From the NCBI GenBank assembly GCA_017858255.1, contig JAFMBV010000020.1:1-46716 (forward strand): a DNA stretch of 46,716 nucleotides. The letters run 5' to 3'. Positions within the stretch are counted from its first letter, which is position 1. Every line of letters starts with the position of its first letter. The notes beneath the pieces were generated by a model. That model searched no databases. It saw only the letters and a program-made list of their open reading frames with translations, and was not told where the DNA came from. The position numbers and the translations under genes are program-made. Origin of the DNA: Bacteriovoracaceae bacterium. GTDB lineage: Bacteria; Bdellovibrionota; Bacteriovoracia; Bacteriovoracales; Bacteriovoracaceae. Positions 1-46,716 of the stretch are shown here, in pieces.

Positions 1-1
1 A

Positions 2-262
2 GGTAAGCTCACTGGCTGTGGAACGATGGCCGCTGGTGGTGGGCTAGATATTGGGACTGTTAGTAACTTAGATCCAGTAGAAGTTCAAAAGGCGCTTATT
101 GATCCGTCCAAAGCCGATCCTATTACCAAGAAATCTTTGGAAGAAACAATTAAAAATAATCCCACATTAAAGATGATGCAAGAGAGTATCAAGTCTATTC
201 AAAACACTAATTCTGCTTACAAAAGAAAAGAAGATAAAGCGCTAAAGAATCTCAATGAGTAG
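2..262 (+). CDS. Small lipoprotein, 5' end outside the window
   Basis: The reading frame is open from the window edge and the first visible residues include L-T-G-C, a good lipobox. The ATG at 26 would remove this Cys, so the true start is most likely upstream of the window and the gene is 5'-partial. The mature part, about 80 residues, is hydrophilic and Lys/Asn-rich with a helical, charged C-terminus (SIQNTNSAYKRKEDKAL). I recognise no family. It would be an outer- or inner-membrane lipoprotein of unknown role. It ends 10 nt from the convergent dus gene with no visible terminator between them. Confidence 0.6.
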   Translation, partial: GKLTGCGTMAAGGGLDIGTVSNLDPVEVQKALIDPSKADPITKKSLEETIKNNPTLKMMQESIKSIQNTNSAYKRKEDKALKNLNE

Positions 263-272
263 GGCGAATCAA

Positions 273-1352
273 TTAACCGTGGCCGCCCATCATAAAGGGC
301 CGGTCGAGATCAACTTTTTTCAATCCTTGATTGCGAGCATTTAATCCAAGTAAAAAGTCTTCCGTTAACTTAAAAACATCAGCAAGATCTTTTGTTTGAT
401 GAATGACACCCCTAAACTCAGAGACACCATCAAAGCCCGCGACAAACCACACGATCATTTTTCTCATTTGAATAAGATGAGTTCTCTCTTGATCGGAGTA
501 TTCTGTTAATAGCTGATAATAAACGTGGATGATTTCTAAATAATCTTCAGGCGTAAACGGAGACTCATTAGGGTTTTCTAAAAAGCTATTGAGAAAAATA
601 AAAGGGTCACGCAAAGGACCGCGACCAAGCATTAAGGCCTGGCAAGAGGTGCTCATCATACGCTTTTGAGTAAGAGGAGCAGAATGTAAATCTCCATTCC
701 CAATAATTGGAAGGGGAGCCTTCTTAGCTACATCTTCTAATAGATCCCAGTTTGCTTCGCCTTTATATTGTTGGGTTCGCGTACGTCCATGAATCGCCAC
801 AAACTCTATGCCTTCATTAAAGGCCATATTCGCGATCTCAGATGCATTTATGGTATCAGCATCCCAGCCAGTTCTTATCTTAATTGTAAGTGGTATATCT
901 ATGGTCTTTTTAATACCCGAAAAAAAACCTGATAACTTCTTTGTATCTTTTAAAAGAGCAGAGCCTCCACCTTTGGTGACAACCTTTCGAACAGGACAAC
1001 CCATATTGATATCAATGAACTTGGGTTTATATTCTTGGGCAACTTCCGCTGCGCGGGCCATAGACTCGGTGTCTTCTCCAAAAAGCTGAATGCCGACATG
1101 TTTTTCTTTAGGATGAATGCGTAACATTTGACGCGTTTTTTCATTCTTATAATTAATGCCATGGCAGGAAATGAGTTCACTTACGGTTCCTCCTGCTCCA
1201 AGCTCTTCCATCAACAAACGAAAAGGAAAATGGCAGATCGCAGACATGGGTGCCAGCAGTAGAGGGGAGGCAAAATCGATACTCCCCAACTTTATTGGGT
1301 TCCTCAATATTTTGAGTGCATCGATTTTTTGCTGTAATTGTGGTGAAAACAT
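273..1352 (-). CDS. dusB: tRNA-dihydrouridine synthase (DusB/NifR3-like)
   Basis: FMN-dependent reductase that converts uridines in tRNA D-loops to dihydrouridine. The 359-residue protein has the family order: an N-terminal LLLAPMSAI substrate strand near residue 32, DINMGCPVRKV around residue 115 with the catalytic Cys, KIRTGWD, the FMN-phosphate segment IHGRTRTQQYKG, PIIGNGD and the MLGRGPLRDPFIF segment. Length is slightly above the usual 320-340. The ATG at 1352 has no Shine-Dalgarno sequence and sits about one TSS distance from a good promoter, so the mRNA may be leaderless. DusB is the best subtype match; another Dus subfamily is possible. Confidence 0.9.
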   Translation of the reverse strand: MFSPQLQQKIDALKILRNPIKLGSIDFASPLLLAPMSAICHFPFRLLMEELGAGGTVSELISCHGINYKNEKTRQMLRIHPKEKHVGIQLFGEDTESMARAAEVAQEYKPKFIDINMGCPVRKVVTKGGGSALLKDTKKLSGFFSGIKKTIDIPLTIKIRTGWDADTINASEIANMAFNEGIEFVAIHGRTRTQQYKGEANWDLLEDVAKKAPLPIIGNGDLHSAPLTQKRMMSTSCQALMLGRGPLRDPFIFLNSFLENPNESPFTPEDYLEIIHVYYQLLTEYSDQERTHLIQMRKMIVWFVAGFDGVSEFRGVIHQTKDLADVFKLTEDFLLGLNARNQGLKKVDLDRPFMMGGHG

Positions 1353-1358
1353 AGGCGA

Positions 1359-1387
1359 AACATACGTAATATGAGCCTATGGGTCAA
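1359..1387 (-). promoter_or_regulatory. Sigma-70-type promoter of the dus gene
   Basis: On the minus strand TTGACC (1382-1387) is followed after 17 nt by TATGTT (1359-1364). The expected transcription start is near 1352, which is the A of the dus start codon, so the promoter predicts a leaderless or nearly leaderless transcript. Confidence 0.5.
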
Positions 1388-1510
1388 TGCACAATCGATG
1401 AGACTTTAAAAAAGTAATACTTGGTCCTCATGGGTTTGCTAAGGAACCCCAAAAAATGTTAAAAAATCAGCACTTTAGGAAATATCTAGACCCAAAAATC
1501 AGGAATTATC

Positions 1511-2962
1511 ATGTTCGATACATTAAGTGAAAAGTTCTCCGATGCTTTCAAAAATCTCCAAGGCAAAGGCAAAATTTCAGAAAGTAATATAGAAGCAGCT
1601 CTTAAAGAGGTCAGAACAGCTCTTTTAGAAGCTGATGTTAACTTCAAGGTTGTAAAAGAATTTATTGCGGGTGTTAAAGAAGAGGCCCTCGGTGAAAAGG
1701 TCATAAAAGGCGTAAACCCAGAAGAACAATTTATAAAAATAGTCCATGATCAGCTGGCAGCTATCATGGGCCAAGAAAATCAAGAAGTAGATCTCGATCG
1801 ACCTGGACCCATTCCAGTTTTAATCGTCGGCCTAAACGGTCAGGGGAAGACAACTTTCTCTGGCAAGCTCTCGCTTCACTTAAAAAACAAAAAGAAGAAA
1901 GACGTTCTTTTAGTTCCTGCAGATACTTTTAGGCCAGCGGCTAAAGATCAGCTGATTACCTTGGCCAAAAGCATGGATATGGATTGGTTTGATAGTGACC
2001 TTTCTATGCACCCAAAAGATATTGCCTTGGCCGGTATTAAAGCGGCAAAAGAGCAGCACAAAGACGTTGTGATTATTGATACCGCAGGACGTTTACACGT
2101 TGATGATGAACTTATGGGCCAGCTTAGAGAGGTCAAAGAAGAAATCAAAGACTTGAACCCTGAAGTCTTAATGGTTGCAGATGCTATGACAGGTCAAGAG
2201 GCCGTAAACGTTGCCAAAATCTTTCATGAGGCAATGGGCTTAACTGGGATTGTGCTCTCTAAAATGGATTCTGATGCTCGTGGTGGGGCAGCGCTCTCTA
2301 TCCGCCATGTTACTGGGGTCCCCATTAAATATATCTCTACTGGTGAGAAGATGAAGGATCTCGAGCTATTCCATCCGGACCGTTTGGCCGGAAGAATTCT
2401 CGACATGGGAGATGTGGTTTCACTTGTTGAAAAAGCAGAAGAGGCCATAGATCAAAACGAAGCGGAAAATATGATGAAACGCCTTGAGAAAGGTAAGTTC
2501 ACTGTTGAAGACTTCATGAAGCAAATGGATATGATTAAAAACCTCGGTTCCATGTCTTCAATTCTTAAAATGATTCCTGGCATGGGTGGTGCTCTAAGAG
2601 AAGTTGGTGATTTAAGTCCTGCTGAAGACGATATGAAGCGTATGCGGGTTATTATTGATTCGATGACCAAGCAAGAGCGCCAAGACTATAAATTAATTAA
2701 AGAGTCCCGCATTAAACGTATTGCCTCGGGCTCGGGTTCAACCATAAAAGCAGTAGAAGATTTCATTGCAAAGTTTCGTCAAATGGAAAAGATGATGGGC
2801 GGAATGATGCAAATGATGAAAGGTGGAATGGGTGGGATGCCGGGAATGCCTGGAATGCCTGGAATGCCTGGCCAAAACCCTGGATTTCGCCAAGAACCTG
2901 GTTCTGGAAAGAAACCTAAAAAAGGTAAGAAGAAAGGACCTTGGGGTGGGGGATTCTTTTAG
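1511..2962 (+). CDS. ffh: Signal recognition particle GTPase Ffh (SRP54)
   Basis: Binds 4.5S RNA and signal sequences and, with FtsY, delivers nascent membrane proteins to the translocon. Of 483 residues, the N-terminal helical bundle (about 1-90) is followed by the G domain with GLNGQGKTT (G1), DTFRPAAKDQL, DTAGR (G3) and SKMDSDARGGAAL, then a Met-rich M domain (about 325-435) containing SGSGSTIKAVEDF. The tail carries a Met-Gly-Pro repeat and a basic KKPKKGKKKG end. A Shine-Dalgarno AGGAA lies 7-8 nt before the ATG. It precedes rpsP and khpA, a common bacterial neighbourhood, although a minus-strand gene intervenes. Confidence 0.97.
   Translation: MFDTLSEKFSDAFKNLQGKGKISESNIEAALKEVRTALLEADVNFKVVKEFIAGVKEEALGEKVIKGVNPEEQFIKIVHDQLAAIMGQENQEVDLDRPGPIPVLIVGLNGQGKTTFSGKLSLHLKNKKKKDVLLVPADTFRPAAKDQLITLAKSMDMDWFDSDLSMHPKDIALAGIKAAKEQHKDVVIIDTAGRLHVDDELMGQLREVKEEIKDLNPEVLMVADAMTGQEAVNVAKIFHEAMGLTGIVLSKMDSDARGGAALSIRHVTGVPIKYISTGEKMKDLELFHPDRLAGRILDMGDVVSLVEKAEEAIDQNEAENMMKRLEKGKFTVEDFMKQMDMIKNLGSMSSILKMIPGMGGALREVGDLSPAEDDMKRMRVIIDSMTKQERQDYKLIKESRIKRIASGSGSTIKAVEDFIAKFRQMEKMMGGMMQMMKGGMGGMPGMPGMPGMPGQNPGFRQEPGSGKKPKKGKKKGPWGGGFF
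2834..2869 (+). repeat. Four tandem 9-bp units in the ffh tail
   Basis: Four in-frame copies of GGNATGCCN (2834-2842, 2843-2851, 2852-2860, 2861-2869) encode Gly-Met-Pro four times. The last three copies are identical (GGAATGCCT). The unit is one that could expand or contract by slippage without breaking the frame. Confidence 0.9.
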
Positions 2963-3022
2963 CGCCTACTGAATTTAAAGATGATTGAAGGAATATAGTT
3001 GCAGAAGGTTTCTTAGTATTTC

Positions 3023-3310
3023 TTAGGGTTCTTTAGGTGCCGGCACAACCATTTCAATGGGGTCACACTGATAAGTTCTAGTGCTGTCTCGTCCTCGGAC
3101 TTTCCATTTCTTATAGCAGGTCATGGTAACTTGAATCCTCTCTGTGTCGGCAGGACCGTTGGTATTTATGCGTGCAGTCTGCTCCAAAAGAACCGTATTA
3201 GTGTAATTTAATTTAATTCCAGGAATACGCCTTTTCCGTAAGTCGATTGTCTTACTTATGGCGCTTTGCGCTAGGATAAAGATGAATAATCCAACTAATA
3301 AGCTCTTCAT
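3023..3310 (-). CDS. Small secreted protein of unknown function
   Basis: A 95-residue protein with a clear N-terminal signal peptide (MKSLLVGLFIFILAQSAIS, likely cut after AIS near residue 19). The mature part of about 75 residues is basic and beta-rich in appearance, with two Cys (MTCYKKW and YQCDP) that could form a periplasmic disulfide, and a Pro-rich end. No family recognised. It is convergent to ffh and divergent from rpsP. The upstream sequence TTAGAG before the ATG is a weak ribosome site. Confidence 0.65.
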   Translation of the reverse strand: MKSLLVGLFIFILAQSAISKTIDLRKRRIPGIKLNYTNTVLLEQTARINTNGPADTERIQVTMTCYKKWKVRGRDSTRTYQCDPIEMVVPAPKEP

Positions 3311-3375
3311 ACTCTAAAGTTTAACAAATTTAAGGGCTTTATGGACATAAGTACTATAAAAACTTCCAGTTTTAA

Positions 3376-3404
3376 TTGACTTATCTTCGAAAATTCCTTA
3401 CTTT
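3376..3404 (+). promoter_or_regulatory. Candidate rpsP promoter
   Basis: TTGACT (3376-3381), a 17-nt spacer and TACTTT (3399-3404) precede rpsP by about 37 nt. The -35 box is strong and the -10 box weak. Confidence 0.4.
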
Positions 3405-3441
3405 TCAGTCTTATTATTGGACCTATTTGTAGGAGAAGTTC

Positions 3442-3690
3442 ATGGTCGTTATTAGACTACAACGCGGTGGTAGAACACATAGTCCTGTTTATACAATTGT
3501 TGCAGCAGATAAAAGAAATCCTCGTGATGGTCGCTTTCTCGAGCGCCTTGGTCAGTATGATCCAAATGCACATGATGGTGAAGTCCTAAAGAATGTTAGG
3601 GCAGAGTCTATCAAAGCTTGGATGGATAAAGGGGCAGCCCTTAGTGACACTGTTAAGTCACTTCTTAAAAAAGCTAAAGTTCAGCTTTAA
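3442..3690 (+). CDS. rpsP: 30S ribosomal protein bS16
   Basis: Small-subunit assembly protein. The 82 residues match bS16 over the full length: MVVIRLQRGGRTHSPVYTIV at the N-terminus, RNPRDGRFLERLGQYDP in the centre and IKAWMDKGAALSDTVKSLLKK at the end. The Shine-Dalgarno AGGAG lies 6 nt before the ATG. It is followed by khpA after a 128-nt spacer that contains two hairpins. Confidence 0.98.
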   Translation: MVVIRLQRGGRTHSPVYTIVAADKRNPRDGRFLERLGQYDPNAHDGEVLKNVRAESIKAWMDKGAALSDTVKSLLKKAKVQL

Positions 3691-3733
3691 GTCTCTGAGT
3701 TATTCAGTACATTAGAGAAGATTGAAATCTAAG

Positions 3734-3798
3734 AACCTTTTTTTAAGGTTTCTTGGGTTTTAAGTTGCGAACTTAAGCGGTTAACGTTTATCGCTTAA
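3734..3798 (+). other. Two hairpins in the rpsP-khpA spacer
   Basis: The spacer holds a hairpin AACCTT/AAGGTT with a T5 loop (3734-3750), and a second one TTAAGCG/CGCTTAA (3773-3779 with 3792-3798) just before khpA. Neither has a proper U-run, so they look more like processing or stability elements than terminators. Confidence 0.3.
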
Positions 3799-3818
3799 TT
3801 AAGATAAGAGAGAAAGAA

Positions 3819-4058
3819 ATGAGTGAGTTAAAAGATTTAATTGAATATGTAAGCAAGCAGCTTGTAGATATGCCAGAAGATGTATCTGTTAATGAAATAG
3901 TTGGTGAGCAAACGACGGTTATTGAACTTAAAGTTGATAAAACTGATCTGGGGAAAGTCATTGGTAAGCAAGGCCGAACGGCCCGTGCACTAAGAACTAT
4001 TCTTAATGCAGCATCTACGAAGCTTAAGAAACGCTCAGTTCTTGAGATCATTGAATAG
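3819..4058 (+). CDS. khpA: KH-domain RNA-binding protein KhpA
   Basis: Small single-KH protein (79 residues) of the KhpA/YlqC family, which binds RNA, often partners KhpB, and in Gram-positives affects cell shape and sRNA biology. The GxxG loop is visible as [16 protein letters not shown] near residues 46-60, after the strand [13 protein letters not shown]. The position directly after rpsP is the classical one. Unlike the usual rpsP-khpA-rimM-trmD-rplS order, transcription stops here at a strong terminator. Confidence 0.92.
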
Positions 4059-4090
4059 TTTAAATTAAGAAATCTTAAGTATAAAAGTAG

Positions 4091-4117
4091 AAAAGCTTCC
4101 AATCGGAAGCTTTTTTT
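4091..4117 (+). terminator. Rho-independent terminator after khpA
   Basis: Perfect 10-bp stem AAAAGCTTCC/GGAAGCTTTT with an AATC loop, continuing into a T-run. It ends the rpsP-khpA unit. Confidence 0.9.
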
Positions 4118-4180
4118 ATATTTGTAAAAATCCCTATTGGCCCTAAAATATCTCTATGTATTATCAACGAAGGAATTATC

Positions 4181-4558
4181 TTGTCTCCTAATGAATGCCA
4201 CGTAGTTGTTGTTGACGACGAAGTTGATTTGGCGAACATTCTTTGTGAATCTTTAGAGATGGAAGATTTCAAAGTTTCAGAGTTTCATTCGGCAGAAGAG
4301 GCATTAAATAATTTAGGCACAGATAACTTTAGTGTCGTTATCTCTGATGCGCATATGCCTGGTAAATCAGGACTTGAGCTTTTAAAGATTCTCAAAGAAA
4401 CATATTCCCATCCCTTTTTATTTTATCTTTGCACCGGCGATATGGAGATTAGTGAATCTCACCTAAAAGAATTGGGTGGAACTTGCTTAATTACAAAACC
4501 CTATAACTTATTTGATCTTATTGATGTCATCAAAGATCGAATCGCTAATGACAGTTAG
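4181..4558 (+). CDS. Stand-alone CheY-like response regulator
   Basis: A single receiver domain of 125 residues with no output domain. The acidic pair is D12-D13 (VVVVDDE), the phospho-acceptor is D56 (VISDAHMPG), the switch Thr is in LCTGD and K106-P107 is the conserved KP pair, so it should be phosphorylatable. The start is TTG at 4181, supported by AAGGA seven nt upstream. Its last 11 nt overlap the MurQ-like gene, which suggests translational coupling. Its cognate kinase is not adjacent. Signalling output must be through protein contacts. Confidence 0.88.
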   Translation: MSPNECHVVVVDDEVDLANILCESLEMEDFKVSEFHSAEEALNNLGTDNFSVVISDAHMPGKSGLELLKILKETYSHPFLFYLCTGDMEISESHLKELGGTCLITKPYNLFDLIDVIKDRIANDS

Positions 4559-6071
4559 TCATAAAAAAGCTCAAAATTTTTTAGAAATTTCTGATCAGTT
4601 TCGATTGGGCCACCTTATTACGGAAATGCCTCATCCCGCAACGGTAGGTCTATCCCAGCTTATTAAACTAAACCCTACTGAGGCGATACAGTCATTTTTA
4701 AAAGTTGATAAACAAATGCTTGAAGTTTTGGTGGGGAAGTACCAAGAAATTCATGCTCTCTCTGAAAGAATACAGACCTGTTTTAAAAGTGGTGGACGAG
4801 TCTTCCTCTCTGGTTGCGGAGCAACTGGACGGTTATCTTTAGTTATTGAAAACTTATGGCGCCAGCTAAACCCTGATAAGGGTGATCAAATTGTCGGCCT
4901 TATGGCCGGTGGTGACTTGGCACTCATTCATAGCATTGAAAAGTTTGAAGACTATTCTGAGTATGGAGTACAGCAGCTCAAAGACTTGGGCTTTTCAAGT
5001 AATGATCTTCTGTTGGCCTCCACAGAGGGAGGAGAAACTCCATGGGTTATCGGGACTGCCTTGGCCTCCCAAGAACTTGGTGGAAAATGTACTTTTCTCT
5101 TTTGTAATCCTCCCGAGCTTTTAAGAGAAAAACTTGAGAGGTGTCGCCAGATATTTGATCATGAGGGAATTGAAAAACTTGACCTCACAACGGGGCCTCA
5201 GGCTTTGACAGGTTCTACACGTTTACAGGCCTCTAGTATTTTAACCGCGGCGATTGGGACGGCCCTATTTCAGCCTGGGAGTGAAGAGGATATTTTATTT
5301 TATCTTCAGACCTTAAAAGATTGGTATCTAAACCTCAGTCACGAACACCTTATTCCATTTATTCAAAAAGAGGCTTCAATATATAATGAAGGGAAGTTTG
5401 TTTATTACACACCCTCTCAGCATCTTGCGATAAGTGTGCTTACTGATACCACTGAGCGGAGTCCCACATTTAATCTAAGGGGCTTTGATAATGAGCAGGA
5501 TCAAAATCATCCACCTTCTTGGTGTTATTTGGCCTTTCCTAAATCACAAAATTCAAATGAAGCGTGGGAGAAACTTCTTTATCGCGCGCCAAGGGCTTTA
5601 AAGTGGCCTGATGTATTAGATCAAGCAGGGCATGATCGTCTTTTGGGTTTCAATTTTTCTCGTGAAGTTTTTCATTGGCGTTCTTCAAAAGTAACTGAAT
5701 TTGAAACTTTTAATGTGTGGCAAAAGGAAGATCAGCTGCTCTTTGAACTTGGCAATCTCCAATCTTTTTTTCCTGTTCCTCAGAGTGACCCTTTGGGCAC
5801 TCATTTGATTCTAAAAATGCTACTTAACATGCACTCAACACTAGTAATGGGGTTGATGGGTCGTTATGAGAGTAATGTTATGACTTATGTTAGACCATCT
5901 AATAATAAGCTTATTGATCGTTGTGTTCGTTATGCAGACCAGCTCTTAAAAGAAAAAGAAATCAATATCTCTTATGAGGCATTGGTTGATGAATGTTTTA
6001 AGATTTTGGATGGTGGTGTACCTGAAAGGCCAATCGTCTTACAACTCGTGCAACAATTTTCCTTTCATTAA
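4548..6071 (+). CDS. MurQ/GKRP-like SIS-domain protein, double length
   Basis: MurQ cleaves the lactyl ether of N-acetylmuramic acid 6-phosphate during peptidoglycan recycling. The first 270 residues carry the family segments in order: MPHPATVGLSQL, GGRVFLSGCGATGRLS (sugar-phosphate loop), the AGGD/IEKFED segment, STEGGETPWVIG, CNPPELL and TGPQALTGSTRLQA. The protein is 507 residues rather than about 300; the extra C-terminal half resembles the architecture of glucokinase regulatory protein, which has a second SIS domain and lid. The start at 4548 (MTVSHKK) overlaps the response regulator stop region. Cytoplasmic. Whether it is an etherase or a sugar-phosphate-sensing regulator cannot be told from sequence. 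Confidence 0.82.
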   Translation: MTVSHKKAQNFLEISDQFRLGHLITEMPHPATVGLSQLIKLNPTEAIQSFLKVDKQMLEVLVGKYQEIHALSERIQTCFKSGGRVFLSGCGATGRLSLVIENLWRQLNPDKGDQIVGLMAGGDLALIHSIEKFEDYSEYGVQQLKDLGFSSNDLLLASTEGGETPWVIGTALASQELGGKCTFLFCNPPELLREKLERCRQIFDHEGIEKLDLTTGPQALTGSTRLQASSILTAAIGTALFQPGSEEDILFYLQTLKDWYLNLSHEHLIPFIQKEASIYNEGKFVYYTPSQHLAISVLTDTTERSPTFNLRGFDNEQDQNHPPSWCYLAFPKSQNSNEAWEKLLYRAPRALKWPDVLDQAGHDRLLGFNFSREVFHWRSSKVTEFETFNVWQKEDQLLFELGNLQSFFPVPQSDPLGTHLILKMLLNMHSTLVMGLMGRYESNVMTYVRPSNNKLIDRCVRYADQLLKEKEINISYEALVDECFKILDGGVPERPIVLQLVQQFSFH

Positions 6072-6074
6072 GAA

Positions 6075-6263
6075 TTAAGCGTCTTTTTCGTTCTTGCTAT
6101 CAATTGAGCTTTGATCGTCATTGGCCGATTCCTTCATACCTTTCTTGAAGTTAGTTATCGCCTTACCCATTGAGTTACCAAGCTCTGGAAGTTTCTTTCC
6201 ACCGAAAAGGAGAATTACGACTGCTAGTAGTATGAGGGCTTCGCCCATTCCTAAACCAAACAT
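6075..6263 (-). CDS. tatA: Twin-arginine translocase subunit TatA
   Basis: Pore-forming Tat subunit that exports folded proteins. The 62 residues show the family layout: one membrane helix (EALILLAVVILLFG), the hinge GGKKLPELG, an amphipathic helix (NSMGKAITNFKKGMKES) and a short acidic tail. An AAGGA ribosome site lies 7 nt before the ATG. It is 90 nt downstream of queF on the same strand and stops only 3 nt from the convergent MurQ-like gene. No tatB or tatC is in the window. Confidence 0.95.
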   Translation of the reverse strand: MFGLGMGEALILLAVVILLFGGKKLPELGNSMGKAITNFKKGMKESANDDQSSIDSKNEKDA

Positions 6264-6353
6264 AAGTAGATCCTTGATCTTTATAATACTGTGACTAATT
6301 TAACACAGCTTGGGTCAAAGTGGCAGATTTTTGTCTTTCTTAGGGCCTAAGCC

Positions 6354-6935
6354 TTAATAAATACGTGAAAAGGGCATCGTATAAAGACCTGGAGCGTAGT
6401 TTTCTTGGCGCTTTTTCAACAGATTTTGAAAGCGCGTTTCTTTGCTGGATGCGCAAGCGAAAGGGTAGATCGCGATCCCCCCCCTTGGGGTAAACTCGCC
6501 AATCACCTCAATATATTTTGGTTTCATAAGAGCGACGAGGTCATCACAGATTTTTTGAACACAATCCTCGTGGAAATCTCCATGGTTCCTAAAGCTAAAA
6601 AGGTAGAGTTTAAAGGACTTAGATTCCACCATTTCTTTATCGGCAATATAGTTGATCGTGATTCGCGCAAAATCGGGCTGATTTGTCTTTGGGCACAAAG
6701 ATGTAAACTCGGTGCAAAGAAGGCTGGTCCAAGCTTCTTTACTAGGATTCTTATTAGGAAAGGCCTCAAGGACATGGGGGGCGTAAGTTTCCGGATAGTC
6801 TGTATGAGATTCCCCGAGTTTAAAATTCGCCAATTCCTTTGCCTCACGACCCTTTTTGCTAGGGGCAGCTTTCTTCTTTTTCAGGCCAATGGCCGTCGAA
6901 GACTTGTTCGTTTTTTTCTTAGTTGTTTTGGCCAT
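6354..6935 (-). CDS. queF: NADPH-dependent preQ0 reductase QueF
   Basis: Reduces 7-cyano-7-deazaguanine to preQ1 in queuosine synthesis. The core LLCTEFTSLCPKTNQPDFA holds the catalytic Cys (in SLCP) and Asp (QPDFA), followed by ESKSFKLYLFSFRNHGDFHE with the NADPH and substrate Glu/His residues: the short, YkvM-type form. The start at 6935 (MAKTTKKK) is preferred over an upstream TTG because GGGGA lies 6 nt before it. An unusual Lys-rich N-terminal extension of about 30 residues precedes the enzyme domain and looks disordered. Divergent from the hemH-MFS gene. Confidence 0.95.
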   Translation of the reverse strand: MAKTTKKKTNKSSTAIGLKKKKAAPSKKGREAKELANFKLGESHTDYPETYAPHVLEAFPNKNPSKEAWTSLLCTEFTSLCPKTNQPDFARITINYIADKEMVESKSFKLYLFSFRNHGDFHEDCVQKICDDLVALMKPKYIEVIGEFTPRGGIAIYPFACASSKETRFQNLLKKRQENYAPGLYTMPFSRIY

Positions 6936-7021
6936 AACGCGTCCCCAAAAGTTATTCAATATCAAGGCTTTATGCTAGTCTCTCCAACATATCTTAAAGA
7001 ACACTATTGGGAAAGTGAGGA

Positions 7022-9457
7022 ATGCCTGTGCATGGGGTAGAAGACCGTAAGACAAAAGTAGTTCTTGTTCAGCTTGGTTCACCCAAATCTCCAAAGGTTT
7101 CGGATGTCAGAAGCTATTTGAGGGAATTTTTAGGGGACCCAAGGGTTGTGGATATTAACCCCTTTCTTTGGAAGATTATTCTTAACTTATTTGTCCTGCC
7201 TTTTAGGCCAAAGAAGAGTGCCCAAGCTTATGCGCGTATTTGGGATGAAAAGAATAAATCTTTCCCTCTTATTTCCATCACTGAAGCCTTTGCTAAAAAA
7301 GTGGAGAAGCTCCTTCCTGAAGCTGGAAAAAAAACCATCGAAATTAATCATGCCTTTTTATTAAGTCATCCTAGAGTGAAGGATGTTTGGAACTCTTGGG
7401 AGAGAGACTTAAAGGAAAGTGATCATCCGGCCACTCGTTTGATGGCCATCCCCATGTTTCCTCAATATTCTGAGGCCACTATTGCTAGTGGCATGGACGG
7501 TTTTGCAAAGGAGCTCTCGGGAAGAGTAAAGATCCCTCCTTTTGAGTTCTTTACCGATTTTCATCGCGCTAAATGCTTCATTGATTGTTCCGTTAACCAG
7601 ATGAATAAATACCTTAAAAAGTTTAAGGAAGAAGACGGTGGAACAGATGCTGTCGTTATTAGTTTTCATGGCATCCCAAAAAGAAGAGTTATTCAAAAAG
7701 AAGACCCTTATTTTCTTCACTGTTATGAAACTTTTAAGTTATTGAAGGATAGAATTGAGGGGATTGACCCTGAAAATATTCATATGACTTTTCAGTCTCG
7801 CTTTGGTTCGGAAGAGTGGTTAACTCCCTATACAGATGGATATTGTGAAGACTTAGTAAAAGCAGGAAAAAAGCGTATCGCAATTTACTGTCCTGCCTTT
7901 GTTGCTGACTGTTTAGAAACAGTGGATGAAATTGGCACTGAATTACGAGAAGACTTAGAAGAACATCACGGCAAGGTCCAGTTTATACCTTGTTTAAATG
8001 ATGATGATGAATGGTGTGAAGGTTTTGCGGAACTCGTTTATCATCACTGTGAATCAGATCGATTAACTATATATGATCAATATTATTATCTTCAAAACCA
8101 GGACTATAAAGATATGCCACAGGTAAAATTAGACAAACCAGGATTAAGCCCTGAGGCGAAAGGTTCCCTGAAAATAGTATTTCTAACCTTGTTTTTAGAT
8201 TTAGTCGGCTTTTCTATTATTTTTCCTCTGTTTCCTGCACTTGCGAAACATTATTTGACCGTTGATGCTGATAATACTTTCTTAAAGTTAATCTTTGGCT
8301 CAATTACTAATTTAACGAATCTCGGTGGCGGAGATATAAGTTCAATTGTTCTATTTGGTGGGGCCTTAGGAGCTCTTTATAGCTTGTTGCAATTTATAGC
8401 AGCACCCATTTGGGGCATTATTTCTGACCGTATTGGGCGCAGGCCTGTGCTTCTTATTTCTGTCTTCTTTCTCGCATTCAGTTATCTACTGTGGTTCTTT
8501 AGTGGATCATTTACTGTTTTGATTTTGGCCCGAATTGTCGGGGGAATCATGGGGGGGAATATATCCACTGCTACAGCTGTAGTGGGTGATGTCACCACCA
8601 GAGAAAACCGTTCTCGCGGTATGGCCACAATTGGAATTGCCTTTGCTCTTGGTTTTATTATTGGACCTGCGATGGGGGGTATTTTATCCCTTGTTGATTT
8701 AACTAAAACTTTCCCTGGGCTTGTTGCTTATGGGTTGAATCCTTTCTCTGCACCGGCCGCTTTAGCTTTTGTATTATCGGCTTTTAACTTTGTTTGGTTA
8801 TTGAAGAAATTCAAAGAAACGCTACCTCCTGAGAAGAGAGGGAAGTCTGAAACTGACCGTAGTTTTAATCCTTTAAAATTATTCAAACCTCTTCCTTATA
8901 AAGGTGTGAACCTTACAAACTTTGGTTACTTTCTTTTCTTAATGGCGTTCTCTGGAATGGAGTTCACTCTGACTTTCCTTGCGGCAGAACGTTTGAACTA
9001 TTCCTCAATGGATAATGCTTACATGTTTATTTTTATAGGCTTTTGGATTGCTATGGTCCAAGGGGGCTATGTTCGTCGAAAGGCCAATCAAGTGGGTGAA
9101 AAGCGTATGGCGCTACAAGGGCTAGTCTTTCTGGTTCCAGGACTCGTCTCCATAGGCTTTGCCCAATCAAGCTGGCTTCTATATTTTGGACTTTTCTTTT
9201 TGGCCGTCGGTTCTTCCATGGTCATTCCTTGCTTAACAACTTTAGTGAGCCTTTATACTCCTCAAGAATATCAAGGAAGAAGTGTTGGTATTTTTCGCTC
9301 CCTTGGAGCTTTGGCCCGGGTTATTGGTCCAATTATCGCCTCTATTCTTTATTGGCAAAAAGGCGCTAGTGCCCCTTACTTCTTAGGCGCAGTCTTCTTA
9401 ATCATTCCATTAGTTTTGGTATCACGCCTTCCAAAGCCTGAGGAAATTCAAGCTTAG
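7022..9457 (+). CDS. hemH: Ferrochelatase fused to an MFS transporter
   Basis: One uninterrupted frame of 811 residues. Residues 1-345 are a ferrochelatase, inserting Fe(II) into a porphyrin at the end of haem synthesis: VVLVQLGSPKSP, the SFHGIPKRR motif with H216, FQSRFGSEEWLTPYT, and PAFVADCLETVDEI with the catalytic E299. A polar linker (about 346-382) leads to an MFS transporter of about 430 residues (383-811). Its many hydrophobic helices and loop-2/3 motif GIISDRIGRRPVLL resemble the TetA/drug-H+ antiporter branch. No stop, frameshift or internal ribosome site is evident at the junction. A separate internal start for the MFS part cannot be ruled out. A role in exporting or importing porphyrin/haem next to its own synthesis is inference. 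Confidence 0.9.
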   Translation: MPVHGVEDRKTKVVLVQLGSPKSPKVSDVRSYLREFLGDPRVVDINPFLWKIILNLFVLPFRPKKSAQAYARIWDEKNKSFPLISITEAFAKKVEKLLPEAGKKTIEINHAFLLSHPRVKDVWNSWERDLKESDHPATRLMAIPMFPQYSEATIASGMDGFAKELSGRVKIPPFEFFTDFHRAKCFIDCSVNQMNKYLKKFKEEDGGTDAVVISFHGIPKRRVIQKEDPYFLHCYETFKLLKDRIEGIDPENIHMTFQSRFGSEEWLTPYTDGYCEDLVKAGKKRIAIYCPAFVADCLETVDEIGTELREDLEEHHGKVQFIPCLNDDDEWCEGFAELVYHHCESDRLTIYDQYYYLQNQDYKDMPQVKLDKPGLSPEAKGSLKIVFLTLFLDLVGFSIIFPLFPALAKHYLTVDADNTFLKLIFGSITNLTNLGGGDISSIVLFGGALGALYSLLQFIAAPIWGIISDRIGRRPVLLISVFFLAFSYLLWFFSGSFTVLILARIVGGIMGGNISTATAVVGDVTTRENRSRGMATIGIAFALGFIIGPAMGGILSLVDLTKTFPGLVAYGLNPFSAPAALAFVLSAFNFVWLLKKFKETLPPEKRGKSETDRSFNPLKLFKPLPYKGVNLTNFGYFLFLMAFSGMEFTLTFLAAERLNYSSMDNAYMFIFIGFWIAMVQGGYVRRKANQVGEKRMALQGLVFLVPGLVSIGFAQSSWLLYFGLFFLAVGSSMVIPCLTTLVSLYTPQEYQGRSVGIFRSLGALARVIGPIIASILYWQKGASAPYFLGAVFLIIPLVLVSRLPKPEEIQA

Positions 9458-10344
9458 ATCGCTAGAAAAGACTTGAGGTAAGTCTCATAAAGATTTACCT
9501 CAAAGTGTTTATTGGCCTCATGAAGACCGGGGTTGGCATTGATCTCCAATAATTCCCAGTTATTTTCAACAAAAAGATAATCTATCGCAAAGCACGTTGC
9601 CTTTAATTCGTTTTGAATTTGCTTAGCATTCGCGAGGAGAGTAGCTTTTTCTGTATCCTTTAAGGTCGCCTTTTCAAAAATACTGAACTCAGCATTTCGG
9701 CGCCAGTCACTACCGGGTAACTTCTCTATAAAAAAACTCTCTTTGCCTATTACGAGGTGGCGAATTTCTCTCGTATCACCGTGAAAGGGTTGAATGAGGT
9801 AGCGCTGGTCATGTCCTGATTGTAATTGTTCCCAAAAGGTCAAAAGCTCGTCTTTACTAAATTTCTTTAGCCCAATGCCTTTATTTCCTCTTACCGACTT
9901 GAGTACATACTCCTTGCTAATACACCACATCTCTAGCTCTTCTGTGGTGAGAGGACCGCGTTTAAGGAGAGTCTTTACATGGGCAAGCTTTTGACGAGAT
10001 AGCCAGAGAGCTTGCTGATTTTTATTTCGTAAGATTTGAAGGCTGGAGATGGGGCAGTGGAGGTGGGCGCCTCTCTCTTTAAGCTCCTCTCCGAGGTAAA
10101 GGTCGATATCATCGAAAAGTATCCCGCTGGTTCTAAGGAGGATAAGTTCTTGATTTCCTATGGAGTCCCAAGAAATATAGGGTACTGATTTAGTCGGCAA
10201 AGCCCCTGCTGCGCTGTCCCAGGCTAGCTCTTGAAAAGGGTTAAATAGCTTTAAAGTTAACCCTAGCTGGTCTGCCGCGGCTTTCAGCCCTTGAATGCTT
10301 GGTAAGGTGGCAGATTTAGTGAAAACAATTATTTGTCTGAACAA
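9454..10344 (-). CDS. RimK-like ATP-grasp ligase
   Basis: ATP-grasp enzymes join a carboxylate to an amine or thiol through an acyl phosphate. The 296-residue protein has the RimK/glutathione-synthetase pattern: a pre-ATP-grasp N-terminus, the ATP-binding lysine region EYVLKSVRGNKGIGLKKF (about 147-164), YLIQPFHGDTREIRHLVIG, and the Mg-binding end CFAIDYLFVENNWELLEINANPG. The start is TTG at 10344, chosen because AGAGGA lies just upstream. The substrate is unknown; candidates include glutamate ligation to a protein or a small peptide-like metabolite. It overlaps the convergent hemH-MFS gene by 4 nt. Confidence 0.85.
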   Translation of the reverse strand: MFRQIIVFTKSATLPSIQGLKAAADQLGLTLKLFNPFQELAWDSAAGALPTKSVPYISWDSIGNQELILLRTSGILFDDIDLYLGEELKERGAHLHCPISSLQILRNKNQQALWLSRQKLAHVKTLLKRGPLTTEELEMWCISKEYVLKSVRGNKGIGLKKFSKDELLTFWEQLQSGHDQRYLIQPFHGDTREIRHLVIGKESFFIEKLPGSDWRRNAEFSIFEKATLKDTEKATLLANAKQIQNELKATCFAIDYLFVENNWELLEINANPGLHEANKHFEVNLYETYLKSFLAI

Positions 10345-10428
10345 GGCTTCCTCTTCTACAATAGGGTTAGAATTAATATTATAATAAATTAGGGGCCCTG
10401 TTGTGGAGACCCCCTGAGTTTAAAAGAT

Positions 10429-11694
10429 ATGAGTAAAACTTTTCGTCATTCTTCTTTTTCATCCTTTAGCTATCTGGTTATCACTTTGTGTTTTGGTTTA
10501 TTCTCATGTTCTCGTGTGACCAAGCTCATTGATAATAAACCCACTTCACTAGGGAAAGAAAAAACACAATCAAGTACTGGTGTTGACCACTCCCTGAATG
10601 AGAACACTCAAAAGAGAGAAACCACACTAATAAATGGTCTTGAAAAAAAGGTGCCAGTTAAAGAGTCAGAAGTTGAAGAGAATATGGCCTCTCATAAAAG
10701 TTTAGAAATTAAAGAGTCTGGAAAAAAGAAGTCGACCTCAAAATATCCTTCACTAACTCGGGAAGAAAAAGAACATATTTTAGCCGACTATTGTGAAAAG
10801 GTTGAAAAAACCTTTACACGCTATGGTTGGGGAAAGAGTAATTGCCAGAACTATGCATGGAAGTTCGTTAGGACTTCTGTAAAAGGTGAGCCTCTTTTAT
10901 GGCGTACTTATGGTCAACCTGCCGAAAATGAAGCAGAGACTGAAATCACTCTTATTATGTGTGGTGTTCATGGAGACGAGATTACGCCCATTAAGTTTTG
11001 CTATGATGTTTTAGACTACATGGAAAAAGTTACTGAGGGCTCCATTAGTGATCCTCATACTGGAAAGAAGGCCAGTTTGAAAGGTAAGTTGGTTATCGTC
11101 GCCCCACTAGTCAATCCTGATTCTTATTTTATTAAAAAACCAACTCGTACCAATGCTAATGGTGTGGATGTAAACAGAAACTTTCCTACTTATGACTTCG
11201 TAAAAAGTGCCATGAAGAGTTGGGTCTCACGTTACCGTAAAGATAAACGTCGCTACCCTGGTACGAAGGCGATGAGCGAGCCAGAGACGATTTTTCAAGT
11301 GAATTTAATTTATCGTTATCAGCCAGATAAAATTATTAGTGTGCACGCGCCTCTCAGCATGCTCGATTATGATGGGCCTGCAAGTGAGCATACTGGTGGT
11401 ATTGTTGGATCTCGTGCCAATCAACTGCTTATTCGAATGAGTGAGCAAGCAAAGGGATACCGAATTAAGAATTATCCTTTCTTTCCTGGAAGTCTCGGTA
11501 ACTATGCTGGAAATGAACGAAATATTCCTACCTTTACTCTAGAACTCCCAACTTCTGACCCAGGCAAGACCAGCTCTTATTGGGCCCTTTTTAAAGATTC
11601 TATTCACTCAGCGGTCATGCATGAGATTAAAGGTGAAGGCTTTGTGGCCCTTGATAGGGATGTAAAACCTTTGAATGGGACTCGTTCTAATTAA
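10429..11694 (+). CDS. M14-type zinc carboxypeptidase lipoprotein (MpaA-like)
   Basis: 421 residues. The signal peptide ends in L-F-S-C (lipid-anchored C27), followed by a 75-residue polar, charged spacer, then the peptidase domain. Zinc ligands are visible as H181 and E184 (GVHGDE) and H306 (ISVHAPL). The substrate segments are NANGVDVNRNFPT (about 243-254), and the catalytic Glu is probably in TLELPTSDP (E372). The arrangement resembles the murein amidase MpaA, which removes meso-diaminopimelate from wall peptides, so a peptidoglycan-peptide substrate is plausible but not proven. As a lipoprotein it would act in the periplasm or at the outer membrane. Confidence 0.82.
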   Translation: MSKTFRHSSFSSFSYLVITLCFGLFSCSRVTKLIDNKPTSLGKEKTQSSTGVDHSLNENTQKRETTLINGLEKKVPVKESEVEENMASHKSLEIKESGKKKSTSKYPSLTREEKEHILADYCEKVEKTFTRYGWGKSNCQNYAWKFVRTSVKGEPLLWRTYGQPAENEAETEITLIMCGVHGDEITPIKFCYDVLDYMEKVTEGSISDPHTGKKASLKGKLVIVAPLVNPDSYFIKKPTRTNANGVDVNRNFPTYDFVKSAMKSWVSRYRKDKRRYPGTKAMSEPETIFQVNLIYRYQPDKIISVHAPLSMLDYDGPASEHTGGIVGSRANQLLIRMSEQAKGYRIKNYPFFPGSLGNYAGNERNIPTFTLELPTSDPGKTSSYWALFKDSIHSAVMHEIKGEGFVALDRDVKPLNGTRSN

Positions 11695-11817
11695 AATTCT
11701 TCTTAAGTAATTAAATTTACTCAAAATGCCATTGAATTTTGGCACTTTCTCTAAATCTTTACAGATTTACTCCGAAAAGACCTAAGGACAAATACCTGAT
11801 CATTAGGAGAGAGAGCT

Positions 11818-13758
11818 ATGTTAGCTAGTTTTTCGGAATTTAAATTCTACCAATCTTTTCGTTTACCAGTTGAAAAAGCAGACAACCTGCGATTTCTAGT
11901 TGAAAAGGAAAATACCGTCGGTAAGAACGAGTACATCGAAGATGGAACTCTAATGGACATCTCTCTAACAGGTCTTGGTTTTTCTACGACCCAAAGAATA
12001 AGTGTGGGAACAGAGCTTGTTATAAGTCTCCAGTTCAAAAAAAATCACTTGGATCTTCAGGGAAGAGTTGTAAGGGCCTTTTGTAATGCCATTGATGATG
12101 ACGTTATTATTTATGGTATCGAGATAGATGAAGAGGCTAAAATTAATAAGTTTTTACAGCAATTTGTCATGAGTTTTTCTACAGAAAGACTAAAAGAGTG
12201 CCTCATAGATTCTGCCTTAAAGGATCGATACACCAAGGCCAGTGATGGTTTTGAAATGTTCTCTCTACTCTTGTCACTATTTAAAGATATTACTCACTTT
12301 GGTGATAAAGAAGGTTTCCTTGAAACTATGTTAGAGGAAGTTGTGAGAGTTATGAATGCTCATCGTTCCTCCGTTTTCCTTATCAACCCAGAGTCCAATG
12401 AATTGGAGGCCGTCGCTGCCTTAGGGATTGATAAAGACACACTTAAATTTGATTATCGAGTAGGGATAGCTGGGAGTGTTTTCACGACTGGAGTGGCCCT
12501 TAATATTGATACGATAAGCGATAAAACACGCTTTAATGATTTCTTTGATAGAAAATTTAACTTTGAAACCCGCTCCATTATTTGTCACCCTATACATAAT
12601 AGGGAAGATAAAATCATTGGGGTTATTGAAGTTATTAATAAAAGAAATGAGGATCGCTTTACTGTTGAAGATGAAAAGACCATGAAAGTTTTGGCCCTCG
12701 TCTTCAGTTCTGTTTTTCATAAGTACAACCCAATGAGTGAGTCATCTCAGATTCGCAGGTTTTCCAGTTATCACGATAGAGACCATGTTCTTATAGGTAA
12801 GACACCTCATCTAGGGTCTTTGAGAAACTCTATTATTAAGCTTAAGGATCTTGATTCACCTTGCCTTATTCAAGGTGAGCATGGGGTAGGAAAAAGCCTC
12901 TATGGAACTATCCTTCACAGCGAGGGGCAGAGAGGGCTTAAGGGTCTTGAAGTGGTCGATTGTAATAGCAAAAATATCGACGCTATTGCACGTCAGCTTT
13001 GGGGTGATGAAACAGAGTGTAAGCTAACAAAGTGTCAGGGTGGAACTTTAATTCTTCATGAAATTGGTTCCCTTCCGATGGCCTATCAAGAAAAGCTTTT
13101 CGAAATTTTAGATCAACGTTTCGTTCCAGGTACAAAGATATCTTTGGATGTGCGAGTTATTGCCACTTCAGTCAAAGATGTAGGGGCACTTGTAGACGAA
13201 GGTGTCTTTGATCGAGAGCTTTATGAATACCTTTCAAAAGCCTATATTTATATGGAACCCTTAAGGAGAAGGAGTGAGGATATTTCTTTACTCGTAGAAT
13301 ACTTCTTAAAAATAGAGTGTAAAAAACAAGGTCTACTCCTTAAAAGTTTTTCTCCAAAAATGATGGATAAAATCAAGGATTATGATTGGCCAGGTAACGT
13401 TAAAGAAATGCGCGTGATGGTTGAAAGAGCAGTTCTTTACAATCCTAAGGCACACGTTATCAGTGAAGTAGAACTAGAAGGTAGTGCCTCACCACTTGTT
13501 GATACGCAAATGAAGCAAAGAATGTTTGGGGATCTCCCTTTCGTAGGTGATTTTCATATTACTTTGAAAGATCGTCTGGCGATTGTGGAGAGAGAGATGA
13601 TCATTTCTGAAATTAAACGCTGTAATGGAAATAAATCGAAAGCAGCAAAAGAGATGGGGATTAGCCGAGAGGCGCTTCGAAAGAAACTTCTTATTTCTCG
13701 TGATGTTTTAGATGGTCTCGAAGATCAGTTTCCTGAACAAAAGAAAAAAGCTGCTTAA
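11818..13758 (+). CDS. PilZ-GAF-AAA+-Fis regulator lacking the sigma-54 GAFTGA loop
   Basis: 646 residues. A PilZ-like domain (about 15-125; note DISLTGLGFS and the upstream RFLVEKE, with no clear RxxxR) is followed by GAF (about 160-300), an AAA+ domain (about 325-555) and a Fis-type HTH (about 590-628, NGNKSKAAKEMGISREAL). Walker A is GEHGVGKS (353-360). The Walker B Asp is replaced: ILHEIG instead of LFLDEIG (H414). The GAFTGA stretch is deleted: LWGDETE runs almost directly into CQGGTLILHE. The arginine-finger region FDRELYEYLS and sensor II DWPGNVKEM remain. It probably does not activate sigma-54 polymerase and may work as a TyrR-like regulator of sigma-70 promoters. Its stop overlaps the next start (TAATG). 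Confidence 0.88.
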   Translation: MLASFSEFKFYQSFRLPVEKADNLRFLVEKENTVGKNEYIEDGTLMDISLTGLGFSTTQRISVGTELVISLQFKKNHLDLQGRVVRAFCNAIDDDVIIYGIEIDEEAKINKFLQQFVMSFSTERLKECLIDSALKDRYTKASDGFEMFSLLLSLFKDITHFGDKEGFLETMLEEVVRVMNAHRSSVFLINPESNELEAVAALGIDKDTLKFDYRVGIAGSVFTTGVALNIDTISDKTRFNDFFDRKFNFETRSIICHPIHNREDKIIGVIEVINKRNEDRFTVEDEKTMKVLALVFSSVFHKYNPMSESSQIRRFSSYHDRDHVLIGKTPHLGSLRNSIIKLKDLDSPCLIQGEHGVGKSLYGTILHSEGQRGLKGLEVVDCNSKNIDAIARQLWGDETECKLTKCQGGTLILHEIGSLPMAYQEKLFEILDQRFVPGTKISLDVRVIATSVKDVGALVDEGVFDRELYEYLSKAYIYMEPLRRRSEDISLLVEYFLKIECKKQGLLLKSFSPKMMDKIKDYDWPGNVKEMRVMVERAVLYNPKAHVISEVELEGSASPLVDTQMKQRMFGDLPFVGDFHITLKDRLAIVEREMIISEIKRCNGNKSKAAKEMGISREALRKKLLISRDVLDGLEDQFPEQKKKAA

Positions 13759-14753
13759 TGAGTAATTTTATAAAAAATCTAAAAACAAAAAAGCACCATT
13801 CTTTGGTGGTTTTTTGCTTTTTGCTAACAAGTTGTGAAACTTGGCAAAATTTTACTGGAACTTTAAAAGGTAATTCCGAAGTTAAGACAAGCTACGATGA
13901 TTTAGTCGAAACTCTTTCACCAGATAAGGCCGAGACTGTGCGGCGAAGTCTTGATCGTGGTGACATTACTACAGCGGTAAATGTTGTAGTCGACCCTCCT
14001 ACTGATAATGCTAATTGTGTAACACGTGTTCCTGCCAGTATTGAAAGTACAGACGCTTGTCCGAATCCAGAATATGAAAACTCTAGAGTACTTTATATCG
14101 GAGATAGTCATAGTGTAATTCCTAAGGAAAATCCAACGAGTGGTAGTGAGCGATTAGGAAATGTTGTTGGAAACGCGATTGAGGCGTGCTCTGGAGCCAC
14201 GCTTAGTTATTATGCCGTTTGTGGCTCAAGACCTAGGAGTTGGACTGGAAACAGTCGGCCTAGTACAAGGTGTGGAATAACAGAAAAAAATGGAGTCGAT
14301 TTTAGTTATAAATATTCAAGAACTGAAAGTTCTCGAACTGATAATTTACAGACGATCATAAAAAATACTCCGCCTAAACATGTCCTCATTAACCTCGGGG
14401 ATAATATGTTTAGTTATAAGAAAATCGGTGGCAAGTCAGTGGCCTCAGTTGGGAGCCGCAGTTCTCTAACGGCCGAAATTGAAAAGATGTTAAATGGACT
14501 ACCTCAGGATGCTACTTGTTCTTGGATCGGGCCTACTTATCATAAAGAGGGAACTCTTTATAAAAAGACAGCTGCTGTCGTTGATGAGTTTTATGCCGTT
14601 TTAAGTTCGGCAATAGGTAGTCGTTGTGAACTTATTGATAGTCGACCTTTCTTTAGTGAGACTAGTCCAAATGATGGCCTTCATCTAATTCGAAGCGAGT
14701 CGCGTATTTGGGGTCAAAGTATCTTAAGTGAAATCAGGCGGCAGTCTCACTGA
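13758..14753 (+). CDS. SGNH-hydrolase-like lipoprotein
   Basis: 331 residues with a short signal peptide ending LLTSC (C26, lipobox). SGNH/GDSL blocks can be read: GDSHS near 115-119 (nucleophile Ser117, block I), a CSGAT/CGSRPRSW Gly-containing stretch, INLGDN (block III, Asn) and DGLHL near the C-terminus (block V Asp/His). Several Cys suggest disulfides in the periplasm. SGNH enzymes hydrolyse esters, for example O-acetyl groups on glycans or lipids. The substrate is unknown. It starts one nt inside the stop codon of the PilZ-GAF regulator, so the two are translationally coupled. Confidence 0.75.
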   Translation: MSNFIKNLKTKKHHSLVVFCFLLTSCETWQNFTGTLKGNSEVKTSYDDLVETLSPDKAETVRRSLDRGDITTAVNVVVDPPTDNANCVTRVPASIESTDACPNPEYENSRVLYIGDSHSVIPKENPTSGSERLGNVVGNAIEACSGATLSYYAVCGSRPRSWTGNSRPSTRCGITEKNGVDFSYKYSRTESSRTDNLQTIIKNTPPKHVLINLGDNMFSYKKIGGKSVASVGSRSSLTAEIEKMLNGLPQDATCSWIGPTYHKEGTLYKKTAAVVDEFYAVLSSAIGSRCELIDSRPFFSETSPNDGLHLIRSESRIWGQSILSEIRRQSH

Positions 14754-15166
14754 AAAGTGAGGAGAATTGTTCTCTCTTTTGGGTCTTTTCGAAATTCACA
14801 CAAATAAATACCTTGCCAGGTACCTAGTTGTAATTGTCCCGATAAAACGGGAATAGAAAGGCTATGTCCTGTTATAATGGCCTTCATATGAGAGGGGCTA
14901 TCATCAGAACCTTCATCGGTGTGCTCAATAAAAGACAGGTTCTCTGGTGCCAAATGGCGTAAGAACTTTTCCATGTCTGTGGCCGCTTTAGGGTCGTAGG
15001 CCTCATTAATAGTTAACGCACAAGAGGTATGCTTTAAAAAGAGATGGAGCATACCAGACTGGAGAGGTTCGACTAAGAGGTCTTCTGCAAGTTTCTGACG
15101 AACGAGGGCAGTAACATCATAAAACTGATCACCAGTTGTTCTTTGGAAGAGGGTAGTTGATTTCAT
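14747..15166 (-). CDS. YjbQ/UPF0047 family protein
   Basis: 139 residues covering the whole family: LHLFLKHTSCALTINE with its conserved His/Ser/Cys, PSHMKAIITGHSLSIPV and GTWQGIYLCEFR. YjbQ proteins have been linked to a secondary thiamine-phosphate synthase activity. The physiological role remains unsettled. It overlaps the convergent SGNH lipoprotein gene by 7 nt and is divergent from cdaA. Confidence 0.9.
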   Translation of the reverse strand: MKSTTLFQRTTGDQFYDVTALVRQKLAEDLLVEPLQSGMLHLFLKHTSCALTINEAYDPKAATDMEKFLRHLAPENLSFIEHTDEGSDDSPSHMKAIITGHSLSIPVLSGQLQLGTWQGIYLCEFRKDPKERTILLTFQ

Positions 15167-15245
15167 TTCTCAACTTTAACGGCCTAGATGTCTCAAATTC
15201 AAGGGTTCTGCTCAAATATCTTCTAACAAAACCGATAAGTTGGAT

Positions 15246-16052
15246 ATGCAAGGCCTTTTAAATCAGATCACATGGAAAGATGTGGTTGATATTCTCATTG
15301 TCACTTTCCTTTTGTATCAAGGGCTTCTCATTATTTATGGAACACGTGCTGTTCAAATGCTTACAGGGGTAGGTATTTTAATGGGCCTCTTTTGGGTAGG
15401 GCATTCGTTCAAGCTCTATTCTTTAAATTGGTTTCTCGATCACTTCTTTGATTCATTCTTTATTATTGCCATCATTCTTTTTCAAGATCAATTTAGAAAC
15501 GCCTTGGCCACTTTTGGAACAGGACAACGATTTTTTGGTCTCTTCAAAGATGGTGAAGAACACATTGAAATCAATGAAATAGTTGAAGCTTGTCAGGCAC
15601 TAAGTCGTGAAAAAATTGGCGCCCTTATTGTTGTAGAACGTAATCATGGATTAGCAAATTTTCTTGCAACAGGTTCAAGTATCTTTGCCAGAGTTCACTC
15701 AGACCTTATTTACGCCCTCTTTCAATCAAACTCTTCTCTTCATGATGGAGCCGTTATTATTAGCAAAGGAAAGATATCCGGTGCTGGTTGTTTTCTCCCT
15801 CTAACAAGAAATTCCGAAATCGATCGTCACCTCGGTACCCGTCATCGTGCGGCCCTTGGCATTAGTGAGGATACTGATGCGGTTGCAATTACAGTGAGTG
15901 AGGAAACAGGTAAGATGAACATTGCCGTCGGCGGTAGTTTTTATTACTGTGACAACTCAAAAACTCTACGCCAGTATTTGAAACACCTTGTGGCCAGAGA
16001 GAAGCTCGACGAGACTCTCATCCCCATTAAGTTCCGGGATAATATTACATGA
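15246..16052 (+). CDS. cdaA: Membrane diadenylate cyclase CdaA
   Basis: Synthesises cyclic di-AMP from two ATP. Three N-terminal membrane helices (about 15-80) precede the DAC domain (about 100-250). Both signature motifs are present: LHDGAVII (DGA, 169-171) and GTRHRAALG (RHR, 201-203), numbered from a TTG at 15240. Neither that TTG nor the ATG at 15246 has a strong ribosome site; ATG is used here. The gene overlaps ybbR by 4 nt and glmM follows, the same order as in Firmicutes, where CdaR and GlmM modulate CdaA. Confidence 0.94.
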   Translation: MQGLLNQITWKDVVDILIVTFLLYQGLLIIYGTRAVQMLTGVGILMGLFWVGHSFKLYSLNWFLDHFFDSFFIIAIILFQDQFRNALATFGTGQRFFGLFKDGEEHIEINEIVEACQALSREKIGALIVVERNHGLANFLATGSSIFARVHSDLIYALFQSNSSLHDGAVIISKGKISGAGCFLPLTRNSEIDRHLGTRHRAALGISEDTDAVAITVSEETGKMNIAVGGSFYYCDNSKTLRQYLKHLVAREKLDETLIPIKFRDNIT

Positions 16053-16954
16053 TCAAAGAAACGAAATCCCGTCATATGCTAAAAGTCATTTCACTGGTTT
16101 GTGCTGTTACTATGTGGTTCTATGTACTCAACTCTGAGCCATTAGAAGTAGAGAAGAGAGTGCCTCTTGCTATGATTACACCTTCAGGTTTGGCCATTAA
16201 TGTTGAAATACCCACTACTGTAAAGGTTAAGCTCAAGGGCTCTCGCGCCTTTGTTCAAGACTTAGACCTATCACAAGAAAAGCTGATTGTTGACCTTAGA
16301 GATTATCCCTATACGCAAGAGACCTTTGCGGTGACTTTTGAAAAGAATATGGTGCGCTTACCTTTTGGTGTTGAGGTGCAAGATATTGAGCCTAAGCAAG
16401 TCGTTCTGTCTTTAGAGAGAGAAATTAAAAAATTGGTTCCTATTCGCCTTAGGACAGTTGGGGAAGTTGGAAAAGATTTAAAACTCGTCGAAAAATCCTT
16501 TCAACCCAAAGAGTTTATGATTCGTGGACCTTATGGTGTTTTAAAAAAGACGGTCTTACTCAATACACTTCCTGTTGATTTGTCGACACTAGAAGGTAAG
16601 GGAGAGTTGCGCCTGCCACTAGAAAATGTAGATAGAAGAATTGTTATCGAGGAAAAGCGGGATGTGGCGTTTTCCTATACGATTAGGCCAAACAAGGCGA
16701 ACCTTACGCTAAAAAATATTAATATCAGTTTTTTAACTAAACACACTAGGTTTCAGTCTTCAGATCAGCGTGTGGCGTTAGATGTTTTGGTGTCTTCGGA
16801 CCGAAAAGATGCAATGCGTTCCAGCGAAGTGAAAGTAATTGCCGAAATTCCTGATAACGCGAAGGGGAAAGTCCGAATTAAATTGAGGGCAGAGCTCCCA
16901 GATGGCGTGAACCTTTTGCAGATCCACCCCGAATTTATTAATGTTTCCTTGTAA
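16049..16954 (+). CDS. YbbR/CdaR-like protein
   Basis: 301 residues: one N-terminal membrane helix (MLKVISLVCAVTMWFYVLNS) and an extracytoplasmic part built of repeated YbbR-like beta domains (VPLAMITPSGLAIN, VPIRLRTVGEVG, PVDLSTLEGKGEL). In Firmicutes the homologous CdaR binds CdaA and tunes c-di-AMP production. The ATG overlaps the cdaA stop (ATGA). It is placed in the periplasm, anchored in the inner membrane. Confidence 0.9.
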   Translation: MIKETKSRHMLKVISLVCAVTMWFYVLNSEPLEVEKRVPLAMITPSGLAINVEIPTTVKVKLKGSRAFVQDLDLSQEKLIVDLRDYPYTQETFAVTFEKNMVRLPFGVEVQDIEPKQVVLSLEREIKKLVPIRLRTVGEVGKDLKLVEKSFQPKEFMIRGPYGVLKKTVLLNTLPVDLSTLEGKGELRLPLENVDRRIVIEEKRDVAFSYTIRPNKANLTLKNINISFLTKHTRFQSSDQRVALDVLVSSDRKDAMRSSEVKVIAEIPDNAKGKVRIKLRAELPDGVNLLQIHPEFINVSL

Positions 16955-17004
16955 TAATATCTTAATGTTAGTTGCTCACCAGAGCAGAAATTATAGGGAG
17001 TCTC

Positions 17005-18369
17005 ATGGGCCAACGAAAGTTATTTGGTACTGACGGTATTCGCGGAAAGGCCAATGTCTATCCAATGACAGGAGAAGTGGCATTTGGTCTAGGCAGGGCC
17101 GTCACTGAATATTTTAAAAGTGTCCACACCAAGCGTAAAAAACCTCTTATCATTGTGGGCAAGGACACGCGTCTTTCCTGTTACATGTTAGAGCAGGCTT
17201 TTAGTGCAGGCGTGTGCTCTCAAGGTGGCGAAGTTATTTTGACTGGCCCTCTACCAACTCCAGGTATTGCCTTCGTGACGAAGTCGATGCGTGCTGATGT
17301 TGGAGTGATGATTTCGGCTAGTCACAACCCTTATTATGATAATGGGATAAAAATCTTTGATGCCAACGGCCTAAAGCTACCCGACGAAGTGGAGCTTAAA
17401 CTAGAGGATATGATAATAAATCCCGCACAAATCCCTACGATGACAAATGGTGATCTTGGTAATGCGAAAAGATTGCGTGAAGTCTTTGGTCGCTACCTTG
17501 TTCACTGTAAATCTGCTTTAGACGAGAGATTTGATATGGAAGGCATGCGTGTTGTTCTCGATTGCGCAAATGGTGCCGGCTATAAGGTCACTCCTATGAT
17601 GTACCAAGAGCTTGGAGCTGAGGTTTTCTGTTTAGGAGTTGATCCAAACGGAGTCAATATCAATGATGAATGTGGAAGTCTTCATCCAAGTAAGGCGCAA
17701 GCGAAAGTCATTAATGTACGTGCAGACTTAGGTCTATGCCTTGATGGAGATGCTGATCGTTGTCTGATTATCGATGAATTAGGTAAAGTGGTTCCAGGTG
17801 ATGTTTTAATTGGCTGCTTTGCTAAGCTTTTATTAGATGAGGGTGTGCTTAAAAAAGGGGATACCGTCGTCGGAACGATTATGACCAATCTTGGCCTTGA
17901 AAATTACCTTAAAGAATTGGGCCTGAAACTCCACCGTACCAAAGTTGGGGATCGTTATATTATTGAGTATATGGAGAAGAATAGCTCAGTTCTTGGCGGT
18001 GAGCCTTCAGGACACGTTATTTTTAGAGAAAAGGCCACAACCGGTGATGGTGCCTTGGCCGGCCTAAAAATGGTGGAGTGCATGCGCTTCTATAAGAAAA
18101 CAGTTTCTCAGCTAACTGAGGATGTCGTGCTTTATCCTCATGTACTTGAGAATGTTAGGGTAGCTGAAAAACCTCCTCTCTCTAAAAATAAAGTGATTCA
18201 AAAAGCATTAGAAGAAGCAGAAAAAGAGCTTGGTACCAAAGGACGCGTTGTCTTAAGATATTCCGGTACTGAATCAAAATGTCGTGTCATGGTAGAAGGT
18301 GAAAATCGTTCGCTTGTTGAGAGTAGCTGTCAAAAGTTAGTAGACGTTGTAAAACAGGAATTAGGTTAG
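17005..18369 (+). CDS. glmM: Phosphoglucosamine mutase GlmM
   Basis: Converts glucosamine-6-phosphate to glucosamine-1-phosphate, the branch point to UDP-GlcNAc and hence peptidoglycan and LPS. 454 residues from the ATG at 17005, chosen because TAGGGAG lies 4 nt upstream and the protein then begins MGQRKLFGTDGIRG as expected. The phosphoserine loop is VMISASHNPYYDNG (Ser106), the metal loop LDGDADRC, the substrate loop GEPSGHVIF and the phosphate site RYSGTESKCRVMVE. It follows ybbR by about 50 nt in the cda operon. Confidence 0.97.
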   Translation: MGQRKLFGTDGIRGKANVYPMTGEVAFGLGRAVTEYFKSVHTKRKKPLIIVGKDTRLSCYMLEQAFSAGVCSQGGEVILTGPLPTPGIAFVTKSMRADVGVMISASHNPYYDNGIKIFDANGLKLPDEVELKLEDMIINPAQIPTMTNGDLGNAKRLREVFGRYLVHCKSALDERFDMEGMRVVLDCANGAGYKVTPMMYQELGAEVFCLGVDPNGVNINDECGSLHPSKAQAKVINVRADLGLCLDGDADRCLIIDELGKVVPGDVLIGCFAKLLLDEGVLKKGDTVVGTIMTNLGLENYLKELGLKLHRTKVGDRYIIEYMEKNSSVLGGEPSGHVIFREKATTGDGALAGLKMVECMRFYKKTVSQLTEDVVLYPHVLENVRVAEKPPLSKNKVIQKALEEAEKELGTKGRVVLRYSGTESKCRVMVEGENRSLVESSCQKLVDVVKQELG

Positions 18370-18372
18370 GAT

Positions 18373-19125
18373 ATGGAAAAAATCAATGCGAGATTAGGCG
18401 TCAATATCGATCATGTGGCCACATTAAGGCAAGCTCGAGGAGAGTCCTATCCTTCTGTTGTGGAAGCCGCCAATATTTGTTTGAATCATGGTGCTGATCA
18501 AATAACGATTCATCTACGTGAAGATCGGCGTCACATTCAGGATACTGATGTTGAGGCCATTCGCTTGGTAACTAAAAAGTTTGGAAAACCCTTAAATTTT
18601 GAAATTGGGGTTAACCCTGAGATTATTGATATTGCTATCGCAACTGCTCCTGATTGGATCTGTGTCGTCCCTGAAAAAAGGGAAGAAAAAACGACAGAGG
18701 GTGGACTAGACCTTAAGAATGAAACCACCTTTAAAAAGGTTCAAGAGGCCTGTGCCCTTTTAAAGAGTAAGATACCAGGTCTAAAAATCTCTTTATTTGT
18801 TGAGGGTGATGAGGAGATTCTCAAACTCTCAAAACAGATAGAATGTGATGCCGTAGAAATTCATACAGGTGATTTTGCTCGTGCCCACTTAAACGGTGAG
18901 GACACTAATCCATTTTTGGAACAATTTAAAAAATCTCTAAACTTATGTAGTGAACTAGGTCTGGCCCATCACGCAGGTCATGGTTTAACGGCCGAAAGTG
19001 TAAAACCTTTAGTGGCCGAGAACTTATTTGTCGAATACAACATTGGTCACTGGATAATTTGCCAAGCTGTCTTTGAGGGATTGGCCAAGGTTATTCAGAA
19101 TTTGAAAGTAGAAATACAAGGGTAA
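18373..19125 (+). CDS. pdxJ: Pyridoxine 5'-phosphate synthase PdxJ
   Basis: Condenses 1-deoxyxylulose-5-phosphate with 3-amino-2-oxopropyl phosphate in the DXP-dependent vitamin B6 pathway. 250 residues with LGVNIDHVATLRQARG at the N-terminus, the ITIHLREDRRHIQD catalytic stretch, FEIGVNPEIIDIA, VPEKREEKTTEGGLD, ISLFVEGD and HAGHGLTAESVKP. The ATG is 3 nt after the glmM stop. Its PLP product would serve the cysteine desulfurase encoded 3 kb downstream. Confidence 0.97.
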   Translation: MEKINARLGVNIDHVATLRQARGESYPSVVEAANICLNHGADQITIHLREDRRHIQDTDVEAIRLVTKKFGKPLNFEIGVNPEIIDIAIATAPDWICVVPEKREEKTTEGGLDLKNETTFKKVQEACALLKSKIPGLKISLFVEGDEEILKLSKQIECDAVEIHTGDFARAHLNGEDTNPFLEQFKKSLNLCSELGLAHHAGHGLTAESVKPLVAENLFVEYNIGHWIICQAVFEGLAKVIQNLKVEIQG

Positions 19126-19130
19126 TTGTC

Positions 19131-20729
19131 ATGAGAGTGGTTAATACTGCAGAAATGAAAAAAATTGAAGAAACGACCATGGTCGATATGGGCTTTGATG
19201 AAGGGCTTATTCTTGAAAATGTGGGTAGTAATGGCTCTGACTTTATTGAAAGAACATTTCTTACTGAACATGACCCTGGTGAAATAATTGTTTTAGTCGG
19301 TAAGGGCAATAATGGCTCTGATGGTTTAGCGATAGCGCGCCATCTTGCCAACAAAGGCCACAGTGTTCGCGCCTTTCTTCTTTTTGGTCCTGAGGAATTT
19401 GGTGAGGAGCTTAATCGTCAGTTGAAGTTTGCTCGCCATTTTGGTGTCAAGATTAATGAGGTTCGCGATACTGATCAGCTGGAGTCTTACTTTACCCAAA
19501 CTCAAGATGAATTTTTAGTTATTGATGCTATCTTAGGCCTTGGTTTTAGACCTCCTCTTTCAAATTACTTATTTGATGTCGTTAACCTTGTAAATCAATT
19601 CTCTTCACTTCTCATCTCTGTGGATGTTCCAACGGGAATTAGTGGCGATAATGGTGGCATGAGTGGTAATGCCATGGAAGCGGACTTTACGATGGCCATT
19701 GGTCTGCCCAAGGTCTGCCATTATGTTGGTGATGGTGCTATCCACACTGGTCAGTTGGTTGTTTTAGATGCAGGACTTCCTCTTCCTTTGACAGAAGGAG
19801 GGGATAAGTTTGTTTTAAACCCCTTTGATGTTGCTTACAGTTTAAAGACGAGAGACAAATTTTCTCATAAAAATAACTTTGGTCATTGCTTAATCGTGGG
19901 AGGAAGCCACGGTCTTACTGGAGCCGTTCTCATGAGCTCTATGGCCGCTCTTAAGGCGGGAACTGGTCTTGTGACTGCCTCTACTTGGGAAGAGTCATAT
20001 CCCGAAATGTGCTCAAGAATTATCCCTGAAGTTATGACTGGATTGATTCCCACTGAAAAAGATGATGTGGATGAAATTGTGCGTGAACTAAAACGTTGGG
20101 ACTCAATTGTTATAGGACCTGGCCTTGGAAGAGGAAAAAGGTCGCGTGAAACAGTTCTCAAAGTACTAAATCACTTTGCAGGGCCAGTTGTTATCGATGC
20201 GGATGCTTTAAGAGTGTTAAATATTGAAGAAGATGCTCAAGTACTCTCGCAAAGGAAGTGGCCAACAATTCTAACTCCCCATATGGGAGAGTTTGCTGAC
20301 TTTGCTCAAACTGAAATCGAGAAAGTTCTTGAGAATCCTATGGAATACTTAAAAACGATGGTTGATCGTACGAACTCTTGTATTTTAATGAAAGGAGCTT
20401 GTAGCTATTTAGGACTACCTAATGGAGAGATCTACATCAATTACTTCCCTAACGATGGCATGGCCAGCGGAGGTAGTGGAGACGTTCTTGCGGGTATTTT
20501 AGGTGGTCTACTTGCTCAAAGCCCTATGGAAGTAAAGTCGAGCTCTATGTTTGCTAATAAAGAAGTTGTTTATGATGCGATAAAACTAGGCCTTACTGCC
20601 CACACTCTTGCTGGGAAACACGCTGCTATTAAAGAAGGGGCGCGCTCTATGACTGCAGGTAGCTTGATTGAGCATTTATCAGATGCCTTTAAGGAGCTCG
20701 AAGATATGGAGTTTGGAACACCTTCGTGA
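19131..20729 (+). CDS. nnr: Bifunctional NAD(P)H-hydrate epimerase/dehydratase
   Basis: Repairs hydrated NAD(P)H. 532 residues: the N-terminal YjeF epimerase domain (about 1-215) with VLVGKGNNGSDGLAIARHL and ISVDVPTGISGD, and the C-terminal ribokinase-like ADP/ATP-dependent dehydratase domain (about 235-525) with LIVGGSHGLTGAVLMSS, VIGPGLGRG, VIDADALRVL, LTPHMGEFADF and GGSGDVLAGILGG. The ATG lies 5 nt after pdxJ. The 3' end overlaps tsaE by 4 nt. This coupling to tsaE is seen widely in bacteria. Confidence 0.95.
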   Translation: MRVVNTAEMKKIEETTMVDMGFDEGLILENVGSNGSDFIERTFLTEHDPGEIIVLVGKGNNGSDGLAIARHLANKGHSVRAFLLFGPEEFGEELNRQLKFARHFGVKINEVRDTDQLESYFTQTQDEFLVIDAILGLGFRPPLSNYLFDVVNLVNQFSSLLISVDVPTGISGDNGGMSGNAMEADFTMAIGLPKVCHYVGDGAIHTGQLVVLDAGLPLPLTEGGDKFVLNPFDVAYSLKTRDKFSHKNNFGHCLIVGGSHGLTGAVLMSSMAALKAGTGLVTASTWEESYPEMCSRIIPEVMTGLIPTEKDDVDEIVRELKRWDSIVIGPGLGRGKRSRETVLKVLNHFAGPVVIDADALRVLNIEEDAQVLSQRKWPTILTPHMGEFADFAQTEIEKVLENPMEYLKTMVDRTNSCILMKGACSYLGLPNGEIYINYFPNDGMASGGSGDVLAGILGGLLAQSPMEVKSSSMFANKEVVYDAIKLGLTAHTLAGKHAAIKEGARSMTAGSLIEHLSDAFKELEDMEFGTPS

Positions 20730-21187
20730 ATGTCTTAAGAGAGTGGAAAAAAGTTTACGAAGGTGATCTTGATTCAATTATTTTTGAATTAAAGGACTTC
20801 TTGACGACTCCAGCTGTCGTTATCTTGAGTGGAGATATAGGCGTAGGTAAAACAACGTTTACAAAATCCTTTATTAAGTCTCTCAATATTAATGAGACCA
20901 CAGTCAGTCCCACCTATTCTGTAGTTAATGAGGTGGGAGAAATGGTCCACGCTGATTTCTACCGATTGAAAAGTGCGGAGGAAATTGTTCACTTAGAACT
21001 TCCTATGTATCTTGAAGAAAAAGATTACTTCTTCGTTGAATGGGGTAAGCCTTATCTGAAACAATTGCATAATGAAGTACCAAGAGAGTTTTCGTTCTTT
21101 GAATTATTGTTTGAAATGAATGAAACTCTCGACGGTCATAATGTTTCAAGTCGAAATTTACAGCTTATAGATTTACCAAATAACTAA
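20726..21187 (+). CDS. tsaE: tRNA t6A modification ATPase TsaE
   Basis: P-loop ATPase that works with TsaB and TsaD to make threonylcarbamoyladenosine at A37 of tRNAs. 153 residues with SGDIGVGKTTFTKSF (Walker A), the switch SPTYSVVNEV, HADFYRL and FFVEWGKPY. The GTG start is part of GTGA shared with the nnr stop. It is the last gene of the cda-glmM-pdxJ-nnr-tsaE unit. Confidence 0.95.
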   Translation: MNVLREWKKVYEGDLDSIIFELKDFLTTPAVVILSGDIGVGKTTFTKSFIKSLNINETTVSPTYSVVNEVGEMVHADFYRLKSAEEIVHLELPMYLEEKDYFFVEWGKPYLKQLHNEVPREFSFFELLFEMNETLDGHNVSSRNLQLIDLPNN

Positions 21188-21397
21188 AAATATCCTCAAT
21201 AATTTATCTCTAAGAGTCTGAGTAATATAAGCGGTAAAAGATGCCGAGTATTTTCATCGGACAAAGCTGTTTTTTCTTTCATTTTTAAGGTCAGAAATTC
21301 TCAAAAAACATTCTTAAGCTGTTGTTATTAAAAGGTTTCAAAAAAGTGACAGAGTTGTGTAACACTATTTTAGAAAATTAAAACAATTTTGTTTCCT
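21188..21397. other. AT-rich spacer after tsaE
   Basis: No gene or clear terminator seen. A weak hairpin CCGA/TCGG around 21243-21260 is followed at some distance by a T-rich run near 21270-21276 and might slow transcription out of tsaE. The rest appears to be upstream region for the Rrf2 promoter. Confidence 0.4.
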
Positions 21398-21428
21398 TTG
21401 GCCGTTGACGTGTGAAAGTGTTGGCCGT
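21398..21428 (+). repeat. Direct repeat TTGGCCGT, operator candidate
   Basis: TTGGCCGT occurs at 21398-21405 and 21421-21428, 23 nt start to start (about two helical turns), bracketing the -35 box and running into the spacer of the Rrf2 promoter. A regulator dimer could bind both copies on one DNA face. In addition TGACG (21406-21410) and CGTCA (21426-21430) form an inverted pair. Confidence 0.45.
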
Positions 21429-21434
21429 CATAAT
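21405..21434 (+). promoter_or_regulatory. Sigma-70-type promoter of the Rrf2 gene
   Basis: TTGACG (21405-21410), 18-nt spacer, CATAAT (21429-21434). The transcript would begin near 21441 and carry a 150-nt leader before the ATG at 21591. Confidence 0.7.
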
Positions 21435-21464
21435 ATCTGAGGAGCTGAATTAGAGAACTCTTTT

Positions 21465-21550
21465 AATAAGGTTTTCTTCGAGGCTCCCCGGGTTAGCATG
21501 GAATGCAAAGCCCGACACGGCAATAATTTGTTTTAGAAAACCGGCTTATT
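21465..21550 (+). ncRNA. Structured 5' leader of the Rrf2 gene, candidate cis-regulatory RNA
   Basis: A long-range stem pairs AATAAGGTTTTCT (21465-21477) with AGAAAACCGGCTTATT (21535-21550): 13 base pairs with one 3-nt bulge. It encloses a second hairpin, CGGG (21489-21492) with CCCG (21511-21514), itself topped by GCAT-GGA-ATGC (21496-21506). This nested layout, a long leader and no ORF fit a riboswitch-like or protein-binding leader. GCAAAGCC (21505-21512) also occurs in the c-di-GMP-I (GEMM) core, but the rest of that motif is missing, so I do not assign a class. Confidence 0.5.
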
Positions 21551-21590
21551 TTGAGCTTTAATTGATTGGATTTTTTATGGAGGAAGACCA

Positions 21591-22160
21591 ATGAGACTAA
21601 CATCAAAAGGACGTTACGCAGTAAGGGCCATGCTTGATCTGACTATGCATTCAAACGGAAACCCTGTTCGCTTGCAAGAAATTTCAACTCGCCAAAACAT
21701 CTCTCTACATTATCTAGAGCAACTCTTCAGAAAGCTTAGAAATGGCCAATCTGTTAAGTCTGTTCGTGGACCAGGTGGTGGTTATGTTTTAGCTCGTGCC
21801 ATGGATCAGATCTCTATTAAAGATGTTCTTGATTGCGTTGGTGAAAACATCAACCCAGCAAAAGACATCATTGGAACAGAGGCTGAAACTTCTAACACTG
21901 TTGAATTTCACCTTTCAAAGGGATATTTCCAAAACCTTGGAATTATCATGAGAGAATACTTAACAACAACATCTTTGGGTGACCTTGCTCGTAAGGCAAA
22001 AGAAGTTGAATTAGAGATTGCTGCTAATGAAAACAATGTTGCTAATACTGCGAATGTTACTGAAACTGTAACAAACAATGCTATCAGTGGTGTTACTACA
22101 ACTAGTACTGATGCTCCTTCTTCAGCGATTAGAAGCCCACTTGGCGAAATTAATCAATAA
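21591..22160 (+). CDS. Rrf2-family transcriptional regulator without iron-sulfur ligands
   Basis: 189 residues. The winged helix is typical: MRLTSKGRYAVRAMLDL, ISLHYLEQLFRKLR recognition helix, and VRGPGGGYVLAR wing. IscR-type members carry three Cys for a [2Fe-2S] cluster near residues 90-105; here that loop (ENINPAKDIIGTEAETSN) has none, and the only Cys is C82. A Thr/Asn-rich low-complexity tail of about 40 residues ends the protein. An AGGAGG-like site (GGAGGAAG) precedes the ATG. It stands before a cysteine desulfurase gene, like iscR before iscS, but a terminator separates them. Confidence 0.9.
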   Translation: MRLTSKGRYAVRAMLDLTMHSNGNPVRLQEISTRQNISLHYLEQLFRKLRNGQSVKSVRGPGGGYVLARAMDQISIKDVLDCVGENINPAKDIIGTEAETSNTVEFHLSKGYFQNLGIIMREYLTTTSLGDLARKAKEVELEIAANENNVANTANVTETVTNNAISGVTTTSTDAPSSAIRSPLGEINQ

Positions 22161-22176
22161 AAGATTTATAACATCT

Positions 22177-22207
22177 AAAAAGCCCCTCGATGAGGGGCTT
22201 TTTTTTT
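22177..22207 (+). terminator. Rho-independent terminator after the Rrf2 gene
   Basis: Stem AAGCCCCTC (22180-22188) / GAGGGGCTT (22192-22200), GAT loop and T-run to about 22207. It isolates the Rrf2 gene from the desulfurase that follows. Confidence 0.93.
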
Positions 22208-22275
22208 GCCTAAAGTCCTCTATTGTTTACCTGTCTTGATTTGCTTTCATGCTCCAAAACAATTAAGTTTGCGTC

Positions 22276-23445
22276 ATGAATAGTCCAAAAAGAATCTATC
22301 TCGACTTTAATGCCACGGCACCTGTGGCCCCTCCAGTTATGGAGATCCTTAAGCAAGAGGGGTGGGCCTATGGTAATCCATCTAGTGTTCATGCTTTAGG
22401 AAAAAAGGCGAGAAGACTTGTTAATGAAGTGCGCGAATTTCTCTTTGATTGCTTTGGTTTAAGTGAGGAGAAATTTAATCTCTTTTTCCATTCTGGGGCG
22501 ACAGAGGGAATAAATACCATAATAAAAGGCCTCGCCCTACAGTGTTTGAAAGAGCAAAAAAGCTTTAGCTTCTATTGTTTGGAGAGTGACCATAGTTGCG
22601 TTAACAACCAACAAGAGTTTATTGAGCTTCTTGGCTTTTCTTTTAAGGCCCTTCCAGTCTCTAGGAATGGAGAGTTGGATGTTGAAGCATTTGAAAAGAT
22701 TATAAGCACAGACTCAAGTGACCAAAAGGTGCTTAATTGGACATGGGTTAATAATGAGACCGGTGTTGTCAATTCACTTAAACAGGTATGTGAAATTAAA
22801 AAACGTTTTGATTTATTTGTCCATGTAGATGGTGTCCAAGCGCCAGGTAAAATCGAAGAGTGGCGGGTCTTGGCGCCTGAACTTGATAGTTATACTTTTA
22901 GCGGACACAAGTTTGGCGCTCTTAAAGGGAGTGGTTTTAGCTTTATAAAGGAGAATATATTACTCCTACCGCTACTCAATGGTGGTGGCCAACAACTTGG
23001 AATACGCTCTGGTACTGAAAACACTTGGGGCATATTTTCTATAAAAGAGGCCTTGAATTATCTTATTCTAAACTACAATTTCTCTGAACAAAGTAAGGCA
23101 AAATCAATTTTAGAAAATAAAATTATAGAGCTCATTGGAAATCGGGGGGAAATTATAGGAATCGCTAATCCTTCCCGAAACGGCAACACTATAGATCTTC
23201 TTCTTTATGGAATTAAAGCGCACACAAGCGCCATGGTCTTTGATATGGATGGAATCGATCTCTCAAACGGTAGTGCTTGCTCCTCAGGTGCAGTCATTGC
23301 AAGCAGGGTTTTATTGAGTATGGGTTACGATGAAGATCAGGCTAAATCTGCTCTAAGAATTTCACTAAGCCCCTATTTTAGCAACGTAGAGGAACAGGGG
23401 CTTTGGCCTAATCTTAAAAAAGTATTAGAAAGGTTATTATCCTAA
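22276..23445 (+). CDS. NifS/IscS-like cysteine desulfurase
   Basis: PLP enzyme that releases sulfur from cysteine for iron-sulfur clusters and thio-tRNAs. 389 residues: IYLDFNATAPVAPPV and YGNPSSVHALGKKAR at the N-terminus, FHSGATEGIN, WVNNETGVV, HVDGVQAPGK, the PLP lysine in SFSGHKFGALKG, GGGQQLGIRSGTEN, and the active-site Cys in LSNGSACSSGA, then LRISLSPY. The ACSSG loop is the short group-I type. The gene overlaps by 9 nt the convergent small gene that follows. No iscU is visible in the window. Confidence 0.94.
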   Translation: MNSPKRIYLDFNATAPVAPPVMEILKQEGWAYGNPSSVHALGKKARRLVNEVREFLFDCFGLSEEKFNLFFHSGATEGINTIIKGLALQCLKEQKSFSFYCLESDHSCVNNQQEFIELLGFSFKALPVSRNGELDVEAFEKIISTDSSDQKVLNWTWVNNETGVVNSLKQVCEIKKRFDLFVHVDGVQAPGKIEEWRVLAPELDSYTFSGHKFGALKGSGFSFIKENILLLPLLNGGGQQLGIRSGTENTWGIFSIKEALNYLILNYNFSEQSKAKSILENKIIELIGNRGEIIGIANPSRNGNTIDLLLYGIKAHTSAMVFDMDGIDLSNGSACSSGAVIASRVLLSMGYDEDQAKSALRISLSPYFSNVEEQGLWPNLKKVLERLLS

Positions 23446-23742
23446 AACAAGCTCTAAACTTGAGTCCGTTAAATAACTCTCTGTGACGCTCTTTTGATTA
23501 GTTCCCTGATAAACAGAAATTTCTAATTCACCGCTAGCAATGTTAAGTGACTCTTCGAAGTTGCTTACTGATAAGGGATGATAGTTATCACGGGTGACTT
23601 GAATGGCCATGGTGTCCGTCCCGGCCTTAATATCGCTAGCAAAATATTTTTTAGCATCTAAGACAAACTCAACCATTTGATTGGATAATTTGCCTTCATT
23701 CTTTAGTCCTTGAACCAACTCACGCATTTCTTGAACTTTCAC
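23437..23742 (-). CDS. Small protein of unknown function (101 residues)
   Basis: A soluble, acidic, Cys-free protein. It starts at GTG 23742 with AAAGG seven nt upstream; a second ATG lies five codons inside. The N-terminal half is helical (MRELVQGLKNEGKLSNQMVEFVLDAKKYF by position 6-34, partly quoted as MRELVQGLKNEGKLSNQ), the second half beta/loop-like. Its size and helix pattern recall anti-sigma-factor or flagellar-regulator families, but no diagnostic motif is present, so I leave it unassigned. Confidence 0.55.
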   Translation of the reverse strand: MKVQEMRELVQGLKNEGKLSNQMVEFVLDAKKYFASDIKAGTDTMAIQVTRDNYHPLSVSNFEESLNIASGELEISVYQGTNQKSVTESYLTDSSLELVLG

Positions 23743-24189
23743 CCTTTCACCTTTCCTTTTTATAGCGGTAAACCTGTCTTTTTTTAAACTACTCTAAAGT
23801 AGCGAATTCCAAGTGTTTTGAAAATATTTCTAAAATTGTTTGTTTGATAATGCTGTGCGTAGTGCTGTCTGACCCTACTTTATTACATGGCGGGAGCACG
23901 ACGCCACCGACAGGACACATTATGGGACTAGGTGAAAGAGCTAAGTGCCTAAAAGGTTAATAGATTTCTTCGTAGATGAACTGGCACGACCCTTGCTTTG
24001 TAAGAAGGTAACTGGTTGGCAAAGGATCATGGCCTTGACTTAAAACACTTTGTTTGTCCCAACATCCCACCAGAGCCAACCCCACTAAGAGCTGCCGGAA
24101 TCGGCACTCTCACCAAAAATATCTCAACGTATCTAAAAACAAGTGAAATTGGAGTCAAGGCCCTTCTTTCTTTTTTGAAAGGAGATCTC
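23743..24189. other. Gene-poor stretch with hairpin and short ORFs
   Basis: No recognisable gene. A hairpin GGCG/CGCC lies at 23889-23905. Short frames in all three phases follow each other: 23922-23960 (ATG), 23945-24043 (GTG, 32 residues, reads RLIDFFVDELARPLL) and 24016-24204 (TTG, 62 residues). Their end-to-end arrangement could be a frameshifted remnant of one gene, a small RNA, or chance. A TTGATAAT-like -10 around 23844-23851 could start a transcript. Confidence 0.3.
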
Positions 24190-24204
24190 CTACTTAACCT
24201 CTAA
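24016..24204 (+). CDS. Doubtful 62-residue ORF
   Basis: TTG start without a convincing ribosome site, overlapping the 3' end of the convergent response regulator by 15 nt. The peptide has a Pro-rich centre (CPNIPPEPTPLR) and a leucine-rich end. No family recognised. It may be the tail of a degraded gene whose earlier part lies in another phase upstream, or not coding at all. Confidence 0.2.
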   Translation: MAKDHGLDLKHFVCPNIPPEPTPLRAAGIGTLTKNISTYLKTSEIGVKALLSFLKGDLLLNL

Positions 24205-24870
24205 GCAAAAGCCTTTTTGGCGAATAGAGACGAAGTTAACTGATTTTGAGCTAAGCTTTTTTCTGAGGTTGGTAAGATGAGTTGATAGAGTACGAGGATA
24301 AACTTTTTCATGGTCTAGAGGCCACACAAATTCAATGATATTCTGGCGATCTAAGACCTTTCCTGGAGTATCTATGCTTTCTCTCAGGAGTAATATCAAA
24401 AGCCTGTATTCAGTTTGCGTAAGCTCTAAGAGGGCATTATCACAGTATACTAGGAGATTTTCTTGATCGACTTTAATATCTCCAAGAACCAGCGTTACGC
24501 TTGTTGTCATCTTTTTGATTCTGTTATGGACTCTAGCAATGACCTCATTTGGATCCATATCTCGACTAATGAAATCTTCAGAACCTAGGCCAAAGGCCTT
24601 TAATCTATTGCCGGTATTATTTTCGGAAGAGATAAAGAATATTGGTGTTCTTTTGGTCAGAGGGTATTTTCTAATCTCTTCATAGAGCTGAAAACCAGTT
24701 ATACCGGGAAGGTAAATATCTAGCATGATGGCATCAAACTGGCCTTCCTTAGCAACTCTCAGGCCTTCCTGAGGGTCTATAAATGTCTCTACTTGAAAAT
24801 AAGGACTTAATAAGCCCTGATAGAGCTCTAATGAGTCTATGTCGTCATCAATATAGAGAAGTTTTAACAT
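24190..24870 (-). CDS. OmpR/PhoB-family response regulator
   Basis: 226 residues: receiver (about 1-120) plus winged-helix DNA-binding domain (about 130-226). The acidic cluster is D8-D10 (YIDDDID), the phospho-acceptor is D51 (IMLDIYLPG) and Ser81/82 stands at the switch position. The normally invariant Lys of the KP pair is missing: the segment reads FISRDMDP. The output domain has ELTQTEYRLLILLLRE, the long linker and the recognition helix YPRTLSTHLTNLRKKL. The altered Lys suggests weak or atypical phospho-switching. No kinase is adjacent. Confidence 0.9.
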   Translation of the reverse strand: MLKLLYIDDDIDSLELYQGLLSPYFQVETFIDPQEGLRVAKEGQFDAIMLDIYLPGITGFQLYEEIRKYPLTKRTPIFFISSENNTGNRLKAFGLGSEDFISRDMDPNEVIARVHNRIKKMTTSVTLVLGDIKVDQENLLVYCDNALLELTQTEYRLLILLLRESIDTPGKVLDRQNIIEFVWPLDHEKVYPRTLSTHLTNLRKKLSSKSVNFVSIRQKGFCLEVK

Positions 24871-24941
24871 GATATTAATTTAACAATTTTATTAAGAAGT
24901 AAGAACAATAAATTAACTTTTGTTGGTGACAAAATTGACGT

Positions 24942-24974
24942 AAAAATAAAAAGGGGAGTTCCAAAGAACTCCCC
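24942..24974 (-). terminator. Minus-strand Rho-independent terminator
   Basis: GGGGAGTTC/GAACTCCCC 9-bp stem (24953-24961 with 24966-24974), 4-nt loop, followed on the minus strand by TTTTTATTTTT. On the plus strand it has no T-run. It sits 384 nt beyond the XRE gene stop, implying a separate transcript just upstream of it. Confidence 0.8.
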
Positions 24975-25066
24975 CTCAAGCGAATGGAGACTCAATTCAT
25001 TCGCTTACCGCTACCAGTATTGCCGCACTGGTAATCTTTATTGGTACTCTCTAAAAATCATCAAGC
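24942..25066 (-). ncRNA. Candidate small RNA of about 120 nt
   Basis: Between a promoter-like element (25072-25101) and the strong terminator (24942-24974), the minus strand holds two further stems: TACCAGT/ACTGGTA (25012-25018 with 25027-25033) and a 9-bp AAGCGAATG/CATTCGCTT (24978-24986 with 24998-25006). Three stem-loops in a row, a U-run and no ORF are the typical build of a bacterial small RNA. It matches no class I know. It could alternatively be the 3' UTR of the XRE gene. Confidence 0.5.
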
Positions 25067-25071
25067 AGGAA

Positions 25072-25101
25072 AATATGATGATTAGTTTAGATTCTAGTCA
25101 A
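25072..25101 (-). promoter_or_regulatory. Candidate promoter of the small RNA
   Basis: Minus strand TTGACT (25096-25101), 18-nt spacer, CATATT (25072-25077). The predicted start is near 25065. Confidence 0.4.
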
Positions 25102-25358
25102 TTCACTTCACTGGCCCGGGCAGGGCGGCGACCCATTTCTGGGTCGCCAAGGCAGGGAAATAGCGCAAATTCCCTATGGGGTATTTATTGATCAAAAGGA
25201 CTCTCTAGACTTTTGAACCACCCATATTTGGTTTGTTGCGTTAGACACTTTATGCCAACAAATAGAAAATTCCTCAATCCGACAAAGGACTTTTCGTTTT
25301 CCAGTATGAACAGTTGAAATTTTTTCAAGGATTTACTGGTCTCCTAAGCGACCAATAA
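25102..25358. other. Hairpin-dense gene-free stretch
   Basis: Contains a perfect 9-bp hairpin GGCGACCCA/TGGGTCGCC (25127-25148), AGGGAA/TTCCCT (25154-25175) and an inverted pair TTTGTTG/CAACAAA (25232-25262). The centre is far more GC-rich than the flanks, beginning GGCCCGGGCAGGGC at 25113. No ORF. It could be a second structured RNA on either strand or a protein-binding region. Confidence 0.4.
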
Positions 25359-26774
25359 TTAAAGACAAGTTGGTAATTGATAGTTTTTTTCCGTGATCAT
25401 TTTATTATAGCTTCTCGTTTCCTCAGCTTGATTTTGGAAAACTTGAACATCAAACGAAAGACTCTGATTTTCTATGTCTTGAAAATGTGTCCTATTGTTA
25501 CGGCTTCCGGTATTAGGGTCGTTAAAGCGAGCAAAGACACCAGAGTAATTTAGGTTAATTTCTTGAGGCCGGTACTCTTCTAGCAAACATCTTCTATGAG
25601 TCACTACTTGCGAGTAGGGAAGAGTTAGACTATCTAAAAATGCTTGGGTATCCAAGTTGTATTCCGTGCAATTCTCTAAACCGGTACCTGCCTCAAGCCA
25701 GCAAAACTCTTTGGTTAGAGTTGTTTTAAGACATACCTTAACGTCTTCTATGGTGCGAATTATACGCTCTTCAGGAAGTATACAAAGGTTATTAACCTTT
25801 ACGTACTCACCAAGCATGTAAACTTCTGGCCAATTAATACTAATGTCTTCTCTACTTTCGAGTTCACGCCATGCGAGTTGTTGAATATATTCTTTAAGTG
25901 CCTCTCGAGAGGATCCACCACTGAGCCCTCCACTTTGGGCCAAAGACTCTTGCAAAGTTCCTGAAAAAGCCGCTAATCCAATAAGAGTAAAGATGACAAA
26001 TGACTTTAGTTTTCCAAGAAGGATCTCAAAAGCATAACGATCGCCTCCTGATCTTCTCTTTTTCTTATGCTCGAACATTATTTTTTCGGCCTGCTTCATT
26101 GTTGTTTCTAAAAGGTCAGTTAGCTTGTTGTAACCTTCAGTATCAACGTCATTAATATGAAATTTGAATGTTCCTTGATTGTCACCGGCCTGATAACGAA
26201 GCTGTTGATCATCGACAACTGTCTTAACCAGGTCATAGCTGGAGTTTTTAGTCATTATAGGATCGACTTTACCTGATCTAAAATTTTTACCGAGATCAGT
26301 GATCTCGATTTCTACAACATTTTGATCAACAAGTTTTTGGAGCTTGCTTTCAATTGAACGGCCGTATTCTATCCTTAAATCTACGAGAGCAATTCCTCGC
26401 TCTTCCTCACCAACGATATCAACGTAGGCATTCATTAGGTCTAGGTCACGTGCAAGAAGAAAGGAAACCTTTTCATTAAGCTTTCTTGAGTTTTCTTTTT
26501 CCCAATCGTCATGAACCTCTAAGTACTCTTCTGAAATTGAAGTGTTATAGAAATGGGCCCAGGCCTTTCTTTGGTCTAATTCGAGTCCACAAATTTTCAG
26601 AATTCTTAGGCCTGTATTGAGTGCTGGCTGTGCTTTACCATTTTTAATTTCAGATAGGTGACCTTTGGATACGCCCAAACTTTTAGCAACCTGAGAAAGG
26701 GATAAACGCGATCCTCCCAAGTACCGGTTGAGTTCTTTATTTAAAGTATTTGGTCCAATTTCTGAAAAAATCAT
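25359..26774 (-). CDS. Membrane-tethered XRE-type regulator with Cys-rich periplasmic domain
   Basis: 471 residues. An N-terminal XRE helix-turn-helix (about 21-62; LSLSQVAKSLGVSKGHLSEI) is followed by a 180-residue soluble region, a basic stretch (KKKRR, 237-241), one membrane segment (about 258-275, SFVIFTLIGLAAF) and an exported part of about 195 residues with six Cys, enough for three disulfides. Positive-inside reasoning puts the HTH in the cytoplasm and the C-terminus in the periplasm, a ToxR/CadC-like layout with a different DNA-binding fold. SLAQ/S after the helix also resembles a signal-peptidase site, so release of the C-terminal part is possible. AGGGA lies before the ATG. Confidence 0.75.
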   Translation of the reverse strand: MIFSEIGPNTLNKELNRYLGGSRLSLSQVAKSLGVSKGHLSEIKNGKAQPALNTGLRILKICGLELDQRKAWAHFYNTSISEEYLEVHDDWEKENSRKLNEKVSFLLARDLDLMNAYVDIVGEEERGIALVDLRIEYGRSIESKLQKLVDQNVVEIEITDLGKNFRSGKVDPIMTKNSSYDLVKTVVDDQQLRYQAGDNQGTFKFHINDVDTEGYNKLTDLLETTMKQAEKIMFEHKKKRRSGGDRYAFEILLGKLKSFVIFTLIGLAAFSGTLQESLAQSGGLSGGSSREALKEYIQQLAWRELESREDISINWPEVYMLGEYVKVNNLCILPEERIIRTIEDVKVCLKTTLTKEFCWLEAGTGLENCTEYNLDTQAFLDSLTLPYSQVVTHRRCLLEEYRPQEINLNYSGVFARFNDPNTGSRNNRTHFQDIENQSLSFDVQVFQNQAEETRSYNKMITEKNYQLPTCL

Positions 26775-26803
26775 AATTCCCTAACTTGAAAAAGTGATAA
26801 GGC

Positions 26804-26832
26804 ATTATAGCGTTTTGTTGCATTGCGTTCAC
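26804..26832 (-). promoter_or_regulatory. Promoter of the XRE regulator gene
   Basis: Perfect -10 TATAAT (26804-26809, minus strand) with a 17-nt spacer to GTGAAC (26827-26832), a poor -35 that is one arm of a palindrome. The start is expected near 26797, leaving a 22-nt leader. Confidence 0.65.
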
Positions 26833-26843
26833 TAATGGTGAAC
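26827..26843. promoter_or_regulatory. Palindromic operator GTTCAC-N5-GTGAAC
   Basis: A perfect 17-bp palindrome with 6-bp arms overlaps the -35 box of the XRE gene. XRE-family dimers commonly bind sites of this size, so self-repression (or activation from this site) is likely; that it is this protein's site is inference. Confidence 0.6.
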
Positions 26844-26939
26844 GGTTTAAGGAAAAATTACAAAGGTGTCAACTAGCTGAAATTATTGCTAGATTGACTG
26901 GGCTACTCAACTTTTCGGCAAATTGGTCGATAAGACTCT

Positions 26940-27200
26940 ATGGTTTCTTCAATTAGCAGGCTAAATGCCATCTATAACCGAAATGTTTTAATTCACGATG
27001 AATTGAGTGAATTAAAGGATTCGATTAAAAAGGGATTATTAGAGGTGGTAGAGTCGAATAGAACGCTAGACCCAGCTTATGTTGAACCCAGTAAAAATGT
27101 TGGAGCTTGGCGAAAGGTTGCTGACAGTAGTGAAAGTGATCAGCGCCCTTTGGCCAAATCAGAAACTGATCGGCTACTTAAAAAACTCGATATTCTTTAA
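26940..27200 (+). CDS. Small soluble protein of unknown function (86 residues)
   Basis: A hydrophilic, helix-rich protein without Cys or membrane segments: helix about 14-40 (DELSELKDSIKKGLLEVVES), a loop with SKNVGAWRKVADSS, and a C-terminal helix (SETDRLLKKLDIL). It is divergent from the XRE gene and shares the intergenic operator region, so it may be co-regulated. No clear ribosome site before the ATG at 26940. The stop overlaps the convergent next gene by 4 nt. No family recognised. Confidence 0.5.
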   Translation: MVSSISRLNAIYNRNVLIHDELSELKDSIKKGLLEVVESNRTLDPAYVEPSKNVGAWRKVADSSESDQRPLAKSETDRLLKKLDIL

Positions 27201-27850
27201 TCATCCTCATCCATATCATCAAGATTTAACTCTTTAGATAGTGTGAGCCCAGCAACTCTTTCTCTTTCTTTGTGAATAAAAGGGAATTGAACGGGCTTTA
27301 AAGGTAATCCGCCTTCATTTTCCCATTCATAGGCAATGGTGAGGGTTTTAGGGATAAATTCTGTAAGTGAGTTTAGAAAGTAATCTTTTGGTAAATTGGC
27401 CATGGGATCAAATTCTTCTTCGCCATCTTCACCAAACTCAATCTCTGTCATTGGCCTATTTGATGTGTTCTTTACCACGATGGCCGCTTGAATTTTTTCC
27501 CTTGGGATATCTGCAGTTAATGACCAGGATCCAATATGAAAAAAGTCCAAATAGAAGGTAGAGCGTTGATATTTTAATTTTCTAGGAAGAAGTAAGGACT
27601 GCATAAAGCGTCTAGTACTAGAGTCCTTAGATTTCTTTGCCAACTTATCTGCAAGTGCACTGTCCTCAATACGGATAATGTAGGCACCTGGAGTTTTTGT
27701 GCTTAGAAATAATAAATACTGAAAGGCCACGCTGAATAAGGTAAAGAGCTTTTGTTGATCAAGATGGATATGCTTATCCTCGGTCTCAACTAGTGTTTTG
27801 ACCGATTCATAGAGATCCTCTTTTGAAATGTCCCGTCCTCTAAATCCCAC
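27197..27850 (-). CDS. Unknown cytoplasmic protein (217 residues)
   Basis: No signal peptide or membrane helix. The N-terminal half is helical and hydrophobic in places (KLFTLFSVAFQYLLFLSTKT), the middle contains SSTRRFMQSLLLPRKLKYQ and a beta-like stretch (STFYLDFFHIGSWSL), and the C-terminal third is acidic, ending in DDMDEDD. No motif recognised. The start given is GTG at 27850 without a ribosome site, and a TATAAT (27853-27858, minus) sits directly upstream, so the 5' end is uncertain. Confidence 0.6.
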   Translation of the reverse strand: MGFRGRDISKEDLYESVKTLVETEDKHIHLDQQKLFTLFSVAFQYLLFLSTKTPGAYIIRIEDSALADKLAKKSKDSSTRRFMQSLLLPRKLKYQRSTFYLDFFHIGSWSLTADIPREKIQAAIVVKNTSNRPMTEIEFGEDGEEEFDPMANLPKDYFLNSLTEFIPKTLTIAYEWENEGGLPLKPVQFPFIHKERERVAGLTLSKELNLDDMDEDD

Positions 27851-28009
27851 TGATTATAGCTTCCGTGAAAGGTCAAACTACCTAACAATACATAGGGTTT
27901 TCAACTTTTAAGTAAGAGTCATTTTTTAAGTGAACCGAGGGTTTATGTCTATGATTTTTTTCCCTGTTGGCCTGGGATTATTATTTTTACCTGTACCTGT
28001 AACGCTTCG

Positions 28010-28038
28010 TTGACGTAGCCGATCTAAACCACTAATAT
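28010..28038 (+). promoter_or_regulatory. Candidate fusA promoter
   Basis: TTGACG (28010-28015), 17-nt spacer, TAATAT (28033-28038), about 70 nt before the fusA ATG. The -35 hexamer is identical to that of the Rrf2 promoter. Confidence 0.55.
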
Positions 28039-28110
28039 CCCACGGGTAAACATAGTACTAATGCCTTTTTTAAAGGTTTTACCGACTTCAAAATCGAATT
28101 GGAGATGCGC

Positions 28111-30273
28111 ATGAAATTAATGGCGAAAACCAGAAACATTGGGATCTCAGCCCACATTGACTCAGGGAAAACGACTCTGACGGAAAGAATCCTTTTTTAC
28201 TGTGGAGAAATTCACAAAATCGAAGACGTTCGTGGTGGTGGCGATGGCGCCAAAATGGACCACATGGAACTTGAAAAAGAAAAAGGGATCACGATTACTT
28301 CTGCGGCGACCACTGTTTGGTGGAAAGGTCTAGAAGGAAAGGGAACAACTTTTGCTAAAGGTGTTGATAAAGAGACGAGAGTCAATATTATCGATACTCC
28401 AGGTCACGTTGACTTTACTGTTGAAGTTGAGCGTTCTTTACGTGTTCTTGATGGTGCAATTCTCGTTCTTTGTTCTGTTGCTGGTGTTCAGTCTCAGTCA
28501 ATTACTGTTGACCGTCAGATGAAGCGTTACCGCGTTCCACGTTTGGCCTTCATGAATAAAATGGACCGTATGGGTGCTGATCCTTTTAAAGGACGTGATG
28601 CTCTTAGAGAAAAACTAAATCACAATGCAGTTCTGATGCAAATTCCAATTGGAGCAGAAGAAAACTTTTGTGGTGTTGTTGATCTAATAACTAAAAAAGC
28701 TTTTTACTTTGACGGCGATAACGGTGAAACAGTAAGAATTGAAGATTGTCCTGCCGACCTCGTTGATAAAATGGAAGAAGTTCGTTCTGAAATGATCGAT
28801 GCAGTGGCCGAATTTGACGATGAAATCATGGAAGCTTATCTCGAAGGAAATGAGCCTTCTGAAGAAGATCTCCATAAATGTGTAAAGGCCGGGGTAAACT
28901 CTCTTGCTCTTACTCCTGTTTATATGGGTTCTGCCTTTAAGAACAAAGGTGTTCAAACTCTTCTTGAAGCTGTAGCTCGCTACCTTCCTTCTCCTCTAGA
29001 GTGTGAGAAACCTTTGGCGAAGAAAGACACGAAAGAGGGCGACGTCAGTGTAAGTCTTAATCCGGATCCGGCGGCTAACCTTGTTATGATGGCGTTTAAA
29101 ATAACTGATGAACAATTTGGTCAGTTGACTTACACCCGTATTTATCAAGGTACTCTTAATAAAGGTGATACGGTTTATAATACTCGTACTAAAAAGAAGA
29201 CTCGTATTGGGCGAATCGTGCGAATGATGTCAAATGACCGCGCGAATATTGATGAATGTCACGCTGGCGATATCGTGGCCCTTGTTGGTATCGATTGTGC
29301 CTCCGGTGATACTTTCGTTGGAAATGATGATGACCTAGATATTTCATGTGAAGGTATTCACGTGCCGATTGCTGTTATCGAGCTTTCTATTACTACTAAA
29401 GATAAAGCTGAGCAGGCGAAACTTTCTAAAGGTCTACAACGCTTTATGAAAGAAGATCCAACATTCCATGTTTTTACAGATGAAGAATCTGGTGAAACAC
29501 GTATTGCTGGTATGGGTGAGCTTCACTTAGAAATTTATGTTGAAAGACTTAAGCGTGAGTATGGTTGTACTCCAACTGTTGGCGCGCCTCAGGTTAACTA
29601 TCGTGAAACCATTACGATGGAAACAAAGTTTGATTATCTTCATAAGAAGCAAACTGGTGGTTCTGGTCAATTTGGTCAGGTTATCGGGACTCTTCGTCCT
29701 TTAGCAGAAGATAATAAAGAGAAAGAAGATCAGGTCTTTAGATTTCATAACGAAATTAAAGGTGGATCTATCCCTAGTGAATTTATTGGTGCTTGTGAAA
29801 AAGGTTTCCAAGATATTATGGATCAAGGTCCTCTTGCGGCCTTCCCTGTTATTAACTGTGAAGTATTTCTTCAAGACGGTAAGTATCACGATGTTGACTC
29901 CTCTGATATGGCCTTTAGAATTGCAGCTCGTCAGGCGATGAGACAAGCAATTAGAAATGCAAAACCTGCGCTTCTTGAGCCTTTTATGAAAGTTGAAGTA
30001 ACAACTCCTGATGAGTATCAAGGCACTGTTATTGGTGATCTTTCTTCAAGACGTGGTCTAATTCAGGGTTCTGAAACTGATCCTAATGCGGAAGTTATCA
30101 TTAACGCTGAAGTGCCTCTTTCTGAAATGTTTGGTTATTCAAATGACCTGCGTTCTGCAACTGCAGGTAAGGCATCATACACGATGGAATTTGCTCGTTA
30201 TTCAGAAGCGCCTTCAAGTATTGCTGATGAAGTAATGAAGAAGAGAGCTGAGAAGCTTGCGAATGACGATTAA
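28111..30273 (+). CDS. fusA: Translation elongation factor G
   Basis: GTPase that drives ribosomal translocation and, with RRF, ribosome recycling. 720 residues from the ATG at 28111, chosen because GGAG (28101-28104) is 6 nt upstream. G1 ISAHIDSGKTTL, the switch EKEKGITITSAATT, G3 DTPGHVDF, G4 MNKMDRMG, then domains II-V with ELHLEIYVERLKREY and domain IV GGSGQFGQV. An insertion of roughly 20 residues (WWKGLEGKGTTFAKGVDKET) lies between switch I and G3, as seen in EF-Gs of deltaproteobacteria, spirochaetes and planctomycetes. It is monocistronic here, not next to rpsL/rpsG or tuf. Confidence 0.97.
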   Translation: MKLMAKTRNIGISAHIDSGKTTLTERILFYCGEIHKIEDVRGGGDGAKMDHMELEKEKGITITSAATTVWWKGLEGKGTTFAKGVDKETRVNIIDTPGHVDFTVEVERSLRVLDGAILVLCSVAGVQSQSITVDRQMKRYRVPRLAFMNKMDRMGADPFKGRDALREKLNHNAVLMQIPIGAEENFCGVVDLITKKAFYFDGDNGETVRIEDCPADLVDKMEEVRSEMIDAVAEFDDEIMEAYLEGNEPSEEDLHKCVKAGVNSLALTPVYMGSAFKNKGVQTLLEAVARYLPSPLECEKPLAKKDTKEGDVSVSLNPDPAANLVMMAFKITDEQFGQLTYTRIYQGTLNKGDTVYNTRTKKKTRIGRIVRMMSNDRANIDECHAGDIVALVGIDCASGDTFVGNDDDLDISCEGIHVPIAVIELSITTKDKAEQAKLSKGLQRFMKEDPTFHVFTDEESGETRIAGMGELHLEIYVERLKREYGCTPTVGAPQVNYRETITMETKFDYLHKKQTGGSGQFGQVIGTLRPLAEDNKEKEDQVFRFHNEIKGGSIPSEFIGACEKGFQDIMDQGPLAAFPVINCEVFLQDGKYHDVDSSDMAFRIAARQAMRQAIRNAKPALLEPFMKVEVTTPDEYQGTVIGDLSSRRGLIQGSETDPNAEVIINAEVPLSEMFGYSNDLRSATAGKASYTMEFARYSEAPSSIADEVMKKRAEKLANDD

Positions 30274-30300
30274 TTTTAATTCTTAAATAAACTAATGAAA

Positions 30301-30329
30301 AAAAACCTCCATTTTGGAGGTTTTTTTTT
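30301..30329. terminator. Bidirectional terminator after fusA
   Basis: AAAAACCTCC (30301-30310) pairs with GGAGGTTTTT (30316-30325) around an ATTTT loop, and T-runs follow on both strands. It serves fusA and the convergent gene ending at 30355. Confidence 0.92.
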
Positions 30330-30354
30330 GCTCTAAATACTGTCAAAACGTTAT

Positions 30355-30750
30355 CTACGGATTTAGTTCACGAATAATATCTTGTAGCTTTAAAAGGTTG
30401 GCCTTTATGGGCTCTACATCATTGTCTACAATTTCAAATTGATCATCAAGGTTACTTCTTTGATCCAGAACTTTGAGAAGCTCATTTTCGATGAAGATTA
30501 TATTGGTTTGAATTTTGTCTTCCCTAGAGGAAAATGGTTCGGTCATCTTTTGTAATTCCCGATTAAACATTTCCTGAGTTGTATCAATTTCCATATCTAA
30601 TGTATTTAAATAGTAGGCATTAATTTTACCATTCTGATTAATTTGAAAAACATCATCTGCCAATGTTGTTTCATGGGGAGCCCTTGCGGATGCACTTGCT
30701 ACTAATCCAATTAGCGTAATTAAAATAATTAGGGCCTTTATCGTTCTCAT
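30355..30750 (-). CDS. Secreted coiled-coil-like protein of unknown function
   Basis: 131 residues from the ATG at 30750, chosen because GAGGAAT lies 7 nt upstream; a longer frame begins at 30771. The signal peptide MRTIKALIILITLIGLVASA is cut near ASA/RA. The mature protein of about 110 residues is acidic and mostly helical with heptad-like hydrophobics (IQTNIIFIENELLKVLDQR), suggesting a periplasmic coiled coil. No Cys and no family recognised. Confidence 0.6.
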   Translation of the reverse strand: MRTIKALIILITLIGLVASASARAPHETTLADDVFQINQNGKINAYYLNTLDMEIDTTQEMFNRELQKMTEPFSSREDKIQTNIIFIENELLKVLDQRSNLDDQFEIVDNDVEPIKANLLKLQDIIRELNP

Positions 30751-30947
30751 AATCTGATTCCTCGTAAGCATTAGGGCCTAAGGCCACTTGGGTTAGTTGG
30801 GGTGAAAGCATTATGTCCTAATGTTTTTTATGATGGGAGGATGGAAGAAAAATATTCATAAGGTGTCGAAACCTTTTACAGTTTTTCTTTTTGAAACAAT
30901 GGGGAGGCAATGATAGGCGCTAAGGTGTTGTTTTTATGATGTCCGAG

Positions 30948-30964
30948 TTGGCACAGATTTTGGA
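30948..30964 (+). promoter_or_regulatory. Sigma-54-like element before the duplicated secreted gene
   Basis: TTGGCAC (30948-30954), AGATT, TTGGA (30960-30964) matches the -24 half of a sigma-54 promoter and has the right spacing, but the -12 GC dinucleotide is GG. It lies 34 nt before the start codon. Weak. Confidence 0.25.
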
Positions 30965-30997
30965 TATATATAGGCATAAATCTTTAGGAGAAAAGTT

Positions 30998-31621
30998 ATG
31001 ATTAGGTTAAAGCCCTGTGCTCTATTTGTATTTTCATTATTCTTGTGTGCTTCAGTAGTAGCTAAAGCGCCTCTTCCTGATGGTATGGATGATTCTAAGA
31101 AGAAACGTCAACCAGCGGCCGCCGAACACCTGGAGTCGCTACCTCAGTTTGAAAACTACTTAGATATGGATTGCCATTCTTTGGTTGATAAAGATTCAAA
31201 AGATGAGTTCATTGTTTATTTTAGAAAGAAATCGTTAGAAATTCACTCAAATATTTGTTCTATAGTGGGAGACACTAGCTCTTATGAAGATGATGATATT
31301 TCCCAAGCAGAAAAGAAAACAATCGGTAGAGGCTCATTTTCTAATCTCTTAGAAGCCCACTTTAATGAGTTTCTTCACGATAAAAAACTTTCAATTTATC
31401 AAAACCTAGATTGTAAAACGATGATGAATCGAAATTCTAGTGATGGCTTTATTCGATTTTTTGCCGCTCAGATGACAGAGATTAATGTCCATCTTTGTGA
31501 TGACCTTAATGTCGACCAGCCAATGGACTCTGATGTGAGTCAAGCAAGAAGTCCAATTGGAAGAGGAACTTACTCGAAACTTATTGAAGTCTCTTATGAT
31601 GATTTTAACTACGGACAATGA
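30998..31621 (+). CDS. Secreted protein with an internal duplication
   Basis: 207 residues with a signal peptide (about 1-23, ending SVVAKA). Two repeats of about 70 residues follow: repeat 1 (about 55-130) reads DMDCHSLVDK, FIVYFRKKSLEIHSNIC, DISQAEKKTIGRGSFSNLLE; repeat 2 (about 135-207) reads NLDCKTMMNR, FIRFFAAQMTEINVHLC, DVSQARSPIGRGTYSKLIE. Each unit conserves two Cys and an IGRG-(S/T)-x-S-x-L motif, so each probably folds with one disulfide. AGGAG precedes the ATG. Function unknown; probably periplasmic or extracellular. It overlaps the convergent next gene by 13 nt. Confidence 0.7.
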   Translation: MIRLKPCALFVFSLFLCASVVAKAPLPDGMDDSKKKRQPAAAEHLESLPQFENYLDMDCHSLVDKDSKDEFIVYFRKKSLEIHSNICSIVGDTSSYEDDDISQAEKKTIGRGSFSNLLEAHFNEFLHDKKLSIYQNLDCKTMMNRNSSDGFIRFFAAQMTEINVHLCDDLNVDQPMDSDVSQARSPIGRGTYSKLIEVSYDDFNYGQ

Positions 31622-32523
31622 TTTTTTAAACTAAAATTTATTCCAGAGTTTGTGGCCATGTTCTTAAGTGTATAGTTCATGGCCTTAAAATTTTGGGATT
31701 GAGTCTTTACTCCACTGAAGCGGCATAATTCTGAGCCCAGTTCTTTAATTTCATTCTCTTCCACTTTTATAGATTCTGCTTTTTCTAGCACTTCGGTTAC
31801 TGTGAATCCATCCTTCTCTTTTGCAATGGCATTGAGAGCGTCGAGAAAACTTCTCTTATTTTCTTTTGTTACATAAGGGAGTAAACCCTCAATCGCGCTT
31901 GAGGCCTCATATCCTGAGAGCTCCTCACTTGCCCTAAGAACTTCATTAAAAATGGCCGGTTCCTTATTGTAGAGACTCATAAGGTTCTTGAGGGCCAGAC
32001 TACGAACTTTAGAGTTAGGAGCATCAAGAAGACCAAGGAGGTCGTCTTTAGCAAGCCAATCCTTCGTTTCCAAAAATTCAGGGTCAAGAAGCGCTATTTC
32101 TAAGACTCTTTTCATGCTTATCATGGCAACAGTATTAGAGGCATCGTAAAAACCATCCTTATCTGGCTCCTGGCCGCAACCTTCTTTAAAGCAATCCTTA
32201 AGAGTGGTGAAGGTGCTATTAAGAAACTCTCTTCCTTCTTCAGCTCCAAGTTTGGCGTCTCTTAGGTAAAAAGGAGTTTTTAATGAAGGATTAATAAAGG
32301 CCTTGTAGGCCTTTGTTTTTTGCAAATCTTTTTTGATAACTTTGGATAAGACTTGGTGAGCATGATCATTGACTAATTCTGGCAGCTCATTTGGTAAGAG
32401 GGAAGCCTCTCTACCGTTCTGGGATTCACCAATGGTAGGGTCTGGTAATTCTTGAGGGCCAAAAACGAAAAAAGCCCCCAAGCTGATTCCAATAAGAATG
32501 ATCAAGAGGGCCATTTTTTTCAT
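31609..32523 (-). CDS. Membrane-anchored exported helical protein, unknown function
   Basis: 304 residues. One N-terminal hydrophobic segment (ALLIILIGISLGAFFVFG) with no clear cleavage site, so probably an inner-membrane anchor with a periplasmic body. The body is almost entirely helical with repeated pairs such as LLDAPNSKVRSLALKNLMSL, resembling HEAT/ARM repeats used for protein contacts. Cys pair DCFKEGC. It starts 7 nt after the lytic-transglycosylase-like gene and is probably co-transcribed, so it may act with it. No family assigned. Confidence 0.6.
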   Translation of the reverse strand: MKKMALLIILIGISLGAFFVFGPQELPDPTIGESQNGREASLLPNELPELVNDHAHQVLSKVIKKDLQKTKAYKAFINPSLKTPFYLRDAKLGAEEGREFLNSTFTTLKDCFKEGCGQEPDKDGFYDASNTVAMISMKRVLEIALLDPEFLETKDWLAKDDLLGLLDAPNSKVRSLALKNLMSLYNKEPAIFNEVLRASEELSGYEASSAIEGLLPYVTKENKRSFLDALNAIAKEKDGFTVTEVLEKAESIKVEENEIKELGSELCRFSGVKTQSQNFKAMNYTLKNMATNSGINFSLKNHCP

Positions 32524-32530
32524 TTTGAAA

Positions 32531-33523
32531 TTACTCTCCTAAAATACTTTTTAGATAAGTTCTGTTGTTTGTTTTGTTTTCAAAGTTAGAGATTGCCTCA
32601 TCTACTGCACTTTTGACAGTTCCTGTAAGCTTAATCTCGCCTTCTTTATTGAAACCAAAAATTCCACCATTATTTAGAGCAAGTGTTTTCGTGAGGTTTT
32701 CATTAAAGCCCTTGTCTTTGCCTTTATGAGCACTCTCTGGATCACTAAAGCGGCACAATTGGCTTGGGCCACCGTTATAGGCTGACCAGGATCCACGTAC
32801 GATTTTTTTGTAATCAATTTCACCTGTGCTTTTAGAAAAACAACCTAATGCTTCATAATCTCTAAAAGCTTTACGATAACGTCTCATTATATAGGTTAGT
32901 CCATAACGAACCGTTGAGCGAACAGAAGCGTACTTAACTTCTTTTAAAAATTCTTCATAATGCCAAAGGGCGCTTAGTTGCATGATACCAACATCGCTTC
33001 CATCTGAACCACCAACGATTAGCTGACGATACACTCTCTCTCCCGTTAGTTTTGAACAGGGAACTAGAAAGCCATTGTTTGGGTCTCTAGCGAGGCCGCG
33101 GTCATTGAGGGCCATTTTAAAGTGTTTCTTTGCCTTATTTGAAGAAATGCCATCTCCTAAAGAGCGCTTATCACGACAATAGTTATCTTTGGCCTTTACC
33201 TCTCTAAAGTGAATTAGGAGACCCTCTTGATTAGGAACCGTTAGTGCCAAGGCGATAAAGGCATAGTAGGCTTGTGTGTTGCCTTCATTAAGAAATCTCT
33301 TACCCTGACGGTGGGCCTCTTCTAAGAGAATTGTTGTGAGTTCATTTCCATAGCCATCTTTATCCTTAGTCTTTTGACGATAAATGGGACCATTAATTCC
33401 TGCATTTGGATTGATGGTGGCCATAACGTTTTCAAGAAGGTTCGAGAATACGCCTGCTTGGGATTGCATACTTAAAAGTAGCGTTACTGAGCAAATTGAT
33501 TTCTTAATTAGTGATGTCTTCAT
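32531..33523 (-). CDS. Exported lytic-transglycosylase-like protein
   Basis: 330 residues with a signal peptide (about 1-23, ending SMQSQA). The lysozyme/SLT-like core shows a candidate catalytic Glu (VPNQEGLL, E100), SDVGIMQLS (176-184) like the family's G-x-M-Q element, and SAYNGGP (247-253), the hallmark AYNxGP of lytic transglycosylases. The spacing between them is longer than in classical Slt domains, so it is a divergent member. Such enzymes cleave the MurNAc-GlcNAc bond, giving 1,6-anhydro ends. It heads a two-gene unit and is divergent from dacB across 200 nt. Confidence 0.7.
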   Translation of the reverse strand: MKTSLIKKSICSVTLLLSMQSQAGVFSNLLENVMATINPNAGINGPIYRQKTKDKDGYGNELTTILLEEAHRQGKRFLNEGNTQAYYAFIALALTVPNQEGLLIHFREVKAKDNYCRDKRSLGDGISSNKAKKHFKMALNDRGLARDPNNGFLVPCSKLTGERVYRQLIVGGSDGSDVGIMQLSALWHYEEFLKEVKYASVRSTVRYGLTYIMRRYRKAFRDYEALGCFSKSTGEIDYKKIVRGSWSAYNGGPSQLCRFSDPESAHKGKDKGFNENLTKTLALNNGGIFGFNKEGEIKLTGTVKSAVDEAISNFENKTNNRTYLKSILGE

Positions 33524-33600
33524 ATTTTCTCCAAAATATAGTCAACGGGTCTTTAGGTTTTCCTACATTTAACACCCCTTAAAATCCTGTGCAACGCAGC

Positions 33601-33675
33601 ATGAAAAAAGGACAGTCTGTAAAAAATAAAGCACAAGGCAGGAGTTCTTGCTATGAATGTTGCTGCGCGCTATAA
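33601..33675 (+). CDS. Possible Cys-rich 24-residue leader ORF
   Basis: ATG at 33601 opens a 24-codon frame ending in CYECCCAL and a TAA. No good ribosome site. It overlaps the next small ORF by 23 nt in another phase. The dense Cys cluster is unusual for random sequence, but coding status is unproven. Confidence 0.2.
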   Translation: MKKGQSVKNKAQGRSSCYECCCAL

Positions 33676-33718
33676 CGCCCCCATTCGAGTTTTAGTTAAA
33701 GATAAAAGTACGACCTAA
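33653..33718 (+). CDS. Possible 21-residue leader peptide before dacB
   Basis: ATG at 33653 has AGGAG eight nt upstream and encodes 21 residues ending VLVKDKSTT. Its TAA stop (33716-33718) is 9 nt before the dacB ATG and overlaps the dacB ribosome site (AAGGG). Translation of this ORF would therefore control or be coupled to dacB initiation. Confidence 0.35.
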   Translation: MNVAARYNAPIRVLVKDKSTT

Positions 33719-33727
33719 GGGATTGAA

Positions 33728-35041
33728 ATGACACACTTCTTTCATCGATTTACTGCCATTCGTCTGGTTCTCGCTATGGGCCTATTGTGGGTGCCCACGC
33801 TGAAGGCCGAGCATCTCGTGCCGAAATTTGTTCAGTTAAACAAAGACTTTAATATTGAAGCGAAAAATCAAAGTTTTTGTTACCTCGACAGTACTGGTGA
33901 GGTTCAAGGACACAATAAATATAAGAGGGTCACGACCGCTTCTGTTTCCAAGCTTATTACTAGCCTTTGGGCGATCGAAGAGCTTGGCACTGGCCATCGT
34001 TATGAAACCAAATTCTTTCTTAAAGGAAAGAAGCTTCATATCAGTGGATCCCTTGATCCTGTATTTTCTAAAAGGAAACTCTTCTTTTTATTGGCCCAAT
34101 TAAACCTTCATGGGGTGAGTGAGCTTGAAGAAATAACTTTTAATAATCAACTGCGCGTTTATAGCAAGGCCGAAAACTATATCGGAGAAGTTTTAAATAT
34201 TACGGAGTCCAGAACAGCTGCAAACCTAAAAGATTTTTGGAATACAACCAAGTGGGAAAAACTAAAGCCAGCTTATCAACAATTTGTAGCGCAAACACCT
34301 CTCTCTTTAAGAGAGCATCTTTCCATTCCTGATTCATGGGAGCAGTTAAATTTAAAAGTAGGGAAGGTCTACTCAGTAGAGAAGAACCCTTTGGGTAATG
34401 AAGGCCTCGTTCATCTTTCTCCCATTTTGGAGCGCTACCTCAAGTTTATGAACATTGTTAGTAACAATTATATTGCAGATCAAGTCTTTGATAAACTTGG
34501 TGGTGAGCTAGGTTTTGATAAGTACTTTCAAAAGATTAAATCGGACTTAGGAAGTGAGATCATCGGCAATGAAGCTGGCAATGAACCAATTGTTAAAATG
34601 TTCACTGGTTCAGGCCTAAACACTACAAAGGAAGGAGCAAGAGTTGATAACTATGCTACTTGTGCTGTCGCTGTTGGACTTATTGAACGTCTTGATAATC
34701 TTTTAGATAATGCAGGAGTTGCTATTCAAAAGCTTGTGGCAGTGCCTGGAACTGATGGGGGTACCTTTCGTAAACGACTAAAGTCACCCCGTCTTAATAG
34801 AACCTTCGTGGCAAAAACGGGGACTCTTTATCACACGTCTGCTCTGGCAGGAATTCTCTATGGTGCGAATAGTAGGGTAACATTTGGAATTTTTCATCAA
34901 CTAACAGGATGGAAAGGTAATGCAAAAGTCGTCCAAAATAAAACGCTGGAATCCTTATGGGAAGCCTATGCGCCTAAAGAGAAATTTGAATACCTCCCAG
35001 AGAAATTCTTCCCTGCGGATACACCCCTGGCACCTCTTTAA
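33728..35041 (+). CDS. dacB: PBP4-type D-Ala-D-Ala carboxypeptidase/endopeptidase
   Basis: 437 residues; signal peptide cut near LKA/EH (residue 27). Peptidase S13 motifs are in place: SVSK (Ser72 nucleophile, Lys75), SNN (245-247), KTG (363-365), plus SGSLDP near 107-112 and the GSGLN segment (294-298). Slightly shorter than E. coli PBP4 (477). It cleaves D-Ala-mDAP crosslinks or terminal D-Ala in the periplasm. In Bdellovibrio two PBP4s (Bd0816, Bd3459) loosen the prey wall so the prey rounds up. Ten nt downstream begins an ankyrin gene, the same pairing as Bd3459-Bd3460. A housekeeping role is possible too. Confidence 0.93.
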   Translation: MTHFFHRFTAIRLVLAMGLLWVPTLKAEHLVPKFVQLNKDFNIEAKNQSFCYLDSTGEVQGHNKYKRVTTASVSKLITSLWAIEELGTGHRYETKFFLKGKKLHISGSLDPVFSKRKLFFLLAQLNLHGVSELEEITFNNQLRVYSKAENYIGEVLNITESRTAANLKDFWNTTKWEKLKPAYQQFVAQTPLSLREHLSIPDSWEQLNLKVGKVYSVEKNPLGNEGLVHLSPILERYLKFMNIVSNNYIADQVFDKLGGELGFDKYFQKIKSDLGSEIIGNEAGNEPIVKMFTGSGLNTTKEGARVDNYATCAVAVGLIERLDNLLDNAGVAIQKLVAVPGTDGGTFRKRLKSPRLNRTFVAKTGTLYHTSALAGILYGANSRVTFGIFHQLTGWKGNAKVVQNKTLESLWEAYAPKEKFEYLPEKFFPADTPLAPL

Positions 35042-35050
35042 TAGGCGGAT

Positions 35051-35893
35051 ATGAGTAAAATGGTAAAAAATCTATTTCTCGTTCTTTTTCTTCTTGGGGT
35101 TGTCTTGTATTTAAAAGATGACTCTGAGGTTCAAAATGGCCTAGTGAAGAATCTTACTCCAAGTATTCTTTCCGGTGTCGTAAAAGATTCTATTTCATCT
35201 CAGGATGCAGCCGTTAAAAAAGTTACGAATCAAAAAATTAGTGAAAGTGAGGAAGAAGATTCTGATGAAATTGATACGGAGATCCATGATGAATCGGCCT
35301 TAAAAAAGCATGGAGTAAACCGTATGATGTTAATGGCCTTTCACGATAAGGGTGAGCATTTTAAAGAGGCCATGGAGCAGTTGAGTCGTGATTCAAAAAT
35401 TACACTGCCTAAACTGAGAGATGATGAAGGAGCAGGGCTTATCCATTGGGCGGTAATGGGGAATTGTTTAAGCTGTTTAAGTATTCTTTTAAAAGAAGGT
35501 CATAATGTTAATTTAGCAAACGTAAGAGGCGAGACTCCGCTCGTTTTTGCCGTAGGGGCGGGAGACTTTGAGGCCACAGAGCTGTTGCTTAAAAGTGGTG
35601 CTAACCCCAATCATTCATTCAATAAAGCTGGTTATACCTTATTAATGGACTCTTCTTTTGAAGGTAATATAGAGGTTTCTAAAGCTCTTCTATCGGCCAA
35701 GGCTTCAGTCAACCTACAAGATAAGGATGGCAAAAGTGCACTTCATTACGCTGCCAAAGAGGGCCATAGAGAGCTAATTAGTCTACTTTTGGAAAAGGGA
35801 GCTAATCCCAAGTTAAAGGACCTTCGTGGTAAAAGGCCTCTAGATTATGCACTTGATTATCATGATCGAAGCATTGAAAAATCCTTTCAGTAA
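35051..35893 (+). CDS. Membrane-anchored ankyrin-repeat protein, probable DacB immunity protein
   Basis: 280 residues: an N-terminal hydrophobic anchor (about 6-21, NLFLVLFLLGVVLYL), an acidic, probably disordered linker (about 22-120) and five ankyrin repeats (about 123-280) with phrases such as RGETPLVFAVGAGDFEATEL and GKSALHYAAKEGHRELISL. The anchor places the repeats in the periplasm. In Bdellovibrio the periplasmic ankyrin protein Bd3460 binds and blocks the PBP4s until they are delivered to prey; without it the predator rounds itself up. The gene order here suggests the same job; direct homology to Bd3460 was not tested. Confidence 0.88.
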   Translation: MSKMVKNLFLVLFLLGVVLYLKDDSEVQNGLVKNLTPSILSGVVKDSISSQDAAVKKVTNQKISESEEEDSDEIDTEIHDESALKKHGVNRMMLMAFHDKGEHFKEAMEQLSRDSKITLPKLRDDEGAGLIHWAVMGNCLSCLSILLKEGHNVNLANVRGETPLVFAVGAGDFEATELLLKSGANPNHSFNKAGYTLLMDSSFEGNIEVSKALLSAKASVNLQDKDGKSALHYAAKEGHRELISLLLEKGANPKLKDLRGKRPLDYALDYHDRSIEKSFQ

Positions 35894-36049
35894 TAACTTT
35901 CAAAGAACCCATTAAAAGTAGGTTTCATCCCTTTTTCTTGACCAAAAAACTGGCTTAAAGGGGTGATTTTTTTTCCTTAGGTTGCGATGCGTTAACCCCT
36001 CTTTTATCATAGTTGTTAAATGGCAAAGAATTAGGACCCAGGAGGGGTT

Positions 36050-37069
36050 ATGAAAACCGCTTTCTCGACCAGGCTGGTCGCTTGTATATTTTTAATCGTC
36101 TTCTTTATTTCATGTGAACAACAGGAAGTTTCAAGTGTTTCCTTGATTGGTGATTCGGAAAACTCAATCGCTTATATAGGTGAAGAAACTAACTTCAGTG
36201 GAACAGTGGCGGGACAAATTGAGTCTATCGAAGTTTATCTAGACGATTCGATCTTAGAAACAATCAGTGTAGAAAGTGGGAAATTCTCTTTTTCAGAAAG
36301 TTTTTTAGAATTGGGCCCACATAAAATGGTTCTGAAAGGAATGAATGCTGGTGGTGAGTCCCTGGCAGAAGCGAACTATAGAGTCTTGGTTGTAGAGAGA
36401 TCAGATGTTGACCATGGAATGTTTGATTTTGGTTTTCCGGAACATATTGGAGAGGCAGCTCGAGATTTATGGGCGACCTATTATTACCTCCCTGAGGTAT
36501 CTTCTTTAAACTCCGGATATCCCCTAAGGAATATGTCTGGAAGCTCTCTAGGCCCAGTTCTAAGCCTTAAGAACTGGTGTTTTGCAGCGATGGAAGGATC
36601 TGTCAGAGTGATTGACTCAAATGGGACAGGCGTTACTTATAACTATGCTGGAACAGCTGATGGTTATGAAGTTGATTGCAAGAAGTTCTTTTCATGGAAT
36701 GTCTCTCGTACCAAGTTTAGAATCGCGAGAGGGCAGTATGGGGATGGAGTCAGAAGGTATAAATTAATTCCTTATCGAACTATTGCGGTTGATCGCACAA
36801 GAATTCCTTACGGTTCAATCGTCTACATTCCTGAGGCCCGAGGTAACGAGATCACACTTCCCGATGGAACCAAAGAAATACATGATGGTTACTTCTTTGC
36901 TGGAGATACTGGAGGGGCGATAAAAGGCACGCATATTGATGTTTACATCGGAGTGGCCAAGAAAAATCCCTTCTCTTGGGTCAAATCGACGGCCAGCCGA
37001 ACCTTTAAGGCCTATGTTGTTGAAGATGAGGTCATTAAAGAAAAGTTAACAAATATCCATTTAAAGTAA
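36050..37069 (+). CDS. Lipoprotein with Ig-like and 3D domains
   Basis: 339 residues. Lipobox F-I-S-C (C24). An Ig/BIG-like beta region (about 35-115, AYIGEETNFSGTV, HKMVLKGMNAGG) is followed by a 3D domain (about 235-315): IAVDRTRIPYGSIVYIPEA and AGDTGGAIKGTHIDVYIG hold the three Asp. 3D domains are the catalytic beta-barrel parts of MltA-type and related lytic transglycosylases and cell-wall proteins. Likely acts on glycan strands from a membrane anchor. AGGAGG precedes the ATG. A bidirectional terminator follows. Confidence 0.83.
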   Translation: MKTAFSTRLVACIFLIVFFISCEQQEVSSVSLIGDSENSIAYIGEETNFSGTVAGQIESIEVYLDDSILETISVESGKFSFSESFLELGPHKMVLKGMNAGGESLAEANYRVLVVERSDVDHGMFDFGFPEHIGEAARDLWATYYYLPEVSSLNSGYPLRNMSGSSLGPVLSLKNWCFAAMEGSVRVIDSNGTGVTYNYAGTADGYEVDCKKFFSWNVSRTKFRIARGQYGDGVRRYKLIPYRTIAVDRTRIPYGSIVYIPEARGNEITLPDGTKEIHDGYFFAGDTGGAIKGTHIDVYIGVAKKNPFSWVKSTASRTFKAYVVEDEVIKEKLTNIHLK

Positions 37070-37074
37070 AAAAA

Positions 37075-37102
37075 GAAAGCCGCGTAAAGCGGCTTTTTTT
37101 TT
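37075..37102. terminator. Bidirectional terminator
   Basis: AAGCCGC (37077-37083) / GCGGCTT (37089-37095) with GTAAA loop, T-run to 37102 on the plus strand and an equivalent run on the minus strand. It closes both the 3D lipoprotein gene and the convergent L,D-transpeptidase gene, whose stop codon lies inside the T-run. Confidence 0.92.
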
Positions 37103-38336
37103 AATGAACCCACCACTTATAGACGCGGTCTTTTATGCCACGAGTTCGTTGGCCATCTTTCATACACTTTTCAAACTCTTTCTCTAGCTTTCTTTTTTCT
37201 CTTCTAGTCTCAGCTTCTTCGTAAGGATTTTCCTCGTAACAAGCAAGGCGTTTTTGGTTGGCCCTTTCTCTCTTTCGCCAATCCATATCGTAGTTAAACA
37301 ACTCATGATGAGTATCACCTGAGCGATCTAACAGAAGGCTTACAGGAGCAGAGCTTTCCCAGTCCTTTGTTGTTTGAACTAAATCATCTCTATCAAGAAT
37401 CCAACGTGGATTACTAGAAGACCCTGCATTGAGTACCTTTTTGTAAGGCTTATTCTTTTTAGGAAAAGGGTGATCTGTAATATCCTCAGTAGAGAATTTA
37501 ACATTTATACTGAGGTGACGATGAGGACCAGCTTTTAAAAGGTCATGCATCATCATAAGGTCAGGAAGTTGCATTCTCATACAACCATGGCTATCAAAGG
37601 CACGAATAAAGGTATCGAGGTTTGGTTGAGCATGAAAACCAATCGCTGTATGACCTTTTGTTGTATTCTTGTCTGTTGTTATTCTTAAAAATGGTTTGCC
37701 AGCGAAATATCTAGGCTTCTTTCTTTCAGAGATCGCTGTCCATTGGTCAAGAAAAGCATTTTCAAAACGAGGAGTAAGAAGGGTAACTTCATCGTTTAAG
37801 ACTTTCTCATCAAAAGAACCAACACCAAGAGGGAAGACCATAATTAAGGCACTTAGGTTATCTCTAACAATGAGTTTTCTCTCTATAAGGCTTACATTTA
37901 GGTCAAAAAGAGTCTCATTAAGATTAATGACATTTTCCACCTGAACGCTAAAGTTTTTTCCATCAAAAAAGGCATTGGCCTGTATAAAGACGTGGCCATT
38001 ACCACTCTCTTTTTTACCAAAAGCCGTTATTGGCAGTACGTAACCACCAGGCCCCTTTTTAGGGTAATCGTGAAGAAAGAGGTTTAGAGTTTCTTCAAGT
38101 TGGTGCTCTTCGCCTACGAAACGATCCCATTTATCTTGAAGCTCTTCCACATCTTTCTCTGAAAGCCCTGGAATGGCACTGGTATATTTGGCAAAGTCCA
38201 ATAAGCGCACGCCTATGGTTTTATTCATAAGGTCTTCGCTTAAGTTAATATTTCGGTAAAGTTGGGCATTTGCTCCAAAACTAAAAATCATGGCCAAGAT
38301 GACCAATGCCCACGGACGAGTTTTCGGTGTCCCCAT
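37101..38336 (-). CDS. Exported L,D-transpeptidase (YkuD family)
   Basis: 411 residues; signal peptide ending FGANA (about residue 24). The YkuD catalytic core is GFHAQPNL (H235) and SHGCMRM (249-255, Cys252 nucleophile). An N-terminal 200-residue region contains a beta-rich LIVRDNLSALIMVFPLGVG stretch, and a charged coiled tail (about 340-411) ends in WKRERAN-like basic/acidic helices. L,D-transpeptidases make mDAP-mDAP crosslinks or attach proteins or D-amino acids to peptidoglycan. In Bdellovibrio, LDTs have been tied to strengthening the prey wall. Transcribed from its own promoter at 38418-38445. Confidence 0.9.
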   Translation of the reverse strand: MGTPKTRPWALVILAMIFSFGANAQLYRNINLSEDLMNKTIGVRLLDFAKYTSAIPGLSEKDVEELQDKWDRFVGEEHQLEETLNLFLHDYPKKGPGGYVLPITAFGKKESGNGHVFIQANAFFDGKNFSVQVENVINLNETLFDLNVSLIERKLIVRDNLSALIMVFPLGVGSFDEKVLNDEVTLLTPRFENAFLDQWTAISERKKPRYFAGKPFLRITTDKNTTKGHTAIGFHAQPNLDTFIRAFDSHGCMRMQLPDLMMMHDLLKAGPHRHLSINVKFSTEDITDHPFPKKNKPYKKVLNAGSSSNPRWILDRDDLVQTTKDWESSAPVSLLLDRSGDTHHELFNYDMDWRKRERANQKRLACYEENPYEEAETRREKRKLEKEFEKCMKDGQRTRGIKDRVYKWWVH

Positions 38337-38417
38337 GAGTTCCCCCTCATTCAGATGTGTTATATAACTGTGTGTTGGTCGGAAACTAGAATACTTTTAG
38401 ATGCTTGAACACCCTGC

Positions 38418-38445
38418 ATTATAAAAATTACCGAGATGTGTCGAA
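38418..38445 (-). promoter_or_regulatory. Promoter of the L,D-transpeptidase gene
   Basis: Minus strand TTCGAC (38440-38445), 16-nt spacer, perfect TATAAT (38418-38423). The start would be near 38411, giving a 75-nt leader. Confidence 0.65.
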
Positions 38446-38475
38446 CAATAAATTTAATTCAACCCTAATAAACTC

Positions 38476-38525
38476 ACCTTGATTATTAGTCTGCCCTAAT
38501 TTATATCTATTTCATTTACCTTGAT
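38476..38525 (+). repeat. Direct repeat ACCTTGAT before the LysR gene
   Basis: ACCTTGAT at 38476-38483 and 38518-38525, 42 nt apart (four helical turns), in the gap between the L,D-transpeptidase and LysR genes. Such phased repeats could be binding sites for the LysR protein. Confidence 0.35.
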
Positions 38526-38551
38526 AAATATAAAAATAAATAGAGGGTCAA

Positions 38552-39460
38552 ATGATTGAAACGAGCCAATTGCAAACTTTGGTGGCCGTTACCAAGGCAA
38601 AATCTTTTTCAAGGGCCGCTGAGGATCTCCATGTTACTCAATCAGCGATAAGCCAATCGATTAAAAATCTTGAACGTAAAATTGACGTTAAGCTTTTTAA
38701 GAGGTCTGGTAAAAAAGTCGTTTTAACCCAAGAGGGTGAAAAGCTTTATGCTTTGGCACAAAATTTTTTATCTCAAATGGAAGAAACCCTAGACGAGATT
38801 ACAGATGATAAGACATCAATGTCCGGTGTTGTCCGAATTGGAACACTTACGGGGATTGGTAAAAGTTGGCTTGCCCCTGAGATGCTCCAATATGCGGATG
38901 AGCACAAGGAACTTACAGTTTCCATCAATCTTGGCTTTCAAGAAAATTTAGTAAGAGAATTCGAAAATTATAGGTTAGACTTTCTCGTTTTACCTGAAGA
39001 GAGTTTACCTACGGTAGGAGAAAAGAGCCTTATAGGGGAAGAGAGGTCTGTCCTTGTTTTTCCAGATACAGCAGACTTTCAAATTACTTCAGCTATTTCA
39101 TTAGATGAACTCGCCAGTTACCCCACCATTCTTTTTCAAGAAGAGGGCGATGGTCTTTATTTGAAATGGTGTCGTGAAAAGTATGGGCAGATCCCAAAGA
39201 AAATAAATCGTAAATATATCATTAACTCTCATGGTAATATGCTTCAAGCTGTTCAGAAAGGACTTGGCGTTGCTGTTGTGCCTCTTCACGTTCTCAAACG
39301 TTCCTACTATAAAGATAAGGTGGGGAGTCTGTCGGACTTTAAGGTCTCAAACGGCAAGTTCTATGTGGTTTATCACAAAGATGCAGTTGAATTGACAAGG
39401 ATCCGCAAGACATTAGATAGACTTACAAATTCTGATAACCCTCTCAATACAGCGGAATAG
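38552..39460 (+). CDS. LysR-family transcriptional regulator
   Basis: 302 residues. N-terminal winged HTH (LQTLVAVTKAKSFSRAAEDL, VTQSAISQSIKNLERKI, VLTQEGEKLY) and a periplasmic-binding-protein-like effector domain (about 90-295; VRIGTLTGIGKSWLAPEML, VVPLHVLKRSYY). The ligand is unknown. It is divergent from the L,D-transpeptidase gene, the classical arrangement for a LysR target, and is followed after 2 nt by the nucleotidyltransferase gene. GAGGG precedes the ATG. Confidence 0.95.
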   Translation: MIETSQLQTLVAVTKAKSFSRAAEDLHVTQSAISQSIKNLERKIDVKLFKRSGKKVVLTQEGEKLYALAQNFLSQMEETLDEITDDKTSMSGVVRIGTLTGIGKSWLAPEMLQYADEHKELTVSINLGFQENLVREFENYRLDFLVLPEESLPTVGEKSLIGEERSVLVFPDTADFQITSAISLDELASYPTILFQEEGDGLYLKWCREKYGQIPKKINRKYIINSHGNMLQAVQKGLGVAVVPLHVLKRSYYKDKVGSLSDFKVSNGKFYVVYHKDAVELTRIRKTLDRLTNSDNPLNTAE

Positions 39461-39462
39461 TT

Positions 39463-40791
39463 ATGACCTCTTTAAAGATGGAACTTGAAAAGAATCAAAT
39501 CATTAATGATGACGTTTTTCGCCCTCTATTACCCAAGAATATTTATGAACTTTGCATAGAGGTTTCTCGCGAAGGTTTCTCTTTGACCTTAGTCGGTGGC
39601 GCTGTTCGAGACTGGCTCCTCACAGGTGTATTACCCCATGATTTAGACTTTGAATTACGGCACACTTTTGAATATGACGAAAAAGATTGGTCCTTTCGTG
39701 TGAACCGATTGGGAGAGCGCTTAAGAGAGTTATACGGCCATCAGGTTGAATTTCTCTCCTTCTCCATTCTAAGAGTGAGTTGGCCAAATTCAAGTTATGA
39801 AGTAGAGTTGGGGCCCGCGCGAATAGAGAAATACACTGGCCAAGACTCTTATGGGCATAGTGACTTTCAAGAAATACTAGTTAGTAATCATCCTTACGAA
39901 GAGACTTTCAAGAGGCGCGACTTTACTTTAAATGCGATAGGTATTGAGTTTGGCTCACCCAGTACACTTGATGAATTTACCTTGAGAGATCCCTTTGATG
40001 GGATGGAAGACTTAAGAAACTCAATTCTAAGACCATGCGGACAAGATTTTTCTAAGGATCCTGTTCGTCTATGCCGTGCTATAAGGTTTTCTCTTAAATA
40101 CAAATTAGCTTTCTCACCTGAAGTAGAAGACCATCTTAAAGAATTTAATTTACAAAAGTTAACGTGTTTTTATTTCTTTAGGGAAGCATTCAAAACTGAT
40201 TTCTTTAAGTTTGTAAAATTATTTTATAAAATTGCTGCTGACAATAATCTTACTATGACTTCAGAAATTAAAGGTTTAATCTTTTTAGAAAAACTAAACG
40301 GTGAGAACCTACAACTAAAAAATGAAGAAGATGTTTTGCTTTTTCTTGTTTACCATGAGGATTTTTCAGGAAGACAAGAATTGATTGATCATTACTGTGA
40401 GTATGCCAAATGCAAGACTTCAATTTTTAGTTCTCACTTGAGTTTTAAGGAAGTACTCATTGAGCTTGAACACTTTAATGGGGAGAGTTTTAGAAAGTCC
40501 TGTGAAGGACTACCTTGGCAAGATTTTATTCAGAGAAAAGAGATTCAGGCCTTAAAATCATTTCATCAGTTTGTTGGGCGAGTGGGCCGTGATAACCTGT
40601 CTATTATGGGAAGATTAAACTCTCACTTATATGCAACGTTTCTAAAAGTTTATGAAGTTTTACCAACGACCTTAAAAGGCAAAAATCTTTTTGAGGAGCT
40701 TTTGGCCAATAATGAAATTGAAGGTAAATTAAGAGGCGATATTTGTTACTACGCTCACTTTACAGAGCTTTGGTCAGCTTCAAAGAGTTAA
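39463..40791 (+). CDS. CCA-adding enzyme / poly(A) polymerase family nucleotidyltransferase
   Basis: 442 residues. Class-II nucleotidyltransferase head: LVGGAVRDWLLTG (GG loop), HDLDFELR (D-x-D metal ligands), RRDFTLNAIGIEF, DPFDGMEDLRNSILRPCG and FSKDPVRLCRAIRFSLK. The C-terminal helical body (about 215-440) is less conserved. It adds or repairs the tRNA 3' CCA, or adds poly(A) tails; the head alone does not decide. Starts 2 nt after LysR and its stop overlaps the GNAT start (TAATG), so the three genes form one unit. Confidence 0.9.
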   Translation: MTSLKMELEKNQIINDDVFRPLLPKNIYELCIEVSREGFSLTLVGGAVRDWLLTGVLPHDLDFELRHTFEYDEKDWSFRVNRLGERLRELYGHQVEFLSFSILRVSWPNSSYEVELGPARIEKYTGQDSYGHSDFQEILVSNHPYEETFKRRDFTLNAIGIEFGSPSTLDEFTLRDPFDGMEDLRNSILRPCGQDFSKDPVRLCRAIRFSLKYKLAFSPEVEDHLKEFNLQKLTCFYFFREAFKTDFFKFVKLFYKIAADNNLTMTSEIKGLIFLEKLNGENLQLKNEEDVLLFLVYHEDFSGRQELIDHYCEYAKCKTSIFSSHLSFKEVLIELEHFNGESFRKSCEGLPWQDFIQRKEIQALKSFHQFVGRVGRDNLSIMGRLNSHLYATFLKVYEVLPTTLKGKNLFEELLANNEIEGKLRGDICYYAHFTELWSASKS

Positions 40792-41327
40792 TGATAATGA
40801 TACGACCTCTTTGTGAAATTGACGGCCAACTTGAAACAGTTAAACAGATCAAAGATATTTTCTTTCAAGCCTCTAGTGTCACTTCCTTTTCAAGTGAAGA
40901 GAGTAAAAATAAATTCTTTAACCGTTGGTTAGGTCAGTACCTAGACCAATTTCCAGAAAATACTTTTGTTGCTCTAGAAGAAAACATTGTACTTGGTTAT
41001 ATTACAGGGTGTTTACAGACTCTAGAGATGTGGCATTCGCTAGATCAATCCAACCTTGAGCTCTGGAGAGATCATTATCAAGAGTATCCGGCTCATCTTC
41101 ATATTAATTGCCATGCTGATGCTCGTGGGAAAGGTGTTGGTGCCAATCTTTTGTCGGCCTTTGAAGATCATTGTTTAAAGTTGGGTGTATCCGGGCTTCA
41201 CCTTATAACTCTATCATCTGCACGTAACGTCAACTTCTATCTAAGAAATGGATATATTGAAGTAGATCGCCAAGGAGAGTCCCCAGACTTCCTCGTATTT
41301 TTAGGAAAAAAGTTCTATAACGCTTAG
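40791..41327 (+). CDS. GNAT-family acetyltransferase
   Basis: 178 residues from the ATG at 40791, which overlaps the preceding stop as TAATG; ATG 40797 is also possible. The GNAT core shows FVALEENIVLGYITG (beta hairpin), the acetyl-CoA loop DARGKGVGANLLSAFEDHC (motif A, R/Q-x-x-G-x-G/A) and SARNVNFYLRNGYIEV (motif B). Substrate unknown: small molecule, protein N-terminus or other amine. Translationally coupled to the nucleotidyltransferase. Confidence 0.88.
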   Translation: MIMIRPLCEIDGQLETVKQIKDIFFQASSVTSFSSEESKNKFFNRWLGQYLDQFPENTFVALEENIVLGYITGCLQTLEMWHSLDQSNLELWRDHYQEYPAHLHINCHADARGKGVGANLLSAFEDHCLKLGVSGLHLITLSSARNVNFYLRNGYIEVDRQGESPDFLVFLGKKFYNA

Positions 41328-41387
41328 CGTATCAGTCACTATCCCTATTGATTTAAAATAAAAGAAAACAATCACTTGGGAGTAGGG

Positions 41388-42545
41388 ATGCGACCTTTTT
41401 TAAAAAGATGGAATTTTTCTAGAATATGCCTCATGAGTTGTCTGATGGTTTCAATTAACGCTGAAATAGCGGTAAGAGATCTAATCATACCAGCTGTAGA
41501 GTTAGCGCCGACAAAGCTTGGTCGCCTGATGGACGATGGTGGCTTTGATACCATGATGACGGCGCTTCGCCGCCAGGAAGCTGCTTTTAATAGACGTAAT
41601 CTTAATGATCAACTGATTATTGCGGGTCAGTCTTATCCGATGAGTGTCTTGAAGGACACGTTAACTTCCTTCAGACAACTATGGCTTGATAGAAAAAGTT
41701 GTATAGATCAAGGCCTGGGTCACTGTCAGACAGATTTTGAAAAAAGAATGAAAGAAGATTATCGTTGGTATCGTCCACTTGTTAAAGGACGTTCTGATGC
41801 TCACTTTACGGGCTATTATTCACCGACATTCTATGCCAAGCAAAAGTCTCGTGGAGATTTTCGTTATGGTCTTTACAGAAAACCAAAGAATCAAGGAGAC
41901 CTCGCTTATTCTCGAAATGACATCCTCTTTAATGGTTCCTTGGAAGGAAAAGGACTTGAACTTTTCTATATGAATGATCCCTATGAACTCTTTCTTCTTC
42001 ACGTAGAAGGGGGAGGAGTTGTAGAGACCATGGAAAATGGTAAGAAGAAAAGTTACTTTCTCTCTTATGAAGGCACGAACGGTCAAAGTTTTAGCTTCAT
42101 TGGACCTTATATGCGAGATCAAGGGTATATTCCAAATGTCTCAGTTAAGGAGCAAAGAAAATATCTTAAAAATAATCCTGATAAGTGGGAAGAAATATAC
42201 GGCCAAACTCCGAGCTATGTTTTTATGAAAATAACTAAAACAGAACCTCTTGGCATGGAAAATATTCCTTTAACGAGCGGTCGAAGTATGGCCCAAGACC
42301 GAAAAATTTATTGGCGAAAAGGAATAATGGGTTTTATTAATACTAAAATTCCAGACTTTTCACGCAGAAGTACAGTCGGTGCTAAAACTCCTATGAGTCG
42401 CTTCTTCATTGATCAAGATACTGGTGGTGCGATTAAAGGTGAGGCAAGGGCCGACCTATATTGGGGTTATGGTACTAAGGCAAAATTCTTGGCCGAAAAT
42501 CTTGATGATTATGGTGATTTAGTTTTCTTCATTAAGAAGAATTAG
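41388..42545 (+). CDS. mltA: MltA-type lytic transglycosylase
   Basis: 385 residues from the ATG at 41388, chosen because GGGAG is 5 nt upstream. An export signal (about 8-25) contains LMSC, so it may be a lipoprotein, or be cut at SINA. The MltA core reads HFTGYYSP (about 140), FLLHVEGGG, SYEGTNGQSFSFIG, PSYVFMKI and TSGRSMAQD, and the 3D end IDQDTGGAIKGEARADLYWG carries the catalytic-Asp motif. It cleaves glycan strands to 1,6-anhydro products in the periplasm. It shares the 3D domain with the lipoprotein at 36050. Confidence 0.93.
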   Translation: MRPFLKRWNFSRICLMSCLMVSINAEIAVRDLIIPAVELAPTKLGRLMDDGGFDTMMTALRRQEAAFNRRNLNDQLIIAGQSYPMSVLKDTLTSFRQLWLDRKSCIDQGLGHCQTDFEKRMKEDYRWYRPLVKGRSDAHFTGYYSPTFYAKQKSRGDFRYGLYRKPKNQGDLAYSRNDILFNGSLEGKGLELFYMNDPYELFLLHVEGGGVVETMENGKKKSYFLSYEGTNGQSFSFIGPYMRDQGYIPNVSVKEQRKYLKNNPDKWEEIYGQTPSYVFMKITKTEPLGMENIPLTSGRSMAQDRKIYWRKGIMGFINTKIPDFSRRSTVGAKTPMSRFFIDQDTGGAIKGEARADLYWGYGTKAKFLAENLDDYGDLVFFIKKN

Positions 42546-43726
42546 TAACCTTTTGGAAAGGCCAGGTGAAACTCTGTTTTCTCTTGGCCTATTACTTCTG
42601 CTCTTAAATGCCCACCTAACTGTTGAATAAGAATTGAGCTTAATGAAAGATTTAAGGTTAAGCCTTGTATTTGAAAGTTATTTCCAGAGTATTCAAGTCT
42701 GCCAAAAGTATTTAATATTAAAGAAACAGCTTTAGTTAGATGAGGGCCATTATCGGTGATGAAGATATGAAAAAACTCTTCGTCTTCTTTTAGAGATAGA
42801 ATGATCTCTTTTCTTTCTCTACGACGAGTTAAACAGTCCTTAATTAAATAAGAAAGTATTGATTGAAAAACATCATTTGAGATAGAAAGTTCGATGTCAT
42901 CTGCTATCTCAGACTTAACAAAAGCATTTTGAAAGTTAATTTTATCTTCAAGTCCTTTAATCAGTGCATTAACACTTTGGGACAGGTTGATTTTCCCACC
43001 TTTATGCGAGGACTCACTTTTCCCAGCCTTGATAAATGCACTCAGATCATTAACAGTTTCTTCAAGACCTTTTGCAGAGCGAGATATCAGATCGACCATT
43101 TCAAATTGCTCTTGATCTAACTCAGTGTCAGTTAAGATTTCAGAAAACCCCATGATGCCATTGAGAGGGGACCTCATTTCGTGCGCCAAATTTCTTAAAA
43201 AGAGGCGATTTATATTTGTTTGAAAATCTTTTTCAAGCTGTTTACTAAGAAAGAAGGCCATTGATTTGAAAACCTGCAGTTCAAGTATCGAGATTTCTTC
43301 TTTTACCAAGTCGGAGGTGAAATTTAATGTCCCATAGATTTTGGAGCCAAGTCTTAGTGGGCTACCCATATAGGACTCGAGTTTTGAGTTTTGATAAGCA
43401 GGGTGATTTTTCAACTCTTTATCATTACCAATATTGATATGAGTAACAGTTGCTCTCTTTTCAAATACTTCTTTGCAGAAAGTGTTACCGAGCTCAAAGA
43501 TATCTCTCTCTTTTATACCAAATGTATTTTGGTTAACCTTGAAGACTGAATAGCTTTGTTCTTCAACTTCACTAACTATACCAATCTTCATATTAAAGAG
43601 CTCTAATCCTATATTGAGCAATCCTGTTGCGAGCTCAGCAAAGTTTGTCTTTGGATTTAAGGCAAGGACATGGATGCGTTGAATGGCATCGAGGGTTTTT
43701 CCCTCTCTTGTTATTTGAGTTGGCAT
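42542..43726 (-). CDS. GAF histidine kinase with degenerate ATPase domain
   Basis: 394 residues, no membrane segment. A GAF domain (about 15-160) is followed by HisKA with AHEMRSPLNGIMGFSEIL (phospho-acceptor H182) and a HATPase region (about 280-390). The latter is eroded: the N-box reads SILSYLIKDCL without the usual Asn pair, G1 is ITDNGP, and the G2 glycine motif (GLGLS) appears as GLTLNLSLS. ATP binding is doubtful, so it may signal as a pseudokinase or phosphatase. It starts 16 nt inside the deacetylase gene, so the two are co-translated, and overlaps mltA by 4 nt at its end. Confidence 0.85.
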   Translation of the reverse strand: MPTQITREGKTLDAIQRIHVLALNPKTNFAELATGLLNIGLELFNMKIGIVSEVEEQSYSVFKVNQNTFGIKERDIFELGNTFCKEVFEKRATVTHINIGNDKELKNHPAYQNSKLESYMGSPLRLGSKIYGTLNFTSDLVKEEISILELQVFKSMAFFLSKQLEKDFQTNINRLFLRNLAHEMRSPLNGIMGFSEILTDTELDQEQFEMVDLISRSAKGLEETVNDLSAFIKAGKSESSHKGGKINLSQSVNALIKGLEDKINFQNAFVKSEIADDIELSISNDVFQSILSYLIKDCLTRRRERKEIILSLKEDEEFFHIFITDNGPHLTKAVSLILNTFGRLEYSGNNFQIQGLTLNLSLSSILIQQLGGHLRAEVIGQEKTEFHLAFPKGY

Positions 43727-44664
43727 AATAGATTTTGATATTCAAATTCTTCGACGTCCTTTAATAAAACGAACTCGATATTTTGAGTGCTGGCCTCACT
43801 TAAAAATCTTTTAGTGGCGAGAACTGTTCTTTCATGGATGTCATGCATAAGAACAACTCCTCCCTCTGTTGGACTGTTGATTGTATAAGGTTCCTTGATA
43901 TATTGGATGCGGCCATTTCGACGAATAGTTTTAAAGCGCCATGCTTTTCCACCAAAAATGTTTGCCCAAAGGGTTTCAACAATATCTTTTGGCTCCATGC
44001 CTTGTACCCAGTCAGAAGTATCAATATCCCAAAAAGCAAAGTTGATACAATTCTCTCCAAAGAGGTCAAAAGATGTTTCTCGCATTGCATTTAAGTGATG
44101 ATAACCTGTGCCATTAGCATAGGCTCCATAAGGAAAACGATAGTATGTGTGTGGACCAGGGTAGTGTTTTCGAACAACTTCGATTGAACTTTTTAATCCT
44201 TTTTTAAATACTTGTAAGCTTTCTGAATTGGAGTTGTCATGACGCCAATCATGACTCGCTAGGATGTGTCCTTCATCAACTATTCTTAGAACAATTTTAG
44301 GGTACTTTTCAACGAGTTCTCCCATAACAAAAAAAGTAGCTTTGACGTTATAGCTTTTTAAAATATCTAAAAGCTTCGGTGTTCGCGTAGGGTGGGGACC
44401 ATCATCGTAGGTAAGGGCAAGCTTTCTTTGGCCTCTTAGGGTGGTCGTGCGCCAAGGGTTCATCCCTCTATGGTTAGGGTTGTTCCTATCATATTGAGTT
44501 TGAGTATCTGGAAATTGTTTGTCTTCGAATTTGTCACTGTTAAAAAGGCTGTGATGGATAAGGGGAAAACTTTGATCCAGCATTTTATTAACATGATCCC
44601 CACAAGCTGTTGCTGAGTAGAGATTAAAGAAAAATAAATAGGCAACGGTAATAGTCGGTTTCAT
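43711..44664 (-). CDS. Exported NodB-family polysaccharide (peptidoglycan) deacetylase
   Basis: 317 residues; signal peptide ending SATA (about residue 20). Motifs of CE4 enzymes: LTYDDGPHPT (catalytic Asp and metal Asp), SHDWRHDN (two His ligands), YYRFPYGAY, FWDIDTSDW and VLMHDIHE (catalytic His). Such enzymes remove N-acetyl groups from GlcNAc/MurNAc. In Bdellovibrio, two deacetylases modify the prey wall during invasion, marking it for a dedicated lysozyme. This protein could do the same. It is followed by and overlaps the GAF kinase gene. Confidence 0.93.
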   Translation of the reverse strand: MKPTITVAYLFFFNLYSATACGDHVNKMLDQSFPLIHHSLFNSDKFEDKQFPDTQTQYDRNNPNHRGMNPWRTTTLRGQRKLALTYDDGPHPTRTPKLLDILKSYNVKATFFVMGELVEKYPKIVLRIVDEGHILASHDWRHDNSNSESLQVFKKGLKSSIEVVRKHYPGPHTYYRFPYGAYANGTGYHHLNAMRETSFDLFGENCINFAFWDIDTSDWVQGMEPKDIVETLWANIFGGKAWRFKTIRRNGRIQYIKEPYTINSPTEGGVVLMHDIHERTVLATKRFLSEASTQNIEFVLLKDVEEFEYQNLLCQLK

Positions 44665-44849
44665 CTTACCTCATGTGCTAATTTGTTTAAATGTCTCTAA
44701 TTGTTGGTTAACCGTCAAAATTAATATTAAGAATTTCTTTTAATAAACAGTTTTGCGAGGCATAAAATTCCCGAACTAGGTTCAAGATGGTGTCAAGAGG
44801 CAATTTATGGCATAATTAACAAAGATCACTTTCTATAAGGAGGGCGGTG

Positions 44850-45275
44850 ATGGTCGACATTCATGAGATTATAGCCGGTCATAAATCCCGTAAGGTTGCT
44901 CGTCCTGCTGAATTGGATTCTCGAAAGGATTCTAAATTACCCACGACCTCTGAAATTCCTGATTTATTTTTTGATGAGATTCTAGTCGATTATAAATTGA
45001 ATCGCTTGGAAGTTTTGGTCTTGATGTACCTCTATCGCAGAGTTTGGTGTCGGCCAAATCTTTATAAAGAGTTTGGCATTAGTCAGCTTATGGCCCACAC
45101 AGAAATGGCCAAGCAACTTAAGCTTTCTATCGAGGAAATCTACCAGGCCCTAAGGAAGCTAGAGGAGTTAGGCTTCATTGGTACTATTCGCTCTGGTCAG
45201 TATTTTGTAAGGAAATACTTTTCGAAAGAAAATGACGAAAAATTTGGCCAAACTTACGATGACTTTGAAATTTAA
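44850..45275 (+). CDS. Winged-helix protein of unknown role
   Basis: 141 residues from the ATG at 44850 (AGGAGG about 7 nt upstream; a GTG lies one codon earlier). A hydrophilic N-terminus of about 45 residues is followed by a winged-helix-like region (about 50-125): RLEVLVLMYLYRRVW, a turn TEMAKQLKLSIEEIYQALRK and the wing LEELGFIGTIRSGQYFVRK. It resembles MarR- or plasmid-replication-type helices, but no specific family is clear. Probably DNA-binding. Confidence 0.7.
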   Translation: MVDIHEIIAGHKSRKVARPAELDSRKDSKLPTTSEIPDLFFDEILVDYKLNRLEVLVLMYLYRRVWCRPNLYKEFGISQLMAHTEMAKQLKLSIEEIYQALRKLEELGFIGTIRSGQYFVRKYFSKENDEKFGQTYDDFEI

Positions 45276-45392
45276 TAGTCCTTAACAATGAAATAACAAT
45301 TACTTACTTATAAGCCTATCTTTAAATCCAGTAATCTATTAAACTTAAATTATCTATTAATTATGATTAGATAGATTATTCTAGGGATAGAA

Positions 45393-46716
45393 TTATGGTT
45401 AAACCCAAGAAAAAGGCAAGCAATGTTTGTTATGTCGGGTCCGATACCGGGTTCTTTCTTAATATTTCTCAGAGGTTTCGCTCAGGTTACCCCACCATAA
45501 ATTTTGAATTTCCTAACCACGATATAAGTAAAAGTTTTCTTCCCGAGAGTCAGTTTCTTCGCCTGATGAGTTATGAACCGAAAATCGTTTATTTTGATTT
45601 TTGTAAAGAGAAAGAGAAAATGTTGCGCCTTGCTGAGCTTGCGAGTCGTGATCCTTTTTTCCATGACGTGGCCTTAGTTGGATTAGTTGATGACAAGGTT
45701 GATACCCTAAGTTGTTTAGGAACAGGAGTGGATTTTATCTACGTAAAGGGTGGGGAGTTCCATGACTTGGTTTACGCCCCTATGTCCGCGGCCTTTCCCA
45801 AACAAGTAATCAAACCCAAATTTGCAGAAGCTAAGTTAAATAAAGAGGTGGACCTTATCGATGACTTTAGGGTTGGTTACATTTCACCAACTTATATTCA
45901 TGTGGAAGGGAACCTATTTTTAGAGGAAGGTAAAATTGTATATTTTGATAACTCAATTCCCATTAAAAATATTCCATCAAAAAACTTTGAAGTAAAAAAC
46001 CGTTCCGAACAAAATCTTTATTATGATTATAACTATTGCTATGACCTCGATTTCAAGTTTGTTGATGCTCCAGAAGTGACAGACGAGGAGGAAGAGCAGG
46101 CTGCAACTATTGAGGATGAAAAAGAAAGAATTAAGGCACTCAAGGCAGCAAAACAACACAAAAGAGAACAGCTAAATGAATTTGAAGAAAGCTTTAAGCG
46201 TTCTCAGAAAAAGCATAAGGACTGGACTCTTGATCAAATGAGCGGTCAAACAGAAAAGAAAACGAAGCTTCTCATTGTTGATGAGAGTATGCGTGCTTTT
46301 TCTCAGATAAATGAAAATACTCTTGATAAAATTCCTTTTTCCGTTCGTTTTCAAACTCAGCTGGATCAGAGTTTCCTTGATCTCGACAAGTTAAGACCGG
46401 CCATTGTCGCCTATCAAGTAATGGGTGAGTATGGGCCAGAGCTTGAAGAGGAATTTCAGATCGCCTTGAAAAGGATTAAAGACCCTGAAGGAGAAGGTAG
46501 TAAACAGGATGAAGATGCTAGTAGGGAAGAGATTATCGCTGCGATGGTTGAAGCGATTCCAGAGAGAGAAAAAGAAGAGATTGGTTACATTGGTATACTC
46601 ATTCAATTAGTTAAGGAGATGGATAACTACTCGCCAATCATTGTGATTTTTCGCAGCTACTTTCAATCATCAAAAGCTTTTCAAGGCTCTTATCAATACC
46701 CGATGTTAGTTACTCA
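45393..46716 (+). CDS. Large receiver/PilZ-like signalling protein, 3' end outside the window
   Basis: ATG at 45393 (AGGGA upstream) opens a frame without stop to the window end, at least 441 codons. The first 120 residues look like a degenerate receiver (VCYVGSD, PKIVYFDF, ALVGLVDDK, GVDFIYVKGG). The next part has a PilZ-like flavour (FRVGYISPTYIHVEG, KNIPSKNFEVKNRSE). An acidic/basic coiled stretch (about 225-280) is followed by a second receiver-like fold beginning TKLLIVDESM. It has no canonical phospho-acceptor set that I can point to. Likely a cytoplasmic signalling scaffold, perhaps for c-di-GMP; assignment is tentative. Confidence 0.6.

Follow-up and report, generated by a model that had tools for sequence, protein, structure and literature searches.

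How an enzyme that cuts peptidoglycan could be exported without harm to the cell that makes it is the question raised by a gene pair found in a 46,716-nucleotide stretch of contig JAFMBV010000020.1 of a Bacteriovoracaceae bacterium (the window). In Bdellovibrio bacteriovorus HD100, the ankyrin protein Bd3460 forms a complex with the PBP4 enzyme Bd3459 and inhibits it, and it also binds Bd0816, a second predatory PBP4. The loss of Bd3460 causes the predator to round itself up, with the enzyme still reaching the prey while the predator damages itself (PMC4686830). The reading of Bd3460 as a shield against the predator's own PBP4s, from which the present analysis started, is thus borne out by experiment. 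Self-protection as a principle and the conserved gene order among other periplasmic predators have already been published (PMC4686830; repeated in PMC8080830). We consider it probable that the window pair is an operon of the same kind, encoding a prey-directed peptidoglycan endopeptidase and a dedicated inhibitor of the Bd3460 type, here tethered to the membrane, which spares the predator's own wall.

The pair comprises two open reading frames of 437 and 280 aa, located on the plus strand in the same frame and separated by 9 nt; both lie exactly where the sequence-only reading had placed a PBP4 gene followed by an ankyrin gene. Their parts are as follows.

33728..35041, plus strand: exported PBP4 (DD-endopeptidase) of the predatory (Bd3459/Bd0816) type, 437 aa, without domain III (from Peptidase_S13, PDB and fold matches, and TIGR00666)
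33728..33808, plus strand: signal peptide, with probable cleavage LKA/EH after residue 27 (from inspection of the sequence)
33878..33880, plus strand: Cys51, half of the TP-domain disulphide, aligned with C45 of Bd3459 (C45-C307 there) and invariant
33941..33952, plus strand: SxxK catalytic motif S72-V-S-K75, aligned with S70ISK of Bd3459; S72 and K75 are invariant among relatives
34460..34468, plus strand: SxN motif S245-N-N, aligned with S251NN of Bd3459; S245 and N247 are invariant
34661..34663, plus strand: Cys312, the other half of the TP-domain disulphide, aligned with C307 of Bd3459 and invariant
34814..34822, plus strand: KTG motif K363-T-G, aligned with K357TG of Bd3459 and invariant
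35051..35893, plus strand: membrane-anchored ankyrin-repeat protein, 280 aa, a probable Bd3460-type inhibitor (from Ank_2, orthology to Bd3460 and predicted docking)
35072..35113, plus strand: hydrophobic anchor, residues 8-21, LFLVLFLLGVVLYL, with no A-x-A type cleavage site
35114..35290, plus strand: acidic linker of 59 aa (residues 22-80), for the most part disordered in the model (from low pLDDT and composition)
35291..35890, plus strand: six ankyrin repeats (residues 81-280), recognised by the paired helices of the model and by ankyrin structural matches over model residues 497-694

Promoter and terminator scans gave nothing useful at the ends of the operon, and promoter-like sites were no more numerous than in shuffled sequence. 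The pair is flanked by three further putative wall-active genes. The product of the first (32531-33523, minus strand) is exported, contains a transglycosylase-like GIMQLS stretch and has no match in Pfam or among PDB sequences; the other two encode a 3D-domain (MltA-like) protein (36050-37069, plus strand) and a weakly YkuD L,D-transpeptidase-like protein (37101-38336, minus strand).

The product of the first gene matches Peptidase_S13 (E 6e-21) in two separate stretches, carries the SxxK, SxN and KTG motifs in an S13 fold and has a signal-peptide-like N-terminus, in agreement with its earlier description as a complete, exported S13 peptidase. Its sole significant matches among the sequences of solved structures (four sequences, E 7e-26 to 5e-24) are Bd3459 and Bd0816, the former on top (5cec, E 7e-26) and the latter (5cer) also among the best. 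The same entries, 5cer and 5cec, are the top matches of the predicted fold (Foldseek/VIA; best Z 31.7), which superimposes on Bd3459 and Bd0816 with Z of 30-32 at 2.3-2.5 A over ca. 370 residues, against Z of 22-26 for other PBP4-type enzymes. In the NCBIfam model of housekeeping PBP4, TIGR00666, the window enzyme scores 51.5 bits, below the cut-off of 107.8 bits, and so do Bd3459 (58.3) and Bd0816 (63.2), both with the same split match, and the enzyme of Halobacteriovorax marinus; a second S13 protein of the window genome, encoded on another contig, reaches 167.3 bits and is the housekeeping PBP4. The cysteines of the TP-domain disulphide are kept, C51 and C312 matching C45-C307 of Bd3459. 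The failure in TIGR00666, the closest folds and the kept disulphide group the window PBP4 with the prey-directed enzymes, which are devoid of domain III (PMC3276566). By sequence, predicted structure and the missing middle domain, it is an enzyme of the predatory type, the counterpart of Bd3459/Bd0816 that it had been taken for. Leu297 occupies the position of N292 in the active-site hairpin of Bd3459, the latter being a detail of Bd3459 that was not used to define the predatory type. We infer that the window PBP4 is used on prey and that the organism is predatory, a lifestyle weakly supported by the presence of HMG-CoA reductase in its genome. Riboflavin synthase was also considered as a candidate predator marker; it is present in the window genome, but also in HD100 and in a Halobacteriovorax-like genome, and is thus uninformative.

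The second gene product matches Ank_2 (E 3.5e-38). When the HD100 genome was searched with a profile of Bacteriovoracaceae ankyrins, comprising the window protein and no Bdellovibrio sequence, Bd3460 came first with 125.6 bits (runner-up 74.9), and the profiles of the anchored and the Bdellovibrio groups aligned in register over residues 90-280, i.e., all six repeats, with a score of 279 (next register 154). The top match together with the in-register alignment identifies the window ankyrin, at the level of sequence, as the counterpart of Bd3460, to which it had been likened from the start. The gene arrangement is also that of Bd3459-Bd3460 (PMC4686830; PDB 5CEC), with a predatory PBP4 gene, a few nucleotides (7 in HD100, 9 here) and a six-repeat ankyrin gene; the identity amounts to 25% for the enzyme and 28% for the ankyrin. 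Bd0816 has no adjoining ankyrin gene, whereas the window PBP4 has one.

In the model, residues 81-280 of the ankyrin form six pairs of helices. Repeat 1 is degenerate and longer and the other five are canonical, so the five repeats counted previously hold for the canonical sequence and fall one short of the model. A linker of 100 residues had been proposed as well; it is acidic, as claimed, and only 59 residues long (22-80), since what looked like the rest of it belongs to repeat 1. Starting with repeat 2, the repeat spacing is 33, 34, 33, and 33, and its sole irregular step, between repeats 3 and 4, coincides with the position of the extended loop described in Bd3460 (PMC4686830), a feature that the two proteins share; by count, the extension is one residue in the window ankyrin and two in Bd3460.

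The two inhibitors differ in their N-terminal parts, Bd3460 having hardly any linker behind a cleavable signal peptide, and the window ankyrin an anchor and the acidic linker. The latter begins with MSKMVKN-LFLVLFLLGVVLYL-KDDSE, a hydrophobic run without a small-x-small cleavage site. The anchor is preceded by a short, positively charged flank and followed by 15 residues with a net charge of -1, and by the positive-inside rule this favours a periplasmic location of the ankyrin domain; the rule is not decisive for the topology, since at least two relatives (L011 and L103) have strongly basic linkers that are unfavourable by it. In relatives the linker is acidic, His-rich or basic, so it is its presence and not its charge that is conserved, and charge was dropped as a defining trait. 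The N-terminal segment might also be an ordinary cleaved signal peptide releasing a soluble periplasmic ankyrin like Bd3460, with the linker as a disordered tail. With just 14 residues, its hydrophobic core is short for spanning a membrane, which would suit such a function, as would the possible cleavage sites of a few relatives, among the anchored ones AFA/VV in L011 and SLG/QS in L014. However, neither the window protein nor most Halobacteriovorax members have a site of the A-x-A type, and long linkers accompany anchor segments and rarely clear signal peptides (one exception, L133), which renders cleavage unlikely. Retention of the ankyrin in the membrane, as we infer from its N-terminus, is the preferred reading.

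Owing to the location of both genes in one frame, the pair could be modelled as a single chain, PBP4-QQAD-ankyrin, in which the TAA and TAG codons between the genes were read as a residue (NCBI table 6) and the anchor with the linker served as a tether; the read-through is a modelling device and makes no claim on the genetic code of the organism. From an input alignment of 29 rows, just four of them paired, AlphaFold2 produced a chain (P0001) with pTM 0.87 and pLDDT 88.4. Stretches of low pLDDT, 444-464 and 474-498 (ankyrin residues 30-50 and 60-84), fall mostly in the linker, and values below 50 occur only around it. For an ankyrin folded but unplaced, a pTM of ca. 0.6 was estimated (the enzyme alone makes up 410 of the 694 residues). 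A control chain of similar size, the PBP4 of locus L049 joined to the product of its neighbouring 3D-domain gene, gave pTM 0.61; its 3D domain folded poorly, so the control bounds the share of PBP4 in the pTM and is neither a clean negative nor a proof of specificity. By pTM alone, a value in which the interface face relative to the active site is not visible, docking of the ankyrin on PBP4 is predicted with confidence; the lack of a predicted interface, which the sequence-only reading had named as grounds for refutation, did not occur. The docking geometry would be that of the crystal complex 5CEC, and by analogy with Bd3460 the window ankyrin would inhibit its PBP4.

The proposed mechanism is as follows. 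PBP4, with its active site wide open and no domain III, would be exported through Sec, being meant for cutting the cross-links of the prey wall. The N-terminal anchor would fix the ankyrin in the inner membrane of the predator, and the flexible linker would let it reach into the periplasm and bind freshly exported PBP4 as Bd3460 binds Bd3459, so that the active-site face would be covered and the predator's own wall spared. As the anchored inhibitor could not leave with the enzyme, PBP4 would become active only once outside. The predicted docking would fit equally well a protein that acts as a holding chaperone or export adaptor, retaining PBP4 close to the inner membrane before passing it to the export route, with inhibition being incidental, and anchoring would suit such a hand-over. 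Nevertheless, delivery of the enzyme to the prey persists without Bd3460, the soluble homologue, and it is the predator that is damaged (PMC4686830), while Bacteriovorax has the enzyme and no neighbouring ankyrin; we regard this function as very improbable, and inhibition by a tethered ankyrin is retained as the more probable explanation.

The gene downstream of PBP4 was read for ca. 100 distinct enzymes from relatives, and in ca. 50 of these loci, distributed across two classes, it codes for an ankyrin protein, so the pairing is not due to chance. It had been judged significant from the window sequence, and its presence in predatory relatives had been set beforehand as a test; it was found there, including Halobacteriovorax. 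That the pair governs the bacterium's own wall turnover, unrelated to predation, is suggested by the further putative wall genes adjoining it, but is hardly credible given the separate housekeeping PBP4 above the family cut-off, the lack of domain III as in prey-directed enzymes and the close relatives of the pair in Halobacteriovorax.

The form of the ankyrin varies between lineages. Bdellovibrionaceae and their relatives have a soluble ankyrin with a cleavable-looking signal peptide and a linker mostly of 0-22 residues (50 in one case). One Bacteriovoracaceae clade (ca. 20 loci) has an anchor without a clear cleavage motif and a linker of 30-109 aa, so the "different mode of tethering" suspected in the window protein is a clade-wide trait that extends to Halobacteriovorax. 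The clade takes in the window genus, Bacteriovorax sp. BSW11_IV, H. marinus 36_234_T64, and a genome (G008) that looks like H. marinus SJ, whose predatory enzyme is named Bms2102 in PMC3276566. The H. marinus predatory PBP4, 46% identical to that of the window, is likewise followed after 9 nt by an anchored ankyrin gene (L009 and L038); the ankyrin is just 30% identical, and its linker is His-rich as well as acidic. A small group of Halobacteriovorax sp. has the ankyrin in the short signal-peptide form. In one MAG (L061, 5362-5964) the ankyrin gene overlaps the end of a divergent PBP4 gene and codes for a lipobox-like N-terminus (LISC), possibly a lipid-anchored version. No ankyrin adjoins the enzyme in the genus Bacteriovorax and several further genera, which shows that it is not needed universally. 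Several Bacteriovorax-type genomes have two predatory-type PBP4 genes, neither of them beside an ankyrin gene (L041 and L042, L049 and L057, L044 and L054, L040 and L051, L039 and L050). A link between the conservation of helix alpha9 and the presence of the ankyrin was rejected, as partnerless enzymes keep the A...QN motif too (by eye).

In the enzyme tree (a quick method, SH-aLRT support only), the enzymes of anchored pairs form one group with 98% SH-aLRT and one ankyrin-less row inside, apart from the enzymes with soluble partners and from those without partners. The anchored type needs two changes on this tree, the simplest being one origin and one loss. Enzyme and ankyrin co-diverge (rho 0.76; Mantel 0/2000), which species history alone could also yield.

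No description of the membrane-anchored form was found in searches of the full-text literature, which covered few subscription papers. It is about an even bet that self-protection takes at least three forms, soluble in Bdellovibrio, tethered in the Halobacteriovorax clade and the window genus, and absent as a neighbour in Bacteriovorax, to which a lipid-anchored one may have to be added; retention in the tethered form would be hard-wired, export itself separating the enzyme from its inhibitor. For Bd3460, retention and stripping were proposed in 2015 to account for its staying behind (PMC4686830). A clade with a built-in tether would make it simply testable how Bd3460 remains while Bd3459 and Bd0816 enter the prey. 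The distribution also raises the question of self-protection in Bacteriovorax, in which the enzyme or enzymes are kept and no ankyrin gene is in their neighbourhood.

Several single loci differ from the common arrangement. In L014 (G006, 1438-2757) the predatory PBP4 gene contains an in-frame TAG, being a pseudogene or an assembly error, and the anchored ankyrin gene downstream is intact. L102 (G092, 2654-3232) belongs to the anchored clade but has no ankyrin, and its PBP4 is followed by a phosphatase-like exported protein (HCAGGADRTG, by eye). A 3D gene lies directly after an ankyrin-less PBP4 gene in the Bacteriovoracaceae loci L039, L045, L049, and L052. Finally, a catalase-like gene (by eye) is paired with an ankyrin gene in L171, L178, L179, and L187, from Bacteriovorax, a Halobacteriovorax-like genome and, twice, HD100, which resembles katB-ankB, the catalase-ankyrin pair of Pseudomonas.
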